Origin: Ilumatobacter coccineus YM16-304
GTDB taxonomy: Bacteria > Actinomycetota > Acidimicrobiia > Acidimicrobiales > Ilumatobacteraceae
Reading direction: 5' to 3'
DNA length: 64,000 nucleotides
Assembly: GCF_000348785.1 (NCBI RefSeq)
Contig: NC_020520.1
Coordinates: forward strand, 1,798,001 to 1,862,000
Positions 1 through 64,000 of this stretch are shown here, piece by piece. A program made the position numbers and the translations under genes. How positions within the stretch are numbered: the first letter of the stretch is position 1; every line of letters begins with the position of its first letter. The notes beneath the pieces are model-generated. The model saw only the letters and a list, made by a program, of their open reading frames with translations. It was not told where the DNA came from and ran no database searches.

Positions 1-1
1 C

Positions 2-754
2 GGTCACGGCGGCACCCTCGATCCGAGCGCCACCGGTGTGCTGGTCGTGGCGGTCGGCAAGGCCACCAAGCTGTTGCGTTTCGTCGAGAAGACGCGCAAG
101 GCCTACATCGGCGAGATCGTGCTCGGCACCGAGACCGATTCGCTCGACGCCGATGGTGAGGTCACCGTCACCCACGACATGCCCGAGGTGTCGCTGGCCG
201 ACGCACAGGCGATGGTCGACGAGCACCTCACGGGTGACATCGAACAGGTGCCGCCGATGGTGTCGGCGATCAAGATCGACGGGAAGCGTCTGCACGAACT
301 CGCTCGCGAGGGCATCGAGGTCGAACGGCCGCCCCGCCCGGTCACCATCTACTCGTTCCAGTTGATGCCGACCGACGAGCCGAACGTGTTCCTCGCTGCG
401 GTCGAGTGCACCCCCGGCACCTACATCCGCACGCTCGCCGCCGACCTCGGTCATCTGCTCGGTGGGGGAGCGCACTTGCGCAACCTGCGCCGAACCGCCG
501 TCGGCCGGTTCACGATCGGCGAAGCGAAGTCTCCCGACGAGTGCGAGCTGCTCCCGGTGGAGGAGGCGGTTCGCACGCTCGACCGCGTCGACATGACCGA
601 ACAGCTCGACGACTTCGTGTCCAACGGCCGTGTCCTCCCGGCATGGGAGGGCGAGGGGCCGTGGGCACTGTTCCGCACCGATGGCACGCTCGCCGCGGTG
701 TACGAACGCCACGGCAGCACCGAAGCGAAGCCGATGGTGGTCGTCCCGCGCTGA
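2..754 (+). CDS. truB: tRNA pseudouridine(55) synthase TruB (5' end outside window)
   Basis: Isomerises U55 to pseudouridine in the T arm of tRNAs in the cytoplasm. The reading frame is open to the left edge and the first residues visible are GHGGTLDPSATGVL, the family motif whose Asp (codon at about 20-22) is the catalytic nucleophile, so roughly the first 40 residues are missing. Further TruB signatures are the YIGEIVLGTETDSLD and PPMVSAIKIDGKRL segments and GTYIRTLAADLG. In actinobacteria truB is followed by ribF; here an unrelated convergent gene pair, a signalling cluster and an oxidoreductase lie between them. A GTG at 38 is an internal codon, not the start. Confidence 0.95.
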   Translation, partial: GHGGTLDPSATGVLVVAVGKATKLLRFVEKTRKAYIGEIVLGTETDSLDADGEVTVTHDMPEVSLADAQAMVDEHLTGDIEQVPPMVSAIKIDGKRLHELAREGIEVERPPRPVTIYSFQLMPTDEPNVFLAAVECTPGTYIRTLAADLGHLLGGGAHLRNLRRTAVGRFTIGEAKSPDECELLPVEEAVRTLDRVDMTEQLDDFVSNGRVLPAWEGEGPWALFRTDGTLAAVYERHGSTEAKPMVVVPR

Positions 755-766
755 GTTCAGCGCAGC

Positions 767-2338
767 TCAGGTCGACGCGTTGCGCAGCGCCTTCTTGTCG
801 ATCTTGCCGAACACCGTGGTCGGGAGCTCGGCGACCACGTGGACCTGCTTGGGCACCTTGTACTTCGCGAGATCGGTGCGGCAGGCGGCGATCACTCGAT
901 CGACGATGCCGGCATCGTGCTCGTCGGCCACCACGTAGGCGATGACCGCTTCGCCCCAGTCGGGGTGCGGCACGCCGACGACGGCGACCTGCTGCACGCC
1001 GGGCACGTCGACGATCGCGCCTTCGACCTCGGACGTGTAGACGTTCATGCCACCCGAGATGATCATGTCGTTCTTGCGGTCGAGCAGGTAGAGGTAGCCG
1101 TCGGCGTCGAGGCGCCCGATGTCGCCCGTGAACAACCAACCGTTGCGCAACGTGGTGGCGGTTGCGTCCGGGCGATTGTTGTAGCCGACCATCGTGTACG
1201 GGGTGAGTGCGGCGACCTCACCGATCTCTCCGACGGCGACGTCTTCGCCGTCGTCGCCGACGATGCGGACCTCGGCGAGCGCAACGGCCTGGCCGCAACT
1301 CGACAGCCGGTGGACGACGTCGGGGTCGGTCGAGTGGTCTTCGCGCCGGAGCCTGGTGATGAAGTTCGGCGCTTCGGACTGGGCGTAGAGCTGCATGAAC
1401 ACCGGGCCGAAGATCTCGAGCCCCTGGCGCAGACGGTCGACCGTGATCGGCGCAGCGCCGTACAGGATGGTGCGGAGCGAGCCGAGGTCGAGCGTGCGAC
1501 CCTCGACGGCATCGAGCACCCGGTAGATCATCGTCGGCACCATGAACGTGTAGGTGACGCGGTCGTCGGCAATCCGTTGCACGACGAGCTCCGGGTCGAA
1601 CTTCTGCTCGAGGAACACGGTGGCGCCACGCAGGAACGCCGTCTGCAGGAGGAATCCGGCGCTGTGCGGCAGCGGTGACATGAGGAGCAGCCGCTCGTCG
1701 TCCTGCATGCCCGTTTCGATCACGTGCGAGCACAGGTTGAGCGCTAGTTGCCGCTGGAGGTGCATCACACCCTTCGGCTTGCCGGTGGTGCCACCGGTGT
1801 AGATGATCAATCCGAGGTCGTCTTCGGTTGGATCGCTGTCGGGGACGGTGGTCGGCAGCTGTTCGACCGCGGCGTCGAGGGCGACGACGGTGACCCCCGA
1901 GGGGATGGCGACCTCGGAGCGCTGCGCGGCGTCGTCGACCGTCACGATCGCTCGCAGGTCGTCGGAGCCGGCCGCGGCGGCCGCGTCGAACATGCTGGCA
2001 CCGGCGATGGCGACGGTCGCACCCGAATCGGTCAGGCAGTGGGCGATCTCCTTGGGGGAGAGCATCTCGGTGAGTGCCACACGAGCGGCACCGATCCGGG
2101 CGATCGCCTGATCGGCGATGACGTAGTCGGGGCCGTTCGGCAGCAGCATCGCCACCGGCTGGCCCGGCCCGACACCGAGATCGAGGAGGAGGTGACCGAG
2201 CTGGTTGGCTCGGTCGGCGAGTTCACCGTACGTGTACGACCGCCCGTCGTGCACCAGTGCGACCTTGTCGGCGAAACGACGTGACGCCGAGGTCAGCAAC
2301 TGTTTGACGGTCATCGGAAGACCGTGGGGGGTGGTCAT
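767..2338 (-). CDS. AMP-dependent acyl-CoA synthetase/ligase
   Basis: ANL-superfamily enzyme of about 523 residues, expected to adenylate a carboxylic acid and transfer it to CoA. The ATP-binding loop YTGGTTGKPKG lies near residues 180-190, followed by the motif around YAQSEAPNF, the hinge region WLFTGDIGRLDADGYLYL, and the C-terminal GKIDKKALR with the catalytic Lys. The start is the ATG at 2338; a longer frame would run into the SDR gene. It lies 61 nt downstream of the SDR gene on the same strand, so the two probably form an operon for degradation or activation of an acyl, aromatic or steroid-like substrate. The exact substrate cannot be read from the sequence. Confidence 0.9.
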   Translation of the reverse strand: MTTPHGLPMTVKQLLTSASRRFADKVALVHDGRSYTYGELADRANQLGHLLLDLGVGPGQPVAMLLPNGPDYVIADQAIARIGAARVALTEMLSPKEIAHCLTDSGATVAIAGASMFDAAAAAGSDDLRAIVTVDDAAQRSEVAIPSGVTVVALDAAVEQLPTTVPDSDPTEDDLGLIIYTGGTTGKPKGVMHLQRQLALNLCSHVIETGMQDDERLLLMSPLPHSAGFLLQTAFLRGATVFLEQKFDPELVVQRIADDRVTYTFMVPTMIYRVLDAVEGRTLDLGSLRTILYGAAPITVDRLRQGLEIFGPVFMQLYAQSEAPNFITRLRREDHSTDPDVVHRLSSCGQAVALAEVRIVGDDGEDVAVGEIGEVAALTPYTMVGYNNRPDATATTLRNGWLFTGDIGRLDADGYLYLLDRKNDMIISGGMNVYTSEVEGAIVDVPGVQQVAVVGVPHPDWGEAVIAYVVADEHDAGIVDRVIAACRTDLAKYKVPKQVHVVAELPTTVFGKIDKKALRNAST

Positions 2339-2399
2339 GCGACGAACGGGCGGTCGAGTCCCGGGAGGCGGCCCGGGCACGTACGGGTGAACATCATCG

Positions 2400-3176
2400 T
2401 CAGCCGGCCGACAGACCGCCGTCGATGACGAGCTCGGAGCCGGTGACCCAGGTCGACTCGTCGGATGCGAGGTAGAGGACGCCCCAAGCGACGTCCATCG
2501 GAACGCCGGGGCGGCCGAGGGGGTGGACTTCGCCGAGCGCATCGAAGAAGGCGTCGCGGTCGCCGGTGTTGTCGCCGAGGTGCTGGACCATCGGCGTCCA
2601 CGTGTAGCTGGGGTGCACCGAGTTGACCCGGATGTTGTAGCCCGACTTGGCGACGTGCAGCGCTGCCGACTTCGTGAACAGGCGGACGGCGCCCTTCGAC
2701 GCGTTGTACGCCGCGAGGTTCTCGATGCCGATGAGGCCGGCGACCGACGAGATGTTGACGATCGATCCGCCTTGCGGATCCTGGTCCTTCATGACCTTGA
2801 TCGCAGCGCGCGTGCCGAGGAACACCGCTTCGCTGTTGACGGAGTTGCAGAAGCGCCAGCCGTCGAGCGTCGTGTCTTCGACGGTCGCATCGAGCACGAC
2901 CCCGGCGTTGTTGACGACGACGTCGAGTCGGCCGTGACGCTCGACGATGCCGGACGTGATGTCGTCCCACAGGGCTTCGTCGGTGACGTCCTGATGGATG
3001 TACTCGGCCGTGCCGCCGTCGGCGTTGATGGCCGCGGCGACTGCTTCACCCTCTTCGTCGAGCATGTCGGTCAAGATGACCGTTGCGCCCTCGTTGGCCA
3101 TGGTGCGGCCGGTTGCTTCGCCGAGCCCTCGTGCCCCTCCCGTGATCAGTGCGATCTTCCCTTGAACTCGTCCCAC
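2400..3176 (-). CDS. Short-chain dehydrogenase/reductase (SDR)
   Basis: Classical SDR of 258 residues, probably an NAD(P)-dependent hydroxyacyl or hydroxysteroid dehydrogenase. Visible motifs are the cofactor loop TGGARGLG (residues 12-19), NNAG (89-92), the catalytic Ser in NISSVAG (about 143-144) and the YNASK active site with Tyr157 and Lys161. The start is a GTG at 3176 with an AAGGGGA ribosome-binding site about 6 nt upstream on the minus strand. It is the first gene of a pair with the downstream acyl-CoA ligase. The family assignment is firm; the substrate is unknown. Confidence 0.9.
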   Translation of the reverse strand: MGRVQGKIALITGGARGLGEATGRTMANEGATVILTDMLDEEGEAVAAAINADGGTAEYIHQDVTDEALWDDITSGIVERHGRLDVVVNNAGVVLDATVEDTTLDGWRFCNSVNSEAVFLGTRAAIKVMKDQDPQGGSIVNISSVAGLIGIENLAAYNASKGAVRLFTKSAALHVAKSGYNIRVNSVHPSYTWTPMVQHLGDNTGDRDAFFDALGEVHPLGRPGVPMDVAWGVLYLASDESTWVTGSELVIDGGLSAG

Positions 3177-3240
3177 AAGAATCCCCTTCGGTCGTGTATT
3201 GGTGATGACCTGATCGAACGTACGGGGACGGCGAAACGTG

Positions 3241-3283
3241 TGACAGTTGTCATTGCATCATCGTGACGGTGCATTCGCGTCAC
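3241..3283. promoter_or_regulatory. Inverted repeats between SDR gene and receiver gene
   Basis: The divergent gap 3177-3348 holds TGACA-GT-TGTCA at 3241-3252, and GTGAC at 3263-3267 facing GTCAC at 3279-3283. They could be operator half-sites for the SDR/ligase pair. No regulator gene is adjacent, so this is a weak inference from symmetry alone. Confidence 0.3.
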
Positions 3284-3348
3284 TCGCTGCGGAGTGCGCC
3301 ATCGGTACGGTCGAAGTGATTCCGTCACCACGTGAAGGGGCCCGCCAC

Positions 3349-3774
3349 ATGAAGATCTTGATCGTCGACGACGACGAAGCGACCGTCACCTTCATGCGCC
3401 TGGCGTTCTCGGGGGCCGGGCACGACGTGACCACGGCGACCACCGTCGCCGCCGCGCTGCAACTCGCGGTCGATGACCCTCCCGACGTGGTGCTGACCGA
3501 CCTGACCTTCAGCGAAGCGGACTCCGGTGGCGAGCTCGGCGGCGGGCTGGCGTTGGCCCGAGCGTTGCGAGCGTGTGCGCCGACGCGCACCGCGGGGCTG
3601 CTCGCGGTGAGCGGGGCCGACGCGCCCGACATGGTCGCAGCCGTCGACGACACCGGGTTCGACGGGTTCGTGTCGAAGCCCGTCGACCTCGCGTCACTGC
3701 TGGAGCGAGTCGATCGTCTGGCCGTCGCTGTGGCCGAGCGTCGTGCCGCTGAGGGCGGCATCGATCACCCGTAG
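3349..3774 (+). CDS. Stand-alone response-regulator receiver protein
   Basis: A 141-residue CheY-like receiver domain with no output domain. The acidic pocket is the DDD after KILIV (residues 7-9), the phospho-acceptor is Asp51 in VVLTDLTF, and the conserved Lys110 is in FVSKPVD. The ATG at 3349 was chosen because the receiver fold begins immediately and a GAAGGGG sequence lies upstream; the frame opens earlier but that part looks non-coding. It is convergent with the large hybrid kinase, and the two coding regions overlap by about 80 nt (3694-3774). It probably serves as a phospho-relay partner of that kinase, which is inference from position. Confidence 0.85.
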   Translation: MKILIVDDDEATVTFMRLAFSGAGHDVTTATTVAAALQLAVDDPPDVVLTDLTFSEADSGGELGGGLALARALRACAPTRTAGLLAVSGADAPDMVAAVDDTGFDGFVSKPVDLASLLERVDRLAVAVAERRAAEGGIDHP

Positions 3775-6720
3775 AGCCGCGGGGATGTCGAGCGGCTTGG
3801 TGAGCAGTTCGAGATGCCGGGGCGCCGGGTCGGGCACGGCGTCGGTGCCGGCCGTGAGCACCAGCACCGGAACCTCGGTGTCGGTCACCCGGATGTCGTC
3901 GAGCAGGTCCCATCCCGATCGGTCGGGGAGTCCGATGTCGAGGAGCACCAGGTCGACATTGCCGCGGCGAAGTTGGGCGCTGCCGTCGGCGGCGGTCGAT
4001 GCCGTGCGGAGCTCGACGAGTGGACGGAGCGCGAGCGCTGCGTGCATCACGTCGAGACAGGCCCGGTCGTCCTCGACATAGAGCACCACACCGCTCACCG
4101 GCGTGACCGCATCGGTGTCGGGGGAGTCGAGTGCGAGTGGCCGGTCGCCGACCGCAACTGCGAGTGAATCGTCGGCCGGAGGGAACTCGATCCAGAAGCT
4201 GCTGCCCACGCCGACGGTGCTGTCGACGCCGATGGTGCCGCCCATCTCCGACATCAGGCGAGCCGACAACGACAGGCCGAGCCCGGTCCCCTCGGCACGT
4301 CCGGGCCGCTCGGGGTGCAGGCGTCGGAACGGTTGGAAGAGCAGATCGATCGACTCGGGTGCGATTCCCGGTCCGGTGTCGGTGACCGTCACCCGAACCG
4401 TTCCGGCCGACGTGGTGGCGACGTCGACATCGATGCGACCGTCGGGCGGCGTGAACTTCACGGCGTTGCCGAGCAGGTTGATGAGCACCTGGCGGAGACA
4501 GCGCCGATCGGCGAGCACGTCGTGGCGGTCGGCGTTGTGCCGATCGTGGACGAGGGCGATGTTGCGAGAGCCGGCGAGTGGGCCGACGATGTCGAGCGCG
4601 TCGGCGATGGCGTCGGCCGTGTCGACCCGCCCGATGCTCACCGAGAGTTGGCCGGCTTCAATCCGCGACAGGTCGAGGAGCTGGTCGATGAGGTCGCGCA
4701 GATGCTCACCGGCATTGACGATGTGGTCGACGCTCTCGGTGTGCTGTTCGGCGTCGAGCTTCGACAGCTGCATCACCTGGGCGAAGCCGAGGATCGCGTT
4801 GAGCGGCGTGCGCAGCTCGTGGCTGACGAGCGCGAGGAAGTCGGTCTTGGCCCGGTTCGACGCCTCGGCGGCTTCGCGAGCTCGTTGCTCGGCGAGGTGG
4901 CGACGGCTGGCGGTGATGTCGCGGACCTCGACGTAGAGACTGCGTTCTTCGGGCGCGGCCACGATCGACGTGCTCAACGAGACCCACACGTCGTGGTCGC
5001 CGGGCGGGTCGGCGAGCGGCACCTCGATGGTTGGCTGCGCCCGCGTGGTCATCGGCCCGTCGGCGATCAACTGGTCCCAGGCCGCTCGGATCAGCGGCCT
5101 CGACGGCGCGTCGAGGAGGTCGAGCATGTTCTTCGACAGCAGCGACGACTCCGAGCGACCCAGCATCCTGGAGAGCGACGGGTTGACCTTGAGCAGCGAC
5201 CCGTCGAGATCGACGAGCGCGAGCCCGGCGGTGGCCCCTTCGAACGCGCTGCGAAAGCGCGACTCGCTCTCGGCGAGGGCGCCGAACAGACGGTGATGCT
5301 CGATCGCCACGGCGGCGAGATAGGTGAATCGTTTGACGAGGCGGATCGCCGCCTGATCGGGGCTCCACACGCTCGACTTGTACACGGCGAACGTCCCGAG
5401 CACCTCGCCGCCCTCCGCCGCGACGATCGGCGTCGACCAGCACGACCGCAGGTCGTGTTCGAGCGCGACGTCGCGAAAGCTGACCCAGTTGCTGTCGGTC
5501 GTGACGTCGGTCGCGATCACCGGGCGTCCGGTGTAGGCGGCGGTGCCGCACGAGCCCTGCCCGCGTCCGATCTCGACGCCGTCGATGGCGTCGCGATATG
5601 CCGACGGCAGCTTCGCTCCCGACCCGTGGTGGAGGGTGCGACCGTTGCGCAGCAGGAGCACCGAACAGGCGCTGTCGGGGAGTTGGTTCTCGATCGCTGC
5701 GACGATCGCGTCGAGCGACTCGGTCACGGGTGCCTGTCGGACCACCCGCTCGAGGATGTTGGCCTGGGCGGTCGCCTGGTCGATCGCGATCGCTCGAGCG
5801 GCGACCTTGCCGGCCGGGTCGTCGAGCAGCGGGATCGACAGTTCGACTCGGGTCGACCACTCGTCGTCGGCGTCGCTCACCGTGACGCGGGCCCCGATGT
5901 CACCGGCGAACTCGGCGATGGTCGCCAGACCGAGACCGGCGCGCGCCGACGGATTGGAGGTGCGATGCGGTGCGAACTCGGGGCGGCCGTCGGCGTCGCG
6001 CGTCGCCGGGTCGAAACCGGTGCCGTCGTCGTCGACCGAGATGCGGACGCGTGACGGGCCGATCCCCGCGTCGACGGCGATCGAGAGCCGAACTCGTCGG
6101 GCCGACGCGGTCCGGGCGTTCTGGATCAACTCCGACAGGGTCGAGGTGAGTTCGCGCTCGTCGGCGAAGACCCACGCGTGCTCCACGGTGGTGGCGATGT
6201 CGACGTCGGGCGCAGCGAGAGCGTGGCCACGGGCCACGGCGACGACGTCGACGACGGTCATCGCTCGGCGCAACGAACGGCTCGCTCGTCCGGCACGCCA
6301 GATGTCGGCATCGGCGCTGCGGGCGAGCGACGCGATGTGCGTGAGGGCGTCGTCGGGAGGTGTCGCTCCCGAGATGGCGACGTCGGCCGCGAGACCGACC
6401 ACGTTCACCGTGCTCGCCAGATCGTGACCGACCTGACGGGCGGACCCCGCCACCTCGCGCCGTCGGTTGGCGATGGCTTCGGCGGCGGTGACCGCGAGCG
6501 CGAGGCCCGGCGATTCGGCGAGCGCGCCGACCTCGAGTTCGGGTGTGGGGAGCACGATGTCGGCCCCGGCGGCCTGGGCGAGCACCGCCTGGATCGGCGA
6601 CGTCGCGTCGACGAGCGCGACGATCGGCGCGTCGGGTGCGTTGGCCCGATGCGTCGACACGGCGTCGGGTCCGACGACGATGCGGCACTCGCGCACCGAC
6701 CGTTCGAGGTCGGACGTCAT
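3694..6720 (-). CDS. Hybrid sensor histidine kinase with two kinase cores, GAF, PAS and C-terminal receiver
   Basis: A 1008-residue cytosolic sensor kinase with no membrane segments. Residues 1-95 look like a degenerate receiver or Rossmann-like domain. Residues 97-300 resemble a first kinase core: GHDLAS with His99, an N-box with Asn201, DDGTGF (231-236) and GLGLAT (262-267). A GAF domain follows (about 330-475), then PAS (about 487-605). The canonical core has His634 in SHELRTP, Asn752 in LLGNAVKF, DTGPGI and GTGLGLSLS. The C-terminal receiver has Asp928 and Lys975. The ATG at 6720 follows a GGGAAAGA Shine-Dalgarno sequence. The gene is divergent from a NarL-type regulator and convergent with a lone receiver, suggesting one phosphorelay. 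Whether the N-terminal core is active is unknown. Confidence 0.9.
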   Translation of the reverse strand: MTSDLERSVRECRIVVGPDAVSTHRANAPDAPIVALVDATSPIQAVLAQAAGADIVLPTPELEVGALAESPGLALAVTAAEAIANRRREVAGSARQVGHDLASTVNVVGLAADVAISGATPPDDALTHIASLARSADADIWRAGRASRSLRRAMTVVDVVAVARGHALAAPDVDIATTVEHAWVFADERELTSTLSELIQNARTASARRVRLSIAVDAGIGPSRVRISVDDDGTGFDPATRDADGRPEFAPHRTSNPSARAGLGLATIAEFAGDIGARVTVSDADDEWSTRVELSIPLLDDPAGKVAARAIAIDQATAQANILERVVRQAPVTESLDAIVAAIENQLPDSACSVLLLRNGRTLHHGSGAKLPSAYRDAIDGVEIGRGQGSCGTAAYTGRPVIATDVTTDSNWVSFRDVALEHDLRSCWSTPIVAAEGGEVLGTFAVYKSSVWSPDQAAIRLVKRFTYLAAVAIEHHRLFGALAESESRFRSAFEGATAGLALVDLDGSLLKVNPSLSRMLGRSESSLLSKNMLDLLDAPSRPLIRAAWDQLIADGPMTTRAQPTIEVPLADPPGDHDVWVSLSTSIVAAPEERSLYVEVRDITASRRHLAEQRAREAAEASNRAKTDFLALVSHELRTPLNAILGFAQVMQLSKLDAEQHTESVDHIVNAGEHLRDLIDQLLDLSRIEAGQLSVSIGRVDTADAIADALDIVGPLAGSRNIALVHDRHNADRHDVLADRRCLRQVLINLLGNAVKFTPPDGRIDVDVATTSAGTVRVTVTDTGPGIAPESIDLLFQPFRRLHPERPGRAEGTGLGLSLSARLMSEMGGTIGVDSTVGVGSSFWIEFPPADDSLAVAVGDRPLALDSPDTDAVTPVSGVVLYVEDDRACLDVMHAALALRPLVELRTASTAADGSAQLRRGNVDLVLLDIGLPDRSGWDLLDDIRVTDTEVPVLVLTAGTDAVPDPAPRHLELLTKPLDIPAALRVIDAALSGTTLGHSDGQTIDSLQQ

Positions 6721-6794
6721 GCGATCTTTCCCATTCGACGACTTTGCCACACTCCACATCGGTGCAACACTGCCGTTGGGAGGAGACCGTCGCC

Positions 6795-7439
6795 GTGGAC
6801 ACCGCAAGCAGCCAACCCATCCGTGTGCTCATCGTCGACGACCACCGCGTGCTGACCGAGTTGCTCACCTCGGCGCTGTCGATGAGTGAACGCGTCACCG
6901 TCGTCGGATCGGTCGGCACCGCCATCGACGGGGTCCGACAGGTCGCCTCACTGCGGCCCGACGTCGTGCTGCTCGACTACGACCTGCCCGACGGCGACGG
7001 GGTGTCGGTCGTGTCGGCGATCATCGAGGCGAGCCCCGGTGTGCGGGTGCTGATGCTCACTTCGTACACCGACCCGGTGGTGTTGAGCGAGGCGATGGAG
7101 GCCGGGTGCTCCGGGTTCATCACCAAACGCAACGGCGCGTCCGAGATCCTCGCGGCCGTGCTCGCGGTCGCCTCCGACGAGACGCCGGTGTCGCCCGACA
7201 TGGTGCGGGCGCTGGTGGCCAAGAACTCGGTCGGGCTCGGGTCCGACCTCACCGCACGTGAGATCGAAGTGTTGCGCATCGCCGCCAAGGGGCTCAGCAA
7301 CAAGGAGATCGCCGCCGAGCTGTACCTGAGCGTCAACACGGTGCGCAATCACATGCAACACGTGCTCAACAAACTCGGCGCACACTCCAAGCTCGAAGCC
7401 ACGGCCATCGCCACCCGCATCGGCATCCTCCGCCGCTGA
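6795..7439 (+). CDS. NarL/FixJ (LuxR-type) response regulator
   Basis: A 214-residue DNA-binding response regulator. The receiver domain has the DDHR acidic pair, phospho-acceptor Asp61 in LLDYDLPDG and Lys111 in FITKRNG. The LuxR-type HTH spans about residues 150-210, with DLTAREIEVLRIAAKGLSNK and the recognition-helix region VNTVRNHMQHVLNKL. The start is GTG at 6795, preceded by GGGAGGAG at about 6779-6786. The divergent hybrid kinase starts 74 nt away, so the two are probably a cognate pair transcribed from one shared control region. Confidence 0.9.
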   Translation: MDTASSQPIRVLIVDDHRVLTELLTSALSMSERVTVVGSVGTAIDGVRQVASLRPDVVLLDYDLPDGDGVSVVSAIIEASPGVRVLMLTSYTDPVVLSEAMEAGCSGFITKRNGASEILAAVLAVASDETPVSPDMVRALVAKNSVGLGSDLTAREIEVLRIAAKGLSNKEIAAELYLSVNTVRNHMQHVLNKLGAHSKLEATAIATRIGILRR

Positions 7440-7440
7440 C

Positions 7441-7463
7441 CGCGCCTGGTCGAGCCGGGCGCG
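7441..7463 (+). terminator. Hairpin after NarL-type regulator
   Basis: CGCGCC (7441-7446) pairs with GGCGCG (7458-7463). A U-G wobble and GG/CC extend the stem to 9 bp around a 5-nt loop. It starts one base after the regulator stop codon. There is no T-run, so intrinsic termination is only probable. Confidence 0.45.
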
Positions 7464-7586
7464 CTGGATGGTGCACTTGCACCATGGCGAATGATGCGGC
7501 CGGGTCTGTTGCGTTCGTCACACCTCCGTCACGCTGTGTTCGAAGCACCTGCGGTCGGCGCAGGTCATCGAGTGAGGAGCATCATC

Positions 7587-7646
7587 ATGGACACCAACCC
7601 GGACACCGTCGAGTCTCGGCAGGCCGATCGAGGAGGTCGCTCGTGA
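7587..7646 (+). CDS. Short upstream ORF coupled to the LLM oxidoreductase
   Basis: A 19-codon ORF (MDTNPDTVESRQADRGGRS) starting at ATG 7587 with GAGGAG about 9 nt upstream. Its TGA (7644-7646) overlaps the GTG start of the next gene (7643) in a GTGA arrangement, and its own codons contain the AGGAGG ribosome-binding site of that gene. This suggests a leader peptide or translational coupling. No homology is claimed for the peptide itself. Confidence 0.45.
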   Translation: MDTNPDTVESRQADRGGRS

Positions 7647-8638
7647 AGCTGGCGCTCTACCTCCCCAACTTCCGTGACGAGGTGACCGTCAAGGAACTCG
7701 AAGACCTCACCAGCCTCGCCGAAGACCTCGACTTCGACTCGGTGTGGACGCTCGACCGCATCGTGGTGCCCGAAGCATCGGATCGCGAAGAGCTCGAGCA
7801 CGCGTTCGGCCGGATGGAAGGCTTCCCGAAGGCACTGCCCGTCTCGTCCCGCGGCCAGTGGTACCAGGGTTGGCCGCTCATCCCGTGGCTCGCCGCCAAG
7901 ACCTCGAAGGTTCGGATCGGCATGAGCATCACCGACACCCCGTACCGTTCGCCCGGTGTGCTCGCCGCCGAACTCGCCACCGTCGATCACCTGTCGAACG
8001 GCCGCCTGAACGTCGGTCTCGGCGCCGGCTGGATGCCCGAGGAGTTCGCCGCATCGAGCGCCTCGCACATCTACCCGAAGCGCAACAAGCACGTGCGTGA
8101 AACGGTCGAGATCCTGCAGGGGATCTGGACCAACGACGTGTTCGAGTACCACGGCGAGTTCGCCGACTTCGATCGCTGTGGGTTCGGTGCCAAGCCGATC
8201 CAGAATGATCCGCACCCGCCGATCTTCTTCAGTGGTCTGAAGGACCCGAAGCGGGCCGCGAACCGCGTCGCGAAGTACAACCTCTCCGGCTGGATCGGCA
8301 TCCAGGACACGCCCGAGGAGCTCACCACCTGGCGCACCGCGATCCAGCGTGAACTCGACGAAGTCGACGGCGGCCACTCGATCGACGACCTCGAGATCGC
8401 CAGCATGTGCTGGTTCGTCATCACCGACGAGAAGAGCGATCAGACACCGATGGGCAAGGGCAGCAACATCTTGATCGGCACGGCCGAACAGATCACCGAC
8501 AACCTCAAGCGACTCAAGGAAGCCGGCTTGACGATGCCGCTGTTCTGGCCTCCGTTCCAGGACGTGCCCGTCTCGAAGACGCTCGACGACATGAAGCGTC
8601 TCAAAGAGGAGATCATGCCCAAGGTCGACGCGATGTGA
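7643..8638 (+). CDS. LLM-class (luciferase-like) flavin/F420-dependent oxidoreductase
   Basis: A TIM-barrel oxidoreductase of 331 residues in the bacterial luciferase superfamily. It uses reduced FMN or coenzyme F420; actinobacterial members are often F420-dependent, but the cofactor cannot be fixed here. Family features are the N-terminal LALYLPNF strand, the SVWTLDR turn, RIGMSITDTPYRSP and LSNGRLNVGLGAGWMPEEF. The GTG at 7643 is chosen because a perfect AGGAGG lies at 7631-7636. A 19-codon ORF overlaps the start. It stands alone, upstream of ribF, whose product makes FMN and FAD; a functional link is only a guess. Confidence 0.85.
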   Translation: MKLALYLPNFRDEVTVKELEDLTSLAEDLDFDSVWTLDRIVVPEASDREELEHAFGRMEGFPKALPVSSRGQWYQGWPLIPWLAAKTSKVRIGMSITDTPYRSPGVLAAELATVDHLSNGRLNVGLGAGWMPEEFAASSASHIYPKRNKHVRETVEILQGIWTNDVFEYHGEFADFDRCGFGAKPIQNDPHPPIFFSGLKDPKRAANRVAKYNLSGWIGIQDTPEELTTWRTAIQRELDEVDGGHSIDDLEIASMCWFVITDEKSDQTPMGKGSNILIGTAEQITDNLKRLKEAGLTMPLFWPPFQDVPVSKTLDDMKRLKEEIMPKVDAM

Positions 8639-8702
8639 CGCCGGCCGGCTCTGGGGTGCAGGCATTTCGGACCGCCGTTGTGCCCACCCCAGGGCTGGCA
8701 GC

Positions 8703-8720
8703 TAGCGTTTCGGTCCGATG
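8703..8720 (+). promoter_or_regulatory. Leaderless -10 element of ribF
   Basis: TAGCGT at 8703-8708 sits 9 nt before the ribF ATG (8718) and no Shine-Dalgarno sequence is present. The stretch TAGCGTTTCGG is shared exactly with the malic-enzyme promoter at 37249. Confidence 0.45.
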
Positions 8721-9668
8721 CAGTTGATCAACGACCAATCGACACCCGCGTTTCCCGGCGAACGTACGGTCATCACCATCGGCGCCTACGACGGCGTGCA
8801 CGTCGGCCACCAGGCGGTGATCGACCACGTGCGTCGCGTGGCGGCCGAACGCGGCTGCAAGAGCGTCGTGGTCACCTTCGATCAACACCCGGCGTTCGTC
8901 GTCCGCCCGGAGTCGGCGCCGAAGCTGCTCACCGGCCCGGCCGAGAAACTCGTCCGGCTCGAAGCGACCGGCGTCGACGCAGTGGTCATGGTGCCGTTCG
9001 GGGAAGAGCAGGCGGCCGAGAGCCCCGAGTCGTTCGTGAAGCGAGTGCTCATCGACCACCTCGACGTGGCGGTCATCGTCGTCGGCGAGGACTTCCATTT
9101 CGGTCAGAACCGCGAAGGCAACGTCGACCTGCTGCGCAAGATCGGAGCCGAACACGACTTCTCGGTCGAAGGGCTCGAACTGCTCCCGCGAGCCGACGGG
9201 GTGGACGAACCGGTGAGCTCCACGGCGATCCGCCGTGCCCTCGCCGGCGGCGACGTCTCGCGCGCCAATGAAATGCTCGGGCACACCTACGAAGTCCGCG
9301 GCCAGGTCGTCAAGGGCGATCAGCGCGGCCGCCTGCTGGGCTTCCCGACCGCCAACGTCGAAGTGCCCAACCGACTGTGCCTCCCGGCCGACGGCGTGTA
9401 CGCCGGCCGATACGAACGACCCGATGGCACCGTGCACGACTGCGCCATCAACCTCGGCCGACGCCCGACGTTCTACGAGCACGCCGAGACCTCGCTGCTC
9501 GAAGCGCACCTCCTCGACTTCGACGGCGACCTCTACAGCGAGCCGGCGATCGTGCGCTTCACGCACTTCCTGCGCAGTGAGCGCAAGTTCGACGGCATCG
9601 ACGCCCTGATCGAGCAGTTGCGTGCCGACACCGAACACGCTCGCACCCTGCTCATCGACGTTCGATAG
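8718..9668 (+). CDS. ribF: Bifunctional riboflavin kinase / FAD synthetase
   Basis: Phosphorylates riboflavin to FMN and adenylates FMN to FAD. The 316-residue length is normal for RibF. The N-terminal nucleotidyltransferase domain shows GAYDGVHVGHQAVI near residues 20-33 and the SSTAIRRAL motif near 170. The C-terminal kinase domain shows KGDQRGRLLGFPTANVEV, GVYAGRY, INLGRRPTF and LEAHLLDFDGDLYS. It lies upstream of rpsO and downstream of truB, the usual actinobacterial order. No FMN riboswitch is visible upstream; the promoter instead looks leaderless. Confidence 0.95.
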   Translation: MQLINDQSTPAFPGERTVITIGAYDGVHVGHQAVIDHVRRVAAERGCKSVVVTFDQHPAFVVRPESAPKLLTGPAEKLVRLEATGVDAVVMVPFGEEQAAESPESFVKRVLIDHLDVAVIVVGEDFHFGQNREGNVDLLRKIGAEHDFSVEGLELLPRADGVDEPVSSTAIRRALAGGDVSRANEMLGHTYEVRGQVVKGDQRGRLLGFPTANVEVPNRLCLPADGVYAGRYERPDGTVHDCAINLGRRPTFYEHAETSLLEAHLLDFDGDLYSEPAIVRFTHFLRSERKFDGIDALIEQLRADTEHARTLLIDVR

Positions 9669-9769
9669 CGCCGAGCGCGCATTCTCCACGGAACCGATAA
9701 CATCACACGGTCCGTTTGGGCTGGTTCGGTAGTTCGCTGCACGAATCGCTGGCGCAGGCGCGATGCAGA

Positions 9770-9787
9770 TTCGGCGACATCGCCGAA
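9770..9787 (+). promoter_or_regulatory. Hairpin in rpsO leader (candidate S15 autoregulatory site)
   Basis: TTCGGCGA (9770-9777) and TCGCCGAA (9780-9787) form a compact hairpin in the 157-nt gap before rpsO, ending 38 nt upstream of the start codon. S15 autoregulates through different leader structures in different phyla. Calling this one is inference from position only. Confidence 0.3.
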
Positions 9788-9825
9788 CTGCGACCTCCAT
9801 TTCACTACCGGAAGGCACGAGTCAC

Positions 9826-10083
9826 ATGCCCAACAAGGCTGTCACCATCGACGCGAACAAGATCCACGACACCGACACCGGGTCGCCCGAAGTGCAGATC
9901 GCGCTCATGACCGAGCGCATCACGCACCTCACCGAGCACCTGAAGAAGCACAAGAAAGACCACCACAGCCGTCGTGGTCTGCTCATGATCGTCGGTCGTC
10001 GTCGCCGCATGCTCGACTACGTCAAGGGCATCGACGTCGAGCGCTACCGCAAGATCGTCGCTGACCTCGGCCTCCGCCGCTGA
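9826..10083 (+). CDS. rpsO: 30S ribosomal protein S15
   Basis: An 85-residue protein, slightly shorter than the E. coli S15 because its N-terminus is trimmed, binding 16S rRNA in the central domain. Diagnostic segments are [34 protein letters not shown] and the [16 protein letters not shown] tail ending in GLRR. The ATG at 9826 has a weak GGAAGG about 10 nt upstream. It is followed by a strong terminator and then pnp, the conserved rpsO-pnp order. Confidence 0.97.
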
Positions 10084-10100
10084 CAGCGACACGACTCTGG

Positions 10101-10140
10101 AAACGGCCGCTTCCCTTCGGGGAGCGGCCGTTTCTCGTTT
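10101..10140 (+). terminator. Intrinsic terminator of rpsO
   Basis: AAACGGCCGCT (10101-10111) pairs with AGCGGCCGTTT (10123-10133). The stem extends inward by further pairs to a 3-nt TTC loop at 10116-10118, and TCTCGTTTT follows. It begins 17 nt after the rpsO stop codon and is the best terminator in the window. Confidence 0.85.
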
Positions 10141-10183
10141 TCGGGTGGTTTCGGGCATCACGCACGGTTTGGTGCGGACTCGG

Positions 10184-10349
10184 TACACTGCGACCTGACC
10201 GGATCGTCCGGTCGACGGAGTACAGGCGCTGGTTGCCGACTCTGAGTCGCTGTCGTGGAGTATCTGACTGTTGATCTCGGTGGACAACTGGGAACCGGTC
10301 GGCTGACTCCGCACAGAAGCCACGCGGCAGGGTGCCGCGTGATCGAAAG
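10184..10349 (+). promoter_or_regulatory. pnp promoter and structured 5' leader
   Basis: TACACT at 10184-10189 is a plausible -10, giving a leader of about 160 nt. The leader holds CCGGA-TCG-TCCGG (10199-10211), CGACTC-T-GAGTCG (10237-10249) and a 9-bp hairpin CACGCGGCA-GGG-TGCCGCGTG (10321-10341) just before the GAAAGGA ribosome-binding site. E. coli pnp is autoregulated through an RNase III-cleaved leader hairpin, so a similar role is plausible; this is inference. Confidence 0.45.
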
Positions 10350-10357
10350 GAAACATC

Positions 10358-12832
10358 ATGGCTGAAGCCATTTCCGTGTCCGGACCCATCTCTGGGACCG
10401 ACAAGACACTCACCTTCGAGACGGGCAAGTTCGCCCCCCAGTCGCAGGGTGCCGTCGTGGCATCCATCGCTGGGACGAAGGTTCTCACCACTGCCAACGC
10501 CGCGAAGAGCGTGCGCGACGGCATGGACTTCTTCCCCCTGACGGTCGACGTCGAGGAGCGGGCGTACGCCGCCGGCAAGATCCCCGGCTCGTTCTTCCGT
10601 CGTGAAGGCCGCCCGACCGAGGACGCGATCCTCACGTGCCGCCTCACCGACCGTCCGCTCCGCCCGAGCTTCCCAGAGGGCTTCCGCCACGAGACGCAGG
10701 TCGTCACCACCGTGCTGGGCGCCGACCAGGTCAACCCGCACGACGTGCTCTCGATCAACGCTGCCTCGGCGGCGCTCATGATCTCGGGTATCCCGTTCGA
10801 CGGCCCGCTCGGCACCGTCCGCATGGCCTACAGCCAAGAGGGCGAATGGATCCCGCACCCCACGTTCGAAGAAGCCGAGAACGGCACCTTCGAGATCGTC
10901 ATCGCCGGCCGTGAACTCGACGACGGTGACGTCGCCGTGATGATGGTCGAAGCCGGTGGCTCCGAGAACGCCTTCTACTACTACGAAGACGGCGCCAAGA
11001 AGGTCACCGAAGAAGTGCTCGGCGACGCCCTCCAGGCCTGCAAGGTGTGGATCAAGGAATCGATCGCGCTCCAGCGTCAGCTGGTCGCATCGGTCATCGC
11101 CACCCACGGCCCGATCGAGCCGATGTCGTGGACCCCGGTCCTCGACTACACCCCCGAGATCATGGACGCCGTGGAGAAGTTCTCGACCGAGGCCATGAAG
11201 CCTGCCGTCACGATCTCGGCCAAGGCCGAGCGCAACGCAGCGGTCGACGCGGTCGCCGCCGACGCCGTCGCCCACTTCTGTGGCGACGATGGCGAGTTCC
11301 CCGGCCAGAGCAAGATGGTCAAGGAAGCCGTTCGCAGCCTCATGAAGAAGGTCATGCGTCGTCGTGTCCTCGACGAAGGCATCCGCATCGACGGCCGTGC
11401 GCCCGGCGATCTCCGCGAAGTCACCGCCGAAGTCGGCGTGCTCCCCACCGCTCATGGCTCCGGCCTGTTCCAGCGTGGTGAGACGCAGGTCATGAACGTG
11501 CTGACGCTGGCCATGCCCCGCATGAACCAGATGATCGACTCGTTGAACCCCAACAACGAGAAGCGTTACCTGCACCACTACAACATGCCGCCGTGGGCCA
11601 ACGGCGAAACCGGCCGTGTCGGTTCGCCCAAGCGCCGCGAGATCGGCCACGGTGCGCTCGCCGCCCGTGCCGTCCTGCCCGTCATCCCGAACCAGGAAGA
11701 CTTCGCGTACACGCTGCGCCTCGTCTCCGAGGTCATGGCCTCCAACGGCTCGACCTCGATGGGTTCGGTCTGCGCCTCCAGCCTCTCGCTGATGGACGCC
11801 GGCGTGCCGGTCAAGAGCCACGTGTCGGGTATCGCCATGGGCCTCATCCACGAAGACGGCAAGTACGTCACGCTCACCGACATCCTCGGTGCCGAGGACG
11901 CCATGGGTGACATGGACTTCAAGGTCGCCGGCACCGAAGACGCCATCACGGCGTTGCAGCTCGACACCAAGATCGACGGCATTCCTGCCGACGTGCTGTC
12001 CGACGCGCTCGCTCAGGCTCGCGTCGCTCGCCTGACGATCCTCGACGTGATGAACGCCGCCATTCCGGAGTCCCGCTCCGAGGTGGCCGACACCGCGCCG
12101 AAGATCACGACGATCTACATCCCGCTCGACAAGGTCGGCGAGGTCATCGGCCCGAAGGGCAAGGTCATCAACACGATCCAGCAGGAGACCGGAGCCGACA
12201 TCGGCGTCGACGACGACGGCGCTCGCGGCATCGTCACCATCGGTGCGGTCGAGGCGTGGCGTATGGAGGAAGCCAAGATGGCGATCCTCAACATCGTCGA
12301 TCCGCCGAAGGCCGAGCTCGACAAGGTCTACATGGGCCGTGTCGTCAACATCACCAAGTTCGGTGCGTTCGTCAACATCCTCCCGGGTCGTGACGGTCTC
12401 GTCCACATCTCGAAGATGGGTGGCGGACGTCGCATCAACAGCGTCGATGACGTGCTCGAACTCGGTCAGGAGATCGAAGTCAAGGTCGACGAGATCGACG
12501 ACAAGGGCAAGGTCAGCCTCACCCCGACGAGCCCCCTCGGTGGCGACGGCGGCGACGCCGGCTCCTCGTCCGACGGTGGCGGCAACTCGGGTGGCGGCCG
12601 TGAGCGTCGCAGCCGCAACGACCGCAACGATCGTGGTGACCGCGGCGACAAGCGCAGCGACTCGGGCTCGTCGAGCACGACGACCTCCGACGTCGTCGAA
12701 GTCAGCTTCGAAGACAGCTTCGACGCCGAACTCGCCGACGAGCTCGGCGACCTCGGCCCGAAGAGCGATCGTCCGAAGGGCGACCGCGACGGTGGCAACC
12801 GAGGCGGCGGAAGCCGTCGTCGTCACCGCTGA
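10358..12832 (+). CDS. pnp: Polyribonucleotide nucleotidyltransferase (PNPase)
   Basis: A phosphorolytic 3'-5' exoribonuclease of 824 residues that degrades mRNA and can synthesise tails. Two RNase PH-like domains are visible, the second including AVLPVIPNQEDFAYTLRLVSEVM and SNGSTSMGSVC with the phosphate-binding segment. A KH domain (IYIPLDKVGEVIGPKGKVIN, about residue 590) and an S1 domain (VYMGRVVNITKFGAFVNI, about 655) follow. The last 100 residues are an unusually long, disordered Ser/Gly/Arg/Asp tail, probably extra RNA-binding surface or a degradosome contact. A GAAAGGA site lies just before the ATG. Confidence 0.97.
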   Translation: MAEAISVSGPISGTDKTLTFETGKFAPQSQGAVVASIAGTKVLTTANAAKSVRDGMDFFPLTVDVEERAYAAGKIPGSFFRREGRPTEDAILTCRLTDRPLRPSFPEGFRHETQVVTTVLGADQVNPHDVLSINAASAALMISGIPFDGPLGTVRMAYSQEGEWIPHPTFEEAENGTFEIVIAGRELDDGDVAVMMVEAGGSENAFYYYEDGAKKVTEEVLGDALQACKVWIKESIALQRQLVASVIATHGPIEPMSWTPVLDYTPEIMDAVEKFSTEAMKPAVTISAKAERNAAVDAVAADAVAHFCGDDGEFPGQSKMVKEAVRSLMKKVMRRRVLDEGIRIDGRAPGDLREVTAEVGVLPTAHGSGLFQRGETQVMNVLTLAMPRMNQMIDSLNPNNEKRYLHHYNMPPWANGETGRVGSPKRREIGHGALAARAVLPVIPNQEDFAYTLRLVSEVMASNGSTSMGSVCASSLSLMDAGVPVKSHVSGIAMGLIHEDGKYVTLTDILGAEDAMGDMDFKVAGTEDAITALQLDTKIDGIPADVLSDALAQARVARLTILDVMNAAIPESRSEVADTAPKITTIYIPLDKVGEVIGPKGKVINTIQQETGADIGVDDDGARGIVTIGAVEAWRMEEAKMAILNIVDPPKAELDKVYMGRVVNITKFGAFVNILPGRDGLVHISKMGGGRRINSVDDVLELGQEIEVKVDEIDDKGKVSLTPTSPLGGDGGDAGSSSDGGGNSGGGRERRSRNDRNDRGDRGDKRSDSGSSSTTTSDVVEVSFEDSFDAELADELGDLGPKSDRPKGDRDGGNRGGGSRRRHR

Positions 12833-12882
12833 TCACGGTGATCGCTGACGTCAGCGACGTCACAACCGAATGAACGGTCGAT

Positions 12883-12917
12883 GGGGCCGGCGAACTGCTT
12901 CGGCAGCCGCCGGCCCC
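12883..12917 (+). terminator. Terminator-like hairpin after pnp with UUCG tetraloop
   Basis: GGGGCCGGCG (12883-12892) pairs perfectly with CGCCGGCCCC (12908-12917). Inside it CTGC and GCAG close a TTCG tetraloop. There is no T-run. It separates pnp from the dapB promoter. Confidence 0.6.
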
Positions 12918-12931
12918 GTCGCGTCCGGGAC

Positions 12932-12947
12932 TACGCTCGGGTCGATG
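12932..12947 (+). promoter_or_regulatory. Leaderless -10 element of dapB
   Basis: TACGCT at 12932-12937 lies 7 nt before the dapB ATG (12945), with no ribosome-binding site between. The hexamer follows the pnp terminator hairpin by 14 nt. Confidence 0.45.
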
Positions 12948-13712
12948 CGAGTCGGTGTGAACGGTGCAGCAGGACAGATGGGCCGCACCGTGTGTGCAGC
13001 CGTGGCGGCCGACCCCGACCTCGAGTTGGTCGCCGGCGTCGACGTCAACGGCGCGGGCGCAGTCGTCGAAGGGATCGAACTGGCTCCCCAGCTGCAAGCC
13101 TTCGCCGAGGCCGAGTGTGACGTGGTGGTCGATTTCACGGTCGTCGAAGCAGCCCGTGACACGATCCCGTGGCTCGGCATGCACGGCATCCACGCGGTGG
13201 TCGGCACCACCGGATTCACCGACAGCGACCTCGCGATCTACAAGACCACGTTCGGGCCGACCGGCCCCAACTGCCTGATCGCCCCGAACTTCGCCATCTC
13301 GGCCGTGTTGATGATGCGGTTCGCCGAGATGGCCGCGCCGTGGTTCGACACCGCCGAGGTGGTCGAACTCCACCACATGCGCAAGATCGACGCGCCGTCG
13401 GGCACCGCGGTCAAGACGATCGAACGGATGGCCGAGGCTCGCACCGACGACTTCGCCAGCGACCCCACCGAGGTCGAGATCTACCCGGGCGCTCGTGGCG
13501 GCCTCGGGCCGCGCAACATCCGGGCGCATGCCATCCGGATGGAGGGAATGGTCGCCCACCAGGAGGTCATCCTCGGGGCCGACGGGCAGACGCTGACGAT
13601 CCGCCAAGACAGCTACGACCGATCGAGCTTCATGCCGGGCGTCGTGCTCGCCTGCAAGCACATCGCCGAGCACCCCGGCCTCACCCTCTCCCTCGACCCG
13701 TTCCTCACGTGA
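12945..13712 (+). CDS. dapB: 4-hydroxy-tetrahydrodipicolinate reductase
   Basis: Second committed step of the lysine/diaminopimelate pathway, using NAD(P)H. The protein has 255 residues. It shows the dinucleotide loop VNGAAGQMGR at the N-terminus, GTTGF, IAPNFAISAVLMM, the substrate/catalytic stretch LHHMRKIDAPSGTA and the C-terminal YDRSSFMPGVV. The ATG at 12945 is chosen because MRVGV starts the fold directly and a leaderless -10 precedes it. Its TGA overlaps the GTG of the following GH18 gene. The partner gene dapA lies about 27 kb away in this window. Confidence 0.95.
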   Translation: MRVGVNGAAGQMGRTVCAAVAADPDLELVAGVDVNGAGAVVEGIELAPQLQAFAEAECDVVVDFTVVEAARDTIPWLGMHGIHAVVGTTGFTDSDLAIYKTTFGPTGPNCLIAPNFAISAVLMMRFAEMAAPWFDTAEVVELHHMRKIDAPSGTAVKTIERMAEARTDDFASDPTEVEIYPGARGGLGPRNIRAHAIRMEGMVAHQEVILGADGQTLTIRQDSYDRSSFMPGVVLACKHIAEHPGLTLSLDPFLT

Positions 13713-14953
13713 CCCTCGACGCAGGGCCCGACGACGCCCCACAGATCACCGACGAGATCGACATCACCCAGAGCATCACCGGGGCGGTCGAACGACTCAG
13801 TCGGACCAGGCAGTACGCGATCCTCGGTGGGCTGATCGCACTCGCGCTGGCCGTGTTCGGCATCGGACTGCTGCTGAGCGGCGACGACGACACCGCGGCA
13901 CCGCTGCCGCCGAAGCCCGAGATCCCGCTCGACGCCTGGGCGCCCTACTGGACGCTCGAGAGCTCCCTCGTCGATGCGCCGCTCCGGGTGCCGTCGATGC
14001 GCGAGATCTCGCCGTTCTGGTACGCAGCAACCGGAGTCGACGCCATCACCGTCGACGAGAACGCCGACTCCGAGGCGACCGCAGCGTTCATGGATGCGAT
14101 CTCACGGACCGACGCAGCGATCGTTCCCTCCATCGTCGACGCACTGCCGGCCGGTGAGATGGCCGCCATCATCGCCGACCCGACGACCCGAACCGCGCAC
14201 GTCGACGCGCTGGTCGCGTTCGCCGAGGCGGGTGGCTACGACGGTCTCGACCTCGACTACGAACAGTTCGCGTTCTCCGACGGGCGCGACACCTGGGCGA
14301 CCACCCGACCGAACTGGGTCGCGTTCGTCCGACAACTCTCCGAACGACTCGACGACGACGGCCGCACCCTCACGGTCAGCATCCCGCCGGTGTACGACGC
14401 CGAGCAGACCGCCGACAGCGGCTTCTGGGTCTACGACCACGGTGCCATCGCGCCGTACGTCGATCGCATCCGTGTCATGGCGTATGACTTCTCGGTCGGT
14501 GAGCCCGGCCCGATCGCTCCGCTGGCGTTCGTCGAACGGTCGATCAACGGCGTGGTCGAAGCGACCGGCGACCCGGAGAAGGTCGTGCTCGGCCTGGCGG
14601 CGTACGGCCGCAACTGGCCGGTGTCGGTGGATGGGGAGTGCCCGGAGGGTGAGGAGGTCCCTGGCGTCACCACGGTCAACAACCGCACGGTCGACGAACT
14701 GATCGAGCGGCGAGGTGCGACTCCGGAGTTCGACTCGGTGACGGGGGAGTGGAGCTTCGGCTACGAACTCGAGATCACCGATGGCACCACCACCTGCTTG
14801 CAGACGCGGCGCGTGCACTATGTCGACGCCGACGGGGTGCGACTCCGCATGGACATGGCCCGCGAAGCTCGTCTCGACGGCGTGGCGCTGTGGGCGTTCG
14901 GCTTCGACGACCCCGACGTGTGGTCGGCGATCCTGCCCACCGTCGACAGCTGA
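13709..14953 (+). CDS. Membrane-anchored glycoside hydrolase family 18 domain protein
   Basis: A 414-residue protein with a cytoplasmic N-terminus of about 30 residues, one membrane helix (about 31-52, YAILGGLIALALAVFGIGLL) and an extracellular GH18-like barrel. The catalytic motif DGLDLDYEQF (the DxxDxDxE signature with Glu as acid/base) lies near residue 185. LTVSIPPVYD and RIRVMAYDFS are further barrel strands. Such proteins resemble the CwlI/YdhD type that acts on peptidoglycan or other glycans. Its GTG start overlaps the dapB stop (GTGA), so it is translationally coupled to a gene for a peptidoglycan precursor, which fits a wall role. Substrate is inferred. Confidence 0.85.
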   Translation: MTLDAGPDDAPQITDEIDITQSITGAVERLSRTRQYAILGGLIALALAVFGIGLLLSGDDDTAAPLPPKPEIPLDAWAPYWTLESSLVDAPLRVPSMREISPFWYAATGVDAITVDENADSEATAAFMDAISRTDAAIVPSIVDALPAGEMAAIIADPTTRTAHVDALVAFAEAGGYDGLDLDYEQFAFSDGRDTWATTRPNWVAFVRQLSERLDDDGRTLTVSIPPVYDAEQTADSGFWVYDHGAIAPYVDRIRVMAYDFSVGEPGPIAPLAFVERSINGVVEATGDPEKVVLGLAAYGRNWPVSVDGECPEGEEVPGVTTVNNRTVDELIERRGATPEFDSVTGEWSFGYELEITDGTTTCLQTRRVHYVDADGVRLRMDMAREARLDGVALWAFGFDDPDVWSAILPTVDS

Positions 14954-14954
14954 C

Positions 14955-14999
14955 GAGTGCCGCGTGAGGCAACGTTCGTGGCGCCTCTCATCGGCACTC
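14955..14999. terminator. Bidirectional hairpin between convergent genes
   Basis: GAGTGCCG (14955-14962) pairs with CGGCACTC (14992-14999). An inner GAGGC (14966-14970) pairs with GCCTC (14983-14987). It begins just after the GH18 stop and precedes the 3' end of the minus-strand lipoprotein gene. The rest of the gap to 15147 shows nothing recognisable. Confidence 0.5.
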
Positions 15000-15147
15000 C
15001 GGAGACGCGACGACGCGGGTAATCGCTGCACGTTATGGGACACCCGCCGGTGATCAGATTGCCGGTTCCCGGACGGGTCCGGACGTCATCTGCCGCCGTC
15101 GATATGCGTGCCCGAGATCCTGACGGACAACGCACAGGCTGTTCAGA

Positions 15148-15597
15148 TCACTCGGTGACAACCGCGATCGGTTGTGTCGGATTGAACGCTGTGATGCGGT
15201 CGCCGTCGAGACCACCGCATTCGACCATGAGGTCGAGATCGACGGCGAGCGTCGTGTTCTCCAGGTAGTACTCGAACTCGAACTCAACTTCGCCGCCGCC
15301 GCCCTGGACCGAATCACCGTCTCTGATCTCGACTCCCTCTGCGGTCCGGATCACGAAGCCGTCGAACGTGGTCCGGAACGGCCAGATCGCCGGCTCCTGT
15401 GCGGAGTCGGGTGAGCCGCGGACGAAGACGCACCCGTTCTGCGACACGGTGACGACGCCGTCGACGGGCGCGTCGAGGGCATCGGGAATCGGTTCGGTCC
15501 AGACGATGAACCCGGGAGGAACGCCGTCAGGCCGCTCGGCGTCATCCGACTCGCTACAACCGTACGAGACCGCCACGAACGCGACGAGGACGAGCAT
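15148..15597 (-). CDS. Small predicted lipoprotein, function unknown
   Basis: A 149-residue protein beginning with a short hydrophobic signal and a lipobox-like VSYGC, with Cys14 as the likely lipidated residue. The mature part contains a Cys in NGCVFVRG and another in MVECGG, which could pair, and an acidic Gly-rich stretch (QGGGGEVEFEFEYYLEN). I do not recognise a family. It lies at the edge of an accessory region rich in toxin-antitoxin genes. Confidence 0.6.
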   Translation of the reverse strand: MLVLVAFVAVSYGCSESDDAERPDGVPPGFIVWTEPIPDALDAPVDGVVTVSQNGCVFVRGSPDSAQEPAIWPFRTTFDGFVIRTAEGVEIRDGDSVQGGGGEVEFEFEYYLENTTLAVDLDLMVECGGLDGDRITAFNPTQPIAVVTE

Positions 15598-15736
15598 TCC
15601 GCTACCCGGTCATCGCTCTTGTCTACACGCGAGCGTGCAGCGTTCGAGCAGGCCAACCTCAAGTCCGGCACGACTGCGTCGGCGCACAACAGCAGAATCG
15701 CCCCCCGGACCCGAGCAGTACGGCACGTCCCGGTCG

Positions 15737-16060
15737 CTACGGCTGCTCGATATCGGCGAGGATCGCTGCGATGTCTTGTGCATCGTCGAGGAGGCGGACG
15801 ACATCGACACGATCGCCGGCGACGAAGTAGAACCAGCCGCACGGGAAGTCCGGGACTCGGCGGACTCGGAGCCCATCGATGCCGCACATTTCGCCCACCC
15901 GCGGTGAGCCGGCGCCAGGCATCCGTCCGATTGCGTCGAGCGCACCGATTGCTGTATTGAAGAATCGTTCGCCGAGGTCCGAGCCGCCCTCGGCTCGGTA
16001 GTACCGGGTTCGCTCGACGAGATCGTCCTCGGCTCGCGGGCGAAGGATCGGGCGTGTCAC
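15737..16060 (-). CDS. parE: ParE/RelE-family toxin
   Basis: A 107-residue toxin-fold protein. The N-terminal RPRAEDDLVERTRYYRAEGG, the central ALDAIGRMPGAGSPR, GLRVRRVPDFPCGWFYFV and the VVRLLDDAQDIAAIL C-terminus match the ParE pattern; ParE proteins poison DNA gyrase. It overlaps the upstream antitoxin gene by 4 nt, the usual antitoxin-first order. Activity and gyrase targeting are inferred from the family; RelE-type RNase activity is the alternative. Confidence 0.85.
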   Translation of the reverse strand: MTRPILRPRAEDDLVERTRYYRAEGGSDLGERFFNTAIGALDAIGRMPGAGSPRVGEMCGIDGLRVRRVPDFPCGWFYFVAGDRVDVVRLLDDAQDIAAILADIEQP

Positions 16061-16308
16061 GCGTCGGTGCCGAGTGCTCGCTTGCGCAGTTCGTCGATCA
16101 CGTCATCGGTTGCTTCGCGGCCGTCGCCGGATGCGAGCCCGTCGGCGATCAGATCTCTGAGTCGCTGAGATGCTTGCTCGCGCTGGTCGCGGCGGATCAA
16201 CTCGCGAAGGTATTCGCTCGTGTTGCCGTAGCTCCCGTCGCTGACTCGCGCGTCGATGTAGTCCCGCATGTTCTCCGGGAGTGCGAAGCTCATCGTGTTT
16301 CGACTCAT
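16057..16308 (-). CDS. parD: ParD-family antitoxin
   Basis: An 83-residue protein with an N-terminal ribbon-helix-helix (MSFALPENMRDYIDARV, then SYGNTSEYLRELIRRDQ) and an acidic C-terminal tail that should wrap the toxin. It neutralises the adjacent ParE and should repress the operon. A classical promoter with an inverted repeat lies just upstream (16306-16348). The mRNA is probably leaderless, since the -10 element is 6 nt from the ATG. Confidence 0.88.
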   Translation of the reverse strand: MSRNTMSFALPENMRDYIDARVSDGSYGNTSEYLRELIRRDQREQASQRLRDLIADGLASGDGREATDDVIDELRKRALGTDA

Positions 16309-16348
16309 GGATCAAGTCTGCTCTCTCTATCAACCGTTGTCAACAACG
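16306..16348 (-). promoter_or_regulatory. parDE promoter and operator, leaderless
   Basis: On the minus strand TTGACA (16343-16338), a 17-nt spacer and CAGACT (16320-16315) form a complete promoter, with the ParD ATG 6 nt later. The -35 box lies inside the inverted repeat CGTTGT-CA-ACAACG (16335-16348), a good site for autorepression by ParD. The rest of the gap up to 16592 holds nothing I recognise. Confidence 0.6.
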
Positions 16349-16592
16349 CTCAGAACAACAGCCCTCAGGGAGTGCTCCCACCGATCGCTAACGGCACGTA
16401 CGCGCTCGGTCGGTTGCTCGATAACGCCCGACGCCCCCACCGGAAGCCGACCACCGTATGGACCGATTTCCTTGCGCTCAGTTCGCTCGTCAATACGCGC
16501 CGGGCGCGGCTCGGGCTCGGCCGCGCGTGTGCCGGATCCTTCGCTGCCTCCTCCGGTACTGGGCGACTTATTCTGTGCTGTGGAGGCTGTCG

Positions 16593-17300
16593 TCAGTTGG
16601 TGGTGTCGATGTATCTGGTGGCGGACGGCGTGTCTGCTGCCAGTGCGGTTCGGAGAGTGTCGATGGCGGTGATGGCACGTTGGTGTGCATTGGGCCCGAG
16701 TGCGTCGACGATGAAGAGTGCGTCGGCTGTGGCGTCGGTGATGGCGGTGCGTGTGGTTTGGCGCCAGTTCCATCGCCTGCAGGTGACGCCGGTGTCGTCG
16801 CGCCAGATCGGCTCACCGGGCTCGGGATGCTCCACCACGCTGAGCCCGTCGCTGATCGTGTGGAACTGCTCGGTGCCTTCGGCACGAACGAGTCGTGCCG
16901 GGCCGAGGTAGGCGTCGAGGTTCTCGACGCCGATGGGAATTCGTTGGAGCAGCGAGATCGCGTTGTACGTATCGGTGATCTTGTTGATCCGTGGGAGCCC
17001 ATTCTTTTGGGCACGTCGCGACAGTGCGTCAGCGCTCGGTCGTGTGCGGTTCGGTTTGGCGCCGAACGCCCGGTAGGTGTCTCGCCAGTGTTCGAGGTGT
17101 TCATCATCGAGATCGATGTCGCACGAATCGGCTGCTTGGAGCCAGTGATCACTATCGGTATCGGAGGGACCGGCGCTGATGCCGGCCACGACCATGAGCC
17201 CTGCGCAGTAGTCGGGACGGAGATCGAAGATCGCTTGGTCGATGCTGACCGCTGCGAGCCACTCATCGAGATCTACTTCTGACCAAGCATGTTGCACCAT
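16593..17300 (-). CDS. B3/B4 tRNA-binding-domain protein (PheT-like editing fold)
   Basis: A 235-residue protein resembling the B3/B4 editing domain of phenylalanyl-tRNA synthetase beta subunit as a free-standing protein. Supporting stretches are DLRPDYCAGLMVVAGI, NKITDTYNAISLLQRIPIGVENLDAY (the asparagine-rich strand typical of B3/B4), and a terminal segment with EPGEPIWRDDTGVTCRRWNWRQ. Free-standing members are often called PheT-like proteins and may hydrolyse mischarged aminoacyl-tRNA. It is divergent from an XRE-cupin regulator with a shared palindromic promoter. An in-frame ATG at 17324 inside the palindrome would add 8 residues, but the ATG at 17300 fits the leaderless pattern. Confidence 0.75.
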   Translation of the reverse strand: MVQHAWSEVDLDEWLAAVSIDQAIFDLRPDYCAGLMVVAGISAGPSDTDSDHWLQAADSCDIDLDDEHLEHWRDTYRAFGAKPNRTRPSADALSRRAQKNGLPRINKITDTYNAISLLQRIPIGVENLDAYLGPARLVRAEGTEQFHTISDGLSVVEHPEPGEPIWRDDTGVTCRRWNWRQTTRTAITDATADALFIVDALGPNAHQRAITAIDTLRTALAADTPSATRYIDTTN

Positions 17301-17325
17301 GTCGGGCACTATAGTGCCCGACATG
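17298..17325. promoter_or_regulatory. 28-bp perfect palindrome: symmetric leaderless promoter and likely operator
   Basis: The sequence from 17298 to 17325 is its own reverse complement, centred between 17311 and 17312 in CTATAG. Its two ends are CATG. On the plus strand TATAGT (17310-17315) is 7 nt before the XRE ATG (17323). On the minus strand the mirror TATAGT (17313-17308) is 7 nt before the B3/B4 ATG (17300). Both transcripts would therefore start on their start codons. No clear -35 box is seen. Confidence 0.7.
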
Positions 17326-17895
17326 GAAGTGAGTGCATCGGTGGGTGCGGTCGTGCGTGCGGAACGCAAGGAGCGGGGTTGGTCGCTCGATCGCGCTGCA
17401 ACCCGGCTAGGGGTGAGTCGGCGTCTGCTGACGCAGATCGAATCGGGATCGGCGAACCCGTCGCTGTCGACGCTGCTGTCGATCGCGAACGGGTTCGGAA
17501 TCGACCTGACCAACCTGGTCGCGCAGGCTCCCGGCTCCCGTGACGCGGTGCTGCAGACGGACAACGGATCTGCTGCGGTGCTGTGGTCCACCGATGCGGG
17601 AAGCGCGGCGCGACTCCTCGTGGGGATGGGGCCGCTCGAGATGTGGGTCTGGCGACTCGAGCCCGGTGAGTCGAAACGATCCGACGCGCACAGCGCCGGC
17701 AGCCTCGAAGCGCTGATCGTGAACTCCGGTCGAGTCGAGGTCGACATCGAGGGCGGCGAGACCCACACCGTGGATACTGGCCAGTCACTGATCTTCGCTG
17801 CCGACGTCGACCACGGATACCGCAGTGTCGCCGACGGTGCCGCCGAGTTCCACCTTGCCGTGTTCGATCCCATCGACAGCCCCGCCGGCCGCTGA
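17323..17895 (+). CDS. XRE-family regulator with C-terminal cupin domain
   Basis: A 190-residue regulator. The HTH at residues 9-62 reads VVRAERKERGWSLDRAATRL then VSRRLLTQIESG and NPSLSTLLSIANGFGIDL. The C-terminal cupin (about 110-180) shows LEPGESKRSDAHSAG, SLEALIVNSGRVEVDI and GQSLIFAADVDHGYRS, probably a ligand sensor. It probably binds the 28-bp palindrome that spans its own start and that of the divergent B3/B4 gene. Its stop overlaps the start of the transporter gene by one base, so the regulator and transporter are one unit. The ligand could be an amino acid or derivative, inferred from the neighbours. Confidence 0.88.
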   Translation: MEVSASVGAVVRAERKERGWSLDRAATRLGVSRRLLTQIESGSANPSLSTLLSIANGFGIDLTNLVAQAPGSRDAVLQTDNGSAAVLWSTDAGSAARLLVGMGPLEMWVWRLEPGESKRSDAHSAGSLEALIVNSGRVEVDIEGGETHTVDTGQSLIFAADVDHGYRSVADGAAEFHLAVFDPIDSPAGR

Positions 17896-18716
17896 TGCCC
17901 GCTCTGCTCGCCATCGCATCAGCGTGCACGTTCGGTGTCGCCGACTTCCTCGGCGGACTCGCCACCCGCAAAGCAGCCGTCGTCGCGGTCACGCTGATCA
18001 CGAACCTCGCAGGTGCCGCTCTCGCCGTCGTGCTCGTCGTCGCGATCGACGGGGACTGGTCCATCGAGGCCGTCGCCTGGGGCGCAGCCGGAGGACTCGC
18101 GGGCCTCGCCGGGCTCCTGCTTCTCTACCAGGGTCTGGCCGAGGGACCGAACCGCCTCGTGAGCCCACTGAGCGCAGTGGTCGCCGCAGCGGTTCCCGTG
18201 ATCGTCGGTGTGGCGCTCGGTGATCGCCCGGCGATGATCGCGCTCGTCGGGATCTGTGTGGTCCCGGTCGCGGTGTGGCTCGTGGCAGGCGGCGACATCG
18301 CCTTGGCCGGCGCGTCCCGGCGACCACTCGCGCTCGGCGTCGGAGCCGGCCTGGGATTCGGCACGTTCTTCGTGCTCCTTGCTCAGACCCCCGATGACGC
18401 CGGGGCCGTGCCGCTGCTCATGGCGAGAGCGACCTCGGTCACCGTGCTCCTCGCCGCCACCCTCGTTACCCGACCGCCAACACCCGACAGATCGACCGTC
18501 GGCATCGCCGTCGCAGCGGGCGCACTCGACATGACCGCCAACGGTCTCTTCCTGTGGTCCACACTCGACGGCGACCTCGCCATCGTCGGGGCGCTCGTCA
18601 GCCTCTTCCCGGCCACCACCGTGCTCCTCGCCGTGATCTTCCTCAACGAACGACTCGACCGCAAACAATCCCTCGGCCTCGCGCTCGCCGTCACCGCCGC
18701 CGCACTCCTCAGCTGA
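17895..18716 (+). CDS. EamA/DMT-family transporter
   Basis: A 273-residue inner-membrane protein with about ten predicted helices in two EamA halves. The first half starts LLAIASACTFGVADFLGGLA and the second has GALVSLFPATTVLLAVIFLNERLDRKQSLGLALAV, the signature end of DMT exporters. Many relatives export amino acids or metabolites. It overlaps the XRE-cupin stop by one base (TGATG). With the divergent B3/B4 protein it may form a system that clears or exports an unwanted amino acid; this is inference from gene order. Confidence 0.88.
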   Translation: MPALLAIASACTFGVADFLGGLATRKAAVVAVTLITNLAGAALAVVLVVAIDGDWSIEAVAWGAAGGLAGLAGLLLLYQGLAEGPNRLVSPLSAVVAAAVPVIVGVALGDRPAMIALVGICVVPVAVWLVAGGDIALAGASRRPLALGVGAGLGFGTFFVLLAQTPDDAGAVPLLMARATSVTVLLAATLVTRPPTPDRSTVGIAVAAGALDMTANGLFLWSTLDGDLAIVGALVSLFPATTVLLAVIFLNERLDRKQSLGLALAVTAAALLS

Positions 18717-18871
18717 ACTCTTCGAAACCTCATGCACCCCACACACGATCCCCGCAGCCCGACACCGGCCGGCGACGCACGCTCGACCAGCGAGACGCAA
18801 CTCGCAGCGTGCAGCAAGCAGCACTCCGAAAGCCACCGAGATCGACGACCCACCGGCCCGCGACGCGACAC

Positions 18872-18886
18872 TACGGTCCGAGCATG
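18872..18886 (+). promoter_or_regulatory. Leaderless -10 element of the PaiB-like gene
   Basis: TACGGT at 18872-18877 is 6 nt before the ATG (18884), with no ribosome-binding site. The remaining gap after the transporter stop at 18716 shows no other signal. Confidence 0.45.
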
Positions 18887-19537
18887 TACACACCCGTAGC
18901 GTTCGAGATGGGCACCCGCCCGGACATCACCGAAGCGATCCGACGCGCCGGGTTCGGTCACCTCGTCTCCCACCACCTTGACGCCGATGACGGCCCACGG
19001 CTGACCGCGACTGCCCTCCCATTCGTCGTCGACGACGAACTCTCGCTGGCCCGTGCGCACTTCGCCAAAGCGAATCCCCACTGGCGAGACATCGATGGCC
19101 GCCAGGCTCTCCTGATCGTCCCGATCGTCGATGCGTACGTGTCGCCACGCTGGTACCCGTCGAAGGCTGAACACGGCCAGGTCGTGCCCACGTCGAACTA
19201 CGAGTTGATCCATCTCCACGGAGTCGTCGAGATCCACCACGATGCCCATTGGAAGCGGAAGGTCGTCGAGGATCTGACCCGGGAGAACGAGGGTCGGGTC
19301 GATGACCCCGAACTGGTTGAACCGTGGGCGGTGTCCGACGCCCCGGCGTCGTTCATCGATGGACAACTCAAAGCGATCGTCGGGATCGAACTTCATGTCG
19401 AACGCGTCGAAGCAAAACAGAAGCTGAGCCAGAACCGCCCGGAGCAGGACCGCCTCGGAGTCATCGACGGACTCGCCAGGTCACAGAACCACGGCGCCAT
19501 CGAAACCTCGAATCGAATGCGCGAAAAAGGCCGATAG
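18884..19537 (+). CDS. PaiB-like FMN-binding protein
   Basis: A 217-residue protein of the PaiB family (split-barrel, FMN-binding-like). Recognisable stretches are the N-terminal MYTPVAFEM, LVSHHLDADDGPRLTATALPFVVD, LARAHFAKANPHWRDID, the signature YVSPRWYPSKAEHGQVVPTSNY and AIVGIELHVERVEAKQKLSQN. In Bacillus PaiB is a negative regulator of degradative enzymes and sporulation; in actinobacteria the role is unknown. It is a single gene between the transporter module and MazEF. Confidence 0.87.
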   Translation: MYTPVAFEMGTRPDITEAIRRAGFGHLVSHHLDADDGPRLTATALPFVVDDELSLARAHFAKANPHWRDIDGRQALLIVPIVDAYVSPRWYPSKAEHGQVVPTSNYELIHLHGVVEIHHDAHWKRKVVEDLTRENEGRVDDPELVEPWAVSDAPASFIDGQLKAIVGIELHVERVEAKQKLSQNRPEQDRLGVIDGLARSQNHGAIETSNRMREKGR

Positions 19538-19660
19538 CTGTGGATCAAACCCGTCCCCGCAGCGCCCATATCGGCGCTCCACGCGAACACATCAGCCCGC
19601 TCAGGTACGGCACATCCGATCGGGCGACCCCGTCCAGATCGTGCGGGTGCTCGCCGCTGG

Positions 19661-19993
19661 TCACGATGTTGCGAGGCCGAGGAACACGATGACCGATCGT
19701 GCGAGTCTGGCCATGTCGTCGTCGGATAGTCGGCCGATCCGTTCGCCAAGTTTCGCACGAGGAACGGTCGTGATCTTGTCGATCATGAGCCGGCTCGGTT
19801 GGCGGATTCCGGTCGCCTCGTCGGCGGCGACAGGTATTCGAAACAGTGGAGCATCGGTGTCGTCGGTGGTGAACGCGCAGACCGTGACCGACGCAGTCGC
19901 GTCGAAAAGATCGTCTTGGATGATGACGACCGGTCGCGGTTTGCCGGCGTACCCGCTCCCGGCGGCCGCGGTCCAGATCTCGCCGCGCCTCAC
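19661..19993 (-). CDS. mazF: MazF/PemK-family endoribonuclease toxin
   Basis: A 110-residue toxin. It begins MRRGEIWTAAAGSGYAGKPRP then VVIIQDD, the conserved MazF opening with the catalytic Arg in the loop, and continues with SVTVCAFTTD, PSRLMIDKITTVPRAKLGER and IGRLSDDDMARL. It should cleave RNA at specific short sites when free of antitoxin. It overlaps the upstream antitoxin gene by 4 nt. The 123-nt gap downstream to the PaiB gene holds no recognisable feature. Confidence 0.9.
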   Translation of the reverse strand: MRRGEIWTAAAGSGYAGKPRPVVIIQDDLFDATASVTVCAFTTDDTDAPLFRIPVAADEATGIRQPSRLMIDKITTVPRAKLGERIGRLSDDDMARLARSVIVFLGLATS

Positions 19994-20208
19994 TCTTCGT
20001 CGCCGAGGGCGTCGATGAACGCTTGATCATCAGACTCCTGGCCGCTCGTGGCAACGGCGAGCGATTGATCGTGGGCTTGCTGTGCGAACTGGGGTGATCG
20101 GACGTCGGGCACCCAGAATTGAACTGGCCGCAAGCCCTGCGCGCGGAGCCGCTCGCGATGAGCGCGCACGCGGACCGCACTTGCCGAAGTCGAACGTTGA
20201 CGAGCCAT
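19990..20208 (-). CDS. MazE-like antitoxin (DUF3018 type)
   Basis: A 72-residue antitoxin paired with MazF. The stretch VRAHRERLRAQGLRPVQFWV, the PDVRSPQFAQQAHDQSLAVA segment and an acidic C-terminus (DDQAFIDALGDEE) match the DUF3018 antitoxin pattern found before MazF genes. It probably binds the 14-bp palindrome overlapping its own -10 element. The start at 20208 is supported by leaderless spacing. Confidence 0.82.
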   Translation of the reverse strand: MARQRSTSASAVRVRAHRERLRAQGLRPVQFWVPDVRSPQFAQQAHDQSLAVATSGQESDDQAFIDALGDEE

Positions 20209-20229
20209 ACCAGGACGTTACATGTAACG
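20206..20229 (-). promoter_or_regulatory. Leaderless promoter and palindromic operator of the mazEF-like operon
   Basis: CGTTACATGTAACG at 20216-20229 is a perfect 14-bp palindrome. The minus-strand -10 TAACGT (20220-20215) overlaps it and lies 6 nt before the antitoxin ATG (20208). A repressor on the palindrome would block the -10, as expected for toxin-antitoxin autoregulation. Confidence 0.55.
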
Positions 20230-20284
20230 CTCCTCTCAACGCAACAGGCCGTTTGGATCGAGCGGGGCATCGTTCCGTGAAGCG

Positions 20285-22651
20285 TCACTCGGCGACGAAA
20301 TCGTCGCCGACTGCGGCGATCGCCCGAGCCGAACCGAGCCCTTGCACGCGGCTCACGCGGGCGTTGGTTCGGTCGTAGACGTACAGGTTGCCCTCCGACA
20401 GGAAGGCGAGATAGGTGCCGAGTTCGTTCCACAGCATCGGCTGACGGAGGTCGGGAGGCGGAAGCGAGGTGACCGTCTGGCTCCGCAGGTCGACGACCGC
20501 CCACGGCGTGGCCGCCGATGGGTCGGAGGTCTCGATCACGACGGCGGTCGCGTCGGGCGAAATCGTGCCGGCGACGGGGACCAACCGCTCGGGCCGATGC
20601 GGCACCGCGTCGTCGATCGGTGAAGCGCTGATCGACGTGGAGTTTCCGGTGGTGCGGTCGACGAGATACACCGCACACGCGAGTGCCTCGGGGCAGACGC
20701 GTTCGAGCACCACGTTGCCGTTGAGAGCCAACAGTTCGCCGGAGGTGAGCCGGGAACTGGCTTTGGTGGTGACGGCGAAGATGTCGCCGCCGATCGACGC
20801 GAGCAGGCCGCCGTCGCCGTCGGATCCCAGCAGCGTCGCGTTGGGTACCGAGAGTTCCGGACCGTCGATCGCCGGGAGTTGGCCGATGACGACGAGACGA
20901 TGGTCGATACCCGCCGCGGCGTCGTCGGTGGGCGCCCAGACGGTGCCCGCCAGCGGCCCGGTGAAACGCGGAGCGCCGGGGAGCGGAGTGCCGTCGGTGT
21001 CGATCTGTGTGGCCTCGCCGAGCACCGAGGTGAAACCGGTCGACGCGGCGGCCACCGTGACCTGGGGCCCGTTCACGTGGATCTCGGGGAATCCAGCGCC
21101 GAGGTCGGGCACCGACCACGGTGTTGCCGTGCGGCCATCGAGGTCGACGTGAGCCATGCGGTCGCCCTCGCCGAGCACGACGAGATCGAGACCGGTCGGC
21201 ACGGTGACCGCCTCGCTCAGCGTGATCGCGCGCGCCGCGGGGTCGGACGATTGCGGCGGGAGTTCGGCGTCGGGGTAGCGGACGCCGAAGTCGACGATGT
21301 TGTCGAAAAGGTCGACCCCGAAGTCAGCGGTCGTGCCGGTCTCGCGATCGAGGTAGACGAGGCCGCCGCCACCGCGACGACGGCCGATGACTCCACCGCC
21401 GTCGGCGGTCCAACTCGACCCGGAGGTGAACATCGGAGAGCCCGGCATCGATCCGACGACGCCGAGGTCGAAGTCGATGATCTCCTTGACGAAGCCGCTG
21501 ACACCGTCGTCGCCGTCACGATCGACCGCCACCGCAGTGCCGTCGGGGGCGAGGTCGAGTGAGTAGAGGTTGTCGAGCTCGACCTCGTCGGTCGGGACGA
21601 CGCGACGTTCTCCGCTGTCGAGGTCGAGGACGACGAGTTCGCACACGCGGGCGTCGTCGCACTCGCGGGCGAGTACGTGACTCCCGTTCGCGGCGAACGC
21701 CCGTCCGGTCGACACGCGTACCGCTGCGCCGTCGTCGCCGATTCGATACACGCCACCGGTGTCGTTGAGGATTCGGCCGCCGCTCGACCTGACGAAGTCG
21801 TAGGCCAGGTCGGTGCCGCTGCCGGTGGTCGGCGTCACCGTTCCGAAGACGTCGATCTCGAGTTCGACGCCGTCACCGGACTCGCCGTAGCTGATCATCT
21901 GAAATCGAGTGGTGCCATCGTCCGCGACCGTCCAGCCGCGGAGAAACCCGCCCGTGTTGCCGGCGACGTCGTCGATCTCGAGCAACATGCCATCGCGCTG
22001 GAAGATGTGCAGGTCGTTGCCATCGAGCAGGGCGGCGGCGTCGGGGGCGACGACCATCGTGCCGCCTCCGAATCGCGTGGGCAGGCCATCGTCGTAGCGC
22101 ACGCGACCCGACGGAATCGACAGCGTGACGAGTCCCTCGGAGGTCGCCACGACCACTTCGGTCGGCGTGGTCGATGCGGCGAGTTCGACGGGGAGTTCGA
22201 TCGAGCTCGGTCGCTCCTCGCCGGCACCGAGTTCGGGATCGAGTGCGCCGGGCGACGTCTCGGTGGTCGGCACGGTCGACGGGGCGAGATCGGGGTCGAT
22301 GATCTCGAACTCGGCCTCCGGAATGGTGGTGACCTCGGACTCCGGCAGCGTGCTCAACGTCGTCGGGGTGGCGTCGGGCGTGTCATCGGCCTCGTCGGCA
22401 GCCTGGTCGCCTCTCGGCCAGACGACGATGGCGCCCACGGCGAGCAACAACGCAGCTGCGATGCCAGCGCCGATCACCTTGCCACGTCGGTTCGGCACCT
22501 CGGTGGCGGTGGTGGCAGGGTCGGGTTCGGCAGCCGAGGTCGACCAGTCGAACTCGGTGGGGCCGTCGTCGATCGGAATCGAGTCGGTCGCCCAGATCGA
22601 GTCGAGGTCGTCGGGAGCGTCTTCCACTCCGCTGCGACGTCGCCCGATCAT
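20285..22651 (-). CDS. Membrane-anchored extracellular protein, beta-propeller-like, function unknown
   Basis: A 788-residue protein with an acidic cytoplasmic N-terminus of about 55 residues, one membrane helix (about 57-75, KVIGAGIAAALLLAVGAIVV), a Thr/Pro/Glu-rich linker (about 80-150) and a large extracellular domain. That domain has repeated strand-turn units such as TEVVVATSEGLVTL, MVVAPDAAALLDGNDLHIF and SLDLAPDGTAVAV, which suggest a beta-propeller. Two Cys in ARECDDARVCELV and two in RVCPEALACAVYL could form disulfides. It may be a surface sensor or binding protein. No specific family is recognised. Confidence 0.7.
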   Translation of the reverse strand: MIGRRRSGVEDAPDDLDSIWATDSIPIDDGPTEFDWSTSAAEPDPATTATEVPNRRGKVIGAGIAAALLLAVGAIVVWPRGDQAADEADDTPDATPTTLSTLPESEVTTIPEAEFEIIDPDLAPSTVPTTETSPGALDPELGAGEERPSSIELPVELAASTTPTEVVVATSEGLVTLSIPSGRVRYDDGLPTRFGGGTMVVAPDAAALLDGNDLHIFQRDGMLLEIDDVAGNTGGFLRGWTVADDGTTRFQMISYGESGDGVELEIDVFGTVTPTTGSGTDLAYDFVRSSGGRILNDTGGVYRIGDDGAAVRVSTGRAFAANGSHVLARECDDARVCELVVLDLDSGERRVVPTDEVELDNLYSLDLAPDGTAVAVDRDGDDGVSGFVKEIIDFDLGVVGSMPGSPMFTSGSSWTADGGGVIGRRRGGGGLVYLDRETGTTADFGVDLFDNIVDFGVRYPDAELPPQSSDPAARAITLSEAVTVPTGLDLVVLGEGDRMAHVDLDGRTATPWSVPDLGAGFPEIHVNGPQVTVAAASTGFTSVLGEATQIDTDGTPLPGAPRFTGPLAGTVWAPTDDAAAGIDHRLVVIGQLPAIDGPELSVPNATLLGSDGDGGLLASIGGDIFAVTTKASSRLTSGELLALNGNVVLERVCPEALACAVYLVDRTTGNSTSISASPIDDAVPHRPERLVPVAGTISPDATAVVIETSDPSAATPWAVVDLRSQTVTSLPPPDLRQPMLWNELGTYLAFLSEGNLYVYDRTNARVSRVQGLGSARAIAAVGDDFVAE

Positions 22652-22669
22652 CGTTTCATCGAATCACAC

Positions 22670-22699
22670 GCGGCGTCGCGTTGCCAGGCGCGACGCCGC
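22670..22699 (-). terminator. Hairpin after tpx
   Basis: GCGGCGTCGCG (22670-22680) pairs perfectly over 11 bp with CGCGACGCCGC (22689-22699) around an 8-nt loop. It lies 12 nt past the tpx stop and before the start of the next minus-strand gene, so it most likely ends the tpx transcript. No U-run follows. Confidence 0.6.
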
Positions 22700-22711
22700 A
22701 TGCAACGCCGA

Positions 22712-23206
22712 TCAGATGGCGCCGAGCGCAGCGTCGTAGTCGGGCTCTTGTGCGATCTCGCCGACGAGCTCGGTGTGCTTGACGGTGCCGTCGGGGCCGA
22801 CGACCACGACAGCGCGCGAGAGAACGCCGGCGAGTGGTCCGTCGGTGAGGTCGATGCCGTAGTCGGCGCCGAACGACGAGCGGAACGTCGACGCCGTCTT
22901 GACGTTGTCGATGCCTTCGGCGCCGCAGAACCGGCCCTGGGCGAACGGCAGGTCGGCCGAGACGCAGAGCACCTCGGTGTTGTCGAGTGAAGCGGCCCGC
23001 TCGTTGAAGGTGCGCACGCTAGTGGCGCAGGTCGGCGTGTCGACCGACGGGAAGATGTTGAGGACGAGATTCTTGCCCTCGAAGTCGGACGCCGAGACGT
23101 CGCCGAGATCGGACCCGGTGAGGGTGAATGCGGGTGCGGAGCTTCCGACTTCGGGAAGCTCGCCGGACGTGTGGACGGGGTTGCCCCCGAGAGTGACTTC
23201 AGCCAT
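22712..23206 (-). CDS. tpx: Thiol peroxidase
   Basis: Reduces peroxides using thioredoxin. The 164-residue protein shows the Tpx-specific motif [15 protein letters not shown] with the peroxidatic Cys, and a resolving Cys in [13 protein letters not shown]. The early [12 protein letters not shown] and [10 protein letters not shown] are typical for the atypical 2-Cys group. A leaderless -10 (TACAGT) lies 7 nt before the ATG and a hairpin terminator follows the stop, so it is probably a single-gene unit. Confidence 0.96.
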
Positions 23207-23219
23207 GGTCGAGACTGTA
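23204..23219 (-). promoter_or_regulatory. Leaderless -10 element of tpx
   Basis: On the minus strand TACAGT (23219-23214) is 7 nt before the tpx ATG at 23206. No ribosome-binding site is present. Confidence 0.45.
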
Positions 23220-23251
23220 GCCAGCAGCGGGCGATCGTCTCGACGCCACGC

Positions 23252-23920
23252 TCAGCGACGACGCATGTTCTTCAGGTTGACGAGCACGACGAGGCCGACC
23301 GAACCGATCAGGAACCACCACTGGTAGCGGGTGGTGAATCCGAGGAAGCTGTCGAGTTCGTCTTCGAAGAAGCGGGAGAGCCACCACATCATCGCCATGC
23401 GTCCGGCGATGCCGATCGTGAGGAGCGGCAGCAACTTCGTCCAGGGCGTTCGTCGAACACCGGTGAGCACGCCGACGATGTTCGAGCCGGCGAAGATCGG
23501 GATCAGCGCCCACTCGGCCTTCTGGAAGCCGGCATCGAAGGTCCGTTCGGCTTCCTCGTTGAACCCGAGGTACTTCTTGAACCAGCCGATCGCGTCGTTG
23601 GAGTAGGCCCGTCCGATCAGGTGACAGACGAGGAACGCCGCCATGATGCGGAGAAATCCGATGGCGATGTACGCCGGAATCGACACGTCGGAACCGAGCG
23701 CGAACGCCAGGTAGCGGTTGCGCGACGACAGGAGCAGCAGCAGTTCGGGGTTCGGACTGTCGACGTCGGTCAGCTTGGGCCAGGTCGCGTTCGCGATGTT
23801 CGTGCAGATCACGAGGCCGACGAACGCGGCAAGGGTGAGCGGAGCCCACCGCGGCCGGACGTGCGGGGTCGGGAGAGCGACCGGGTCGCCAATCGGGTCG
23901 GGGAGAGTGGCGTCGCTCAC
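23252..23920 (-). CDS. Integral membrane protein, distantly DedA/VTT-like
   Basis: A 222-residue protein with an N-terminal cytoplasmic Pro-rich tail and about four to five hydrophobic helices, including PLTLAAFVGLVICTNIA, IPAYIAIGFLRIMAAFLVC, WALIPIFAGSNIVGVLTG and WWFLIGSVGLVVLV. Positively charged ends (NLKNMRRR) follow. The pattern of Arg/Gly within the middle helices recalls DedA/VTT proteins, but I cannot confirm the family. The GTG at 23920 follows TACCGT at 9 nt, so it may be leaderless. Confidence 0.6.
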   Translation of the reverse strand: MSDATLPDPIGDPVALPTPHVRPRWAPLTLAAFVGLVICTNIANATWPKLTDVDSPNPELLLLLSSRNRYLAFALGSDVSIPAYIAIGFLRIMAAFLVCHLIGRAYSNDAIGWFKKYLGFNEEAERTFDAGFQKAEWALIPIFAGSNIVGVLTGVRRTPWTKLLPLLTIGIAGRMAMMWWLSRFFEDELDSFLGFTTRYQWWFLIGSVGLVVLVNLKNMRRR

Positions 23921-23947
23921 GAAGCCCTGACGGTAGCCGTGTTGCGC

Positions 23948-23961
23948 TATCTTCGGCGCCC

Positions 23962-23964
<3 letters not shown>
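23948..23964 (+). promoter_or_regulatory. Leaderless -10 element of the fatty-acyl-CoA ligase gene
   Basis: TATCTT at 23948-23953 is 8 nt before the ATG (23962). No ribosome-binding site is visible. Confidence 0.4.
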
Positions 23965-25595
<1,631 letters not shown>

Positions 25596-25599
<4 letters not shown>

Positions 25600-26093
25600 A
25601 GACGCTGATCCGAGTCGGCCTCGCGGCCGCGGCGCTCGTGGGGAGCGCGTGCGCACCCGACCCTCACGACGTGTACACCGTCGAGGCCCCACCCGCCACC
25701 CGCGCCCCGCTGCCGGCCACCACGGTCCCGGTCGAGTCCGAGCCTGCGGCCGACGGGGAGCCCCCGGCGCCGCCCGAGCCGACCACGTTCGCCCCGAACG
25801 GCGAGGTGGTCGAGGTCCGATCGCTCGACAACACGTTCCGTCTCGAGACGATCGAGATCGACGCCGGCACCGAGGTGCTCTGGGTCAACGGCGGACGCAA
25901 CGAGCACAACGTGCTGCCCGTCGACGAAGTTGCCGCGTTCGCCGGATTCCGGGTGGAGCGCGAGGACTTCACACCGGGGGACGAGTACTCGTACGTGTTC
26001 GACACGCCCGGTGTGTTCCCGTACTACTGCTCGATCCACGGCACCCAGAACGCCGGGATGATCGGCACCGTCATCGTCAACGCTCCCGCCTGA
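25596..26093 (+). CDS. Cupredoxin (plastocyanin-like) lipoprotein
   Basis: A 165-residue secreted copper protein. It has a signal peptide ending in the lipobox VGSAC, a Pro/Thr linker (about 25-65), then a plastocyanin-like domain. Likely copper ligands are His in NEHNVLP and Cys, His and Met in PYYCSIHGTQNAGM. It probably carries electrons outside the membrane. The b561/molybdopterin pair starts 88 nt downstream and could be its redox partner, which is inference. Its ATG overlaps the ligase stop (ATGA). Confidence 0.88.
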
Positions 26094-26168
26094 CAACGGG
26101 TCGACAACCAATTCGAAACGGCCGCACAACCGCGAGCGGTCATCCGGCGCACGGCGGCCGAAGTGTCG

Positions 26169-26184
26169 TAGCGTCGCCGACGTG
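26169..26184 (+). promoter_or_regulatory. Leaderless -10 element of the b561 gene
   Basis: TAGCGT at 26169-26174 is 7 nt before the GTG start (26182). No ribosome-binding site is present. Confidence 0.45.
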
Positions 26185-26943
26185 ACCTCGCTCGACGACT
26201 CATCCACCGACGTGTCGACGTCGGACGGCGCGGAACTCGTCGCCAAGAAGAAGCACTCGCTCGCGCTGCGCTGGATGCACTGGATCAACTTCCCCGTGCT
26301 CATGGTGATGATGTGGAGCGGCATGCGCATCTACTGGGCCGATCTGCGCGACCCGTACGCGTTCGGTTTCTTCGGCTGGGAGCTCTTCGAGTTCTGGCCC
26401 GACGGGGTGAACGGGTTCCTCGAACTCGAACGCAAGCTGGCGAAGGGGATCGCCTTCCACCTCGTGTTCGGCTGGTTCTTCGTCGCGAACGGGGTGGCCT
26501 ATGCGATCCACCTGTCGCGCAACGGCAACTGGCGCTACCTGATCCCGGACACTCAGGGCGTGAAGGATGCGTCGAAGGTGGTGCTCCACGACCTGCACCT
26601 GCGTGACGAGGCGCCGCCGCAGGGCAAGTACAACGCCATGCAGCAGCTCACCTACACGGCCGTCATCGTGTTGGCGGCGGTGCTGGTCGCCACCGGGTTC
26701 GCGATCTACAAGCCCGGGCAACTCGCACTGCTCGAAGCCGCATTCGGTGGCTACGACCACGCACGGTTCATCCACTTCTCGGTGACGGTGCTGCTCATCT
26801 TGTTCTTCTTCGTGCACCTCGTGCAGGTCGCCCGTGCCGGCTGGCGCAACTTCACGTCGATCATCACCGGGTACCGACTGGAGCGGCGAAGCGAGCTGCT
26901 GCCACCGGTCGACGACGAGCAGAAAGGGAGCGTCGACACATGA
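26182..26943 (+). CDS. Cytochrome b561-family membrane subunit
   Basis: A 253-residue di-haem membrane anchor of the b561 / thiosulfate-reductase or formate-dehydrogenase gamma type. The first helix begins HSLALRWMHWINFPVLMVMM with conserved His. Others are GIAFHLVFGWFFVANGVAYAIHL, LTYTAVIVLAAVLVATGFAIY and HARFIHFSVTVLLILFFFVHLVQ, giving several possible haem-ligating His. It overlaps the next gene by 4 nt (ATGA). It probably passes electrons between quinone and the molybdopterin subunit, a role played by YedZ in the classic MsrPQ pair. It has a leaderless GTG start. Confidence 0.88.
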   Translation: MTSLDDSSTDVSTSDGAELVAKKKHSLALRWMHWINFPVLMVMMWSGMRIYWADLRDPYAFGFFGWELFEFWPDGVNGFLELERKLAKGIAFHLVFGWFFVANGVAYAIHLSRNGNWRYLIPDTQGVKDASKVVLHDLHLRDEAPPQGKYNAMQQLTYTAVIVLAAVLVATGFAIYKPGQLALLEAAFGGYDHARFIHFSVTVLLILFFFVHLVQVARAGWRNFTSIITGYRLERRSELLPPVDDEQKGSVDT

Positions 26944-27773
26944 CCTCCGATCGCGAACGCCACCTGCGTGAACTCACCGACGACGGTGAGATCATCGACC
27001 GAGCGGAGTACACGAAGCGCTCTCGACGAGCGTTCCTCTCGTTCGGAGCACTCGGTGTCGGGGCCTATCTCGGCTTCCGCACCATCCAGAACCGCCCGGA
27101 GGAACGGGGTATCCCCGACGTGCTGCGCAGCGGTCTCGACGTCAACGCCGCGGTGTGGAGCAAGCTCGAACGCGACGGAGCCCGCGCTCGTACGTTCGCC
27201 ATCTCGGATCGCGAAGCGCTGCGGGTCAACGGCGACCACGGGCTCGAAGACGGATCGGGTGACTACATCGAGATTCCCGACGACGAGGCCGCAGCGTGGG
27301 AGATCAACCTGACGGGCACCGATGGCTCGGATCTCGCCCCGATCCCGCTGGCGTCGATCAAGTCCGACTTCGAGGTCCACGACATGGTGTGGGAACACAA
27401 GTGCATCGAAGGCTGGGCGAACATCGTCCACTGGACCGGCGTCCGATTCTCCGACGTGCTCGAACGGTACGCGCCCGAACAGGCGTCGGCGGAGTGGATG
27501 GTGCTGCGGACGCCGCGTCAGCGCACGCCCACCGTTCGCCGTGACTACAGCTCGGCGATCGAGAACTACACGATGCTGCACGCTCAGACGTTGCTCGCCT
27601 GGCAACTGAACGGGGTCGACTTGACCGCAGCCCACGGCGCTCCGATCCGGATCGTCACGCCGCTGAAGTACGGCATCAAGCAGTTGAAGCGCATCGGGTC
27701 GATCGAGTTCACCAACGACACGCCCACCGACTACTGGACCGACCGCGGCTACGACCTCCACGCCGGTTTCTAG
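26940..27773 (+). CDS. Tat-exported molybdopterin oxidoreductase (sulfite-oxidase/MsrP-like)
   Basis: A 277-residue protein of the sulfite-oxidase fold. A twin-arginine signal (KRSRRAFLSFG) lies about 28-39 residues in, followed by a short hydrophobic stretch. The likely Mo-ligating Cys is in WEHKCIEGW (about residue 155). Later signature stretches are IENYTMLHAQTLLAWQLNG, GAPIRIVTPLKYGIKQLKRI and the terminal YWTDRGYDLHAGF. Relatives include the methionine-sulfoxide reductase MsrP. The substrate here is unknown. It is coupled to the b561 subunit, so it probably works at the outer face of the membrane. Its stop overlaps the convergent exporter stop by 4 nt. Confidence 0.9.
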   Translation: MTSDRERHLRELTDDGEIIDRAEYTKRSRRAFLSFGALGVGAYLGFRTIQNRPEERGIPDVLRSGLDVNAAVWSKLERDGARARTFAISDREALRVNGDHGLEDGSGDYIEIPDDEAAAWEINLTGTDGSDLAPIPLASIKSDFEVHDMVWEHKCIEGWANIVHWTGVRFSDVLERYAPEQASAEWMVLRTPRQRTPTVRRDYSSAIENYTMLHAQTLLAWQLNGVDLTAAHGAPIRIVTPLKYGIKQLKRIGSIEFTNDTPTDYWTDRGYDLHAGF

Positions 27774-28087
27774 GCGGCGGTGAACTTGACCGCGACGATC
27801 GAGGCGACGAGGGCGAGCATCGCGATCATCTGAGCGACGTTGGTCTCGTCGCCTTTGACGAACACGCCGACCAAGAACGCGCCGAGCGCGCCGATGCCGA
27901 CCCACACCGCGTAACCCGTGCCGACCGGGATCGTGCGCGTGGCGACGCTCAGCAGATACATGCTGATCGCGAGCGTGACGACAAACCCGACGGTCGGAAG
28001 CGGCCGGGTGAACCCTTTCGTGGTGCCGAGCAGACTCGCCCACGCGACTTCGAAGAGTCCCGCGACGATCAGGACGAACCAAGCCAT
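27770..28087 (-). CDS. gdx: Gdx/SugE-type SMR guanidinium exporter
   Basis: A 105-residue small multidrug resistance protein with four membrane helices. The N-terminus MAWFVLIVAGLFEVAWAS carries the conserved Glu of helix 1. The third-helix region TIPVGTGYAVWVGIGALGAF is nearly the same as in E. coli SugE (Gdx), which exchanges guanidinium for protons. A guanidine-III-like aptamer lies directly upstream, which supports guanidinium as the substrate. AGGAG about 10 nt before the ATG is next to the aptamer's 3' strand. The gene end overlaps the convergent molybdopterin gene by 4 nt. Confidence 0.9.
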   Translation of the reverse strand: MAWFVLIVAGLFEVAWASLLGTTKGFTRPLPTVGFVVTLAISMYLLSVATRTIPVGTGYAVWVGIGALGAFLVGVFVKGDETNVAQMIAMLALVASIVAVKFTAA

Positions 28088-28102
28088 GACGATGATGCTC
28101 CT

Positions 28103-28142
28103 GCGCCCGTCGTGCTTGCCGGTACGGTGCGCCCTCGTCGGG
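28103..28142 (-). promoter_or_regulatory. Probable guanidine-III (ykkC-III) riboswitch
   Basis: On the minus strand this leader shows ACGAGG (28138-28133), then GCGCA followed by CCGTACCGG, then ACGACGGGCGC. These match the order and sequence of conserved blocks in guanidine-III aptamers as I recall them. GCGC(A)CCGT (28131-28124, bulged A) pairs with ACGGGCGC (28110-28103), giving the pseudoknot. The P1 stem is only 3 bp (CCG/CGG). The 3' strand abuts the AGGAG ribosome-binding site of gdx, so control is probably translational. A competing upstream fold exists (see findings). Confidence 0.7.
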
Positions 28143-28200
28143 AGCGATGCGTGGCGCACCGCTCGACGCCGACGATACCGGCCGCATCTGCTCGGCACGA

Positions 28201-28217
28201 TACTCTCGGCCTCGATG
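28201..28217 (+). promoter_or_regulatory. Leaderless -10 element of the beta-helix lipoprotein gene
   Basis: TACTCT at 28201-28206 is 8 nt before the ATG (28215). No ribosome-binding site is visible. Confidence 0.4.
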
Positions 28218-29753
28218 CAGACTCGAGCACGTGGATTCAAGGCAGTGACACTCGCCATCGGGGCAGCGATGCTCGTTGCCGCGTGTGGTGGGAGCGACGG
28301 CAGCGCCAACCTGGCCGACGAGCCGGAAGCGGTCGGGACGGCGGCACCCGAGCCGACCGACCCGCCGGCGACCGACGCGCCCGAACCGGAACCGACCGAC
28401 CCGCCCGCGACCGACGCGCCCGAACCCGAGCCGACCGACCCGCCGGCGACCGACGCCCCCGGACCCGGTGACGACGGGGTGCTCGACGTACCCGCCGAGT
28501 TCACCACGATCACCGAAGCGGTCGACGCCGCCCAGCCGGGCGACCTCGTGCTCATCGCGCCGGGCACGTACAACGAAGCGGTCAACGTCGTCACCGACGA
28601 GATCGTGATCCGCGGCCTCGAACGCGAAGGCGTCGTGCTCGACGGCCAGTTCGAACTCGACAACGGCATCCGCGTGCTCGGTGCACGCGGGGTCGCCGTC
28701 GAGAACCTCACCGTGCAGAACTACACCGACAACGGCGTGTTCTTCACCGGCGTCGACGGCTATCGCGCCTCGTACGTCACCGCCTACCGAAACGGCGACT
28801 ACGGCATCTACGCGTTCGACTCCGTCACCGGGCAGATCGAGCACTCGTACGGCGCCGGAAGCCCCGACGCCGGCTTCTACATCGGGCAGTGCTACCCGTG
28901 CGACGCCGTCGTCGACAACGTCATCTCCGAGCACAACGGACTCGGGTACTCCGGCACCAACGCCGGGGGCAACCTGATCATCGCCAACTCGCGGTTCAAC
29001 AACAATCGTGCGGGCATCGTGCCGAACTCCGGCTCGTACGAGCTCTGCTACCCGCAGCGCCAGAACCTCATCGTGGGCAACACGGTGTATTCCAACAACC
29101 AGCCCGACACGCCGGCCATCGATGTCGCGATCCTCGCGATGGGCAACGGCATCCTGATCCCCGGCGGTGTGGGCAACACCGTCGAACGCAACCTCGTGTA
29201 CGACCACGATCGCACCGGCATCGGCCTCGTCCCGTTCCTCGAAGAAGGTGCCAACGACGACATCCCCGAGCAGTCCGAGTGGGACACGCCGTGCAGCGAG
29301 CAGCGCCTCGAACCGCCGGCGACCGAGATCCCCGAATCGCTGCTGTGGGACTCGTTCGACAACGTCATCAGCGACAACGTCGTGAGCGACAGCCGTGAGG
29401 CCGACCTCGCTGTCGAAGGCGTCGGCCAGCCGACGGGCGAACTGCGCAACTGCTGGTCGGGCAACACGTTCGCAACCAGCGCCCCCGCCGCGCTCGAGAC
29501 GATCGCTCCGTGCGGTACCGACGCCGCCGCTCCCGACGATGCCGTCTGGGAGACCGAGGCGCTCAACGTGTTGCGTTGGCTCGGCGAGGTCGATTCCCGG
29601 CCCGAGCCCGTCGACTACGAGACCGCGCCGCTGCCGCCGTTGCCCGACCTCGACGACATGCCCGACGCCGCAACGGCTCCGGCACAGCCGGCCACCGACG
29701 TGCCGTTCGCGATCGACACCGACGCCATCACCACACCCGTCGCCGACGGCTGA
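28215..29753 (+). CDS. Beta-helix lipoprotein with Pro/Thr/Asp linker repeats
   Basis: A 512-residue exported protein. The signal peptide ends in a lipobox (VAACGG). A linker of about 45 residues repeats EPTDPPATDAPEP about three times. A right-handed parallel beta-helix (NosD/CASH-like) follows, opening VLDVPAEFTTITEAVDAAQP and APGTYNEAV, with successive turns ending in short Asn/Gly loops. Several Cys in the last third could form disulfides. Such helices bind or cleave polysaccharides, but no catalytic site is evident. It shares a 1-3 nt junction with the DUF1996 gene, so they are probably co-transcribed. Confidence 0.8.
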   Translation: MQTRARGFKAVTLAIGAAMLVAACGGSDGSANLADEPEAVGTAAPEPTDPPATDAPEPEPTDPPATDAPEPEPTDPPATDAPGPGDDGVLDVPAEFTTITEAVDAAQPGDLVLIAPGTYNEAVNVVTDEIVIRGLEREGVVLDGQFELDNGIRVLGARGVAVENLTVQNYTDNGVFFTGVDGYRASYVTAYRNGDYGIYAFDSVTGQIEHSYGAGSPDAGFYIGQCYPCDAVVDNVISEHNGLGYSGTNAGGNLIIANSRFNNNRAGIVPNSGSYELCYPQRQNLIVGNTVYSNNQPDTPAIDVAILAMGNGILIPGGVGNTVERNLVYDHDRTGIGLVPFLEEGANDDIPEQSEWDTPCSEQRLEPPATEIPESLLWDSFDNVISDNVVSDSREADLAVEGVGQPTGELRNCWSGNTFATSAPAALETIAPCGTDAAAPDDAVWETEALNVLRWLGEVDSRPEPVDYETAPLPPLPDLDDMPDAATAPAQPATDVPFAIDTDAITTPVADG

Positions 29754-29755
29754 GC

Positions 29756-30592
29756 GTGAAACGGCTTCTCGCCGCAGCACTGCTGCTCGGGGCGTGCGCG
29801 TCGAGCGCCGACGAGCCGGTCTCCGGTGACCCCGATCCGGCGCGGGTCGGGCCGCAGGGTCGCGTCGCGCAGTTCATCGTCGAGTGCGAGGTGAGCCACA
29901 TCGCGTTCGACGACCCGATCGTGCTGCCGTGGCAACCGGGGCTGAGTCACCAGCACCAGTTCTTCGGCAACAGCGCCACGAACTCCGACCCCGGCTACGA
30001 GCGGGCGATCGGTGCCGACACGAGCTGTGATCAACGACTCGACACCGCTTCGTACTGGTCGCCGACGCTGCTCGGCCCGACCGGCGAGCGCATCGATGCA
30101 CTGTCGATGACGGCGTACTACCGACCGGGCGACGGTATCGCGCCTCAGGACGTCGTGGCGTACCCGCCGGGCTTCATGATGATCGCCGGCGACTCGCAGG
30201 CCGAGGAGGTGCAGTCGATCGACGTCGTGGCGTGGGGCTGCGGCAGCGGTGCCCAGCGGACCGATCGGCCGCAGGACTGCCGCGAGGACTCCACGCTGCG
30301 GTTGTGGCTCACCTTCCCCGACTGTTGGGACGGGTCGCGCCTGACCTCGTTCGGGTCGGGGGCACATGTGCGCTACAGCAGCAACGGGTGCCCCGAGTCG
30401 CATCCGATAGCGATTCCGCAGTTGCAGATGGCGATCGACTTCCCGCCGGTGCCCGCCGAGGGCTTGTCGCTCAGTTCCGGCGACACGGCCACCGCCCACG
30501 CCGACTTCTGGAACACCTGGGATCAGGAGAAGCTCGAACGGGAGGTGGCGTTGTGCCTCAACCGCGACCTGGTGTGCGGCGTCAGCGGCTGA
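29756..30592 (+). CDS. DUF1996-domain lipoprotein
   Basis: A 278-residue protein with a short signal and lipobox (LLLGACA). The domain follows the DUF1996 pattern: VECEVSHIAFDDPIVLPWQP, the His-rich SHQHQFFGN, ASYWSPTLL, MTAYYRPGD and LWLTFPDCWDG, then ESHPIAIPQLQMAIDFPPV. Relatives occur in fungi and actinobacteria, often with carbohydrate-binding modules; the biochemical role is unknown. Six or more conserved Cys suggest extracellular disulfides. The GTG at 29756 lies just after the beta-helix stop. Confidence 0.85.
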   Translation: MKRLLAAALLLGACASSADEPVSGDPDPARVGPQGRVAQFIVECEVSHIAFDDPIVLPWQPGLSHQHQFFGNSATNSDPGYERAIGADTSCDQRLDTASYWSPTLLGPTGERIDALSMTAYYRPGDGIAPQDVVAYPPGFMMIAGDSQAEEVQSIDVVAWGCGSGAQRTDRPQDCREDSTLRLWLTFPDCWDGSRLTSFGSGAHVRYSSNGCPESHPIAIPQLQMAIDFPPVPAEGLSLSSGDTATAHADFWNTWDQEKLEREVALCLNRDLVCGVSG

Positions 30593-30610
30593 ACCCGCTC
30601 GCTCGGCCCG

Positions 30611-32644
30611 TCAGTACGTGTACGGGTCCTGCACGCACTCGACGGTGCGGCTCGGACCGACTTCCCAACACTGGGTGACGGTGTCGACGAACCCGTACAG
30701 CGAGCGCACGTCCGGAGACGGCACGGTCCCGGGGTCGGCGCAGACCTCGGTCAGTTCGCCGCCGACGGTGTAGGGCAGGGGGCACGGCTGTCCGGTGGCA
30801 TGGGCAACCGCCCGTGACATGAAGTCGGCATTGCCGTACGCGCCGTCATCGGTGAAGTGGATGCCGTCGTAGTGCACCCACTCGGGCCGGTTGCGGGCCA
30901 CGGTGGCCCACTCGGCCACGACGAGGTCGTCGTGACGTTCGGCCGCTGCCCGCAGCAACACGTTGTGGAACTCGTAGACCTGCGATGCGCCGGGCCCACC
31001 TTTGTCGGAACGGAACTCCCGTGAGTACGACAGCCAGACCACCCGCCGGATGCCCTGCGCTCGCGCCGCGGCCATGATCCGTTCGAGGTCGGCTTCGAAG
31101 GTGTTGGCGCGGTCGTTGTAGCCGGTCATCATCACCAGCACGTCGAACACGTCGGGCATCGTCTCGATGGTGCGCAGCGCAGTCGGTGGGGTTCGGTCCT
31201 CGCGGCCGTTGCACGACCAGCGAACGAGTCGCCGACACGATTCTCCGGCGAACGTCCACGATGCCCCGGTCAGTGCCCCGAGCGCCCGATACCAGCGGAC
31301 GCCGGCCATCGTCGAGTCGCCGACGGCCAGTACGCGAAGTGGGCGTTGGGGATTCGGTGCCGGCTCGGTCTCGGTGGCGGTGGCAGGAGGCCCGGTGAAC
31401 CATCCGAGCAGGTCGACGGTGACGTCGGTGCCCTGCTCGGTGAAGAACGCGAGCCCGAACTCCGAGACCGGAGTGAGCGCGAACTGGGCGGTCACCTGGT
31501 TGCGCAGGCTGTAGCCCGACGCGATCGCGGGTCGCTCGGTGCGGGCGGCGTAGGCGGTGACGTAGCCGCGGTCGTCGGCGCCGACCATCGTCATGCTGAA
31601 GGCGAGCGCCGCCGGCCCGGTGGAGCCGTCGCCGATCAGGTCGGCGGGCGGCAGGATCTCGGTGCTGCCGCCGTCGTAGAGCGCTTGGGGTTCGGACCGC
31701 GTGTCGCGCAGCCGTTGTGGTGCGATGGCGACGAACAGGCCGTCGGCCGAGACGTCGGCGGACGGTCCGGTGAACCAGCCGGTCATGTCGATCACCACGT
31801 GGCTTCCCGCCGAGACGAACACGTCGAAGCCGTCGTCGGAGACGGGCACGATCGTCGCTGCCGAACGGAACTGGCCGGCACCGTCGGCGTTGAGCACCGA
31901 GGCCAGAGGACGTTCGCCGCCGGCTGCGTAGGCGGTGAGATACGTCGGAGCGGTGGTGTCGACGAGCGTGAACGTGACCGCGAGTGCGTCGACACCGGCC
32001 GGGACCGACTCGGGGAGCCCGACTCGGTGAGTCGTGGGCCGTGTCGGCGCTGCCGAGGCGTCGCGCGTGTCGAGCAGGCGAGTGCCGTCGTCGGCGGCCA
32101 CGAACCGGCCACGCGCTGACGTCTCGGCCGGGACGAACGCGCCGACGACGTCGATGACCACGTGGCCGTTGCCCGCGCCGTCGCTGCGGAACAGTTCGAT
32201 CGCGAAGTCGTCGCCGGCGGCGATCGTCGCGGAGTTGCCCCGGGTCATCCCGGCCGACCAGTTGAGCGTGGCGGCGTCGGGTCGCGCCGTACCGCTCGGG
32301 TAGGCGACCAGCCATCCGCCGCGTGTGGCGTTGACGATCGTGGTCGTCGCGACGATCGCCGTTGCGGTCGAGGGAATCTCGCAGCGCTGGAGATCGACGC
32401 GGCTCGTCCGGTCGTCGACGGCGACGAACCCGGTGCCGTTTCTCGTGTCGGCCAGTCGGCACGGTTCGAGAGCTCGGTAGCGGCTCGTGGCGTCGACGCC
32501 GGTGTCGTCGGGAAGTGGGGGAGCGGCGGCAGCGGGCGCAGGCACGGCGAGCGTTGCCGCGAGCAGCGCCACCGTCAGCGTGAGCACGGTGGCGATGGTT
32601 CGAGTGACCGGCGACGGGCCGATGCGCTGAGACCGATGAACCAT
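30611..32644 (-). CDS. Secreted SGNH/GDSL hydrolase with N-terminal DTR-repeat module
   Basis: A 677-residue secreted protein. After a signal peptide (about 14-45, ending in AAAA) come about three copies of a roughly 110-residue module with PCRLADTR or similar motifs and repeated VDLLGWFTGP/VIDMTGWFTG ends. The C-terminal SGNH domain shows AVGDSTMAGV (Ser nucleophile), MMTGYND (Asn block) and HYDGIHFTDDGAYG (Asp and His). It may deacylate or hydrolyse a cell-surface ester. It is paralogous to the next gene. A leaderless TACGGT lies 8 nt before the ATG. Confidence 0.85.
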   Translation of the reverse strand: MVHRSQRIGPSPVTRTIATVLTLTVALLAATLAVPAPAAAAPPLPDDTGVDATSRYRALEPCRLADTRNGTGFVAVDDRTSRVDLQRCEIPSTATAIVATTTIVNATRGGWLVAYPSGTARPDAATLNWSAGMTRGNSATIAAGDDFAIELFRSDGAGNGHVVIDVVGAFVPAETSARGRFVAADDGTRLLDTRDASAAPTRPTTHRVGLPESVPAGVDALAVTFTLVDTTAPTYLTAYAAGGERPLASVLNADGAGQFRSAATIVPVSDDGFDVFVSAGSHVVIDMTGWFTGPSADVSADGLFVAIAPQRLRDTRSEPQALYDGGSTEILPPADLIGDGSTGPAALAFSMTMVGADDRGYVTAYAARTERPAIASGYSLRNQVTAQFALTPVSEFGLAFFTEQGTDVTVDLLGWFTGPPATATETEPAPNPQRPLRVLAVGDSTMAGVRWYRALGALTGASWTFAGESCRRLVRWSCNGREDRTPPTALRTIETMPDVFDVLVMMTGYNDRANTFEADLERIMAAARAQGIRRVVWLSYSREFRSDKGGPGASQVYEFHNVLLRAAAERHDDLVVAEWATVARNRPEWVHYDGIHFTDDGAYGNADFMSRAVAHATGQPCPLPYTVGGELTEVCADPGTVPSPDVRSLYGFVDTVTQCWEVGPSRTVECVQDPYTY

Positions 32645-32658
32645 CGTCGGCGACCGTA
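32642..32658 (-). promoter_or_regulatory. Leaderless -10 element of the first SGNH gene (32.6 kb)
   Basis: On the minus strand TACGGT (32658-32653) is 8 nt before the ATG at 32644. No ribosome-binding site is visible. Confidence 0.45.
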
Positions 32659-32678
32659 GTCCTGTCGACGGCCGATCG

Positions 32679-34565
32679 TCAGATTCCGTAGAGGGTCCGC
32701 ACGTCGATCGGTGGACGTGTGCCGGGGTCGGGGCACACGCCATCGGTGGTTCCGCCGGGCCGTTCGGGCTGTGGGCACGGTTGGCCGGTGACGTGGGCGA
32801 CCGAGCGCGAGATGAGGTCGGCCGCCCCGTAGCCGCCCGGTCGATCGAGGTGGATGCCGTCGGAGTAGGTCCACCACGGCACCTGCCGGACGATCGACGA
32901 CCACTCGATCGCATACATGAAGTCGTGCGCCGCGGCGTTGGCCCGGATGACGTCGTTGTGGAACTGGTACACCTGGTACGCGCCCGGGCCGCCCTTGTCG
33001 GTGCGGAACTCGCGGGCCATGGTGAGCCACACGATGCGACGGATGCCCTTCGCTCGAGCGAGGGCCACGATCTGGGGCACATCGGACGAGAAGCCCGGCA
33101 TGATGTCGTTGTACCCGGTCATCATCACCAGTGCGTCGAACTGCTTGTAGCCCACGCCGCTCAGGGTCTGGTAGGCGGTGGGTGGCGGAATCGGCCCCTC
33201 TCGCCCGTTGCACGACTCGCGCACGAGGCGTCGACACGACCGTGCGAGGAAGGTGAAGTCGGCGCCCTGCAGCGCGCCGTTCGCGAACGTGCGGTCGACT
33301 CCGGCCATCGACGAGTCGCCGATCGCGAGCACCTGCTGGCGCGGGACCGGGTTGGGTGCGGGCGAGTCGGTGGTCTCGGGGGCCGGGGTCCCGGTGAACC
33401 AGCCGAGGAGATCGACGGTGAGTTCGGTTCCGTTGGCCGAGAACACCGACAGACCGGTGCCGGACACTGCGGTCAAGGCGAACTGTGCGGTGTTCTCGAA
33501 CGGAAAGCCGTAGCCCGATGCCGTCTCGCTGCGCTCGGTGCGAGCAGCGTGCGCCGTGATGTAGCCGCGGGTGTCGGGATCGGCCATCGTCATGCTCAGC
33601 GCGACGGCCGCGGCGTCGTGGTCGATCGGGATCTCGATCGACCCGCCGGGGTGGATCGGTGACGCCTCTGGGCGGGTGTCGCGGAGTCGAGTCGGAGCGA
33701 GCGGGACGAACAGGCCGTCGGCCGACGAGGTGGCGGACTCGCCGGTGAACCATCCGGTCATGTCGACGATGACGTCGGCGCCGATCGACTGGTAGATGTC
33801 GAAACCGAGTTCGCCGACCGGCACGATCGTCGTCGCCGAGCGGAACTGGCCCACCCCGTCGGTGTTGAGCGCCGACGCCTCAGGTCGTTCACCGCCGCTG
33901 GGGTACAGGGTGAAGAAGCCGCGGCCTGTGGTGTCGGTGGCCGTGAGCGTGACCGCCAGCGCGGTGGCGTCGGCGGGGATGCCGTCGGGGATCGGCACCG
34001 TGGTCACGTCACCCGCGGCGGGTGTGGCGGTCGAGCGAGTGTCGAGCAGGCGTCGTCCGGCGGGCAACGGGACGAACCTGCCGGCGGTGGCCTCCGCTGC
34101 GGGCACGAAGGCGGCCGTGACATCGACGGTGACGTTGCCGGTTCCGAAGCCGTCGCTCTTGTAGAACTCGATACTCCGATCGTCGCCGACGGTGATCGTG
34201 GTCGAGTTGCCCCACGTGCGGCCCGCGGTCCAGTTGAGCGTGGCCGAGTTCGGCTCGGCCGTTCCTGCGGGATAGCCGACCAGATAGCCGCGCGACTGCG
34301 GGAAGATCACCGTGGTCGTGGCGACGATCGCGGTGGCATCGTCGGGGATGCCGCAGTGGCCGAGGCGAATCGTCATGCGTCGGCCGCTGATCGTCGAGAT
34401 GCCGTCGCCAGATCGCGTGTCGGCGAGTCGGCACGGTTCGAGCGGGACGAGCCTGGTGGTGTCGGACGCCGCCTCGATCACCGGAGTCGTACCGACCGTG
34501 ATCGACCCGGTCACCAAACTGGCCGCGATGGTGAACGCGGTTGCGATGCCCCTCCATCTTCCCAT
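32679..34565 (-). CDS. Secreted SGNH/GDSL hydrolase with N-terminal DTR-repeat module, paralogue
   Basis: A 628-residue paralogue of the neighbouring gene with the same layout: signal peptide (GIATAFTIAASLVTGSITVG), DTR modules (PCRLADTRSGDG, RRLLDTRSTAT, RLRDTRPEASP), repeated DMTGWFTGE/DLLGWFTGT ends, then the SGNH domain with AIGDSSMAGV, MMTGYND and YSDGIHLDRPGGYG. The ATG at 34565 is preferred to a GTG at 34607 because TACGGT sits 7 nt upstream of it. The tandem pair probably arose by duplication and may act on related substrates. Confidence 0.85.
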   Translation of the reverse strand: MGRWRGIATAFTIAASLVTGSITVGTTPVIEAASDTTRLVPLEPCRLADTRSGDGISTISGRRMTIRLGHCGIPDDATAIVATTTVIFPQSRGYLVGYPAGTAEPNSATLNWTAGRTWGNSTTITVGDDRSIEFYKSDGFGTGNVTVDVTAAFVPAAEATAGRFVPLPAGRRLLDTRSTATPAAGDVTTVPIPDGIPADATALAVTLTATDTTGRGFFTLYPSGGERPEASALNTDGVGQFRSATTIVPVGELGFDIYQSIGADVIVDMTGWFTGESATSSADGLFVPLAPTRLRDTRPEASPIHPGGSIEIPIDHDAAAVALSMTMADPDTRGYITAHAARTERSETASGYGFPFENTAQFALTAVSGTGLSVFSANGTELTVDLLGWFTGTPAPETTDSPAPNPVPRQQVLAIGDSSMAGVDRTFANGALQGADFTFLARSCRRLVRESCNGREGPIPPPTAYQTLSGVGYKQFDALVMMTGYNDIMPGFSSDVPQIVALARAKGIRRIVWLTMAREFRTDKGGPGAYQVYQFHNDVIRANAAAHDFMYAIEWSSIVRQVPWWTYSDGIHLDRPGGYGAADLISRSVAHVTGQPCPQPERPGGTTDGVCPDPGTRPPIDVRTLYGI

Positions 34566-34578
34566 CGTGTGCACCGTA
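34563..34578 (-). promoter_or_regulatory. Leaderless -10 element of the second SGNH gene (34.6 kb)
   Basis: On the minus strand TACGGT (34578-34573) is 7 nt before the ATG at 34565. This supports that start over the upstream GTG. Confidence 0.45.
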
Positions 34579-34611
34579 ATCGGCGAGCGATGAGCTCGGC
34601 CGGACACTGCG

Positions 34612-35373
34612 TCAGAGACGACCGGCGTCGATGACGCGCTGGAGAAACTCCTGGGTGCGTTGCTCGGTCGGTGCTCCGAAGATGTCGGTCGGGGTTCCCT
34701 GCTCGAGGATGCGGCCGTGGTGGAGGAAACAGACGCGGTCGCTGATCTCGCGCGCGAACGCCATCTCGTGGGTGGCGAAGAGCATGGTCATGCCGCGCGA
34801 CTTGAGGTCGCGGACCACGTCGAGCACTTCGCCGACGAGTTCGGGGTCGAGGGCCGAGGTGATCTCGTCGAGGAGCATCACCTCGGGTTCCATCGCGAGC
34901 GACCGTGCGATGGCGACGCGCTGCTGTTGACCGCCCGACAGTTGATCGGGGTAGGCGTCGATGCGCGCTTCGAGGCCCAGTCGCACGAGCAGGTCGCGTG
35001 CGAGTGAGCGTGCCTCGGCCTTCGGGGTCTTGAGCACCTTGCGCGGGCCGAGCGCGACGTTGTCGACCACGCTCATGTGTGGGAACAGGTTGAAGCTCTG
35101 GAAGATCATCCCGATGCGGCGACGGATCGGGTCGGCGTCGAGCCCGGGTTCGGCGATGTCGACACCGTCGAACATGATGACCCCGTCGTCGATCGGTTCG
35201 AGGAGGTTCATGCAGCGCAGCAGGGTCGACTTGCCCGACCCCGATGCTCCGATGAGGGTGATGACCTCGCCGTCGGTGACGTCGAGGTCGATGCCGCGCA
35301 GGACGGCTGTGTCGCCGAACGACTTCTCGACGGCGCGCAGGGAGATCTTGTGACTGCTCGGGTTGCTGCTCAT
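34612..35373 (-). CDS. Polar-amino-acid ABC transporter, ATP-binding subunit
   Basis: A 253-residue ATPase of the GlnQ/HisP class. The Walker A GASGSGKST lies near residue 42, the Q-loop FQSFNLFPHMSV follows, the signature is LSGGQQQRVAIARSLA, Walker B is VMLLDEITSALDPE and the H-loop is FATHEMAFARE. It overlaps the permease gene by 4 nt and is the last gene of a binding protein-permease-ATPase operon. Amino-acid type is inferred from the FQSFNLFPHMSV and EITSALDPE patterns. Confidence 0.93.
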   Translation of the reverse strand: MSSNPSSHKISLRAVEKSFGDTAVLRGIDLDVTDGEVITLIGASGSGKSTLLRCMNLLEPIDDGVIMFDGVDIAEPGLDADPIRRRIGMIFQSFNLFPHMSVVDNVALGPRKVLKTPKAEARSLARDLLVRLGLEARIDAYPDQLSGGQQQRVAIARSLAMEPEVMLLDEITSALDPELVGEVLDVVRDLKSRGMTMLFATHEMAFAREISDRVCFLHHGRILEQGTPTDIFGAPTEQRTQEFLQRVIDAGRL

Positions 35374-36203
35374 GCGACGGCGGTTGCTCCGGTGCGGCGG
35401 CGCTCGCGTGCGAGCAGCCAGTCGGCGAGTCGTGTGCACGGGATCGTCAGGATCAAGAAGATGAGTGCGGCGCCGAGGTACGGCGTGAAGTTGGCGAAGT
35501 TCGACTTCTCGATGCCGGCTCGTCGCAGGATCTCGACCGGCCCGATCAGGCTGACGAGCGCCACGTCTTTCTGCAGGCTCACGAGGCTGTTCATCAGCGG
35601 TGGCACGATGCGCCGCATGGCCTGGGGGAGCACGACGCTCGCCATGGTCTGGTTGCCGGTCATGCCGAGCGAGCGAGCGGCAGCCCGCTGGCTCTCGTGG
35701 ACGCTGTCGATCCCGGCCCGGATCACCTCCGACACGTACGCCGAGTACGAGAGCACCAGCGCGACCGTGCCCCAGATGAGCGGGTTGCTCCACGCCCGCG
35801 AGTCGAACAGGCCGGGCACGCCGAACCCGATGAGGAAGATGATCAGGATCACCGGCACGCCGCGGAAGACGTCGGTGTAGATCACGGCGAAGGCGCGCAG
35901 CGGGAACAGGGCGGGGGAGCGCGTGTTGCGGGCGATGGCGATCGCCAGCGAGAGGGCGAAGATCAGCGGCGTCGACCAGAGGAAGATCTGGATGTCGAGC
36001 CAGAAGGCTTCGAGGAGGCGGGGGAACGAATCGAGGAACACCTCGCGGTCGAAGAACGCCTTGCGGACCCGACTCCATCCTTCGAAACGCGGGACGAGCA
36101 CGATCACCGCCGTGACGACGATGATCGTGCTCGCCGAAGCGATGACGGCGCCGCGTCGGCGTCGCCCTCGCTCGTATTCCTGTCGGCGTGTGAGTTGGCT
36201 CAT
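35370..36203 (-). CDS. Polar-amino-acid ABC transporter, permease subunit
   Basis: A 277-residue HisM/GlnP-type permease with an N-terminal cytoplasmic charged stretch and about five membrane helices. The EAA coupling loop is EVIRAGIDSVHESQRAAARS followed by LGMTGNQ; it contacts the ATPase. RGVPVILIIFLIGFGVP is characteristic of the family. The start at 36203 is chosen since upstream residues look non-coding. It overlaps the ATPase gene by 4 nt and starts 37 nt after the binding-protein gene. Confidence 0.9.
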   Translation of the reverse strand: MSQLTRRQEYERGRRRRGAVIASASTIIVVTAVIVLVPRFEGWSRVRKAFFDREVFLDSFPRLLEAFWLDIQIFLWSTPLIFALSLAIAIARNTRSPALFPLRAFAVIYTDVFRGVPVILIIFLIGFGVPGLFDSRAWSNPLIWGTVALVLSYSAYVSEVIRAGIDSVHESQRAAARSLGMTGNQTMASVVLPQAMRRIVPPLMNSLVSLQKDVALVSLIGPVEILRRAGIEKSNFANFTPYLGAALIFLILTIPCTRLADWLLARERRRTGATAVA

Positions 36204-36240
36204 CGGCCGAGGCGTCGACCCCTCGGCCGACCTGCCCGGG

Positions 36241-37107
36241 TCATTCGCTGATGACCGGGGCGCCGGTGTTGTCGGCGAGCCACTCGGCGTTGATGTCGGC
36301 CAGCGCACCCGATGCCGTGATGGCGGTGATGGCGTCGTTGACGCAACCGGTCAGCGCGCTGTCTTTCGCCAGGACCATGCCGAACTCGTCGGTGGTGCCG
36401 CCGGCTTCGGCCGGGAACTGGCCGATGACCGACGAACCCTCGATCTCGACGGCCGACACGTACAGCGCGGTCGGGAGGTCGAACACGGCAGCGTCGATCT
36501 GGTTCGCTTCGAGCGCCGCCTTCGCGCCGACGTTGTCGTCGTAGACGAACGGCTCCGACGACGGCTCGATGACGTCGGTGATGAACTGGAGCGAGGTCGT
36601 GCCGGCCTGGGCTCCGAACTTCACGTCCTTGAGGTCGGCGATGCTCGTGGCGCCTTCGGCGGCCGAGCCCGACAGCGCGACGATCGCCTGGTTGCTGGTG
36701 AAGTACGGCAGCGACATGTCGATGTTCTCCTGGCGTTCAGGCGTGATCGAGTACTGCTGCAGGTTGATGTCGAAGTCCTTGGCGCCCGGTTGGATCGCTT
36801 CGTCGAACGTCGTGCGCACCCACTTGACGGCGTCGCCTTCGTAGCCCATCTCGGCGGCGACGGCGTACGCCACCGCTGCTTCGAAGCCTTCACCGCTGCT
36901 CGGGTCGTCGTCGATGACCCACGGGAAGAAGGCGGGCTCGCCGGTGGCGACCGTGAGGACACCGTCTTCGACGGTGGCGCCGCAGTCGGATTCGCCGCTC
37001 GACGTCTCGTCGCTGCTCGACGCGTCGTCGTCGCTTCCGCACGCAGCGAGAACGAGCGCGCCGACCGCGACGGCCGGGAGGAACTTGTTGGTCAGGGAAT
37101 GTCGCAC
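36241..37107 (-). CDS. Polar-amino-acid ABC transporter, substrate-binding lipoprotein
   Basis: A 288-residue periplasmic-binding-type protein (SBP_bac_3-like). The signal ends in a lipobox (LVLAACG), followed by a Ser/Asp-rich linker. The binding fold shows GVLTVATGEPAFFPWVID, GFEAAVAYAVAAEMGYEGD, FDINLQQYSITPERQENI and LAKDSALTGCVNDAITAI. The start is GTG at 37107 with AAGGAG 5-6 nt upstream. It is the first gene of the transporter operon and is divergent from malic enzyme, with which it shares a 15-bp inverted promoter element. Confidence 0.9.
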   Translation of the reverse strand: MRHSLTNKFLPAVAVGALVLAACGSDDDASSSDETSSGESDCGATVEDGVLTVATGEPAFFPWVIDDDPSSGEGFEAAVAYAVAAEMGYEGDAVKWVRTTFDEAIQPGAKDFDINLQQYSITPERQENIDMSLPYFTSNQAIVALSGSAAEGATSIADLKDVKFGAQAGTTSLQFITDVIEPSSEPFVYDDNVGAKAALEANQIDAAVFDLPTALYVSAVEIEGSSVIGQFPAEAGGTTDEFGMVLAKDSALTGCVNDAITAITASGALADINAEWLADNTGAPVISE

Positions 37108-37141
37108 GGTGTCTCCTTGTGCTGGTTGTTCACGAACGGTC

Positions 37142-37255
37142 AACGCTACTCGCCACCGCTGTTCACTCGGCACGTCGCCGCCGACACCGGTCGGCGCGCA
37201 TGCGACGGCATACGTGACGGCATACAAGGCAACTCGTGCAGTGGCGAGTAGCGTT
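37142..37255. promoter_or_regulatory. Divergent promoters with a 15-bp inverted repeat
   Basis: AACGCTACTCGCCAC (37142-37156) is the exact reverse complement of GTGGCGAGTAGCGTT (37241-37255). Each arm holds a TAGCGT -10: the right one reads toward malic enzyme (ATG 37263, 8 nt away), the left one toward the binding-protein gene (GTG 37107). Two direct copies of GACGGCATAC (37204-37213 and 37216-37225) lie between. Confidence 0.5.
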
Positions 37256-37262
37256 TCGGCCC

Positions 37263-38669
37263 ATGTCGAACCCCCCGGCCACGCAGTATTCGATCTCGCT
37301 CGACGTCACGCTCGACAACGTTCCGGGTGTACTCGGGCGTCTGTGCACCGCCATCGGCGATGCAGGCGGCAACATCTTCGCGATCGAAGGCTTCGTGGCG
37401 AAGGGGCGTGAACTCGAACGAGACATCGTCGTCAACTGCAGCAGCGTCGACCATCAGCAGGAGGTCGTCGTCGCGGTGGAGGCCACCGAGGGCGTCGTGC
37501 TCGAAGAGTGGCACGACCGGACGTTCCGCATGCACGAAGGCGGCAAGATCGAAGTCCTGTCGCTGTGCGCCGTTGGCGACCAGGACGACCTGTCGATGGC
37601 GTACACGCCGGGCGTGGCCCGCGTGTGCAACGCGATCGCCGCCGACGAGACGCTCGCCGACGAGTACACGATCCGCAAGAACACGGTCGCCATCGTCTCC
37701 GACGGCACCGCCGTGCTCGGCCTCGGCGACATCGGCCCCAAGGGAGCCATGCCCGTCATGGAAGGCAAGGCGCTCCTGTTCAAGGAGTTCGCCGGCGTCG
37801 ACGCGTTCCCGATCTGTCTCGACGTCAACACCCCCGAGGAGATCATCGAGACCGTCATCCGGCTCGCTCCGACGTTCGGTGGCATCAACCTCGAAGACAT
37901 CGCCGCCCCCGGCGCGTTCCAGGTCGAGGAAGCGCTGAAGGAAGCGCTCGACATCCCGGTCTTCCACGACGACCAGCACGGCACCGCGGTCGTCACCCTC
38001 GCTGCGCTCGAGAACGCGCTGCGTCTCACCGGCAAGAAGATGGACGAGCTGACGATCGTCATCTCGGGCGTCGGCGCGGCCGGCGTCGCCATCGGCAAGA
38101 TCCTGCTGGGTGCGGGTGCCGGCAAGGTCATCGGCGTCGACAGCCGTGGCGCCGTGTACGACGGTCGTGACGGGCTCAACGCCTGGAAGCAGTGGTTCGC
38201 CGAGAACACCAACCCCGATGGCCTCCAGGGTTCGCTGAGCGACGTCATGCACGGCGTCGACGTCTTCATCGGGGTGAGCGCTCCCGACATCCTCACCGTC
38301 GACGACATCAAGAACATGAACACCGACCCGATCGTGTTCGCCATGGCCAACCCCGACCCCGAGATCAAGCCCGAACTCGTCGGCGACCTCGTGAGCGTCA
38401 TGGGCACCGGCCGCAGCGACTACCCGAACCAGATCAACAACGTGCTCGCCTTCCCCGGCATCTTCCGAGGTGCGCTCGACGCTCGGGCGTCCGACATCAC
38501 CGAGAACATGAAGCTGGCCGCAGCGAAGGCGATCGCCGACTCGGTGTCGGACGACGACCTCACCGCCACCAACATCATGCCGTCGGTGTTCGACCGCTCG
38601 GTGTCGATGCGGGTCGCCGCCGCCGTCGCCGAGGCCGCCCAGGCCGACGGCGTCAGCCGTCTGCACTGA
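37263..38669 (+). CDS. NAD(P)-dependent malic enzyme with N-terminal ACT domain
   Basis: A 468-residue oxidoreductase converting malate to pyruvate and CO2. The N-terminal ACT-like domain (about 1-75, QYSISLDVTLDNVPGVLGRL) suggests allosteric control by an amino acid. The malic part shows SMAYTPGVARVCNAIA, TVAIVSDGTAVLGLGDIGP, FAGVDAFPICLDV, VFHDDQHGTAVVTLAAL, the NAD loop VISGVGAAGVAIGKIL and FAMANPDPEIKPEL. It has a leaderless start, and is divergent from the amino-acid ABC operon. Confidence 0.93.
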   Translation: MSNPPATQYSISLDVTLDNVPGVLGRLCTAIGDAGGNIFAIEGFVAKGRELERDIVVNCSSVDHQQEVVVAVEATEGVVLEEWHDRTFRMHEGGKIEVLSLCAVGDQDDLSMAYTPGVARVCNAIAADETLADEYTIRKNTVAIVSDGTAVLGLGDIGPKGAMPVMEGKALLFKEFAGVDAFPICLDVNTPEEIIETVIRLAPTFGGINLEDIAAPGAFQVEEALKEALDIPVFHDDQHGTAVVTLAALENALRLTGKKMDELTIVISGVGAAGVAIGKILLGAGAGKVIGVDSRGAVYDGRDGLNAWKQWFAENTNPDGLQGSLSDVMHGVDVFIGVSAPDILTVDDIKNMNTDPIVFAMANPDPEIKPELVGDLVSVMGTGRSDYPNQINNVLAFPGIFRGALDARASDITENMKLAAAKAIADSVSDDDLTATNIMPSVFDRSVSMRVAAAVAEAAQADGVSRLH

Positions 38670-38721
38670 CAACGAACAGAAAACAGACGGGCTCCGGTGG
38701 GCTCGCAGAAATCTCGCGTTC

Positions 38722-38736
38722 TACGTTGAGTCGGTG
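38722..38736 (+). promoter_or_regulatory. Leaderless -10 element of the UPF0104-like gene
   Basis: TACGTT at 38722-38727 is 6 nt before the GTG start (38734). No ribosome-binding site is present. Confidence 0.4.
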
Positions 38737-39912
38737 ACCCGACTCGCCGATGAACACGGTGTGACAGCGCGTGCAGCGAACTCATCCGTGGTGCGCGTCG
38801 CCGCGGTCGCCGTGCTCGTCGGAGCGCTGACGCTCGCGATCTGGGTTCAACGCAACACGATCGGGGGAGCGCTCGGAGAGATCGCCGGACTCTCGGCCCT
38901 CGCCATCACCGGACTGGCAGCGCTCACCGTGTACGAACGATGGTCGCGCGCCAACATCGTGCGACGACTCCTCGGAACCGACGTGGCGATCGGCCGTGCC
39001 GTCACGATCCACGACGTCGGCACCGCCGTGAGCAAGGGTGTACCGCTCGGCGGGGCCCTCGGGACGGCGCTGCGCTGGTCGATCAGCCGTGAGAGCGACG
39101 TGCGACCGGCCCGGTTCGCATCGATGCTCATCGCCTACGGCATCGCCACCTCGTTCGTCTCGTGGCTGCTGCCTCTGGCGGCGCTCAGCATCGACCTCAC
39201 ACAGCGCTCGATCCAGTTCGCCGACGTCGTCATCGCCTCGGTGATCGTGGCGGTACTGGCCGGTTCGGCCGTGTTCTGGACGCTGATCCTGCGCTCCGAC
39301 CGCCTCGAACTCTGGGCGTCGACTCGGATGCGCGGGCTGTTCGGCCGCATCGCTCGGCGACTGCCCTCGGTGGGAGCACACGATCCGGCCACGGGCGTGT
39401 CGGAGGTGCGCACCGAACTCCGGGCCATCGCCCGTCGGCCGTGGTGGTTGCTCAGCCGCACGCTGCTGGCGCAGGCGACCGGCGCCATCATCCTGTTCGT
39501 GTCGCTGCGCTCACTCGGAGTCGGCAGCGAACTCGGCGCCACCGAGTTCTTCCGGGTGTTCTTCCTCGCTCACCTCGCCGGCACGTTCGCTCCCACGCCC
39601 GGCGGCGTCGGTGTCGTCGAAGCCGGGACCACCGGTGCGCTCATGGCGGCGGGTGTCGACACGACGACGGCGCTCGCCGGGGTGCTGATCTACCGGTTCC
39701 TCACCTACGTGTTGCCGATCGCCTTCGGTGCAGCGCTCTACGTCGCCTGGCGCATGGGCCGCACCCGACGGGTTCGTTCGACGGAGGTGCGTCCGGCAAG
39801 ACTGGCAGTTCATGGGCCATCCTTCGACACCTCACTTCCGGACCTTTCACGCCTTGCGCATCAAGGGGTTCGCGACGATCGACACGTTGGTCGACATCAC
39901 GACACACCGTGA
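38734..39912 (+). CDS. Lysylphosphatidylglycerol-synthase TM-region/UPF0104-like membrane protein
   Basis: A protein of up to 392 residues with about eight hydrophobic helices. Signatures of the flippase-like AglD/MprF membrane domain are FRVFFLAHLAGTFAPTPGGV, GVVEAGTTGALMAAGVDT and LIYRFLTYVLPIAFGAALYVAW. Relatives move or modify lipid-linked groups. The last 50 residues after WRMGRTRR look like non-coding sequence and overlap the next gene by 101 nt in another frame, so the true function of that tail is doubtful. The start is a leaderless GTG. Confidence 0.82.
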   Translation: MTRLADEHGVTARAANSSVVRVAAVAVLVGALTLAIWVQRNTIGGALGEIAGLSALAITGLAALTVYERWSRANIVRRLLGTDVAIGRAVTIHDVGTAVSKGVPLGGALGTALRWSISRESDVRPARFASMLIAYGIATSFVSWLLPLAALSIDLTQRSIQFADVVIASVIVAVLAGSAVFWTLILRSDRLELWASTRMRGLFGRIARRLPSVGAHDPATGVSEVRTELRAIARRPWWLLSRTLLAQATGAIILFVSLRSLGVGSELGATEFFRVFFLAHLAGTFAPTPGGVGVVEAGTTGALMAAGVDTTTALAGVLIYRFLTYVLPIAFGAALYVAWRMGRTRRVRSTEVRPARLAVHGPSFDTSLPDLSRLAHQGVRDDRHVGRHHDTP

Positions 39913-40432
39913 CACCGACGTCAACGCCCATCTCGACGAGTTCTCCGGCGCTGGCCACGTGCAGTTCCGCGAGAACCGCGGGCTCTGGCAGTTGACGCCC
40001 GACGGCCGCGCCGCGCACGCCGAAGAACTCGCTCGCGACCTCGAGGGCATCGACCCGGTCGCTGCGCTCGGCGACCACTACCCGGCATTCGTCGAGGTCA
40101 ACGTGAACTTCAAGCAGCTGTGCGGCGACTGGCAGCTCCGCAACGGCGAACCCAACGACCACACCGACGCCGGCTACGACGCCGAGATCATCGCCCGACT
40201 CGGCGAGATGGACCAGGTCGCACGCCCGATCGTGAGCGCGATGGGCGACGTCATCGACCGCCTCAGCCCCTACGCAACCCGGCTCGGCAACGTGCTCGAG
40301 AAGGTGCGCAGCGGCGAGACCAACATGTTCACCGGCGTCATGTGCGGCAGCTTCCACGACGTGTGGATGGAACTCCACGAAGACCTCATCCTCACCCAGG
40401 GCATCGATCGTGCTCACGAGGGAAGCTTTTAA
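39812..40432 (+). CDS. Winged-helix-like protein, function unknown
   Basis: A 206-residue protein whose first 75 residues (FRTFHALRIKGFATIDTLVD, ITTHRDTDVNAHLDEFSG, LWQLTPDGRAAHAEEL) look like a MarR/PadR-type winged helix. The rest (about 90-206) is helical and includes DQVARPIVSAMGDVIDRLSP and FTGVMCGSFHDVWMELHEDL. I do not recognise the family. The ATG at 39812 lies inside the end of the upstream membrane-protein frame. An alternative start upstream would lengthen the overlap. Confidence 0.65.
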   Translation: MGHPSTPHFRTFHALRIKGFATIDTLVDITTHRDTDVNAHLDEFSGAGHVQFRENRGLWQLTPDGRAAHAEELARDLEGIDPVAALGDHYPAFVEVNVNFKQLCGDWQLRNGEPNDHTDAGYDAEIIARLGEMDQVARPIVSAMGDVIDRLSPYATRLGNVLEKVRSGETNMFTGVMCGSFHDVWMELHEDLILTQGIDRAHEGSF

Positions 40433-40446
40433 TCGATTCGATCACG

Positions 40447-40492
40447 TAGGTTGTTCTGCGTGAATTCTTCTCGAATGTGTTCGGCGGCCTGA
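40447..40492 (+). promoter_or_regulatory. Leaderless 10-codon upstream ORF overlapping dapA start
   Basis: TAGGTT (40447-40452) is 7 nt before GTG 40460. That GTG opens the peptide VNSSRMCSAA, which ends at TGA 40490-40492; the last base is also the first base of the dapA ATG (TGATG). This is a leaderless uORF translationally coupled to dapA. dapA itself has no visible ribosome-binding site. Confidence 0.45.
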
Positions 40493-41382
40493 TGGGACGC
40501 TTCGGACGTGTGCTGACGGCAATGGTGACCCCCTTCGACGAGAACGGGGCACTCGACCTCGACGCAACGGTCGAACTGGCCAAGTGGCTGGTCGAACAAG
40601 GAAACGAAGGGCTCGTCGTCTCCGGGACGACGGGCGAGTCCGCGGTGTTGTCGATCGACGAGAAGCTCGCCCTGTTCGAAGCGGTCGTCGGCGCGGTCAC
40701 CGTGCCGGTGGTGGCCGGCACCACGGGCTCCAACACGCTGCACGACATCGGCCTCACTCGTGAAGCCGAGAAGCTGGGCGTGGCCGGAATCCTCGCCGTG
40801 TGCCCGTACTACAGCCGCCCGTCGCAGGCCGGCATCGACGCCCACATGCGGGCGATCGCCGACAACACCGACCTGCCGGTGGTGCTGTACGACATCCCGA
40901 AGCGCACCGGCCGGCCGATCGACCGTGGCGTCATCGTCAAACTCGCGAACGAGGTGCCCAACATCGTGGCGCTCAAGGACGCAGCCGCCAATCCGGGTCA
41001 GACGGCAGCGGTGATCGACGAGACGCCCGCCGACTTCGAGGTGTACTCGGGAGACGACCCGATGACGCTGCCGCTGCTCGCGGTGGGAGCGGTCGGTGCG
41101 ATCGGCGTCGCCACCCACTGGTGCGCACCCGATCACGTCGAGATGTTCGATGCGTGGGAACGCGGCGACGCTGCCGCTGCCCGCTCGATCAACGCCCGCC
41201 AACTCGAGAGCTACGCGTTCGAGACGAGCGACGACATCCCCAACCCGATTCCGGCGAAGGCGATGTTGCGCACGCTCGGACACGCGGTCGGTGAAGCACG
41301 ACTCCCGATGGGCCCTGCCCCGGAGGGATTGGAAGACCTGGCCAAGAATGTCTACGAACGATTGGTGGCAGCCCGTGGCTGA
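40492..41382 (+). CDS. dapA: 4-hydroxy-tetrahydrodipicolinate synthase
   Basis: Condenses pyruvate and aspartate semialdehyde, the first step of the lysine/diaminopimelate branch. A 296-residue TIM barrel. It shows GTTGES (Thr in the proton relay), LYDIPKRTGRPID (catalytic Tyr) and IVALKDAA with the Schiff-base Lys. The start at ATG 40492 is preferred over GTG 40477 because it begins MGRFGRVLTAMVTPF and overlaps a coupled upstream ORF. It is followed by rnj with an 8-nt overlap, the usual actinobacterial order dapA-rnj. Confidence 0.95.
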   Translation: MGRFGRVLTAMVTPFDENGALDLDATVELAKWLVEQGNEGLVVSGTTGESAVLSIDEKLALFEAVVGAVTVPVVAGTTGSNTLHDIGLTREAEKLGVAGILAVCPYYSRPSQAGIDAHMRAIADNTDLPVVLYDIPKRTGRPIDRGVIVKLANEVPNIVALKDAAANPGQTAAVIDETPADFEVYSGDDPMTLPLLAVGAVGAIGVATHWCAPDHVEMFDAWERGDAAAARSINARQLESYAFETSDDIPNPIPAKAMLRTLGHAVGEARLPMGPAPEGLEDLAKNVYERLVAARG

Positions 41383-43132
41383 CTCGAAGAAGTCCCGAAT
41401 CCAACCGATGACGGCACCGCTCGATGCCGACACCCCGGTCCGCATCATCTTCCTCGGTGGGCTCGGTGAGATCGGCCGCAACTGCATGGCGATCGAACAG
41501 GGCGCCGCCGACGACCCCGACCGCACGATCATGCTGATCGACTGCGGGCTCATGTTCCCCGACGCGAACATGCACGGGATCGACCTGATCCTGCCCGACT
41601 TCAGCTACCTCAAAGACAACGCCGAGCGACTTCAGGGCATCGTCCTCACGCACGGCCACGAAGACCACATCGGCGCGATCCAGTACCTGATGCGCGACGG
41701 CGACGGCATCGGCGGACTCCGCAGCGAGAAGCTCCCGGTCTACGGGTCGAAGCTCACGCTCGGTCTGGCGAGCAGCCGGATCGAGGAAGCCGGCCTGCTC
41801 GGCAAGATCGACCGTCGGCCCGTCGAAGACGGCGACCAGATCGACGTCGGCTCGCTGCTCGTCGAGTTCATCCCGGTCACGCACTCGGTGCCGCACGCGC
41901 ACGCGATCGCCGTGCACACGGCGCAGGGCGTCGTGCTGCACTCCGGTGACTTCAAGCTCGACCTCACACCGGTCGACGACCGACGCGCCGACCTCGCTCG
42001 CATCGGTCAACTCGCCAAGACCGAAGGCATCCGTTTGCTGATGTCCGACTCGACCAACGCCGAAGAAGCCGGGTTCGCGCCGAGCGAGACCAGCGTCGGC
42101 GGAGTGCTGCGCGGACTGTTCGCCGAGCACCGCGACAAGCGGATCATCACGGCGAGTTTCGCCAGCCATCTGCACCGCATCCAGCAGATCGCCTCCGCGG
42201 CGATCGAAGACGGCCGCAAGGTCGCCACGCTCGGCTTGAGCATGAAGAAGAACGTGCGCCTCGGCCTCGATCTCAACGTGCTCAACCTGCCCGAGTCGTC
42301 GATCATCGACATCGGCGACATCGACAAGTACGACCCGGGTGAGATCTGTGTGATCTCGACGGGTTCGCAGGGTGAGCCGATGTCGGCGCTCGGCCTCATG
42401 GCGCGCGGCGAGAACAAGTTCCTCAAGCTCGGCCCGAACGACACGGTGGTGCTGTCGAGCCACGCCATCCCCGGCAACGAAGGCAACGTCAACAAGGTCA
42501 TCGACGGGCTCCTGCGGCTCGGCACCGAGGTCATCCACTCCGGCATCATGGACGTGCACGCCACGGGCCACGCGCAGGCCGACGACATCAAGACCTACCT
42601 GTCGATCGTCAACCCGGAGTGGTTCGTGCCGATCCACGGCGAGTACCGCCACATGGTCGCCAACGCGAACCTCGGCGAGCTCATGGGCGTTCCTCGCGAT
42701 CGCATCATCCAGTGCGAAGACGGCGACGTGCTCGAACTCACCGACGACGGCCTCGCTCCGGTCGGTCGTGTACCCAGCGGCTACCTCTACGTCGACGGCA
42801 TCGTCGGCGACGTGGGCCGCGGTGTGCTGCGCGACCGTCAGAAGCTCGCCGAAGAAGGCGTCGTGGTCGTGGTCGCCACGGTCGACGTGCAGACCGGCAA
42901 GGTCCTCGTCGGCCCCGAGATCATCACTCGCGGCTGGGTCTACGCTCCCGAAGCCGAAGACCTGCTCGACGAAGCATGTGACACGGTCGCAGCGGCGCTC
43001 GAGAAGGCGTTGGCCGACGGCATCCGTGACGTCGAGCAGTTGGAGCGTGAAGCTCGCCGTGCCACGGGCAAGTTCGTCAGCGAGCGCACGAAGCGTCGCC
43101 CGATGATCGTGCCCGTCGTCATGGAGACGTAG
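41375..43132 (+). CDS. rnj: Ribonuclease J
   Basis: A 585-residue metallo-beta-lactamase/beta-CASP RNase with 5'-3' exo- and endonuclease activity. The metal site is HGHEDH (residues 93-98) with HSGDFKLD and SDSTNAEEAG further on. ISTGSQGEPMSALGLMARGE, SHAIPGNEGNVNKVIDGL and the HATGHAQADDIKTYL are beta-CASP signatures. A GTG at 41375 overlapping the end of dapA is taken as the start; ATG 41408 is the alternative. PNPase, its usual partner in mRNA decay, is also encoded in this window. Confidence 0.95.
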   Translation: MADSKKSRIQPMTAPLDADTPVRIIFLGGLGEIGRNCMAIEQGAADDPDRTIMLIDCGLMFPDANMHGIDLILPDFSYLKDNAERLQGIVLTHGHEDHIGAIQYLMRDGDGIGGLRSEKLPVYGSKLTLGLASSRIEEAGLLGKIDRRPVEDGDQIDVGSLLVEFIPVTHSVPHAHAIAVHTAQGVVLHSGDFKLDLTPVDDRRADLARIGQLAKTEGIRLLMSDSTNAEEAGFAPSETSVGGVLRGLFAEHRDKRIITASFASHLHRIQQIASAAIEDGRKVATLGLSMKKNVRLGLDLNVLNLPESSIIDIGDIDKYDPGEICVISTGSQGEPMSALGLMARGENKFLKLGPNDTVVLSSHAIPGNEGNVNKVIDGLLRLGTEVIHSGIMDVHATGHAQADDIKTYLSIVNPEWFVPIHGEYRHMVANANLGELMGVPRDRIIQCEDGDVLELTDDGLAPVGRVPSGYLYVDGIVGDVGRGVLRDRQKLAEEGVVVVVATVDVQTGKVLVGPEIITRGWVYAPEAEDLLDEACDTVAAALEKALADGIRDVEQLEREARRATGKFVSERTKRRPMIVPVVMET

Positions 43133-43147
43133 ATCGCCGAATCTCGA

Positions 43148-43163
43148 TAGCGTCGCGGCCATG
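43148..43163 (+). promoter_or_regulatory. Leaderless -10 element of the YidB gene
   Basis: TAGCGT at 43148-43153 is 7 nt before the ATG (43161), just after the RNase J stop. No ribosome-binding site is visible. Confidence 0.4.
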
Positions 43164-43571
43164 GGACTCATGGACATCGTTGGCGGACTGCTCGGACGCA
43201 AGGCGCCGAAGTCGGGGAATGCACTGCTCGACTCGCTCATGCCGATGCTGCTCAAGGGCGGCGCGATCGGCGGGCTCGGCGGTCTGCTGGGCAAGTTCAC
43301 CGGTGCCGGCCTCGGCAACAAGGCCAACAGCTGGGTCGGCACGGGGGCCAACGAGCCCCTCGACCCCGATGAGGTCGAGCAGGCGCTCGGCGCCGACCAG
43401 GTCGATCGCATCGCCCGCGATGCCGGCGTGTCGCGCGACGAGGCCAAATCGGGCCTCGCGGGCATGATTCCCGGACTCGTCGACAAGATGTCGCCCGGTG
43501 GCAACCTGCCGACCGGCAACATCGCCAAGTCGCTGAAGGGCTTCGACCTCGGCTCGATCCTGGGCAAGTGA
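43161..43571 (+). CDS. YidB-family protein (DUF937-like)
   Basis: A 136-residue Gly/Leu-rich protein. The opening MGLMDIVGGLLGRK, LKGGAIGGLGGLLGKFTGAGLG and the central NEPLDPDEVEQALGADQVDR then IARDAGVSRDEAKSGLAGMI match the YidB pattern. The function is unknown. It overlaps the following lipoprotein gene by 4 nt. Confidence 0.85.
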   Translation: MGLMDIVGGLLGRKAPKSGNALLDSLMPMLLKGGAIGGLGGLLGKFTGAGLGNKANSWVGTGANEPLDPDEVEQALGADQVDRIARDAGVSRDEAKSGLAGMIPGLVDKMSPGGNLPTGNIAKSLKGFDLGSILGK

Positions 43572-44101
43572 GACTCGGCCGTCTCGCCGTGGCGGCCGCC
43601 GCGCTGATGGCGCTCGGCGCATGCAGCAGCGACGAGCCGGCCGTCGACGACTCGGCGATCGTGTCGGCGGGCGTCGCGGGTGAAGCGGAGTTCGTCGACG
43701 ACATCGATGCCGCGATCGCCGCCGTCGAGGCCGAGCTCGGTGCGTCGCAGCGGTACTTCGAGATCACCGCAAATCCCCAGCTCACGAACATCTTCGTGGC
43801 CGTCGACGACGAAACGGCCGTCGTGCCGTACCTGTTCATCGACGGCGAACTCCAGCCGCCCGCACCCAAGCAGACCGGAGCGAACGGGCACACGTTCGCG
43901 GCGTCAGACGTCGACATCGACGGGGGCCTCGTCGCCGAGCGCTTCGCCGACGAGTTGCCCAACACCGCGATCAACGCCGTGAGCGTCTACGGCGACGGGT
44001 TCGGGGCCACCTACGTGGTCGCCGGCCGTTCGGAGGTCGGCGGACTGCTCGACATCGTCGTGACCGGCGATGGTCAGATCGTCTCCGTCGACCCGATCTG
44101 A
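43568..44101 (+). CDS. Small predicted lipoprotein, function unknown
   Basis: A 177-residue protein with a signal peptide ending in a lipobox (LMALGACSS). The mature domain shows alternating strands and helices (VDDIDAAIAAVEAELGASQR, YFEITANPQLTNIFVAVDD, GATYVVAGRSEVGGLLDIVV). No family is recognised. The GTG start overlaps the YidB gene stop (GTGA), so the two are co-translated. Confidence 0.7.
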   Translation: MRLGRLAVAAAALMALGACSSDEPAVDDSAIVSAGVAGEAEFVDDIDAAIAAVEAELGASQRYFEITANPQLTNIFVAVDDETAVVPYLFIDGELQPPAPKQTGANGHTFAASDVDIDGGLVAERFADELPNTAINAVSVYGDGFGATYVVAGRSEVGGLLDIVVTGDGQIVSVDPI

Positions 44102-44112
44102 GCCGGTGTCGA

Positions 44113-44128
44113 TACCGTCGTCATGATG
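44113..44128 (+). promoter_or_regulatory. Leaderless -10 element of the AAA ATPase gene
   Basis: TACCGT at 44113-44118 lies 4 nt before ATG 44123 and 7 nt before ATG 44126. The spacing favours 44126 as the real start. Confidence 0.4.
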
Positions 44129-45061
44129 TCGGGACCCCGAGACTTCGCTCGACGAGCGCGAGAAGCCACCGAAACGGTGAGCCGGCGCATCGCCGACCGG
44201 CGTGACGAACTCGGTGGACGCCGCGAACGCACCAGCCGAAGCCCCGAAGCGGTGCGCGCCGACCTCGATGCACTCATCGGCCTCGACTCGGTCAAGGAGC
44301 AGATCGACGCGCTCAGCGCCAAGATCCGGGTCCAGCAGAAGCGCAGCGAGCACGGCCTCGCCGCCATCGACACGTCGCATCACCTGGTGTTCACCGGCAA
44401 CCCGGGTACGGGCAAGACCACCGTCGCCCGGTTGGTGGCCGAGATGTTCGGGGCCCTCGACCTGCTCCGCTCCGGGCATCTGATCGAGGTCGATCGGGCT
44501 CGACTCGTCGGCCAGTACGTCGGCCACACGGCGATGAAGACCAATCGTTCGATTCGCCGGGCGCTCGACGGCGTGTTGTTCATCGACGAGGCGTACGCAC
44601 TCACCCCGCCGGGGCCGAAGAGCCTCGACTTCGGCGCCGAAGCCGTCGAAACGCTGATCAAGCGGATGGAGGACCATCGCGGTCGCCTCGTGGTGATCGT
44701 GGCCGGATATCCCGACCTGATGGAGCAGTTCCTGGCGTCGAACCCGGGCCTGCGCTCCCGTTTCGCCCGTGAGATCGCGTTCCCCGACTATCGCAACGAC
44801 GAACTGGTCGAGATCATCCGGCGCCATGCGTCCGATGCCGACTACGTGATCGCCCCCGACGCCGACCCGACGCTGGTTGCCGTGTTCGATCAGGCGCGGC
44901 GTGCCCGTGGGTTCGGCAACGCCCGGTTCGCTCGCACGCTGTTCGAGCGTGCCACGCAACGGCAGGCGCTGCGGCTCGAACACGAACTCGGCTCGGCGCT
45001 CGACCGCCTCACCCTGCGCACGCTCACGGCCGACGACCTCCGCTCCGCCGCTGCCGACTGA
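44123..45061 (+). CDS. CbbX/EccA/SpoVK-like AAA ATPase
   Basis: A 312-residue AAA+ protein. The N-terminal 45 residues are charged and helical. The ATPase core has IGLDSVKEQIDAL, Walker A FTGNPGTGKTTVARL (about 90-104), YVGHTAMKTN, Walker B VLFIDEAYALTPP, IVAGYPDLMEQFLASNPGLR with sensor and SRF arginine finger, and a C-terminal lid (GFGNARFARTLFERA). Relatives remodel rubisco or serve type VII secretion. There are no such partners here, so the client is unknown. It is followed by ftsK after 62 nt. Confidence 0.85.
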   Translation: MMSGPRDFARRAREATETVSRRIADRRDELGGRRERTSRSPEAVRADLDALIGLDSVKEQIDALSAKIRVQQKRSEHGLAAIDTSHHLVFTGNPGTGKTTVARLVAEMFGALDLLRSGHLIEVDRARLVGQYVGHTAMKTNRSIRRALDGVLFIDEAYALTPPGPKSLDFGAEAVETLIKRMEDHRGRLVVIVAGYPDLMEQFLASNPGLRSRFAREIAFPDYRNDELVEIIRRHASDADYVIAPDADPTLVAVFDQARRARGFGNARFARTLFERATQRQALRLEHELGSALDRLTLRTLTADDLRSAAAD

Positions 45062-45108
45062 GCCACAGAGATCGCGCAGGTGTTCCCCTCTGCGTGACAC
45101 GGCATTGG

Positions 45109-45126
45109 TACGGTTGCGGTGTCATG
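45109..45126 (+). promoter_or_regulatory. Leaderless -10 element of ftsK
   Basis: TACGGT at 45109-45114 is 9 nt before the ATG (45124). No ribosome-binding site is visible. Confidence 0.4.
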
Positions 45127-47715
45127 TCTACGTGGGGCCCAGATGGGAAGAAATCGTCCGGCAAATCGGGTGGTAAGTCCGGTGGCAAGCGTTCGACGCG
45201 TGTGAATCCGTCGGCCAAGACCGCCAAGACCTCCCGTACGTCGAAGTCGTCGAAGTCGTCCGGCCGTGGAGCGGTGCGCGACGAGACGCCGCCGGCCACT
45301 CCCCGCGGTCGCTCGCGCGCCGAAGACGAGCTGCGTACGGCGGTCGGCGGGCGCGAGAGCGAGTTCATCGGGCTGGGACTCATCGGCATCGGCGTGCTCG
45401 TCGCCCTCGCGGTCTACTTCGACCTCGCCGGGCCACTCGGCCGCGGTGTCGAGACCCTCATCGGCTGGTTCACGGGCATCGGCCGTTTCGCCGTCCCCGT
45501 CGTGCTCGTCGCCACCGGCGTGGCGCTCGTGCGGCGCGGGCGCTCGTACAACCCGATTCGCCTCGCGATCGCCTGGACGGTCGTGAGCGTCACCGTGCTC
45601 GGCCTCATCCACATCGTGCGCCGCAACGACGACGCCGAAGGGTTCGATCGCTTCGGAGAGTGGGGCGGGTTGATCGGCGCGGCCGTGTCCGAACCGCTCA
45701 TGGCGCTCATCGCCACACCGGGAGCGGTCGTGGTGCTGAGCGCGCTGCTGATCGGCGGGCTCATGCTGGTCACGCAGACGTCGCTGCGCACGATGGCGAC
45801 GCAGACCGGTGGCTTCGTCAACGCCGTCATCCGTCCGCTCGGACGCGCCGCTCGTTCCGGCCTCGGCAACATCACCACGCTCACCAGCGACCGTGACGAC
45901 AGCCGCGAGATCGACACGACCCAGGTCTTCGATCAGCAGTCGCTCGGCCCGGGTACTGCGGGCGTCGCCGGCGAAGCGCTCGCCACGTCGGGCGACAGCG
46001 GCCCGAAGCTCTTCGACTTCGGTGACGACTTCGCCGACGACGACGCCGACAAGGCCCCCAAGCGCAAACGGGCGGCATCGAAGCCGAAGCTGTCGACCGG
46101 TTCGTCGAAAGCCGGCAACAAGCCGCTCGACGGTGAACAGGTCGGCGACTGGATCCTCCCACCGATCAAGTATCTGGTGCGCGCCGGTGAGCAGAAGGTC
46201 GACCGCAAGGCCATCGAAGCCCGCGGGGTCACACTCCAGCAGTCGCTCGAGTCGCACAACGTCGAGACCGAACTGATCGGCATGACCGTCGGCCCGACGG
46301 TGACGCGTTACGAACTCGAGCTCGGCCTGGGCGTCAAGGTCGCCAAGGTCACCAACCTCCAGAAAGACATCGCGTACGCGATGGCGGCCACCGACGTGCG
46401 CATCCTGGCGCCGATTCCGGGCCGCTCGGCGATCGGCGTCGAGGTACCGAACCATCAGCGCCAACTCGTGGCGCTCGGCGACCTGCTCGTGTCCGACGAG
46501 GCGCAGCGGGCGACCAACCCGCTCGAAGTGGCGATCGGCAAAGACATCGAGGGCAAGGCGGTCATGCTCGACCTGGCCGCCACGCCGCACATGCTCATCG
46601 CGGGTGCCACCGGTGCGGGTAAGTCGAGCGGTATCAACTGCATCATCACGTCGCTGCTCATGCGCACGACTCCCGACGACGTCCGCCTGATCCTCATCGA
46701 CCCCAAGCAGGTCGAGATGGGGCAGTACCAGCGGCTGCCGCATCTGCTGACCCAGCCGGTCACCAACCCGAAGAAGGCGGCGAACGCGCTCGGGTGGGCG
46801 GTCAAGGAGATGGAGCGGCGCTACGACGTGCTCTCCGAGATCGGCTACCGCGACATCCTCGGCTACAACAAGGCGTTCAAGGCGGGCAAGATCGAAGACC
46901 CGCCCGGCACCGACCCCGACGGTCCGCCGGTCTACGAGTACATGCCGTACATCGTCATCGTCGTCGACGAGCTCAACGACCTGATGATGGTCGCTGCTCG
47001 CGACGTCGAGGAGTCGATCACCCGCATCGCGCAGAAGGCCCGTGCGGTGGGTATCCACCTCATCGTGGCCACGCAGCGCCCGTCGGTCAACGTCATCACC
47101 GGCGTGATCAAGGCGAACATCCCGGCGCGCATGGCGTTCGCGGTGTCGAGCCTCACCGACTCACGAGTGATCCTCGACCAGCCCGGTGCCGACAAGCTCG
47201 TCGGCAAGGGCGACATGTTGCTGCTGCCCGGCAACTCGTCGGTACCCAACCGTATTCAAGGTGCGTTCATCACCGAAGAAGAGGTGCGCGACGTCGTCGA
47301 GCACTGGCGCACGCAGGCACCCGAGCCCGTCACGTCGGCGGCGATCGAAGCCGAACCCGGTGCCGAGCCGCCCGCCGCGATGAGTTCACCGGCACTCACC
47401 CCGCCGGCACCGTCCGCGTCACCCGGCGGCATGGGCAACCTCGATCTCACGTCCGACGCCAATGCATTCTCCGCCGGTGAAGAAGACGAAGACACGGCGA
47501 TGATGCGTCAGGCGATGGAACTCGTCGTGCGCAGCCAACTCGGTTCGACGTCGATGCTGCAGCGCAAGCTCAAGGTCGGCTTCGCTCGCGCCGGCCGCAT
47601 CATGGATCTGCTCGAGACGCGCGGCGTCGTCGGCCCGAGCGAAGGCTCGAAAGCCCGTGCGGTGCTGATGACCGTCGAGGAGTACGAACTCCTCGCGCAG
47701 AACGGTCAGCTCTGA
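45124..47715 (+). CDS. ftsK: DNA translocase FtsK/SpoIIIE
   Basis: An 863-residue septal DNA pump. A basic, Ser/Gly/Lys-rich N-terminus (about 1-75) is followed by four membrane helices, a linker (about 260-340), then the motor. The motor has Walker A GATGAGKSSGINCII (about 496-510) and Walker B VIVVDELNDLMMVA. The C-terminal gamma winged helix (MMRQAMELVVRSQLGSTSML, AGRIMDLLETRGVVGPSEGS) recognises polar DNA sequences. The order rnj-ftsK is conserved in actinobacteria, although here four genes have been inserted between them. Confidence 0.95.
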   Translation: MSTWGPDGKKSSGKSGGKSGGKRSTRVNPSAKTAKTSRTSKSSKSSGRGAVRDETPPATPRGRSRAEDELRTAVGGRESEFIGLGLIGIGVLVALAVYFDLAGPLGRGVETLIGWFTGIGRFAVPVVLVATGVALVRRGRSYNPIRLAIAWTVVSVTVLGLIHIVRRNDDAEGFDRFGEWGGLIGAAVSEPLMALIATPGAVVVLSALLIGGLMLVTQTSLRTMATQTGGFVNAVIRPLGRAARSGLGNITTLTSDRDDSREIDTTQVFDQQSLGPGTAGVAGEALATSGDSGPKLFDFGDDFADDDADKAPKRKRAASKPKLSTGSSKAGNKPLDGEQVGDWILPPIKYLVRAGEQKVDRKAIEARGVTLQQSLESHNVETELIGMTVGPTVTRYELELGLGVKVAKVTNLQKDIAYAMAATDVRILAPIPGRSAIGVEVPNHQRQLVALGDLLVSDEAQRATNPLEVAIGKDIEGKAVMLDLAATPHMLIAGATGAGKSSGINCIITSLLMRTTPDDVRLILIDPKQVEMGQYQRLPHLLTQPVTNPKKAANALGWAVKEMERRYDVLSEIGYRDILGYNKAFKAGKIEDPPGTDPDGPPVYEYMPYIVIVVDELNDLMMVAARDVEESITRIAQKARAVGIHLIVATQRPSVNVITGVIKANIPARMAFAVSSLTDSRVILDQPGADKLVGKGDMLLLPGNSSVPNRIQGAFITEEEVRDVVEHWRTQAPEPVTSAAIEAEPGAEPPAAMSSPALTPPAPSASPGGMGNLDLTSDANAFSAGEEDEDTAMMRQAMELVVRSQLGSTSMLQRKLKVGFARAGRIMDLLETRGVVGPSEGSKARAVLMTVEEYELLAQNGQL

Positions 47716-47731
47716 CCGGTCGCCCGACGAC

Positions 47732-48685
47732 ATGAGCGTTCCGTTGATCGACCTGCGCCGGCCGATCGGCGAGGTGGGCACTGCGGTCGACACGGCGTGC
47801 CGTGAGGTCGGGTTCTTCTCGGTGGTCGGTCACGGCGTGCCCGAGGAGCTGATCGCCGAGGCTCACCGCCTCGCCCTCGCGTTCTTCGACCTTCCGCTCG
47901 TCGACCGCGCCGAGGCCGAGCCCGACGACGTGAGCTACCCGTACGGATACCGGCCGTTCAGCGCCGAGGCGCTCAACCGTTCGATCGGCGGCGTCGCCCC
48001 GGCCGATCTCAAGGAGACGATGAACATCGGGCCGGTCCATGCACCGCCCCGCCCGCTCGCCGACATGACCGACCCGGACGAGCGGGCGGTGTACGCCCCC
48101 AATCTGTGGCCGTCGGCGCTGCTGGCGTTCCGTCCGGCGATCGAGGCGTACTACGACGCCATGTCGTCGCTGTCGTCACGGCTCATGAGCGTGTTCGCCG
48201 TGGCGCTCGATCTCGACCCGGGATGGTTCGACCCGTTCGTCGATCGGCACGGCTCGGCGCTTCGACTCGCGCACTACCCGGCGCTCGCCGAGCCCGCTCC
48301 GCCCGGAAGCTTTCGAGCCGGAGCGCACACCGACTACGGCACCCTCACCATCCTCCGACTCGACGACGAACCGGGGCTGCAGGTCGAATCGCCGACGGGC
48401 GAGTGGGTCGATGTCGACGCTCCCGACGGTGCGCTGGTGATCAACCTCGGCGATCTCATGCAACGGTGGACGAACGACCGCTGGCGCTCGACGATGCACC
48501 GCGTGGTGGTTCCGCCCGACGGGGGAGCGCGTCGCCGGTTGACCATGCCGTTCTTCCACAACGCCAACTGGGATGCCCGGGTCGAATGCATCGTCGAACC
48601 GGGCGGTCGGGCGCTCCACGATCCGGTGCTGGCGGGCGCACACCTGTTGGCCAAGTTCCGTTCGACCGTGACCGAGTCGCCGTGA
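47732..48685 (+). CDS. 2-oxoglutarate/Fe(II)-dependent dioxygenase (isopenicillin-N-synthase family)
   Basis: A 317-residue non-haem iron oxygenase. The N-terminal part shows CREVGFFSVVGHGVPEELI. The iron ligands are His and Asp in RAGAHTDYGTLTILR and His in RSTMHRVV, and the 2-oxoglutarate-binding Arg is in RRRLTMPFF. PLVDRAEAEPDDVSYPYGY is a family-typical linker. It starts 16 nt after ftsK and is followed by an SMP-30 gene with overlap, and a GNAT gene; the three look like a small operon whose substrate is unknown. Confidence 0.9.
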   Translation: MSVPLIDLRRPIGEVGTAVDTACREVGFFSVVGHGVPEELIAEAHRLALAFFDLPLVDRAEAEPDDVSYPYGYRPFSAEALNRSIGGVAPADLKETMNIGPVHAPPRPLADMTDPDERAVYAPNLWPSALLAFRPAIEAYYDAMSSLSSRLMSVFAVALDLDPGWFDPFVDRHGSALRLAHYPALAEPAPPGSFRAGAHTDYGTLTILRLDDEPGLQVESPTGEWVDVDAPDGALVINLGDLMQRWTNDRWRSTMHRVVVPPDGGARRRLTMPFFHNANWDARVECIVEPGGRALHDPVLAGAHLLAKFRSTVTESP

Positions 48686-48702
48686 CCAGTAAGCATGTGG
48701 GT

Positions 48703-49647
48703 ATGAGCGAACTCGTCGAACTCCAGCCCGAACTCACGGAGATCGCCACCGGTCTCCGATTTCCGGAAGGGCCGATCGCGATGCCCGACGGCACGGTGAT
48801 CCTGGTCGAGATGTTCGGTCCACGCCTCACCCGCGTGCATCCCGACGGGTCGACCGACACGATCGCGGAGATCCCGGGCGGACCCAACGGCGCAGCGATC
48901 GGCCCCGACGGCTCGGTGTTCGTGTGCAACAACGGCGGAGCGTTCACGCCGGCCGACGTGATGGGGATGACCTTCCCCGGTCCGTTCGACCCGGCCGCAT
49001 ACATCGGCGGGCGCATCCAGCGTGTCGACGTCAAGACCGGCGAGGTGACCGACCTCTACACCGCGTGCGACGGACGACCGCTCCGTGCGCCCAACGACAT
49101 CGTCATGGACGGGCACGGCGGATTCTGGTTCACCGATCACGGGCTGCGCGACAACGTCGCGCGCACTTCCGATCTGACCGGCATCTACTACGCGAAGTGC
49201 GACGGCTCGCACATCTCCGAAGCCGTGTTCCCGACCGAGGCCCCCAACGGCATCGGGTTGTCGCCCGACGGCTCGACGCTCTACTGGGCCGAAACCCACA
49301 CCGGGCGGGTGTTCCAACGCACGGTCACGTCGCCGGGTGTGCTCGAAGCGGCGGCGCCGCTCGACACCTCGATCGTGCTGCACGGCCTGCCGGGGTATCA
49401 GTTGCTCGACTCGCTCGGTGTCGACGCCGACGGGTGGGTCTGCGTGGCGACGCTGATCAACGGTGGCGTCACCGCCATCTCTCCCGACGGTTCGCAGATC
49501 GAACACCACGCCACCGGCGACCTGATCACCACCAACGTCTGCTTCGGCGGCGACGAACTGCAGACCGCCTACATCACCCTGTCGAGCACCGGCCGCCTCG
49601 TGTCGACCCCGTGGCCGCGTCGCGGTCTGCGACTGGCGCACATGTGA
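48703..49647 (+). CDS. SMP-30/gluconolactonase-type hydrolase
   Basis: A 314-residue six-bladed beta-propeller protein. It shows GLRFPEGPIAMPDG with the first metal-ligand Glu, GGPNGAAIGPDGSVFVCNNG, LRAPNDIVMDGHGGFWFTDH and APNGIGLSPDGSTLYWAET (Asn and Asp metal ligands). Relatives hydrolyse lactones. ATG 48703 is given as the start; a GTG at 48682 overlapping the dioxygenase stop (GTGA) would add seven residues and is a real alternative. It overlaps the GNAT gene. Confidence 0.88.
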   Translation: MSELVELQPELTEIATGLRFPEGPIAMPDGTVILVEMFGPRLTRVHPDGSTDTIAEIPGGPNGAAIGPDGSVFVCNNGGAFTPADVMGMTFPGPFDPAAYIGGRIQRVDVKTGEVTDLYTACDGRPLRAPNDIVMDGHGGFWFTDHGLRDNVARTSDLTGIYYAKCDGSHISEAVFPTEAPNGIGLSPDGSTLYWAETHTGRVFQRTVTSPGVLEAAAPLDTSIVLHGLPGYQLLDSLGVDADGWVCVATLINGGVTAISPDGSQIEHHATGDLITTNVCFGGDELQTAYITLSSTGRLVSTPWPRRGLRLAHM

Positions 49648-50141
49648 GGCTCCGGCAGCCGGTCGATGCCGACGCGGTCGCCGTGGCCACGGCGGTGCAG
49701 GCGTCGCTCGCCGAACTCTTGCCGTGGATGCCGTGGGCGTCAGCCGACTACGACGAGGCGATGGCACTCGCCTGGATTCGTGGCGAGACGGGTGACCCGT
49801 ACCGCTTCGCGATCGTCGACGACGACGGAGTGCTCGTGGGCACCTGTGGCCTCAACGGGGTCGACGAACTCAACCGGTCGGCCAACCTCGGCTACTGGGT
49901 GCGGACCGACCGTGCGGGCAATGGTCTCGCCACGGCGGCGACGCGACTCGTCGCCGAGTTCGGGCTCCGCGAGGCCGGGTATCAGCGTCTCGAGATCAAG
50001 ATGTCGACGCGCAATCACGCGTCTCGCCGAGTGGCCGAGAAGGCCGGAGCGACCCACGAAGGCGTGGCCCGCTCCAGCCTCCTCCTGCACGGCGAGTTCC
50101 ACGACGCTCACGTGTGGAGCATCCTCGCCGGCGAGATCTGA
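49644..50141 (+). CDS. GNAT-family N-acetyltransferase (RimJ-type)
   Basis: A 165-residue acetyltransferase. The acetyl-CoA motif appears as LGYWVRTDRAGNGLATAATR, followed by GYQRLEIKMSTRNHASRRVA and EKAGATHEGV, typical for the RimJ/RimL group. The N-terminus LRQPVDADAVAVA opens the fold directly. The GTG at 49644 overlaps the SMP-30 stop (GTGA), so it is translationally coupled. Substrate is unknown. The convergent gene stops 1 nt beyond. Confidence 0.88.
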   Translation: MRLRQPVDADAVAVATAVQASLAELLPWMPWASADYDEAMALAWIRGETGDPYRFAIVDDDGVLVGTCGLNGVDELNRSANLGYWVRTDRAGNGLATAATRLVAEFGLREAGYQRLEIKMSTRNHASRRVAEKAGATHEGVARSSLLLHGEFHDAHVWSILAGEI

Positions 50142-50804
50142 TCATCTCGCCGCGATCCAACGATCGACCTCGCGACCCTGCCAGCCGACGAGATGGTGGA
50201 TCAGCGGCGCGTCGTCGCCCGGGCGGAACACCGGGTCGAACGGCATCTCGGGGCCGCGTCCGTCTTCGGGAATGCCGGCCTTCGACATCTCGAAGTGAAC
50301 TGCGACGTCGGCCTCCGGCCAGTCGAGGTCGACGCCGATCGCCACGGCGAGGTCCCACGCGTGCACGATGGTCTCGCCGGCGTACACGCCGATCACGACG
50401 GCTCCGGGGAACTCGCCCCACGGCACCACGATCGGGCGATCGAGGATGCTGTCGTCGGTCCAGTTGGCGTGGATGCGCTCTGCCGCCGCCAGCGCAGCCT
50501 CGTCGAGCCGATCGAGGGGAACGTCGGCGAGCAGCGGCATCGAGGGCACGTCGCGGTCGGTGGGCCCGGCGGCCGCTCGGTCGAGTACCGCCACGATGTG
50601 CTGAGCGAGTTCGAGTGCAGTCCATTCCGAGCACGGCGTGGGGTTGGCGGCGTTGTCGGCGTCGACTTGGGCCAGCACGGCGCGAGCGGCCTGTACGGCC
50701 CGAGCCATCGCTCCTCGGGGGTCGTCGGCGGCGAGCGGAGCGCCGTCGGTGTACTCGATGCGGATCTGCTTCGTACTGGCGTTGGTGATGGGTGTGTTGG
50801 TCAT
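50142..50804 (-). CDS. TIGR03086-like DinB/maleylpyruvate-isomerase-fold protein
   Basis: A 220-residue protein of the mycothiol-dependent MDMPI/DinB-like superfamily. It shows NPTPCSEWTALELAQHIVAV, a conserved WTALELAQH helix with His, and GEFPGAVVIGVYAGETIVHAWDLAVAIG, where HAWDLA provides further metal-binding residues. Metal plus thiol chemistry is the family role; the substrate is unknown. It is divergent from a WYL regulator whose operator lies between them, so it is probably its target. Confidence 0.85.
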   Translation of the reverse strand: MTNTPITNASTKQIRIEYTDGAPLAADDPRGAMARAVQAARAVLAQVDADNAANPTPCSEWTALELAQHIVAVLDRAAAGPTDRDVPSMPLLADVPLDRLDEAALAAAERIHANWTDDSILDRPIVVPWGEFPGAVVIGVYAGETIVHAWDLAVAIGVDLDWPEADVAVHFEMSKAGIPEDGRGPEMPFDPVFRPGDDAPLIHHLVGWQGREVDRWIAAR

Positions 50805-50822
50805 GAGGGCATCGTGCGCTCT

Positions 50823-50849
50823 CAAACCGGTCAACGTCTGACCGGTTTG
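50823..50849. promoter_or_regulatory. 27-bp inverted repeat, probable WYL operator
   Basis: CAAACCGGTCA (50823-50833), a 5-nt spacer and TGACCGGTTTG (50839-50849) form a perfect inverted repeat in the 62-nt gap between divergent genes. Each arm also contains the palindrome ACCGGT. It is a strong operator candidate for the adjacent WYL regulator, controlling both directions. Confidence 0.65.
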
Positions 50850-50866
50850 CGTGAGAAGATGAACGC

Positions 50867-51841
50867 ATGCGTGCCGATCGACTCGTGGCGACCCTGCTGC
50901 TGCTTCAAGCGCGCGGCACGGTGACCGCGAGCGAAGTGGCCGCCGAACTCGAGGTCAGCGAGCGGACAGCGCGTCGCGACCTCGATGCGCTGAGCGTCGC
51001 CGGGATTCCCGTGTACTCGAAGCAGGGGCGAGGCGGAGGGTGGCAGCTGATCGGCGGTGCTCGCACCGATCTCACCGGGTTCCGGTCGGCCGAGGCTCGG
51101 GCATTGCTGACCATGGCGGCGGCGACGGGCCAGGCCACACCCGAATTCACCTCCGCGATGCGCAAGCTCACCCAAGCGCTCCCCGAACCGATTCGCGTCG
51201 AGACCGAGCAGGTGATGGCGTCGGTGGTCGCCGACTCGACGAGCTGGGGCAATCGCGACGCCTCGCTCCTCGTCGAGCCGCGACGCGACGAATGGCTCGA
51301 ACCGCTCCAGCAGGCCGTGATCGACCAGCACACGGTCGTGCTCACCTACGACACGCCGCGCAAAGGGGTGTCGCAGCGAGACATCGATCCGCTCGGTCTG
51401 GTCGTCAAACAGGGCTACTGGTACCTGCTGGCGATGACCGTGGCCGGGCAGCGATCGTTCCGGGTCGATCGCATCGTCGGCCTGGAGTCGACCGATCGGC
51501 GATTCGATCGACCACCCGACTTCGACCTCGCTGCGGCGTGGGAATCGATCACCATCAGCTACATCGAGAAGTCGACGCGTGTCGTGGCCTCGGCGGTCGT
51601 CGACGACCAGATCATCCCGGCGCTCCGAGCGCTCGGCGTCGAGACCGTGGTGCACGGTGCCGTCGGCACCGGTCGTTCCTCGGTGACGATCGGAGCGTGG
51701 AACGCCGAGGTGTTGGCGGCCGAGATCGCCGGCGTGATGCATGCGATCGACCTCGTCGACCCGCCCGCCGAACTGACGAGCCGGCTCGCTGCGATCGGCC
51801 GGCAACTGGTGTCACGGTTCGTCGGTGCCGCTGAGAGATAG
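50867..51841 (+). CDS. HTH-WYL transcriptional regulator
   Basis: A 324-residue regulator with an N-terminal winged helix (MRADRLVATLLLLQARGTVT, ASEVAAELEVSERTARRDLD, ALSVAGIPVYSKQGRGGGWQ) and a WYL ligand-binding domain whose core motif appears as VVKQGYWYLLAMTVAGQRSF followed by RVDRIVGLES. It ends in a helical WCX-like part. It probably autoregulates through the 27-bp operator upstream and controls the divergent DinB-like gene. Its TAG stop overlaps the -10 element of rimO. Confidence 0.9.
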   Translation: MRADRLVATLLLLQARGTVTASEVAAELEVSERTARRDLDALSVAGIPVYSKQGRGGGWQLIGGARTDLTGFRSAEARALLTMAAATGQATPEFTSAMRKLTQALPEPIRVETEQVMASVVADSTSWGNRDASLLVEPRRDEWLEPLQQAVIDQHTVVLTYDTPRKGVSQRDIDPLGLVVKQGYWYLLAMTVAGQRSFRVDRIVGLESTDRRFDRPPDFDLAAAWESITISYIEKSTRVVASAVVDDQIIPALRALGVETVVHGAVGTGRSSVTIGAWNAEVLAAEIAGVMHAIDLVDPPAELTSRLAAIGRQLVSRFVGAAER

Positions 51842-51853
51842 CGTGATCAGGTG
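51839..51853 (+). promoter_or_regulatory. Leaderless -10 element of rimO, overlapping the WYL stop codon
   Basis: TAGCGT at 51839-51844 includes the TAG stop of the WYL gene and lies 6 nt before the rimO GTG start (51851). The spacing matches other leaderless promoters here. Confidence 0.5.
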
Positions 51854-53176
51854 CAACGGTTCTATGTCGAGACGCTTGGCTGCCCCAAGAACGATGTCGA
51901 CTCCGACAAACTGGTCGGGGCGCTCGTCGCCGACGGCATGGTCGCGACCGACGACGCGTCGCTCGCCGACCTCGTCGTGGTGAACACGTGTGCGTTCATC
52001 GGCGAGGCCCGTCAGGAATCGGTCGACACGATCCTCGCGCTCGACGAGCAACGTTCGAAGGCCAGCAAGCTCGTCGTCACGGGGTGCATGGCCGAGCGGT
52101 ACGGCGACGAACTCGCCGAGGCACTTCCCGAGGTCGACCAGGTCGCCGGGTTCGGCCAGGCGTTCAACCTCACCCCGGCGCAGCGTGACGGCTCCGAGGT
52201 GCCGGCCGGTCACGAGGCGCCTCAGCGCAAGCTCATCCCGGTGTCGAGCGTGCCGCTGCCCGCGTTCGACCTCCTGAACCTGCCGCGTCCCAAGACGGTG
52301 GCGCCGTGGGCGTACGTCAAGATCGCCGAAGGCTGCGACCGGTCGTGCGGCTTCTGCGCCATCCCGAGTTTCCGCGGCCCGCAGCGCAGCCGTGACGTGT
52401 CGTCGATCGTCGACGAGGTCAACCAGACCGGCGCTCGCGAGATCGTGCTCGTGGCGCAAGACCTTGCCTCGTACGGCAAAGACCGACCCGACGAGCTGGG
52501 TGCCGGTTCGATCGTCCCGCTCATCGACGCGGTCGCCGCCGAGGTCGATCGAGTCCGCTTGCTGTACCTGTACCCGAGCGACCTGACCGACGAACTCATC
52601 GACTCGATCTGTCGAACCGGCGTGCCGTACTTCGACCTGTCGTTGCAGCACGTCAGCAAGCCGCTGCTGCGCCGCATGCGCCGTTGGGGCGACGGGCAGC
52701 GCTTCCTCGACCGCATCAGCGACATCCGCGAGCGCGAGCCCAACGCAGCGTTCCGCTCCAACTTCATCGTCGGCTACCCCGGCGAGACCGAGGAAGACCA
52801 CGACCAGCTGCTCGATTTCGTCGAACAGGCACAGCTCGACTGGTGCGGCTTCTTCAAGTACAGCGATGAGGAAGGCACCTACGCCGCCGATCTCGATCAG
52901 CACGTCGACGAGGGACTGATGAACGAGCGGCTCGCCGAGCTGCGCGAGCTGCAAGACGAGATCACCGCAGCTCGTGGCGATGCGATGATCGGCCAGACAC
53001 TCGAGGTGCTCGTCGACGAGCAAGGAGTCGGTCGCAGCCATCGCGAGGCGCCCGAGATCGACGGTGTGATCCACATCGGGCAGAATGAACCCGTGGGAGA
53101 ACTCGTCGAGGTCGAGATCATCGATGCGCTCGGACCCGATCTCGTCGCTGCAGGGGCCGACCGCGAGGACGTCTGA
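51851..53176 (+). CDS. rimO: Ribosomal protein S12 methylthiotransferase
   Basis: A 441-residue radical-SAM enzyme that methylthiolates Asp of S12. The N-terminal UPF0004 domain has Cys in ETLGCPKN, VVNTCAFI and VVTGCMAE. The radical-SAM CxxxCxxC is EGCDRSCGFCAIPSFRG. The C-terminal TRAM domain is seen in TLEVLVDEQGVGRSHREAPE. Opening ETLGCPKNDVDSD fits RimO rather than MiaB. It starts a rimO-pgsA-cinA operon with overlapping junctions. Confidence 0.94.
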   Translation: MQRFYVETLGCPKNDVDSDKLVGALVADGMVATDDASLADLVVVNTCAFIGEARQESVDTILALDEQRSKASKLVVTGCMAERYGDELAEALPEVDQVAGFGQAFNLTPAQRDGSEVPAGHEAPQRKLIPVSSVPLPAFDLLNLPRPKTVAPWAYVKIAEGCDRSCGFCAIPSFRGPQRSRDVSSIVDEVNQTGAREIVLVAQDLASYGKDRPDELGAGSIVPLIDAVAAEVDRVRLLYLYPSDLTDELIDSICRTGVPYFDLSLQHVSKPLLRRMRRWGDGQRFLDRISDIREREPNAAFRSNFIVGYPGETEEDHDQLLDFVEQAQLDWCGFFKYSDEEGTYAADLDQHVDEGLMNERLAELRELQDEITAARGDAMIGQTLEVLVDEQGVGRSHREAPEIDGVIHIGQNEPVGELVEVEIIDALGPDLVAAGADREDV

Positions 53177-53736
53177 TGGTCGAGTCGATCAACAGCTGGG
53201 CCAACGCCATCACGGCGACGCGGATCCTGCTCGCGCCGCTGGTCTTCCTGGCGATTCCCGAAGACGGCACCGGTTCGTGGTGGTCGTTCCTGCTCTGGTT
53301 CGTGCTCTGTTCGAGTGACGGCATCGACGGCTACATCGCCCGTCGTCGCGGCCCCACCGCCGTCGGAGCGTTCCTCGACCCCCTCGCCGACAAGGTGCTC
53401 GTGCTCGGCGCGATGTTCACGCTCGTCGCCCACGACGTGTTCTGGTTCGTCCCCGTGGCGATCATCGCCGGACGCGAACTGCTCATCAGCGGCTATCGCA
53501 TCATCAAGAGCGGCAAGGGCATCAGCGTGCCCGCCAGCCGGATGGGCAAGTACAAGACCGTCGTGCAGCAGTTCGCCGTCGCCTTTGCGATCATGCCGTG
53601 GACCGCGGTCGACGCGACCTGGTTGTGGCTCGGTCTGCTGTGGATCGCCGTCGTGCTCACGCTCGTCAGTGGAGCGCAGTACCTCTGGCACGCCGGACGT
53701 CCAGCGCCCGAGCGAGTGCCCGAGCCCGCTCGATGA
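53176..53736 (+). CDS. pgsA: CDP-diacylglycerol--glycerol-3-phosphate 3-phosphatidyltransferase
   Basis: A 186-residue membrane enzyme making phosphatidylglycerol phosphate. The CDP-alcohol motif DG(x2)AR(x8)G(x3)D(x3)D is present in DGIDGYIARRRGPTAVGAF followed by LDPLADK. About five membrane helices are visible. The opening SINSWANAITATRILLAPLV matches PgsA. The start shares one base with the rimO stop and the end overlaps cinA by 4 nt, so translation is coupled. Confidence 0.92.
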   Translation: MVESINSWANAITATRILLAPLVFLAIPEDGTGSWWSFLLWFVLCSSDGIDGYIARRRGPTAVGAFLDPLADKVLVLGAMFTLVAHDVFWFVPVAIIAGRELLISGYRIIKSGKGISVPASRMGKYKTVVQQFAVAFAIMPWTAVDATWLWLGLLWIAVVLTLVSGAQYLWHAGRPAPERVPEPAR

Positions 53737-55007
53737 ACGTCGGCGTTCTCGCCGTCGGAACCGAGTTGCTGCTGGGGCAGATCATCGACTCGAACTCCGC
53801 CTGGCTCGGTGGCGAGATGGCCGCGGGCGGGGTCGACTCGTTGGTGCAGGTCAAGGTCGGCGACAACGTCGACCGCATCATCTCGCAGCTCGACCGGCTG
53901 TTGTCGGCCGACGGTGACGATGTCGACGCGGTCATCATGTGCGGCGGCCTCGGCCCGACGCACGACGACCTGACACGCGAGGCGATCGCCGCGGTGATGG
54001 GCGTCGACCTCGTGCTCGACGAAGCGGTCGCCGAGGTGATTCGCGTCCTGTTCGAGTCGAGAGGGCGTCGCATGGCCGGCAACAACCTGCGCCAGGCGAT
54101 GGTGCCGGTCGGGGCGAACATCATCGCTCAGACGCGTGGCACCGCTCCGGGGCTGATCTGCCCGATCTCGAGTTTCGGTCGCCCCAAGGTCATCTACGCG
54201 GTGCCGGGGGTGCCGCACGAGATGAAGGAGATGTTCCACCGCTCGATCCTGCCCGACCTGCTCGAACGCAGCGGCGAGCGATCGGTCATCGCCAGCCGGG
54301 TGCTGCGCACCTGGGGCGAATCGGAGAGCGGGCTCAACGAGCGACTCGACCACGTGATCGCCGAACTCGACGGCGGTGGCGACGTGCCGACGCTGGCGTT
54401 CCTCGCGTCGGGCTGGGAAGGGCTCAAGGTTCGGCTGACCGCCAAGGCGGCCACGATCGAGGCCTGTCGGGCGCAGCTCGACGAGTGGGAAGCGCGGCTC
54501 CGTGTCGAGATCGGCGACATCGTGTTCGGCGTCGACGACGACACCATGGAGTCGGTGGTGCTCGAGCAGTGTCGCCGGCGCGAGCTCAGCCTGGCCGTTG
54601 CCGAGTCGGTCACCGGAGGTCTCGTCGGCGGACGACTCACCGGGGTACCGGGCTCGAGCGACGTCTTCCTCGGTGGCATCATCAGCTACGCGACCGCCGT
54701 CAAGCAGCAGGTCCTCGGGGTCAGCCCGGGGCCCGTCGTCACGGCATCGGCCGCGCGGGAGATGGCCGACGGCGTCCGCGCAGCGGTCGGTGCCGATGTG
54801 GGGCTCTCGCTGACCGGCGTCGCCGGACCGGGCGAACAGGAGGGGCGACGGGCCGGGACGCTCTTCGTCGGCATCAGCGGCCCGGGGTTCGACGAAGTCC
54901 ACGAGGTCCGCTTGCCGGGGCTCCGCGACCAGATGCGCCAGTTCTCGGTCATCACCGCCCTCGGGATGCTGCGCACGGCGCTCGACACCCATCTGCCACT
55001 CGGGTGA
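53733..55007 (+). CDS. cinA: CinA-type nicotinamide-nucleotide amidase / ADP-ribose pyrophosphatase
   Basis: A 424-residue two-domain protein. The N-terminal COG1058 domain shows VGVLAVGTELLLGQIIDSNS, MCGGLGPTHDDLTREAI and VPGVPHEMKEMF. The C-terminal PncC amidase shows LAVAESVTGGLVGGRLTGVPG and a further SLTGVAGPG. It recycles NMN and related pyridine nucleotides in other bacteria. Overlap with pgsA (4 nt) indicates the same operon, and in actinobacteria cinA often precedes recA, which is not seen here. Confidence 0.93.
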   Translation: MNVGVLAVGTELLLGQIIDSNSAWLGGEMAAGGVDSLVQVKVGDNVDRIISQLDRLLSADGDDVDAVIMCGGLGPTHDDLTREAIAAVMGVDLVLDEAVAEVIRVLFESRGRRMAGNNLRQAMVPVGANIIAQTRGTAPGLICPISSFGRPKVIYAVPGVPHEMKEMFHRSILPDLLERSGERSVIASRVLRTWGESESGLNERLDHVIAELDGGGDVPTLAFLASGWEGLKVRLTAKAATIEACRAQLDEWEARLRVEIGDIVFGVDDDTMESVVLEQCRRRELSLAVAESVTGGLVGGRLTGVPGSSDVFLGGIISYATAVKQQVLGVSPGPVVTASAAREMADGVRAAVGADVGLSLTGVAGPGEQEGRRAGTLFVGISGPGFDEVHEVRLPGLRDQMRQFSVITALGMLRTALDTHLPLG

Positions 55008-55058
55008 CGTGGCTTCGGCCCGGATGCTGATTACCGTTCTGACCAGGAACGACGTGAC

Positions 55059-57182
55059 ATGACGAACATCCCCGGCTCGCCGCCACCTCCCAACCCTCCT
55101 GCGCCGCCCGCGATGTCCGATGCCGAGCGTCGCCAGCGCAACATCGTGATCGGGCTGTCGATCGCCGCTGCGCTCGTGCTGCTGATCGGCGTGATCGCCT
55201 TCGCGGCGACCCGCCCGTCGGGCGACTCGACGGCCACGTCCGACACGGGGTCACCCACGTCGGTGCCCGTGGTCGACACGAGCACCACGTCGTCGACCAC
55301 CACCACGTCCACCACGACGACGACCACCACGACCACGACGTTGCCGCCGGTGATCGAGGCCGATGCCGGACCCGATGTCGACGCCAGCGGTGGGGAGGTC
55401 GTCACTCTCGAAGCCGTCGATCTCGATGCGTCGGTCGACGCCGAATCCGTCCGCTGGGTGCAGATCGGCGGGCCGGACGTCACGGCGGGAGTCGGTGCGC
55501 TCGGAGGTTCGCCGGTGTCGTTCGGTGCGCCGAACTTCGTCGGCACGATCGCGTTCGACCTCGAGATCGAGCGTGCCGACGACGAACCAGCCACCGATCG
55601 GGTGATCGTGCGCGTCTTCGAAGACATCGAGGCGGCCGTGTTCGTCGATGGCGAACGCGGCAGCGACGACGCCGGTGACGGCACCCGCGAGCGTCCGTAC
55701 CAGACGATTCGCGCGGCCACCGCGGCCGCCACCGGCAGCGATGTCTACATCCGCAGCGTCGGCGTGTACGACGAGGGGTCCGACACGATCGAACTCGGCG
55801 ATGGCATGAGCCTGTACGGCGGATTCGACGAACGCTGGAATCGCAACGTCGCCGACCGAGCGGTCATCGACGGGGCCACGACCGCGATCCGGATCACCGG
55901 CAACGACGATCGTTGGCTGTCGGCGATCGAGGTGACCTCGCGGAGCGGACCCGACGACACCGCCTCGCAGGCGGTCGTGATCGACGGTGGCGACGTCATC
56001 CACATCGAAGACAGCCGCGTCGTCGCCGGCAACGGCGGTCCAGCGGGCCGGGAAGCGGCGGGTGCCGTCAGCGTCGGCGTCGCGGTCGACCGAGCCGACG
56101 AGGTGTACATCGAGCGCTCGACGATCAACGGCGGTCGCGGCGGAAACGGTGCCTCGGGCGAGGCAGCCGGCGACGCCGGTGACGCCGGTGATGATGGTGA
56201 CGACGCGGCAGGGCGCGAACCCGGCGACGGGGGAGCAGCAGCGACCGCGGCCCAGACCGGTGGCGACGGCGGCCGAGGTGGCGAGACGAGCAACGGATCG
56301 GCGGCACCGGATGGCGGCGCAGGCGGCACGATCGACACACGCGTGGGCGAGCCCGGGTCGGGTGGCGACGGCGGCACCGGTGGCGTGGGCGGCGACGGGG
56401 GTGTCGGAACCGAGGGTGACGGCGTGGTGGCAGGCGCCACGGGCGAGCCCGGCGCCGACGGTGAGCCCGGCACGGGCGGATCGGGTGGCGGCGGCGGATT
56501 CGGTCCGCTGCTCGTCGCCGGTGGTGGTGGCGGTGGTGGCGGCGCGGGCGCCGGCGGCACCCCGGGAGCCGCCGGTGGTGGTGGCGGCGGTGCGTCGCTC
56601 GGCCTGTGGGTCGTCGACGTCGATCGACTGGTCATCCGCGAGTCGCTGATCGCCGCAGGGCGCGGCGGTGACGGCGGCGTGGGTGGCGACGCCCCGGCCG
56701 CCGGCGACGGTGGTGACGGTGGAAGCGGTGGCCGTGGCGTCGACGGAGTCCTGGCCGATGGTGGCGACGGCGGCGGCGCGGGAGGCGGTGGCGCCGGCGG
56801 GCAGGGAGGTGCCGGTGGCGGCGGTGCCGGTGGCCCGTCGTACGGCATGTTGACGTCGAACGTCGACATCGTCGAGATCTCGGCGACCACGATCCGCGGC
56901 GGCGGTGGCGGCGTCGGAGCACGCGGCGGTCGAGGCGGACTCGCAGGCGGCGACGGCTCGGCCGGGTCGGCACGCAACGGCGGATCGGGCGGCGCAGCAG
57001 CGTCGGGAGCGGCGGCTGCGCAAGGCGTCGGGGCCGACGGCGGAGCGTCGTACGGGTGGTTCGACCTCACCGGCGCCGACCAGATCTTCGACGACGCCGA
57101 GTTCATCGAGGGAGCGAGCGGGCCTGGTGGACCCGGTTCGACGCCCGGTGATGCGGGCGTTCAGGCCGCCACGAACGTCTGA
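55059..57182 (+). CDS. Membrane-anchored Gly-rich (PGRS-like) beta-helix protein
   Basis: A 707-residue surface protein. A Pro-rich N-terminus and one membrane helix (about 30-50, IVIGLSIAAALVLLIGVIAF) are followed by a Thr/Ser linker with a run of Thr (about 70-95), a PKD-like domain (about 98-185), and a DUF1565-like beta-helix start (GERGSDDAGDGTRERPYQTI). From about residue 360 the protein is dominated by GG-x-GG repeats interspersed with short helix-turn rungs such as DVIHIEDSRVVAGNGG and DVDRLVIRESLIAAGRGG. It resembles mycobacterial PE_PGRS domains in texture, but has no PE domain. It probably is an adhesin or surface layer component. AGGAACGACGTGAC precedes the ATG. Confidence 0.82.
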   Translation: MTNIPGSPPPPNPPAPPAMSDAERRQRNIVIGLSIAAALVLLIGVIAFAATRPSGDSTATSDTGSPTSVPVVDTSTTSSTTTTSTTTTTTTTTTLPPVIEADAGPDVDASGGEVVTLEAVDLDASVDAESVRWVQIGGPDVTAGVGALGGSPVSFGAPNFVGTIAFDLEIERADDEPATDRVIVRVFEDIEAAVFVDGERGSDDAGDGTRERPYQTIRAATAAATGSDVYIRSVGVYDEGSDTIELGDGMSLYGGFDERWNRNVADRAVIDGATTAIRITGNDDRWLSAIEVTSRSGPDDTASQAVVIDGGDVIHIEDSRVVAGNGGPAGREAAGAVSVGVAVDRADEVYIERSTINGGRGGNGASGEAAGDAGDAGDDGDDAAGREPGDGGAAATAAQTGGDGGRGGETSNGSAAPDGGAGGTIDTRVGEPGSGGDGGTGGVGGDGGVGTEGDGVVAGATGEPGADGEPGTGGSGGGGGFGPLLVAGGGGGGGGAGAGGTPGAAGGGGGGASLGLWVVDVDRLVIRESLIAAGRGGDGGVGGDAPAAGDGGDGGSGGRGVDGVLADGGDGGGAGGGGAGGQGGAGGGGAGGPSYGMLTSNVDIVEISATTIRGGGGGVGARGGRGGLAGGDGSAGSARNGGSGGAAASGAAAAQGVGADGGASYGWFDLTGADQIFDDAEFIEGASGPGGPGSTPGDAGVQAATNV

Positions 57183-57211
57183 CGCAGCACGGCCGCTACC
57201 ATTCCGCCTCT

Positions 57212-57285
57212 GCCCTTGTAGCTCAGCTGGATAGAGCAGTCGACTTCTAATCGACCGGTCGCAGGTTCGAATCCTGCCGAGGGCG
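57212..57285 (+). tRNA. tRNA-Arg (anticodon UCU)
   Basis: A 74-nt cloverleaf. The acceptor stem GCCCTTG (57212-57218) pairs with CGAGGGC (57278-57284), with one G-U pair, and G57285 is the discriminator. The D arm is TAGCTCAGCTGGATAGAGCA. The anticodon loop CTTCTAA is closed by GTCGA/TCGAC and reads TCT. The T arm GCAGGTTCGAATCCTGC is canonical. CCA is not encoded. The gap up to carD holds a second ATG-bearing frame that I rejected. Confidence 0.95.
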
Positions 57286-57362
57286 CACAGACACAGGTAG
57301 CCTGAAGAGTCGCATGCGAGAGCTGCGACCCCCCGAGCTGCCCCAACAGGGCGAGGTACTGC

Positions 57363-57899
57363 GTGAAATTCAAGAAGGGCGAAACCGTCATCTACCCCCA
57401 GCACGGTGCATGCGTCGTGCAGGGAACGAAGAAGATGGAGTTCTTCGGTGAGAAACAGGAGTACCTGATTCTCAAGACCGTCATCAACGAAATGACCTTG
57501 AAGGTCCCAGTCGAGAAGACCGATGACGTCGGCGTCCGACCGCCGGTCTCGGCCGACGAGCTCGAAGACCTCGTGTCCGTGCTCGCCAAGCCCGACCCGC
57601 GTGTGCCGAGCAACTGGAGCCGTCGCTTCAAGAACCACCAGGAGAAGCTGAAGAGCGGCGACGTCTATCAGGTCGCCGAAGTGGTTCGTAACCTCGCAGC
57701 TCGCAACCGCGATGCGTCGCTGTCGGCTGCCGAGCGCACCATGTACGAGCGTGCTCGCGTCAACCTGATCTCCGAGATCTCGCCGGCGCTGAAGGTGTCG
57801 GCCGAAGACGCCGAGGAGTACCTCGACGAGGCATTGGCCAAGGGCGTGCTCAAAGACGGCGACGAAGCCGAAGCGCCGAAGAAAAAGAAGAAGAAGTAG
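57363..57899 (+). CDS. carD: CarD-family RNA polymerase-binding transcription regulator
   Basis: A 178-residue global regulator that binds RNA polymerase beta and stabilises open complexes at promoters. The N-terminal Tudor-like domain opens FKKGETVIYPQHGACVVQGT and continues YLILKTVINEMTLKVPVEK. The C-terminal DNA-binding helical part shows WSRRFKNHQEKLKSGDVYQV, AEVVRNLAARNRDASLSAAE and RTMYERARVNLISEIS. It ends in a run of Lys. GTG 57363 follows a GAGG 7 nt upstream. Its stop abuts the stop of the convergent nuclease-like gene with no gap. Confidence 0.95.
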   Translation: MKFKKGETVIYPQHGACVVQGTKKMEFFGEKQEYLILKTVINEMTLKVPVEKTDDVGVRPPVSADELEDLVSVLAKPDPRVPSNWSRRFKNHQEKLKSGDVYQVAEVVRNLAARNRDASLSAAERTMYERARVNLISEISPALKVSAEDAEEYLDEALAKGVLKDGDEAEAPKKKKKK

Positions 57900-58652
57900 T
57901 CAGGGGCGGGGCGGTGCGAAGCCGCCCTGCACCCAATCGAGGGTGAAGCGCACGGTCACCGGCAGGTGATCGGAGAGTTCGGCCCAATCGGCACCACCTG
58001 CCGGAACCGACACGCTGACGTCACGCGCCTCGGCGGGGACGAGGACGTGGTCGAGACAGGCGATCGGATCGTCCGACGGGTTGGTCGGAGGCGGTGGCAC
58101 GTGTTCGATGCCCGGCAGCGTGGCGATGACGATCGGTTCGCCGGCATCGTTGAAGTCTCCCGCCACGATGGCGGGCGGGCTGTCGCCGTGTTCGGCGACG
58201 AGGCCGGCGACTCGGATGGCCTCGAGACGCCGCTGGTCGGGCCGGTTGTGCGGCGACAGGTGCACGTTGTAGATCCGGTACGCCGACGTGTCGGGCCGAC
58301 CGACGAGCGCCCACTGAGCGATACGCCGCTTGTAGCTGCGTCGCGACGTGGCCTCGCTGATCACGGTGTGGGCAGCAGCGTCGAGTGCGTGGGGAGTCAG
58401 GATCGCTGCGCCTTCCGCTCGGTCGCGAAAGAACGGCGAGAAGACGTGGTGTTTGAACGACCACGTGAACTTCATCTGGAGCCGCTCGGCCAGTTCGGTG
58501 GCCTGACTGCGCCGGATCTCCTGGAGCACGACGACGTCGGGCGATTCGTTGCGGATGACGTCGGCGACGCGCTCGAGGTCGGTGTGCTTCGTTCCCTGCA
58601 CGTTCCAGCTCAGTACCGCCCATTCGAGCCCCGTGGTCTCCACGCGGACCAT
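57900..58652 (-). CDS. Endonuclease/exonuclease/phosphatase family protein
   Basis: A 250-residue EEP-fold hydrolase. It shows AVLSWNVQGTKHTDLERVAD, VVVLQEIRRSQATEL (catalytic Glu), IYNVHLSPHNRPDQRR, IVAGDFNDAGEP (metal Asp/Asn), ACLDHVLV and ELSDHLPVTVRF (His). The family includes DNases and phosphodiesterases; the substrate cannot be told. It is downstream of the VOC gene on the same strand (41-nt gap), possibly an operon. Confidence 0.9.
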   Translation of the reverse strand: MVRVETTGLEWAVLSWNVQGTKHTDLERVADVIRNESPDVVVLQEIRRSQATELAERLQMKFTWSFKHHVFSPFFRDRAEGAAILTPHALDAAAHTVISEATSRRSYKRRIAQWALVGRPDTSAYRIYNVHLSPHNRPDQRRLEAIRVAGLVAEHGDSPPAIVAGDFNDAGEPIVIATLPGIEHVPPPPTNPSDDPIACLDHVLVPAEARDVSVSVPAGGADWAELSDHLPVTVRFTLDWVQGGFAPPRP

Positions 58653-58693
58653 CTTGGCAGCTCAGATGTCGTCTGTGACACCGAGGTCGATCG

Positions 58694-59188
58694 TCACGTC
58701 TCGCTTTTGTGGCGATGGTGGAGCGTCCGGACGTGGTCGTAGAAGCCGCGGAGTGCCTCGGTGCCTTCGTACAGCTCCCAGTAGTGGCCGCGGGCCGCCA
58801 CGTCGTCGACGAACGCGAAGTCGGTGCGTCCGGCCCGGGCGGTCATGGCGATGTCGAGGCCTGCGTCCGCTGCTCGCTGCAGCGCGGCGTCGTAGTCGTC
58901 GACGAAGCAGGCGACGTGGTGCAGGCCGGTCTCGCCCGGCGCGAAGCGTTCGCGGACGGCGGACGGCTCGTCGTCGTGCTGGCAGAAGAGTTCGATCATC
59001 GTCGTGCCCCACCATCCGTACGCGCTCGTGTGGTCGAACGTCGAGGGCACGCCGCGGTGGACGACGTCGACGACGGGAATGTGCTCGTTGACGATGAACG
59101 GCCCGGCGCCGAACTGCTGCTCCCAGTGGGCCGCGGCCCGCTCCGGATCGTCGACGACATACGCGAACTGGACCGGCGGACCGAACAT
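58694..59188 (-). CDS. VOC (glyoxalase)-family protein
   Basis: A 164-residue protein of the vicinal-oxygen-chelate superfamily. It begins VQFAYVVDDPERAAAHWEQQ and contains IVNEHIPVVDVVHRG, GWWGTTMIELFCQ, GLHHVACFVDDYDAALQRAA and GHYWELYEGT; the likely metal ligands are His in LHHVAC and Glu in MIELFC and YWELYEG. It may be a lyase or isomerase for CoA or sugar-linked substrates. CAGGAT 7 nt before the ATG (minus strand) may be a leaderless promoter. Confidence 0.85.
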   Translation of the reverse strand: MFGPPVQFAYVVDDPERAAAHWEQQFGAGPFIVNEHIPVVDVVHRGVPSTFDHTSAYGWWGTTMIELFCQHDDEPSAVRERFAPGETGLHHVACFVDDYDAALQRAADAGLDIAMTARAGRTDFAFVDDVAARGHYWELYEGTEALRGFYDHVRTLHHRHKSET

Positions 59189-59272
59189 GACGACGATCCT
59201 GTCAGGTCGCCGACCGTGACATGCGACCGACGTCGCGAGGCGGTGTCGCCGGGCGTGTCAGACTCTCCGACG

Positions 59273-60172
59273 ATGAGTGACGACACGACGAACGACGGAA
59301 TCCTGCAGGTCGCCTTCTTGGGCATGGGGGTCATGGGTGCGCCGATGGCGCGGCACCTCGCTCGTGCGGGTCATGACGTGTGCGTCTACAACCGCACGGC
59401 AGCCAAGGCGTTGGCGTGGGTCGCGCTCAACGGTCACCAGGCGTCGCCCACGCCCGCCGAAGCGGCCGAAGGTGCCGACATCGTGTTCATGTGTGTGGGC
59501 AACGACGACGACGTGCGTGAGGTCGTGATGGGGGAGCAGGGCGTGCTGTCGACGATGGCACCCGGTACCACGCTCGTCGATCACACCACGGCGTCGGCTG
59601 GCCTCGCGCGCGAGCTCGCCGGTGCGTGCGCCGAGCAGGGCGTCGGCTTCGTCGATGCGCCGGTGTCGGGTGGTCAGGCCGGTGCCGAGAACGGGCAACT
59701 CACCGTGATGTGCGGCAGCGACGACGAGGCCGCGTTCGAGCGCGTCGCCCCGGTCATCGCGGCGTACGCGCAGTCGTGCGAGCGCCTCGGCGATGCCGGC
59801 GCCGGGCAGCTCACCAAGATGGTCAACCAGATCTGCATCGCCGGTGTGGTGCAGGGATTGGCCGAGGCGATCAACTTCGGTCAGCGCGCCGGGCTCGACA
59901 TCGATCAGGTCGTCGACGTGATCGGCAAGGGCGCCGCACAGAGCTGGCAGATGGACAACCGTGCTCGCACGATGGCCGACGGCCAGTTCGACTTCGGGTT
60001 CGCCGTCGACTGGATGCGCAAGGACCTCGGCATCGTGCTCGAGGAAGCCGGCCGCAACGGTGCTCGGCTCCCGGTCACCGCATTGGTCGACCAGTTCTAC
60101 GCACAGGTGCAGGCCCGCGGCGGTGAGCGCTGGGACACCAGCTCGCTGATCGACCTGCTCGCCAACCCCTGA
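59273..60172 (+). CDS. NAD(P)-dependent beta-hydroxyacid dehydrogenase
   Basis: A 299-residue enzyme of the 3-hydroxyisobutyrate dehydrogenase family. It shows the cofactor loop AFLGMGVMGAPMARHLA, VYNRTAAKA, VDAPVSGGQAGAENGQLTVM, GAGQLTKMVNQICIA (catalytic Lys in KMVNQ) and FGFAVDWMRKDLGI. It probably oxidises a beta-hydroxy acid such as tartronate semialdehyde or hydroxyisobutyrate. The start at 59273 is chosen by leader context. It is convergent with the hydrolase gene. Confidence 0.92.
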   Translation: MSDDTTNDGILQVAFLGMGVMGAPMARHLARAGHDVCVYNRTAAKALAWVALNGHQASPTPAEAAEGADIVFMCVGNDDDVREVVMGEQGVLSTMAPGTTLVDHTTASAGLARELAGACAEQGVGFVDAPVSGGQAGAENGQLTVMCGSDDEAAFERVAPVIAAYAQSCERLGDAGAGQLTKMVNQICIAGVVQGLAEAINFGQRAGLDIDQVVDVIGKGAAQSWQMDNRARTMADGQFDFGFAVDWMRKDLGIVLEEAGRNGARLPVTALVDQFYAQVQARGGERWDTSSLIDLLANP

Positions 60173-60185
60173 ACCTTCCCAGGCG

Positions 60186-60875
60186 TCAGATCCCGAGCAC
60201 GTCGGGGAGCCACTCGTCGAGTCGCTCGGCGATGAGGTCGTCGCTCTCGGCGAGCAGGTGACCCTCGCCGGGGATGATCTCGAGGTCGCCGACGCCGGCG
60301 ATGGCGTGCACGATCTCGCTCGACTGAGCGGGGAGGATCTCGTCGCTGTCGCCGTGGAACAGCAGCAGCGGTCGTCCGGCGAGAGCGCCCGCGACCTCGC
60401 ATCCGGCCGACTGCGTCGCGAACGTGACGACGCCGGCGACCGAGCCGGTCATCACGACGGCGGTGCGGATCGCGACGGCGCCACCGAAGCTGTGGCCCAT
60501 CACGACCACTCGCTCAGCACCGGCGTCGCGGGCGAGTTCGACACCGACGGCGAGGTCGTGCGCGCAGAGGTCGAGGTTGTTCGGTTCGCGGTAGCCGACC
60601 CGGAGGAAGCGCACGCCTCGCTCGGCCCAGGCGTCGCCGAGCCGCTGGTACAGCCCGTGACCGGGTCCGAGCAGCCCGCCCATCGCGCCACCGCACGCGA
60701 CGATCGCGGCGGGTTTCGGATCGAGCGGCTCATGCCACAACACCGTGTGGAGCCCACGTTGGGTGTAGGTCTCCCGGTGGCGCAGTGTCGGCGTCATCTC
60801 GACCTGTTGCACGGCCAACGGATGGAGCGCCTCGAGCGCTGTCGGGTCGGTGGGGTCACCCTCGGGAACGGACAT
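60186..60875 (-). CDS. Alpha/beta hydrolase
   Basis: A 229-residue hydrolase, with the nucleophile elbow GHSFGGAVA near residue 134, an acidic residue in LLLFHGDSDEILPAQS and His in IIPGEGHLLAES. The opening shows ETYTQRGLHTVLWHEPLDPK. The mechanism is the usual Ser-Asp-His triad; the substrate is unknown. A leaderless TACCGT lies 6 nt before the ATG. The repeat protein gene on the same strand ends 50 nt upstream. Confidence 0.88.
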   Translation of the reverse strand: MSVPEGDPTDPTALEALHPLAVQQVEMTPTLRHRETYTQRGLHTVLWHEPLDPKPAAIVACGGAMGGLLGPGHGLYQRLGDAWAERGVRFLRVGYREPNNLDLCAHDLAVGVELARDAGAERVVVMGHSFGGAVAIRTAVVMTGSVAGVVTFATQSAGCEVAGALAGRPLLLFHGDSDEILPAQSSEIVHAIAGVGDLEIIPGEGHLLAESDDLIAERLDEWLPDVLGI

Positions 60876-60887
60876 CCGCGAACGGTA
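60873..60887 (-). promoter_or_regulatory. Leaderless -10 element of the alpha/beta hydrolase gene
   Basis: On the minus strand TACCGT (60887-60882) is 6 nt before the ATG at 60875. No ribosome-binding site is present. Confidence 0.4.
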
Positions 60888-60925
60888 CAACGTCGCCGCG
60901 AATGCCGATGCGGTGGGCGGGCTGG

Positions 60926-61980
60926 TCAGCGGTTGCGGCCGGTGTAGCTCGCGCAGGTCGCATTCCCACAGACCGCCACCTTCAGGTCCCCGTTCACGTC
61001 GTCGAGGTAGGCGATGACCGGCTTGGTGTCGACGCCGACGGCGATCGACGTGCCGAGACCGACGGTGCCGGCGGTGTCGAGTGAGGTGATCGTTGCTGCG
61101 GTGCAGGCGGGGTTGGTGCACGCAGCCGTTTTCAGGTCGCCGTTGGACGTGTCGTAGTAGCTGATGATCGGGTTGTCGTTGGCACCGATGGTGATCGAGG
61201 TGAAGGCGCCGACGGTGCCGGCGGTGTCGAGCGGGGTGATGGTGGCTGCGGTGCAGGCGGGGTTGGTGCATGCAGCCGTTTTCAGGTCGCCGTTGGACCC
61301 GTCGTAGTAGCTGATGATCGGGTTGTCATTCGCGCCGATGGTGATCGATGTGTACCGGCCGACGGTGCCGGCGGTGTCGAGTGAGGTGATCGTTGCTGCG
61401 GTGCAGGCGGGGTTGGTGCAGGCCGCGACCTTGAGGTCGCCGTTCGCGATGTCGCGGTAGCTGATGGTCGGGTTGCCGTTGGCGCCGATGGCGATCGACG
61501 TGTCGGTGCCGACGTCGCCGGCGCTGTCGAGTGGGGTGATGGTGGCTGCGGTGCAGGCAGGGTTGATGCAGGCCGCGACCTTGAGGTCGCCGTTCGCGAT
61601 GTCGCGGTAGCTGATGGTCGGGTTGCCGTTGGCGCCGATGGCGATCGACGTGTCGGTGCCGACGCTGCCGCCGGTGTCGAGCGAGGTGATCGTTGCTGCC
61701 GTGCAGATGGGGTCGGTGCAGGCCGCGACCTTGAGGTCGCCGTTCGTGGCGTCGCGGTAGCTGATGGTCGGGTTGCCGTTGGTGCCGATGGCGATCGACG
61801 TGTCGGTGCCGACGTCGCCAGTGGTGTCGAGTGGGGTGATCGTGGCTGCGGTGCAGGCAGGGTTGGTGCATGCGGCCACCCTCAGATCGTCGTTGGACGA
61901 GTCGTAGTAGCTGATGATCGGGTTGCCGTTCGCGCCGATCGCGGTCGACGTGTTCAAGCCCGTTGAGCCGGCGATGTCGA
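60926..61980 (-). repeat. Seven tandem 150-bp repeats in the secreted repeat gene
   Basis: The repeat period is exactly 150 bp, seen for example in GTCGTAGTAGCTGATGATCG at 61151 and again at 61301. Copies vary, but two neighbouring copies (around 61430 and 61580) share long identical stretches. The repeats keep the reading frame and encode the 50-residue units. Confidence 0.85.
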
Positions 61981-62566
61981 CGCTGCTCACGCTGTGGCCG
62001 GTGTCGGTTCCGCCCGCAGGCCCGGCAGGTCCGGCAGGTCCTTGTGGACCAGGGGCACCGATGCTCGATGACGGTTGGTAGAAGCCGTTGACGTCGATCA
62101 CGACGTTCACGGTGCCGAACGCGTTGAACACGTTGAACGACCCGTCAGGCGCCAACGGGATGTTCGCTGCGTTCGGAGTCGGAGCCTGACCGGCCACGAA
62201 GTTCAGGTTGGCCGTCCCCGGATTGTCGACGTCGCCGGGGAACAGGGTGAGAAACCCGCGTGCAGTCGGGTTCACCGCGACCGTGTTCGTCGCGATCGCT
62301 GTCGCCGACGAGGGGATCTCACACGGTGAGTCTGCATCGCTGCCGTCGTGGGCGTTGAACGTGGCCACTTCGTCGCCGCCGATCGGCTCATCGCGCGAAC
62401 CGGTGTTGAGCGCCGGATCGGAGCGCGTGTCGATCAGACGACATGGGGTGATCGACACGAACACCGACTCGGCCGACTCGCCCGCGCCCGACACCAACTG
62501 TGTCCCGATCAATGTGCCCGCCACCGCGACACCACCAGCAACCAACAACCCCATCAATCTGCTCAT
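60926..62566 (-). CDS. Secreted repeat protein: DTR module, collagen-like segment and seven 50-residue repeats
   Basis: A 546-residue exported protein. The signal peptide (SRLMGLLVAGGVAVAGTLIG) is followed by a DTR module with PCRLIDTRSDPALNTG, then a short collagen-like GAPGPQGPAGPAGPAGG. The rest is seven tandem 50-residue repeats with the pattern TSIAIGxNGNPxISYxD, GDLKVAACTNPAC, and TAATITxLDTxGxVG. Each full repeat has two Cys five residues apart, probably a disulfide. Seven repeats suggest a seven-bladed propeller. The start at 62566 is supported by CAGAGT 6 nt upstream. A paralogue begins at the far side of the FKBP gene. Confidence 0.85.
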   Translation of the reverse strand: MSRLMGLLVAGGVAVAGTLIGTQLVSGAGESAESVFVSITPCRLIDTRSDPALNTGSRDEPIGGDEVATFNAHDGSDADSPCEIPSSATAIATNTVAVNPTARGFLTLFPGDVDNPGTANLNFVAGQAPTPNAANIPLAPDGSFNVFNAFGTVNVVIDVNGFYQPSSSIGAPGPQGPAGPAGPAGGTDTGHSVSSVDIAGSTGLNTSTAIGANGNPIISYYDSSNDDLRVAACTNPACTAATITPLDTTGDVGTDTSIAIGTNGNPTISYRDATNGDLKVAACTDPICTAATITSLDTGGSVGTDTSIAIGANGNPTISYRDIANGDLKVAACINPACTAATITPLDSAGDVGTDTSIAIGANGNPTISYRDIANGDLKVAACTNPACTAATITSLDTAGTVGRYTSITIGANDNPIISYYDGSNGDLKTAACTNPACTAATITPLDTAGTVGAFTSITIGANDNPIISYYDTSNGDLKTAACTNPACTAATITSLDTAGTVGLGTSIAVGVDTKPVIAYLDDVNGDLKVAVCGNATCASYTGRNR

Positions 62567-62646
62567 GCGAAAACTCTGCCACAATCCGGCCACCTCGGAT
62601 TGCACGCCGGCGCGAGCGGCGCCGCCGCGGATAGGTTGCCGCCATG
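62564..62646. promoter_or_regulatory. Divergent leaderless promoters of the repeat-protein and FKBP genes
   Basis: Rightward: TAGGTT (62632-62637) lies 6 nt before the FKBP ATG 62644. Leftward: CAGAGT (62578-62573) lies 6 nt before the ATG 62566. Between them CAATCCG (62582-62588) and CGGATTG (62596-62602) form a 7-bp inverted repeat, a possible shared operator. Confidence 0.4.
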
Positions 62647-63012
62647 AAGAAGCCTGAAGTCACCATTCCCGACGAGACCCCGACCGGAGAGCTGGTCATC
62701 GAAGACCTCACGGTCGGCGACGGCAACGAAGCCACGTCGGGTGCCAACGTGACCGTTCACTACGTGGGCGTTTCGTGGTCGACGGGCAAGCAGTTCGACG
62801 CGTCGTGGGATCGCCTCGAGCCGTTCCGCTTCGGCCTCGGTCAGGGCCAGGTCATCCAGGGCTGGGACGAAGGCGTGCAGGGCATGAAGATCGGCGGCCG
62901 CCGCCGCCTCACCATCCCGCCGCACATGGGTTACGGCGCCCAGGGCGCCGGCGGTGTGATCGCCCCGAACGAGACGCTCGTCTTCGTGGTCGATCTCCTC
63001 GAAGTCACCTGA
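62644..63012 (+). CDS. FKBP-type peptidyl-prolyl isomerase
   Basis: A 122-residue single-domain FKBP with no signal peptide, so cytoplasmic. Visible motifs are VTVHYVGVSWSTGKQFDASW, FRFGLGQGQVIQGWDEGVQG, MKIGGRRRLTIPPHMGYG and IAPNETLVFVVDLLEV. It catalyses cis-trans isomerisation of prolyl bonds. It lies between two genes for secreted repeat proteins, but nothing ties it to them because it is not exported. The start is leaderless. Confidence 0.94.
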   Translation: MKKPEVTIPDETPTGELVIEDLTVGDGNEATSGANVTVHYVGVSWSTGKQFDASWDRLEPFRFGLGQGQVIQGWDEGVQGMKIGGRRRLTIPPHMGYGAQGAGGVIAPNETLVFVVDLLEVT

Positions 63013-63036
63013 CCGAGCTGACCGGAGTCCGGTGTC

Positions 63037-64000
63037 TCAGCGGCTGCGACCGGCGTAGTTCTCGCAGGTCGCGTTCCCGCAGACCGCCACCTTCAGATCG
63101 CTGTTCGAGTCGTCGTTCTGGGCGATGACGGGTTTGGTGTCGACGCCGATGGCGATCGACGTGTAGAAGCCGACATCGCCGGTGGTGTCGAGTGGGGTGA
63201 TCGTCGCTGCGGTGCAGGCAGGGTTCGTGCATGCGGCCACCTTCAGATCGCGGTTTGAGAAGTCGAAGTAGCTGATGATCGGGTTGCCGTCCACACCGAC
63301 GGTGATCGACGTGAAATACCCGACGTTGCCGGTGGTGTCGAGTGGCGTGATCGTCGCAGCGCTGCAAGTGGTGTCGGTGCAGGCCGCCACCTTCAAATCA
63401 AACTTGCTGGCGTCCTGGTAGCTGATGATCGGGTTGCCGTTCGCCCCGATGGTGATCGATGTGTACTGACCGACGTCGCCGGTGGTGTCGAGTGGTGTGA
63501 TGGTTGCTGCGGTGCAGGTGGGGGTGGTGCAGGCCGCGACCTTCAGGTCATCGTTGGTGTCGTCGTAGTAGCTGATGATCGGGTTGCCGTTCGCCCCGAT
63601 CGTGACCGACGTGTACCGGCCGACGTCGCCGCCGGTGTCGAGTGGTGTGATCGTCGCCGCTGCGCAGGTCGGGTTGGTGCAGGCCGCGACCTTCAGGTCA
63701 TCGTTGGTGTCGTCGTAGTAGCTGATGATCGGGTTGCCGTTCGCCCCGATCGTGACCGACGTGTACCGGCCGACGTCGCCGCCGGTGTCGAGTGGTGTGA
63801 TCGTCGCCGCTGCGCAGGTCGGGTTGGTGCAGGCCGCGACCTTCAGGTCATCGTTGGTGTCGTCCTGGTAGCTGATGATCGGGTTGTTGTTCGTGCCGAT
63901 GGTGATCGATGTGTACTCACCGACGTCCCCGGTCGTGTCGAGTGGGGTGATGGTGGCTGCGGTGCAGGCTGGGTTGGTGCAGGCCGCGACCTTGAGGTCA
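63037..64000 (-). CDS. Secreted 50-residue-repeat protein, paralogue (N-terminal part outside window)
   Basis: The frame is open through the right edge with no stop, encoding at least six full 50-residue repeats plus part of a seventh. The C-terminal repeats read TSIAIGVDTKPVIAQNDDSN, SDLKVAVCGNATCENYAGRS, closely matching the end of the paralogue at 60926. Repeats again carry Cys pairs (VAACTNPAC). No in-frame start codon occurs between 64000 and about 63396, so the true start lies further right. Two copies are identical over 150 bp. Confidence 0.85.
   Translation of the reverse strand, partial: DLKVAACTNPACTAATITPLDTTGDVGEYTSITIGTNNNPIISYQDDTNDDLKVAACTNPTCAAATITPLDTGGDVGRYTSVTIGANGNPIISYYDDTNDDLKVAACTNPTCAAATITPLDTGGDVGRYTSVTIGANGNPIISYYDDTNDDLKVAACTTPTCTAATITPLDTTGDVGQYTSITIGANGNPIISYQDASKFDLKVAACTDTTCSAATITPLDTTGNVGYFTSITVGVDGNPIISYFDFSNRDLKVAACTNPACTAATITPLDTTGDVGFYTSIAIGVDTKPVIAQNDDSNSDLKVAVCGNATCENYAGRSR
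63541..63840 (-). repeat. Exact 150-bp tandem duplication inside the repeat gene
   Basis: 63541-63690 and 63691-63840 are identical base for base by direct reading, and the match extends about 14 bp further left and 24 bp right at the same 150-bp offset. Other copies of the repeat differ at many positions. Confidence 0.9.

Follow-up and report, generated by a model that had tools for sequence, protein, structure and literature searches.

In this study we identify a perfect 30-bp palindrome in Ilumatobacter coccineus YM16-304, in a 64,000-nucleotide stretch of contig NC_020520.1 (the window), that contains the start codons of two divergent genes. We propose, with a probability of about 0.8, that this palindrome is the operator of the adjoining XRE-cupin protein, that its central -10 element can be used by RNA polymerase in either orientation, and that a dimer of the protein represses both leaderless transcripts. 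The palindrome, CCATGTCGGGCACTATAGTGCCCGACATGG, consists of 15-nt arms that match at 100% with zero gap. The first-pass annotation had described it as 28 bp at 17298-17325; its letters are exact, but one further C/G pair extends the symmetry to 30 bp. Base composition predicts 0.025 perfect palindromes of 30 bp for the 4.83-Mb genome and 0.0003 for the window. The 22-bp core is present in a single copy genome-wide, allowing up to 3 mismatches, and a search with the 16-bp core finds no second genomic site within 2 mismatches. Direct reading of the sequence bears out the earlier claim that each direction has a TATAGT followed 7 nt later by a start codon, with the ATGs at 17323 on the plus strand and 17300 on the minus strand; the two opposed copies overlap in TATA and share the core ACTATAGT. 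The features of the locus are collected in Table 1.

Table 1. Coordinates of the features at the palindrome locus, counted from the first letter of the window
Feature	Position	Strand	Basis
30-bp perfect palindrome (predicted operator, two-way promoter, both start codons)	17297..17326	.	Sequence; chance expectation; perfect in sister genome
Predicted -10 TATAGT, XRE-cupin/EamA transcript	17310..17315	+	Sequence; matched in place and spacing (6-7 nt) in 32/36 relatives
Predicted -10 TATAGT, B3/4 transcript, overlapping the opposite -10 in TATA	17308..17313	-	Sequence; kept in sister genome
Putative operator half-site GGGCAC (relatives: GTGCAC)	17304..17309	+	Comparison with relatives
Putative mirror half-site, GTGCCC on +, GGGCAC read on -	17314..17319	-	Comparison with relatives
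Putative third half-site TGCAC, XRE-promoter side only, over B3/4 codons 2-3	17293..17297	+	Same offset in family relatives
XRE-cupin regulator, 190 aa; TSS predicted at the A of its ATG (17323)	17323..17895	+	Domain matches
B3/4-domain protein, CtdA-like, 235 aa; TSS predicted at the A of its ATG (17300)	16593..17300	-	Domain and structure-relative match
EamA-family transporter; start overlaps regulator stop	17895..18716	+	Domain match; same order in sister genome

The plus-strand protein combines an N-terminal XRE helix-turn-helix domain (HTH_3, 6.9e-14) with a C-terminal cupin domain (Cupin_2, 3.3e-12), the domain layout of the XRE-cupin local regulators, and, as in that class, it adjoins an enzyme gene (B3/4) and a transporter gene (EamA) whose regulation by it is predicted. 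The EamA gene is presumably carried on the regulator transcript. A longer XRE frame starting upstream at 17242 was set aside because the starts in relatives directly follow the motif. On the other side, directly past the B3/4 gene, a ParD/ParE-like toxin-antitoxin pair lies at 15737-16308 on the minus strand. The closest solved relative of the B3/4 protein is CtdA (PDB 9f7e, E 1.5e-44 over residues 19-224), with which it shares FGAKP.RT, YNAIS and GVTCRRWNWRQ. CtdA is a canavanyl-tRNA(Arg) deacylase, which by trans-editing gives protection from canavanine, an analogue of arginine, and activity is retained in a homologue that shares 35% identity with the first CtdA (PMC10018355). The window protein is likewise a standalone B3/4 protein; from this homology it is a probable tRNA-proofreading enzyme, and canavanyl-tRNA deacylation is its predicted activity. 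Taken together with the EamA transporter and the cupin sensor, a toxic-amino-acid defence unit appears to be the likeliest role of the module, and by analogy the ligand of the regulator may be canavanine or another toxic amino acid.

It has been reported that the -10 element of M. tuberculosis is TANNNT without a conserved -35 and that, of its genes with a primary start site, 26% are leaderless (PMC3898074); another study puts the predicted leaderless share of actinobacterial genes at over 20% (PMC3160421). Within the window, the distances from TANNNT to candidate starts show a maximum at 6-8 nt, with 8 hits over 33 ORFs and 0-2 at any other spacing, which indicates that leaderless starts are ordinary here. 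Both genes at the palindrome show the signature of leaderless genes, a TANNNT about 12 bp upstream that leaves no room for a Shine-Dalgarno sequence, the first T lying 13 nt before each ATG, and the C-A-T start context agrees with the mycobacterial preference for transcription start sites. We found no -35-like hexamer on either side of the palindrome and no terminator at the locus. A leadered RNA would fold the ATG into a hairpin (a 56 nt fold, -31.5 kcal/mol, z = -6.7), which argues for starts at the ATG.

Support comes from relatives elsewhere in Actinomycetota, where, if the XRE-cupin gene is present, the usual gene order is XRE followed by B3/4 in one direction. Among 36 other, non-redundant actinobacterial XRE->B3/4 operons aligned on the -10, 32 have a TANNNT 6 nt (21 loci) or 7 nt (11 loci) before the XRE start. 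Typically the -10 is preceded by GTGCAC and followed by GCAC(T), and all 32 motif loci have T-G-C unchanged on both sides; the strict form of the motif is found in 23 of 37 loci versus 0.04% of shuffled upstream sequences. By this comparison, the module as a rule has an operator-like inverted repeat with the -10 of a predicted leaderless regulator gene at its centre. The arrangement recurs in relatives within the Ilumatobacteraceae, where XRE homologues 46-54% identical to the window protein head B3/4 operons behind sites such as GTGCGT TATAGT GCACGAC ATGG (L180) and GTGCGA TATAGT GCACTCA ATGG (L179), to be set beside GGGCAC TATAGT GCCCGAC ATGG in the window. This recurrence, in the 32 of 36 operons and in the family, supports the reading of the element as operator, promoter and leaderless start in one that had been put forward from the single locus, and suggests a leaderless, operator-embedded promoter that is probably autoregulated. 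Compared with the one-way site, the Ilumatobacter site shows mirror changes in its half-sites, from GTGC to GGGC on one side and from GCAC to GCCC on the other, and it also completes the reverse -10. The one-way family relatives have GTGCGATATAGTGCAC-like sites that lack a reverse TANNNT, and the reverse -10 accompanies the inverted B3/4 gene. From its wide distribution, the one-way form is likely ancestral.

Many relatives also carry an extra TGCAC half-site upstream, and the copy in the window stands at an L180-like offset. Because the XRE side alone has it, the two directions may be unequal. The earlier claim of equal control of both genes therefore stands in part: comparison supports a shared site, whereas equality finds no support. 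The extra half-site would fit the XRE direction being the older one; it is the weakest part of the proposal, and coding may also constrain it. Several other loci deserve mention in their own right. In L085 an EamA-type transporter gene is divergent from an XRE-cupin gene that starts at about 1500; AGTGCAGTATATTGCACT lies at the transporter start, with TATACT 5 nt before the ATG on the transporter strand, and the same operator type is apparently used there for a transporter. In Actinomyces naeslundii (L067) a one-way XRE->B3/4 operon is preceded by CCATGTAGTGCACTATGATGCACTACATGG, a 30-bp palindrome that is imperfect. In the family relative L178, a small membrane protein, probably DMT-like, is encoded between XRE and B3/4 at about 2050-2480, replacing the full EamA gene.

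The module is present in 2 of 11 Ilumatobacter genomes, the one studied here and that of Ilumatobacter sp. OFTM217, whose XRE and B3/4 proteins are 80% and 75% identical to those in the window. The first-pass annotation had suggested looking for the palindrome beside homologous XRE/B3/4 pairs, and in this sister genome it is perfect again through paired changes: the site, CCATGCCGGGCACTATAGTGCCCGGCATGG, has the same gene order and spacings and differs at two positions only, which are mirror mates (17302 T/C with 17321 A/G). The 200 bp flanking the palindrome on each side are 77.5% identical between the two genomes. Such mirror-paired substitutions are expected if both arms are read alike. With only two genomes showing the two-way form, the case for selection on it rests on this one mirror substitution pair.

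The connection between motif and regulator is suggested by the recognition helix of the XRE protein, which mostly begins with SRR in motif-bearing loci. The motif is found in 0 of 10 SKG-helix loci of the Actinomadura type, which have divergent XRE and B3/4-EamA genes, and the same search pattern recovers 30 of 36 loci of the motif group. These Actinomadura loci had been considered as a parallel case and were rejected, the motif being absent. A search for a TGCAC-type regulon in the Ilumatobacter genome gave fewer matches than the reversed control. The operator could instead belong to a different, global regulator, or its symmetry could be due to chance, given that binding by the XRE-cupin protein in its own organism is a prediction; however, the element is a single copy in the genome, the motif accompanies XRE-B3/4 modules across the phylum, and the chance expectation is as low as stated above, so we regard this explanation as very improbable. 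Slimmer still is the chance that the palindrome acts not as a DNA operator but as a hairpin in longer, leadered transcripts, serving as an attenuator or a translation block. The fold is indeed very stable, and the mirror-paired substitutions preserve a hairpin as well, but what the relatives keep is half-sites around an asymmetric -10 centre, 6-7 nt from the start codon, and not a hairpin; besides, the motif tracks the type of recognition helix, and the locus has yielded no terminator.

More serious, although still unlikely, is the explanation that only the XRE direction works, the reverse -10 being a by-product of operator symmetry and the B3/4 promoter lying inside the XRE gene. The one-way form is the rule elsewhere and the extra half-site stands on the XRE side only, both of which favour it. 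Yet in both species the reverse -10 and the B3/4 ATG are exactly 7 nt apart, the reverse -10 arrives together with the inverted gene, being missing from the one-way sites of the family, and a B3/4 transcript that began further upstream would fold its ATG into the strong hairpin. We therefore prefer the two-way operator-promoter, which would work as follows. An XRE-cupin dimer on the two GGGCAC half-sites would cover both -10s and both start codons and silence both transcripts simultaneously; repression rather than activation is suggested by analogy. When the cupin domain senses its ligand the dimer would leave, and polymerase could then start at the A of either ATG, giving leaderless mRNAs for XRE-EamA and for B3/4, although two polymerases could not occupy the site in both orientations together.

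How this arrangement may have arisen can also be pictured. The ancestor would have been an XRE->B3/4 operon with a one-way operator and leaderless promoter; with B3/4 on the opposite strand in Ilumatobacter, the site would have been made symmetric to serve it. We give roughly even odds to this fuller proposal, in which a one-way operator-embedded leaderless promoter became fully symmetric and two-way and so kept an opposite-strand gene in the regulon without extra regulatory DNA, with one dimer site gating two mutually exclusive polymerase orientations and tying the synthesis of the regulator to that of its target. If true, it would provide a route by which co-regulation survives operon rearrangement and would show concretely how a one-way promoter may turn into a two-way one. 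The control of bidirectional promoters has been described as hardly studied (PMC12825309), and the present candidate is very small and fully symmetric, its regulator is encoded next door, and its natural one-way relatives can serve as controls. It also offers a testable operator and regulator for the widespread actinobacterial B3/4 (CtdA-like) tRNA-editing module, for which our literature search found no report; nor did it find any paper describing the motif.

How unusual such a promoter is depends on which part of it is considered. Divergent start sites that share a -10 are a known class, with common spacings of 18, 10 and 23 bp (PMC12825309). The predicted start sites at 17300 and 17323 are 23 bp apart, within the 7-25 bp typical of bidirectional promoters, and the opposed -10s overlap. 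The Ilumatobacter genome has a single occurrence of the general two-way leaderless pattern. In 397 genomes of the phylum, CAT-N7-ANTATANT-N7-ATG has 41 matches (own included) versus 33 in the reversed control, mostly in low-GC genomes and away from gene starts, and the bare pattern is largely chance. Among the matches inspected, it separates two recognisable divergent genes in three further genomes, a MarR regulator and a small protein in one and a DUF523-type gene and MnmA-NifU in two related ones, and none of these sites is fully symmetric. In the first of these (L133:1501-1528), a TTAGTATACTAA core is common to the divergent starts of the MarR regulator and a 90-aa protein, both leaderless by pattern; from its sequence this would be the same design arrived at independently and with less symmetry. 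L141, with 13/14 symmetric positions, was rejected as a further case because its site does not separate two genes. Only the two Ilumatobacter genomes yielded the fully symmetric two-way form. Of the earlier description of an unusual, fully symmetric leaderless promoter, the rarity of the symmetric two-way form is upheld, whereas leaderless starts are ordinary and a shared -10 belongs to a known class; each ingredient is common and the fully symmetric form is rare.

In leaderless genes of Actinobacteria, as in the genes here, TANNNT precedes the start codon by about 12 bp and a Shine-Dalgarno sequence is missing, and in M. tuberculosis prpD (Rv1130) and Rv1129c form a divergent target/regulator pair in which both mRNAs are leaderless; here, however, two predicted leaderless genes share one symmetric element, and the available text of these studies reports no such sharing (PMC3160421, PMC3898074). 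The promoters of Warman et al. resemble the present one in their opposed start sites and overlapping -10, with 23 bp among the common classes, but they are pseudo-symmetric, come from E. coli and Salmonella, and have regulators that are activators or one-directional, whereas the predicted dimer site here coincides with the entire promoter and the two start codons (PMC12825309, PMC10268837). Described ctdA genes lie beside canavanine-degradation operons or under guanidine riboswitches (PMC10018355), in contrast to the predicted XRE-cupin operator here. In Pseudomonas, XRE-cupin regulators recognise palindromes and inhibit adjacent genes; ErfA, PsdR and PauR share the domain layout of the window protein and act at palindromic dimer sites on neighbouring enzyme or transporter genes, some with autoregulation, while in Ilumatobacter the palindrome is present and binding and repression are predicted. 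These regulators are proteobacterial, and the available text of that work describes no single symmetric site that holds the -10s and start codons of two divergent genes (PMC7901475). Thus leaderless starts, bidirectional promoters and local XRE-cupin repression are each known, and it is their complete superposition that is new.
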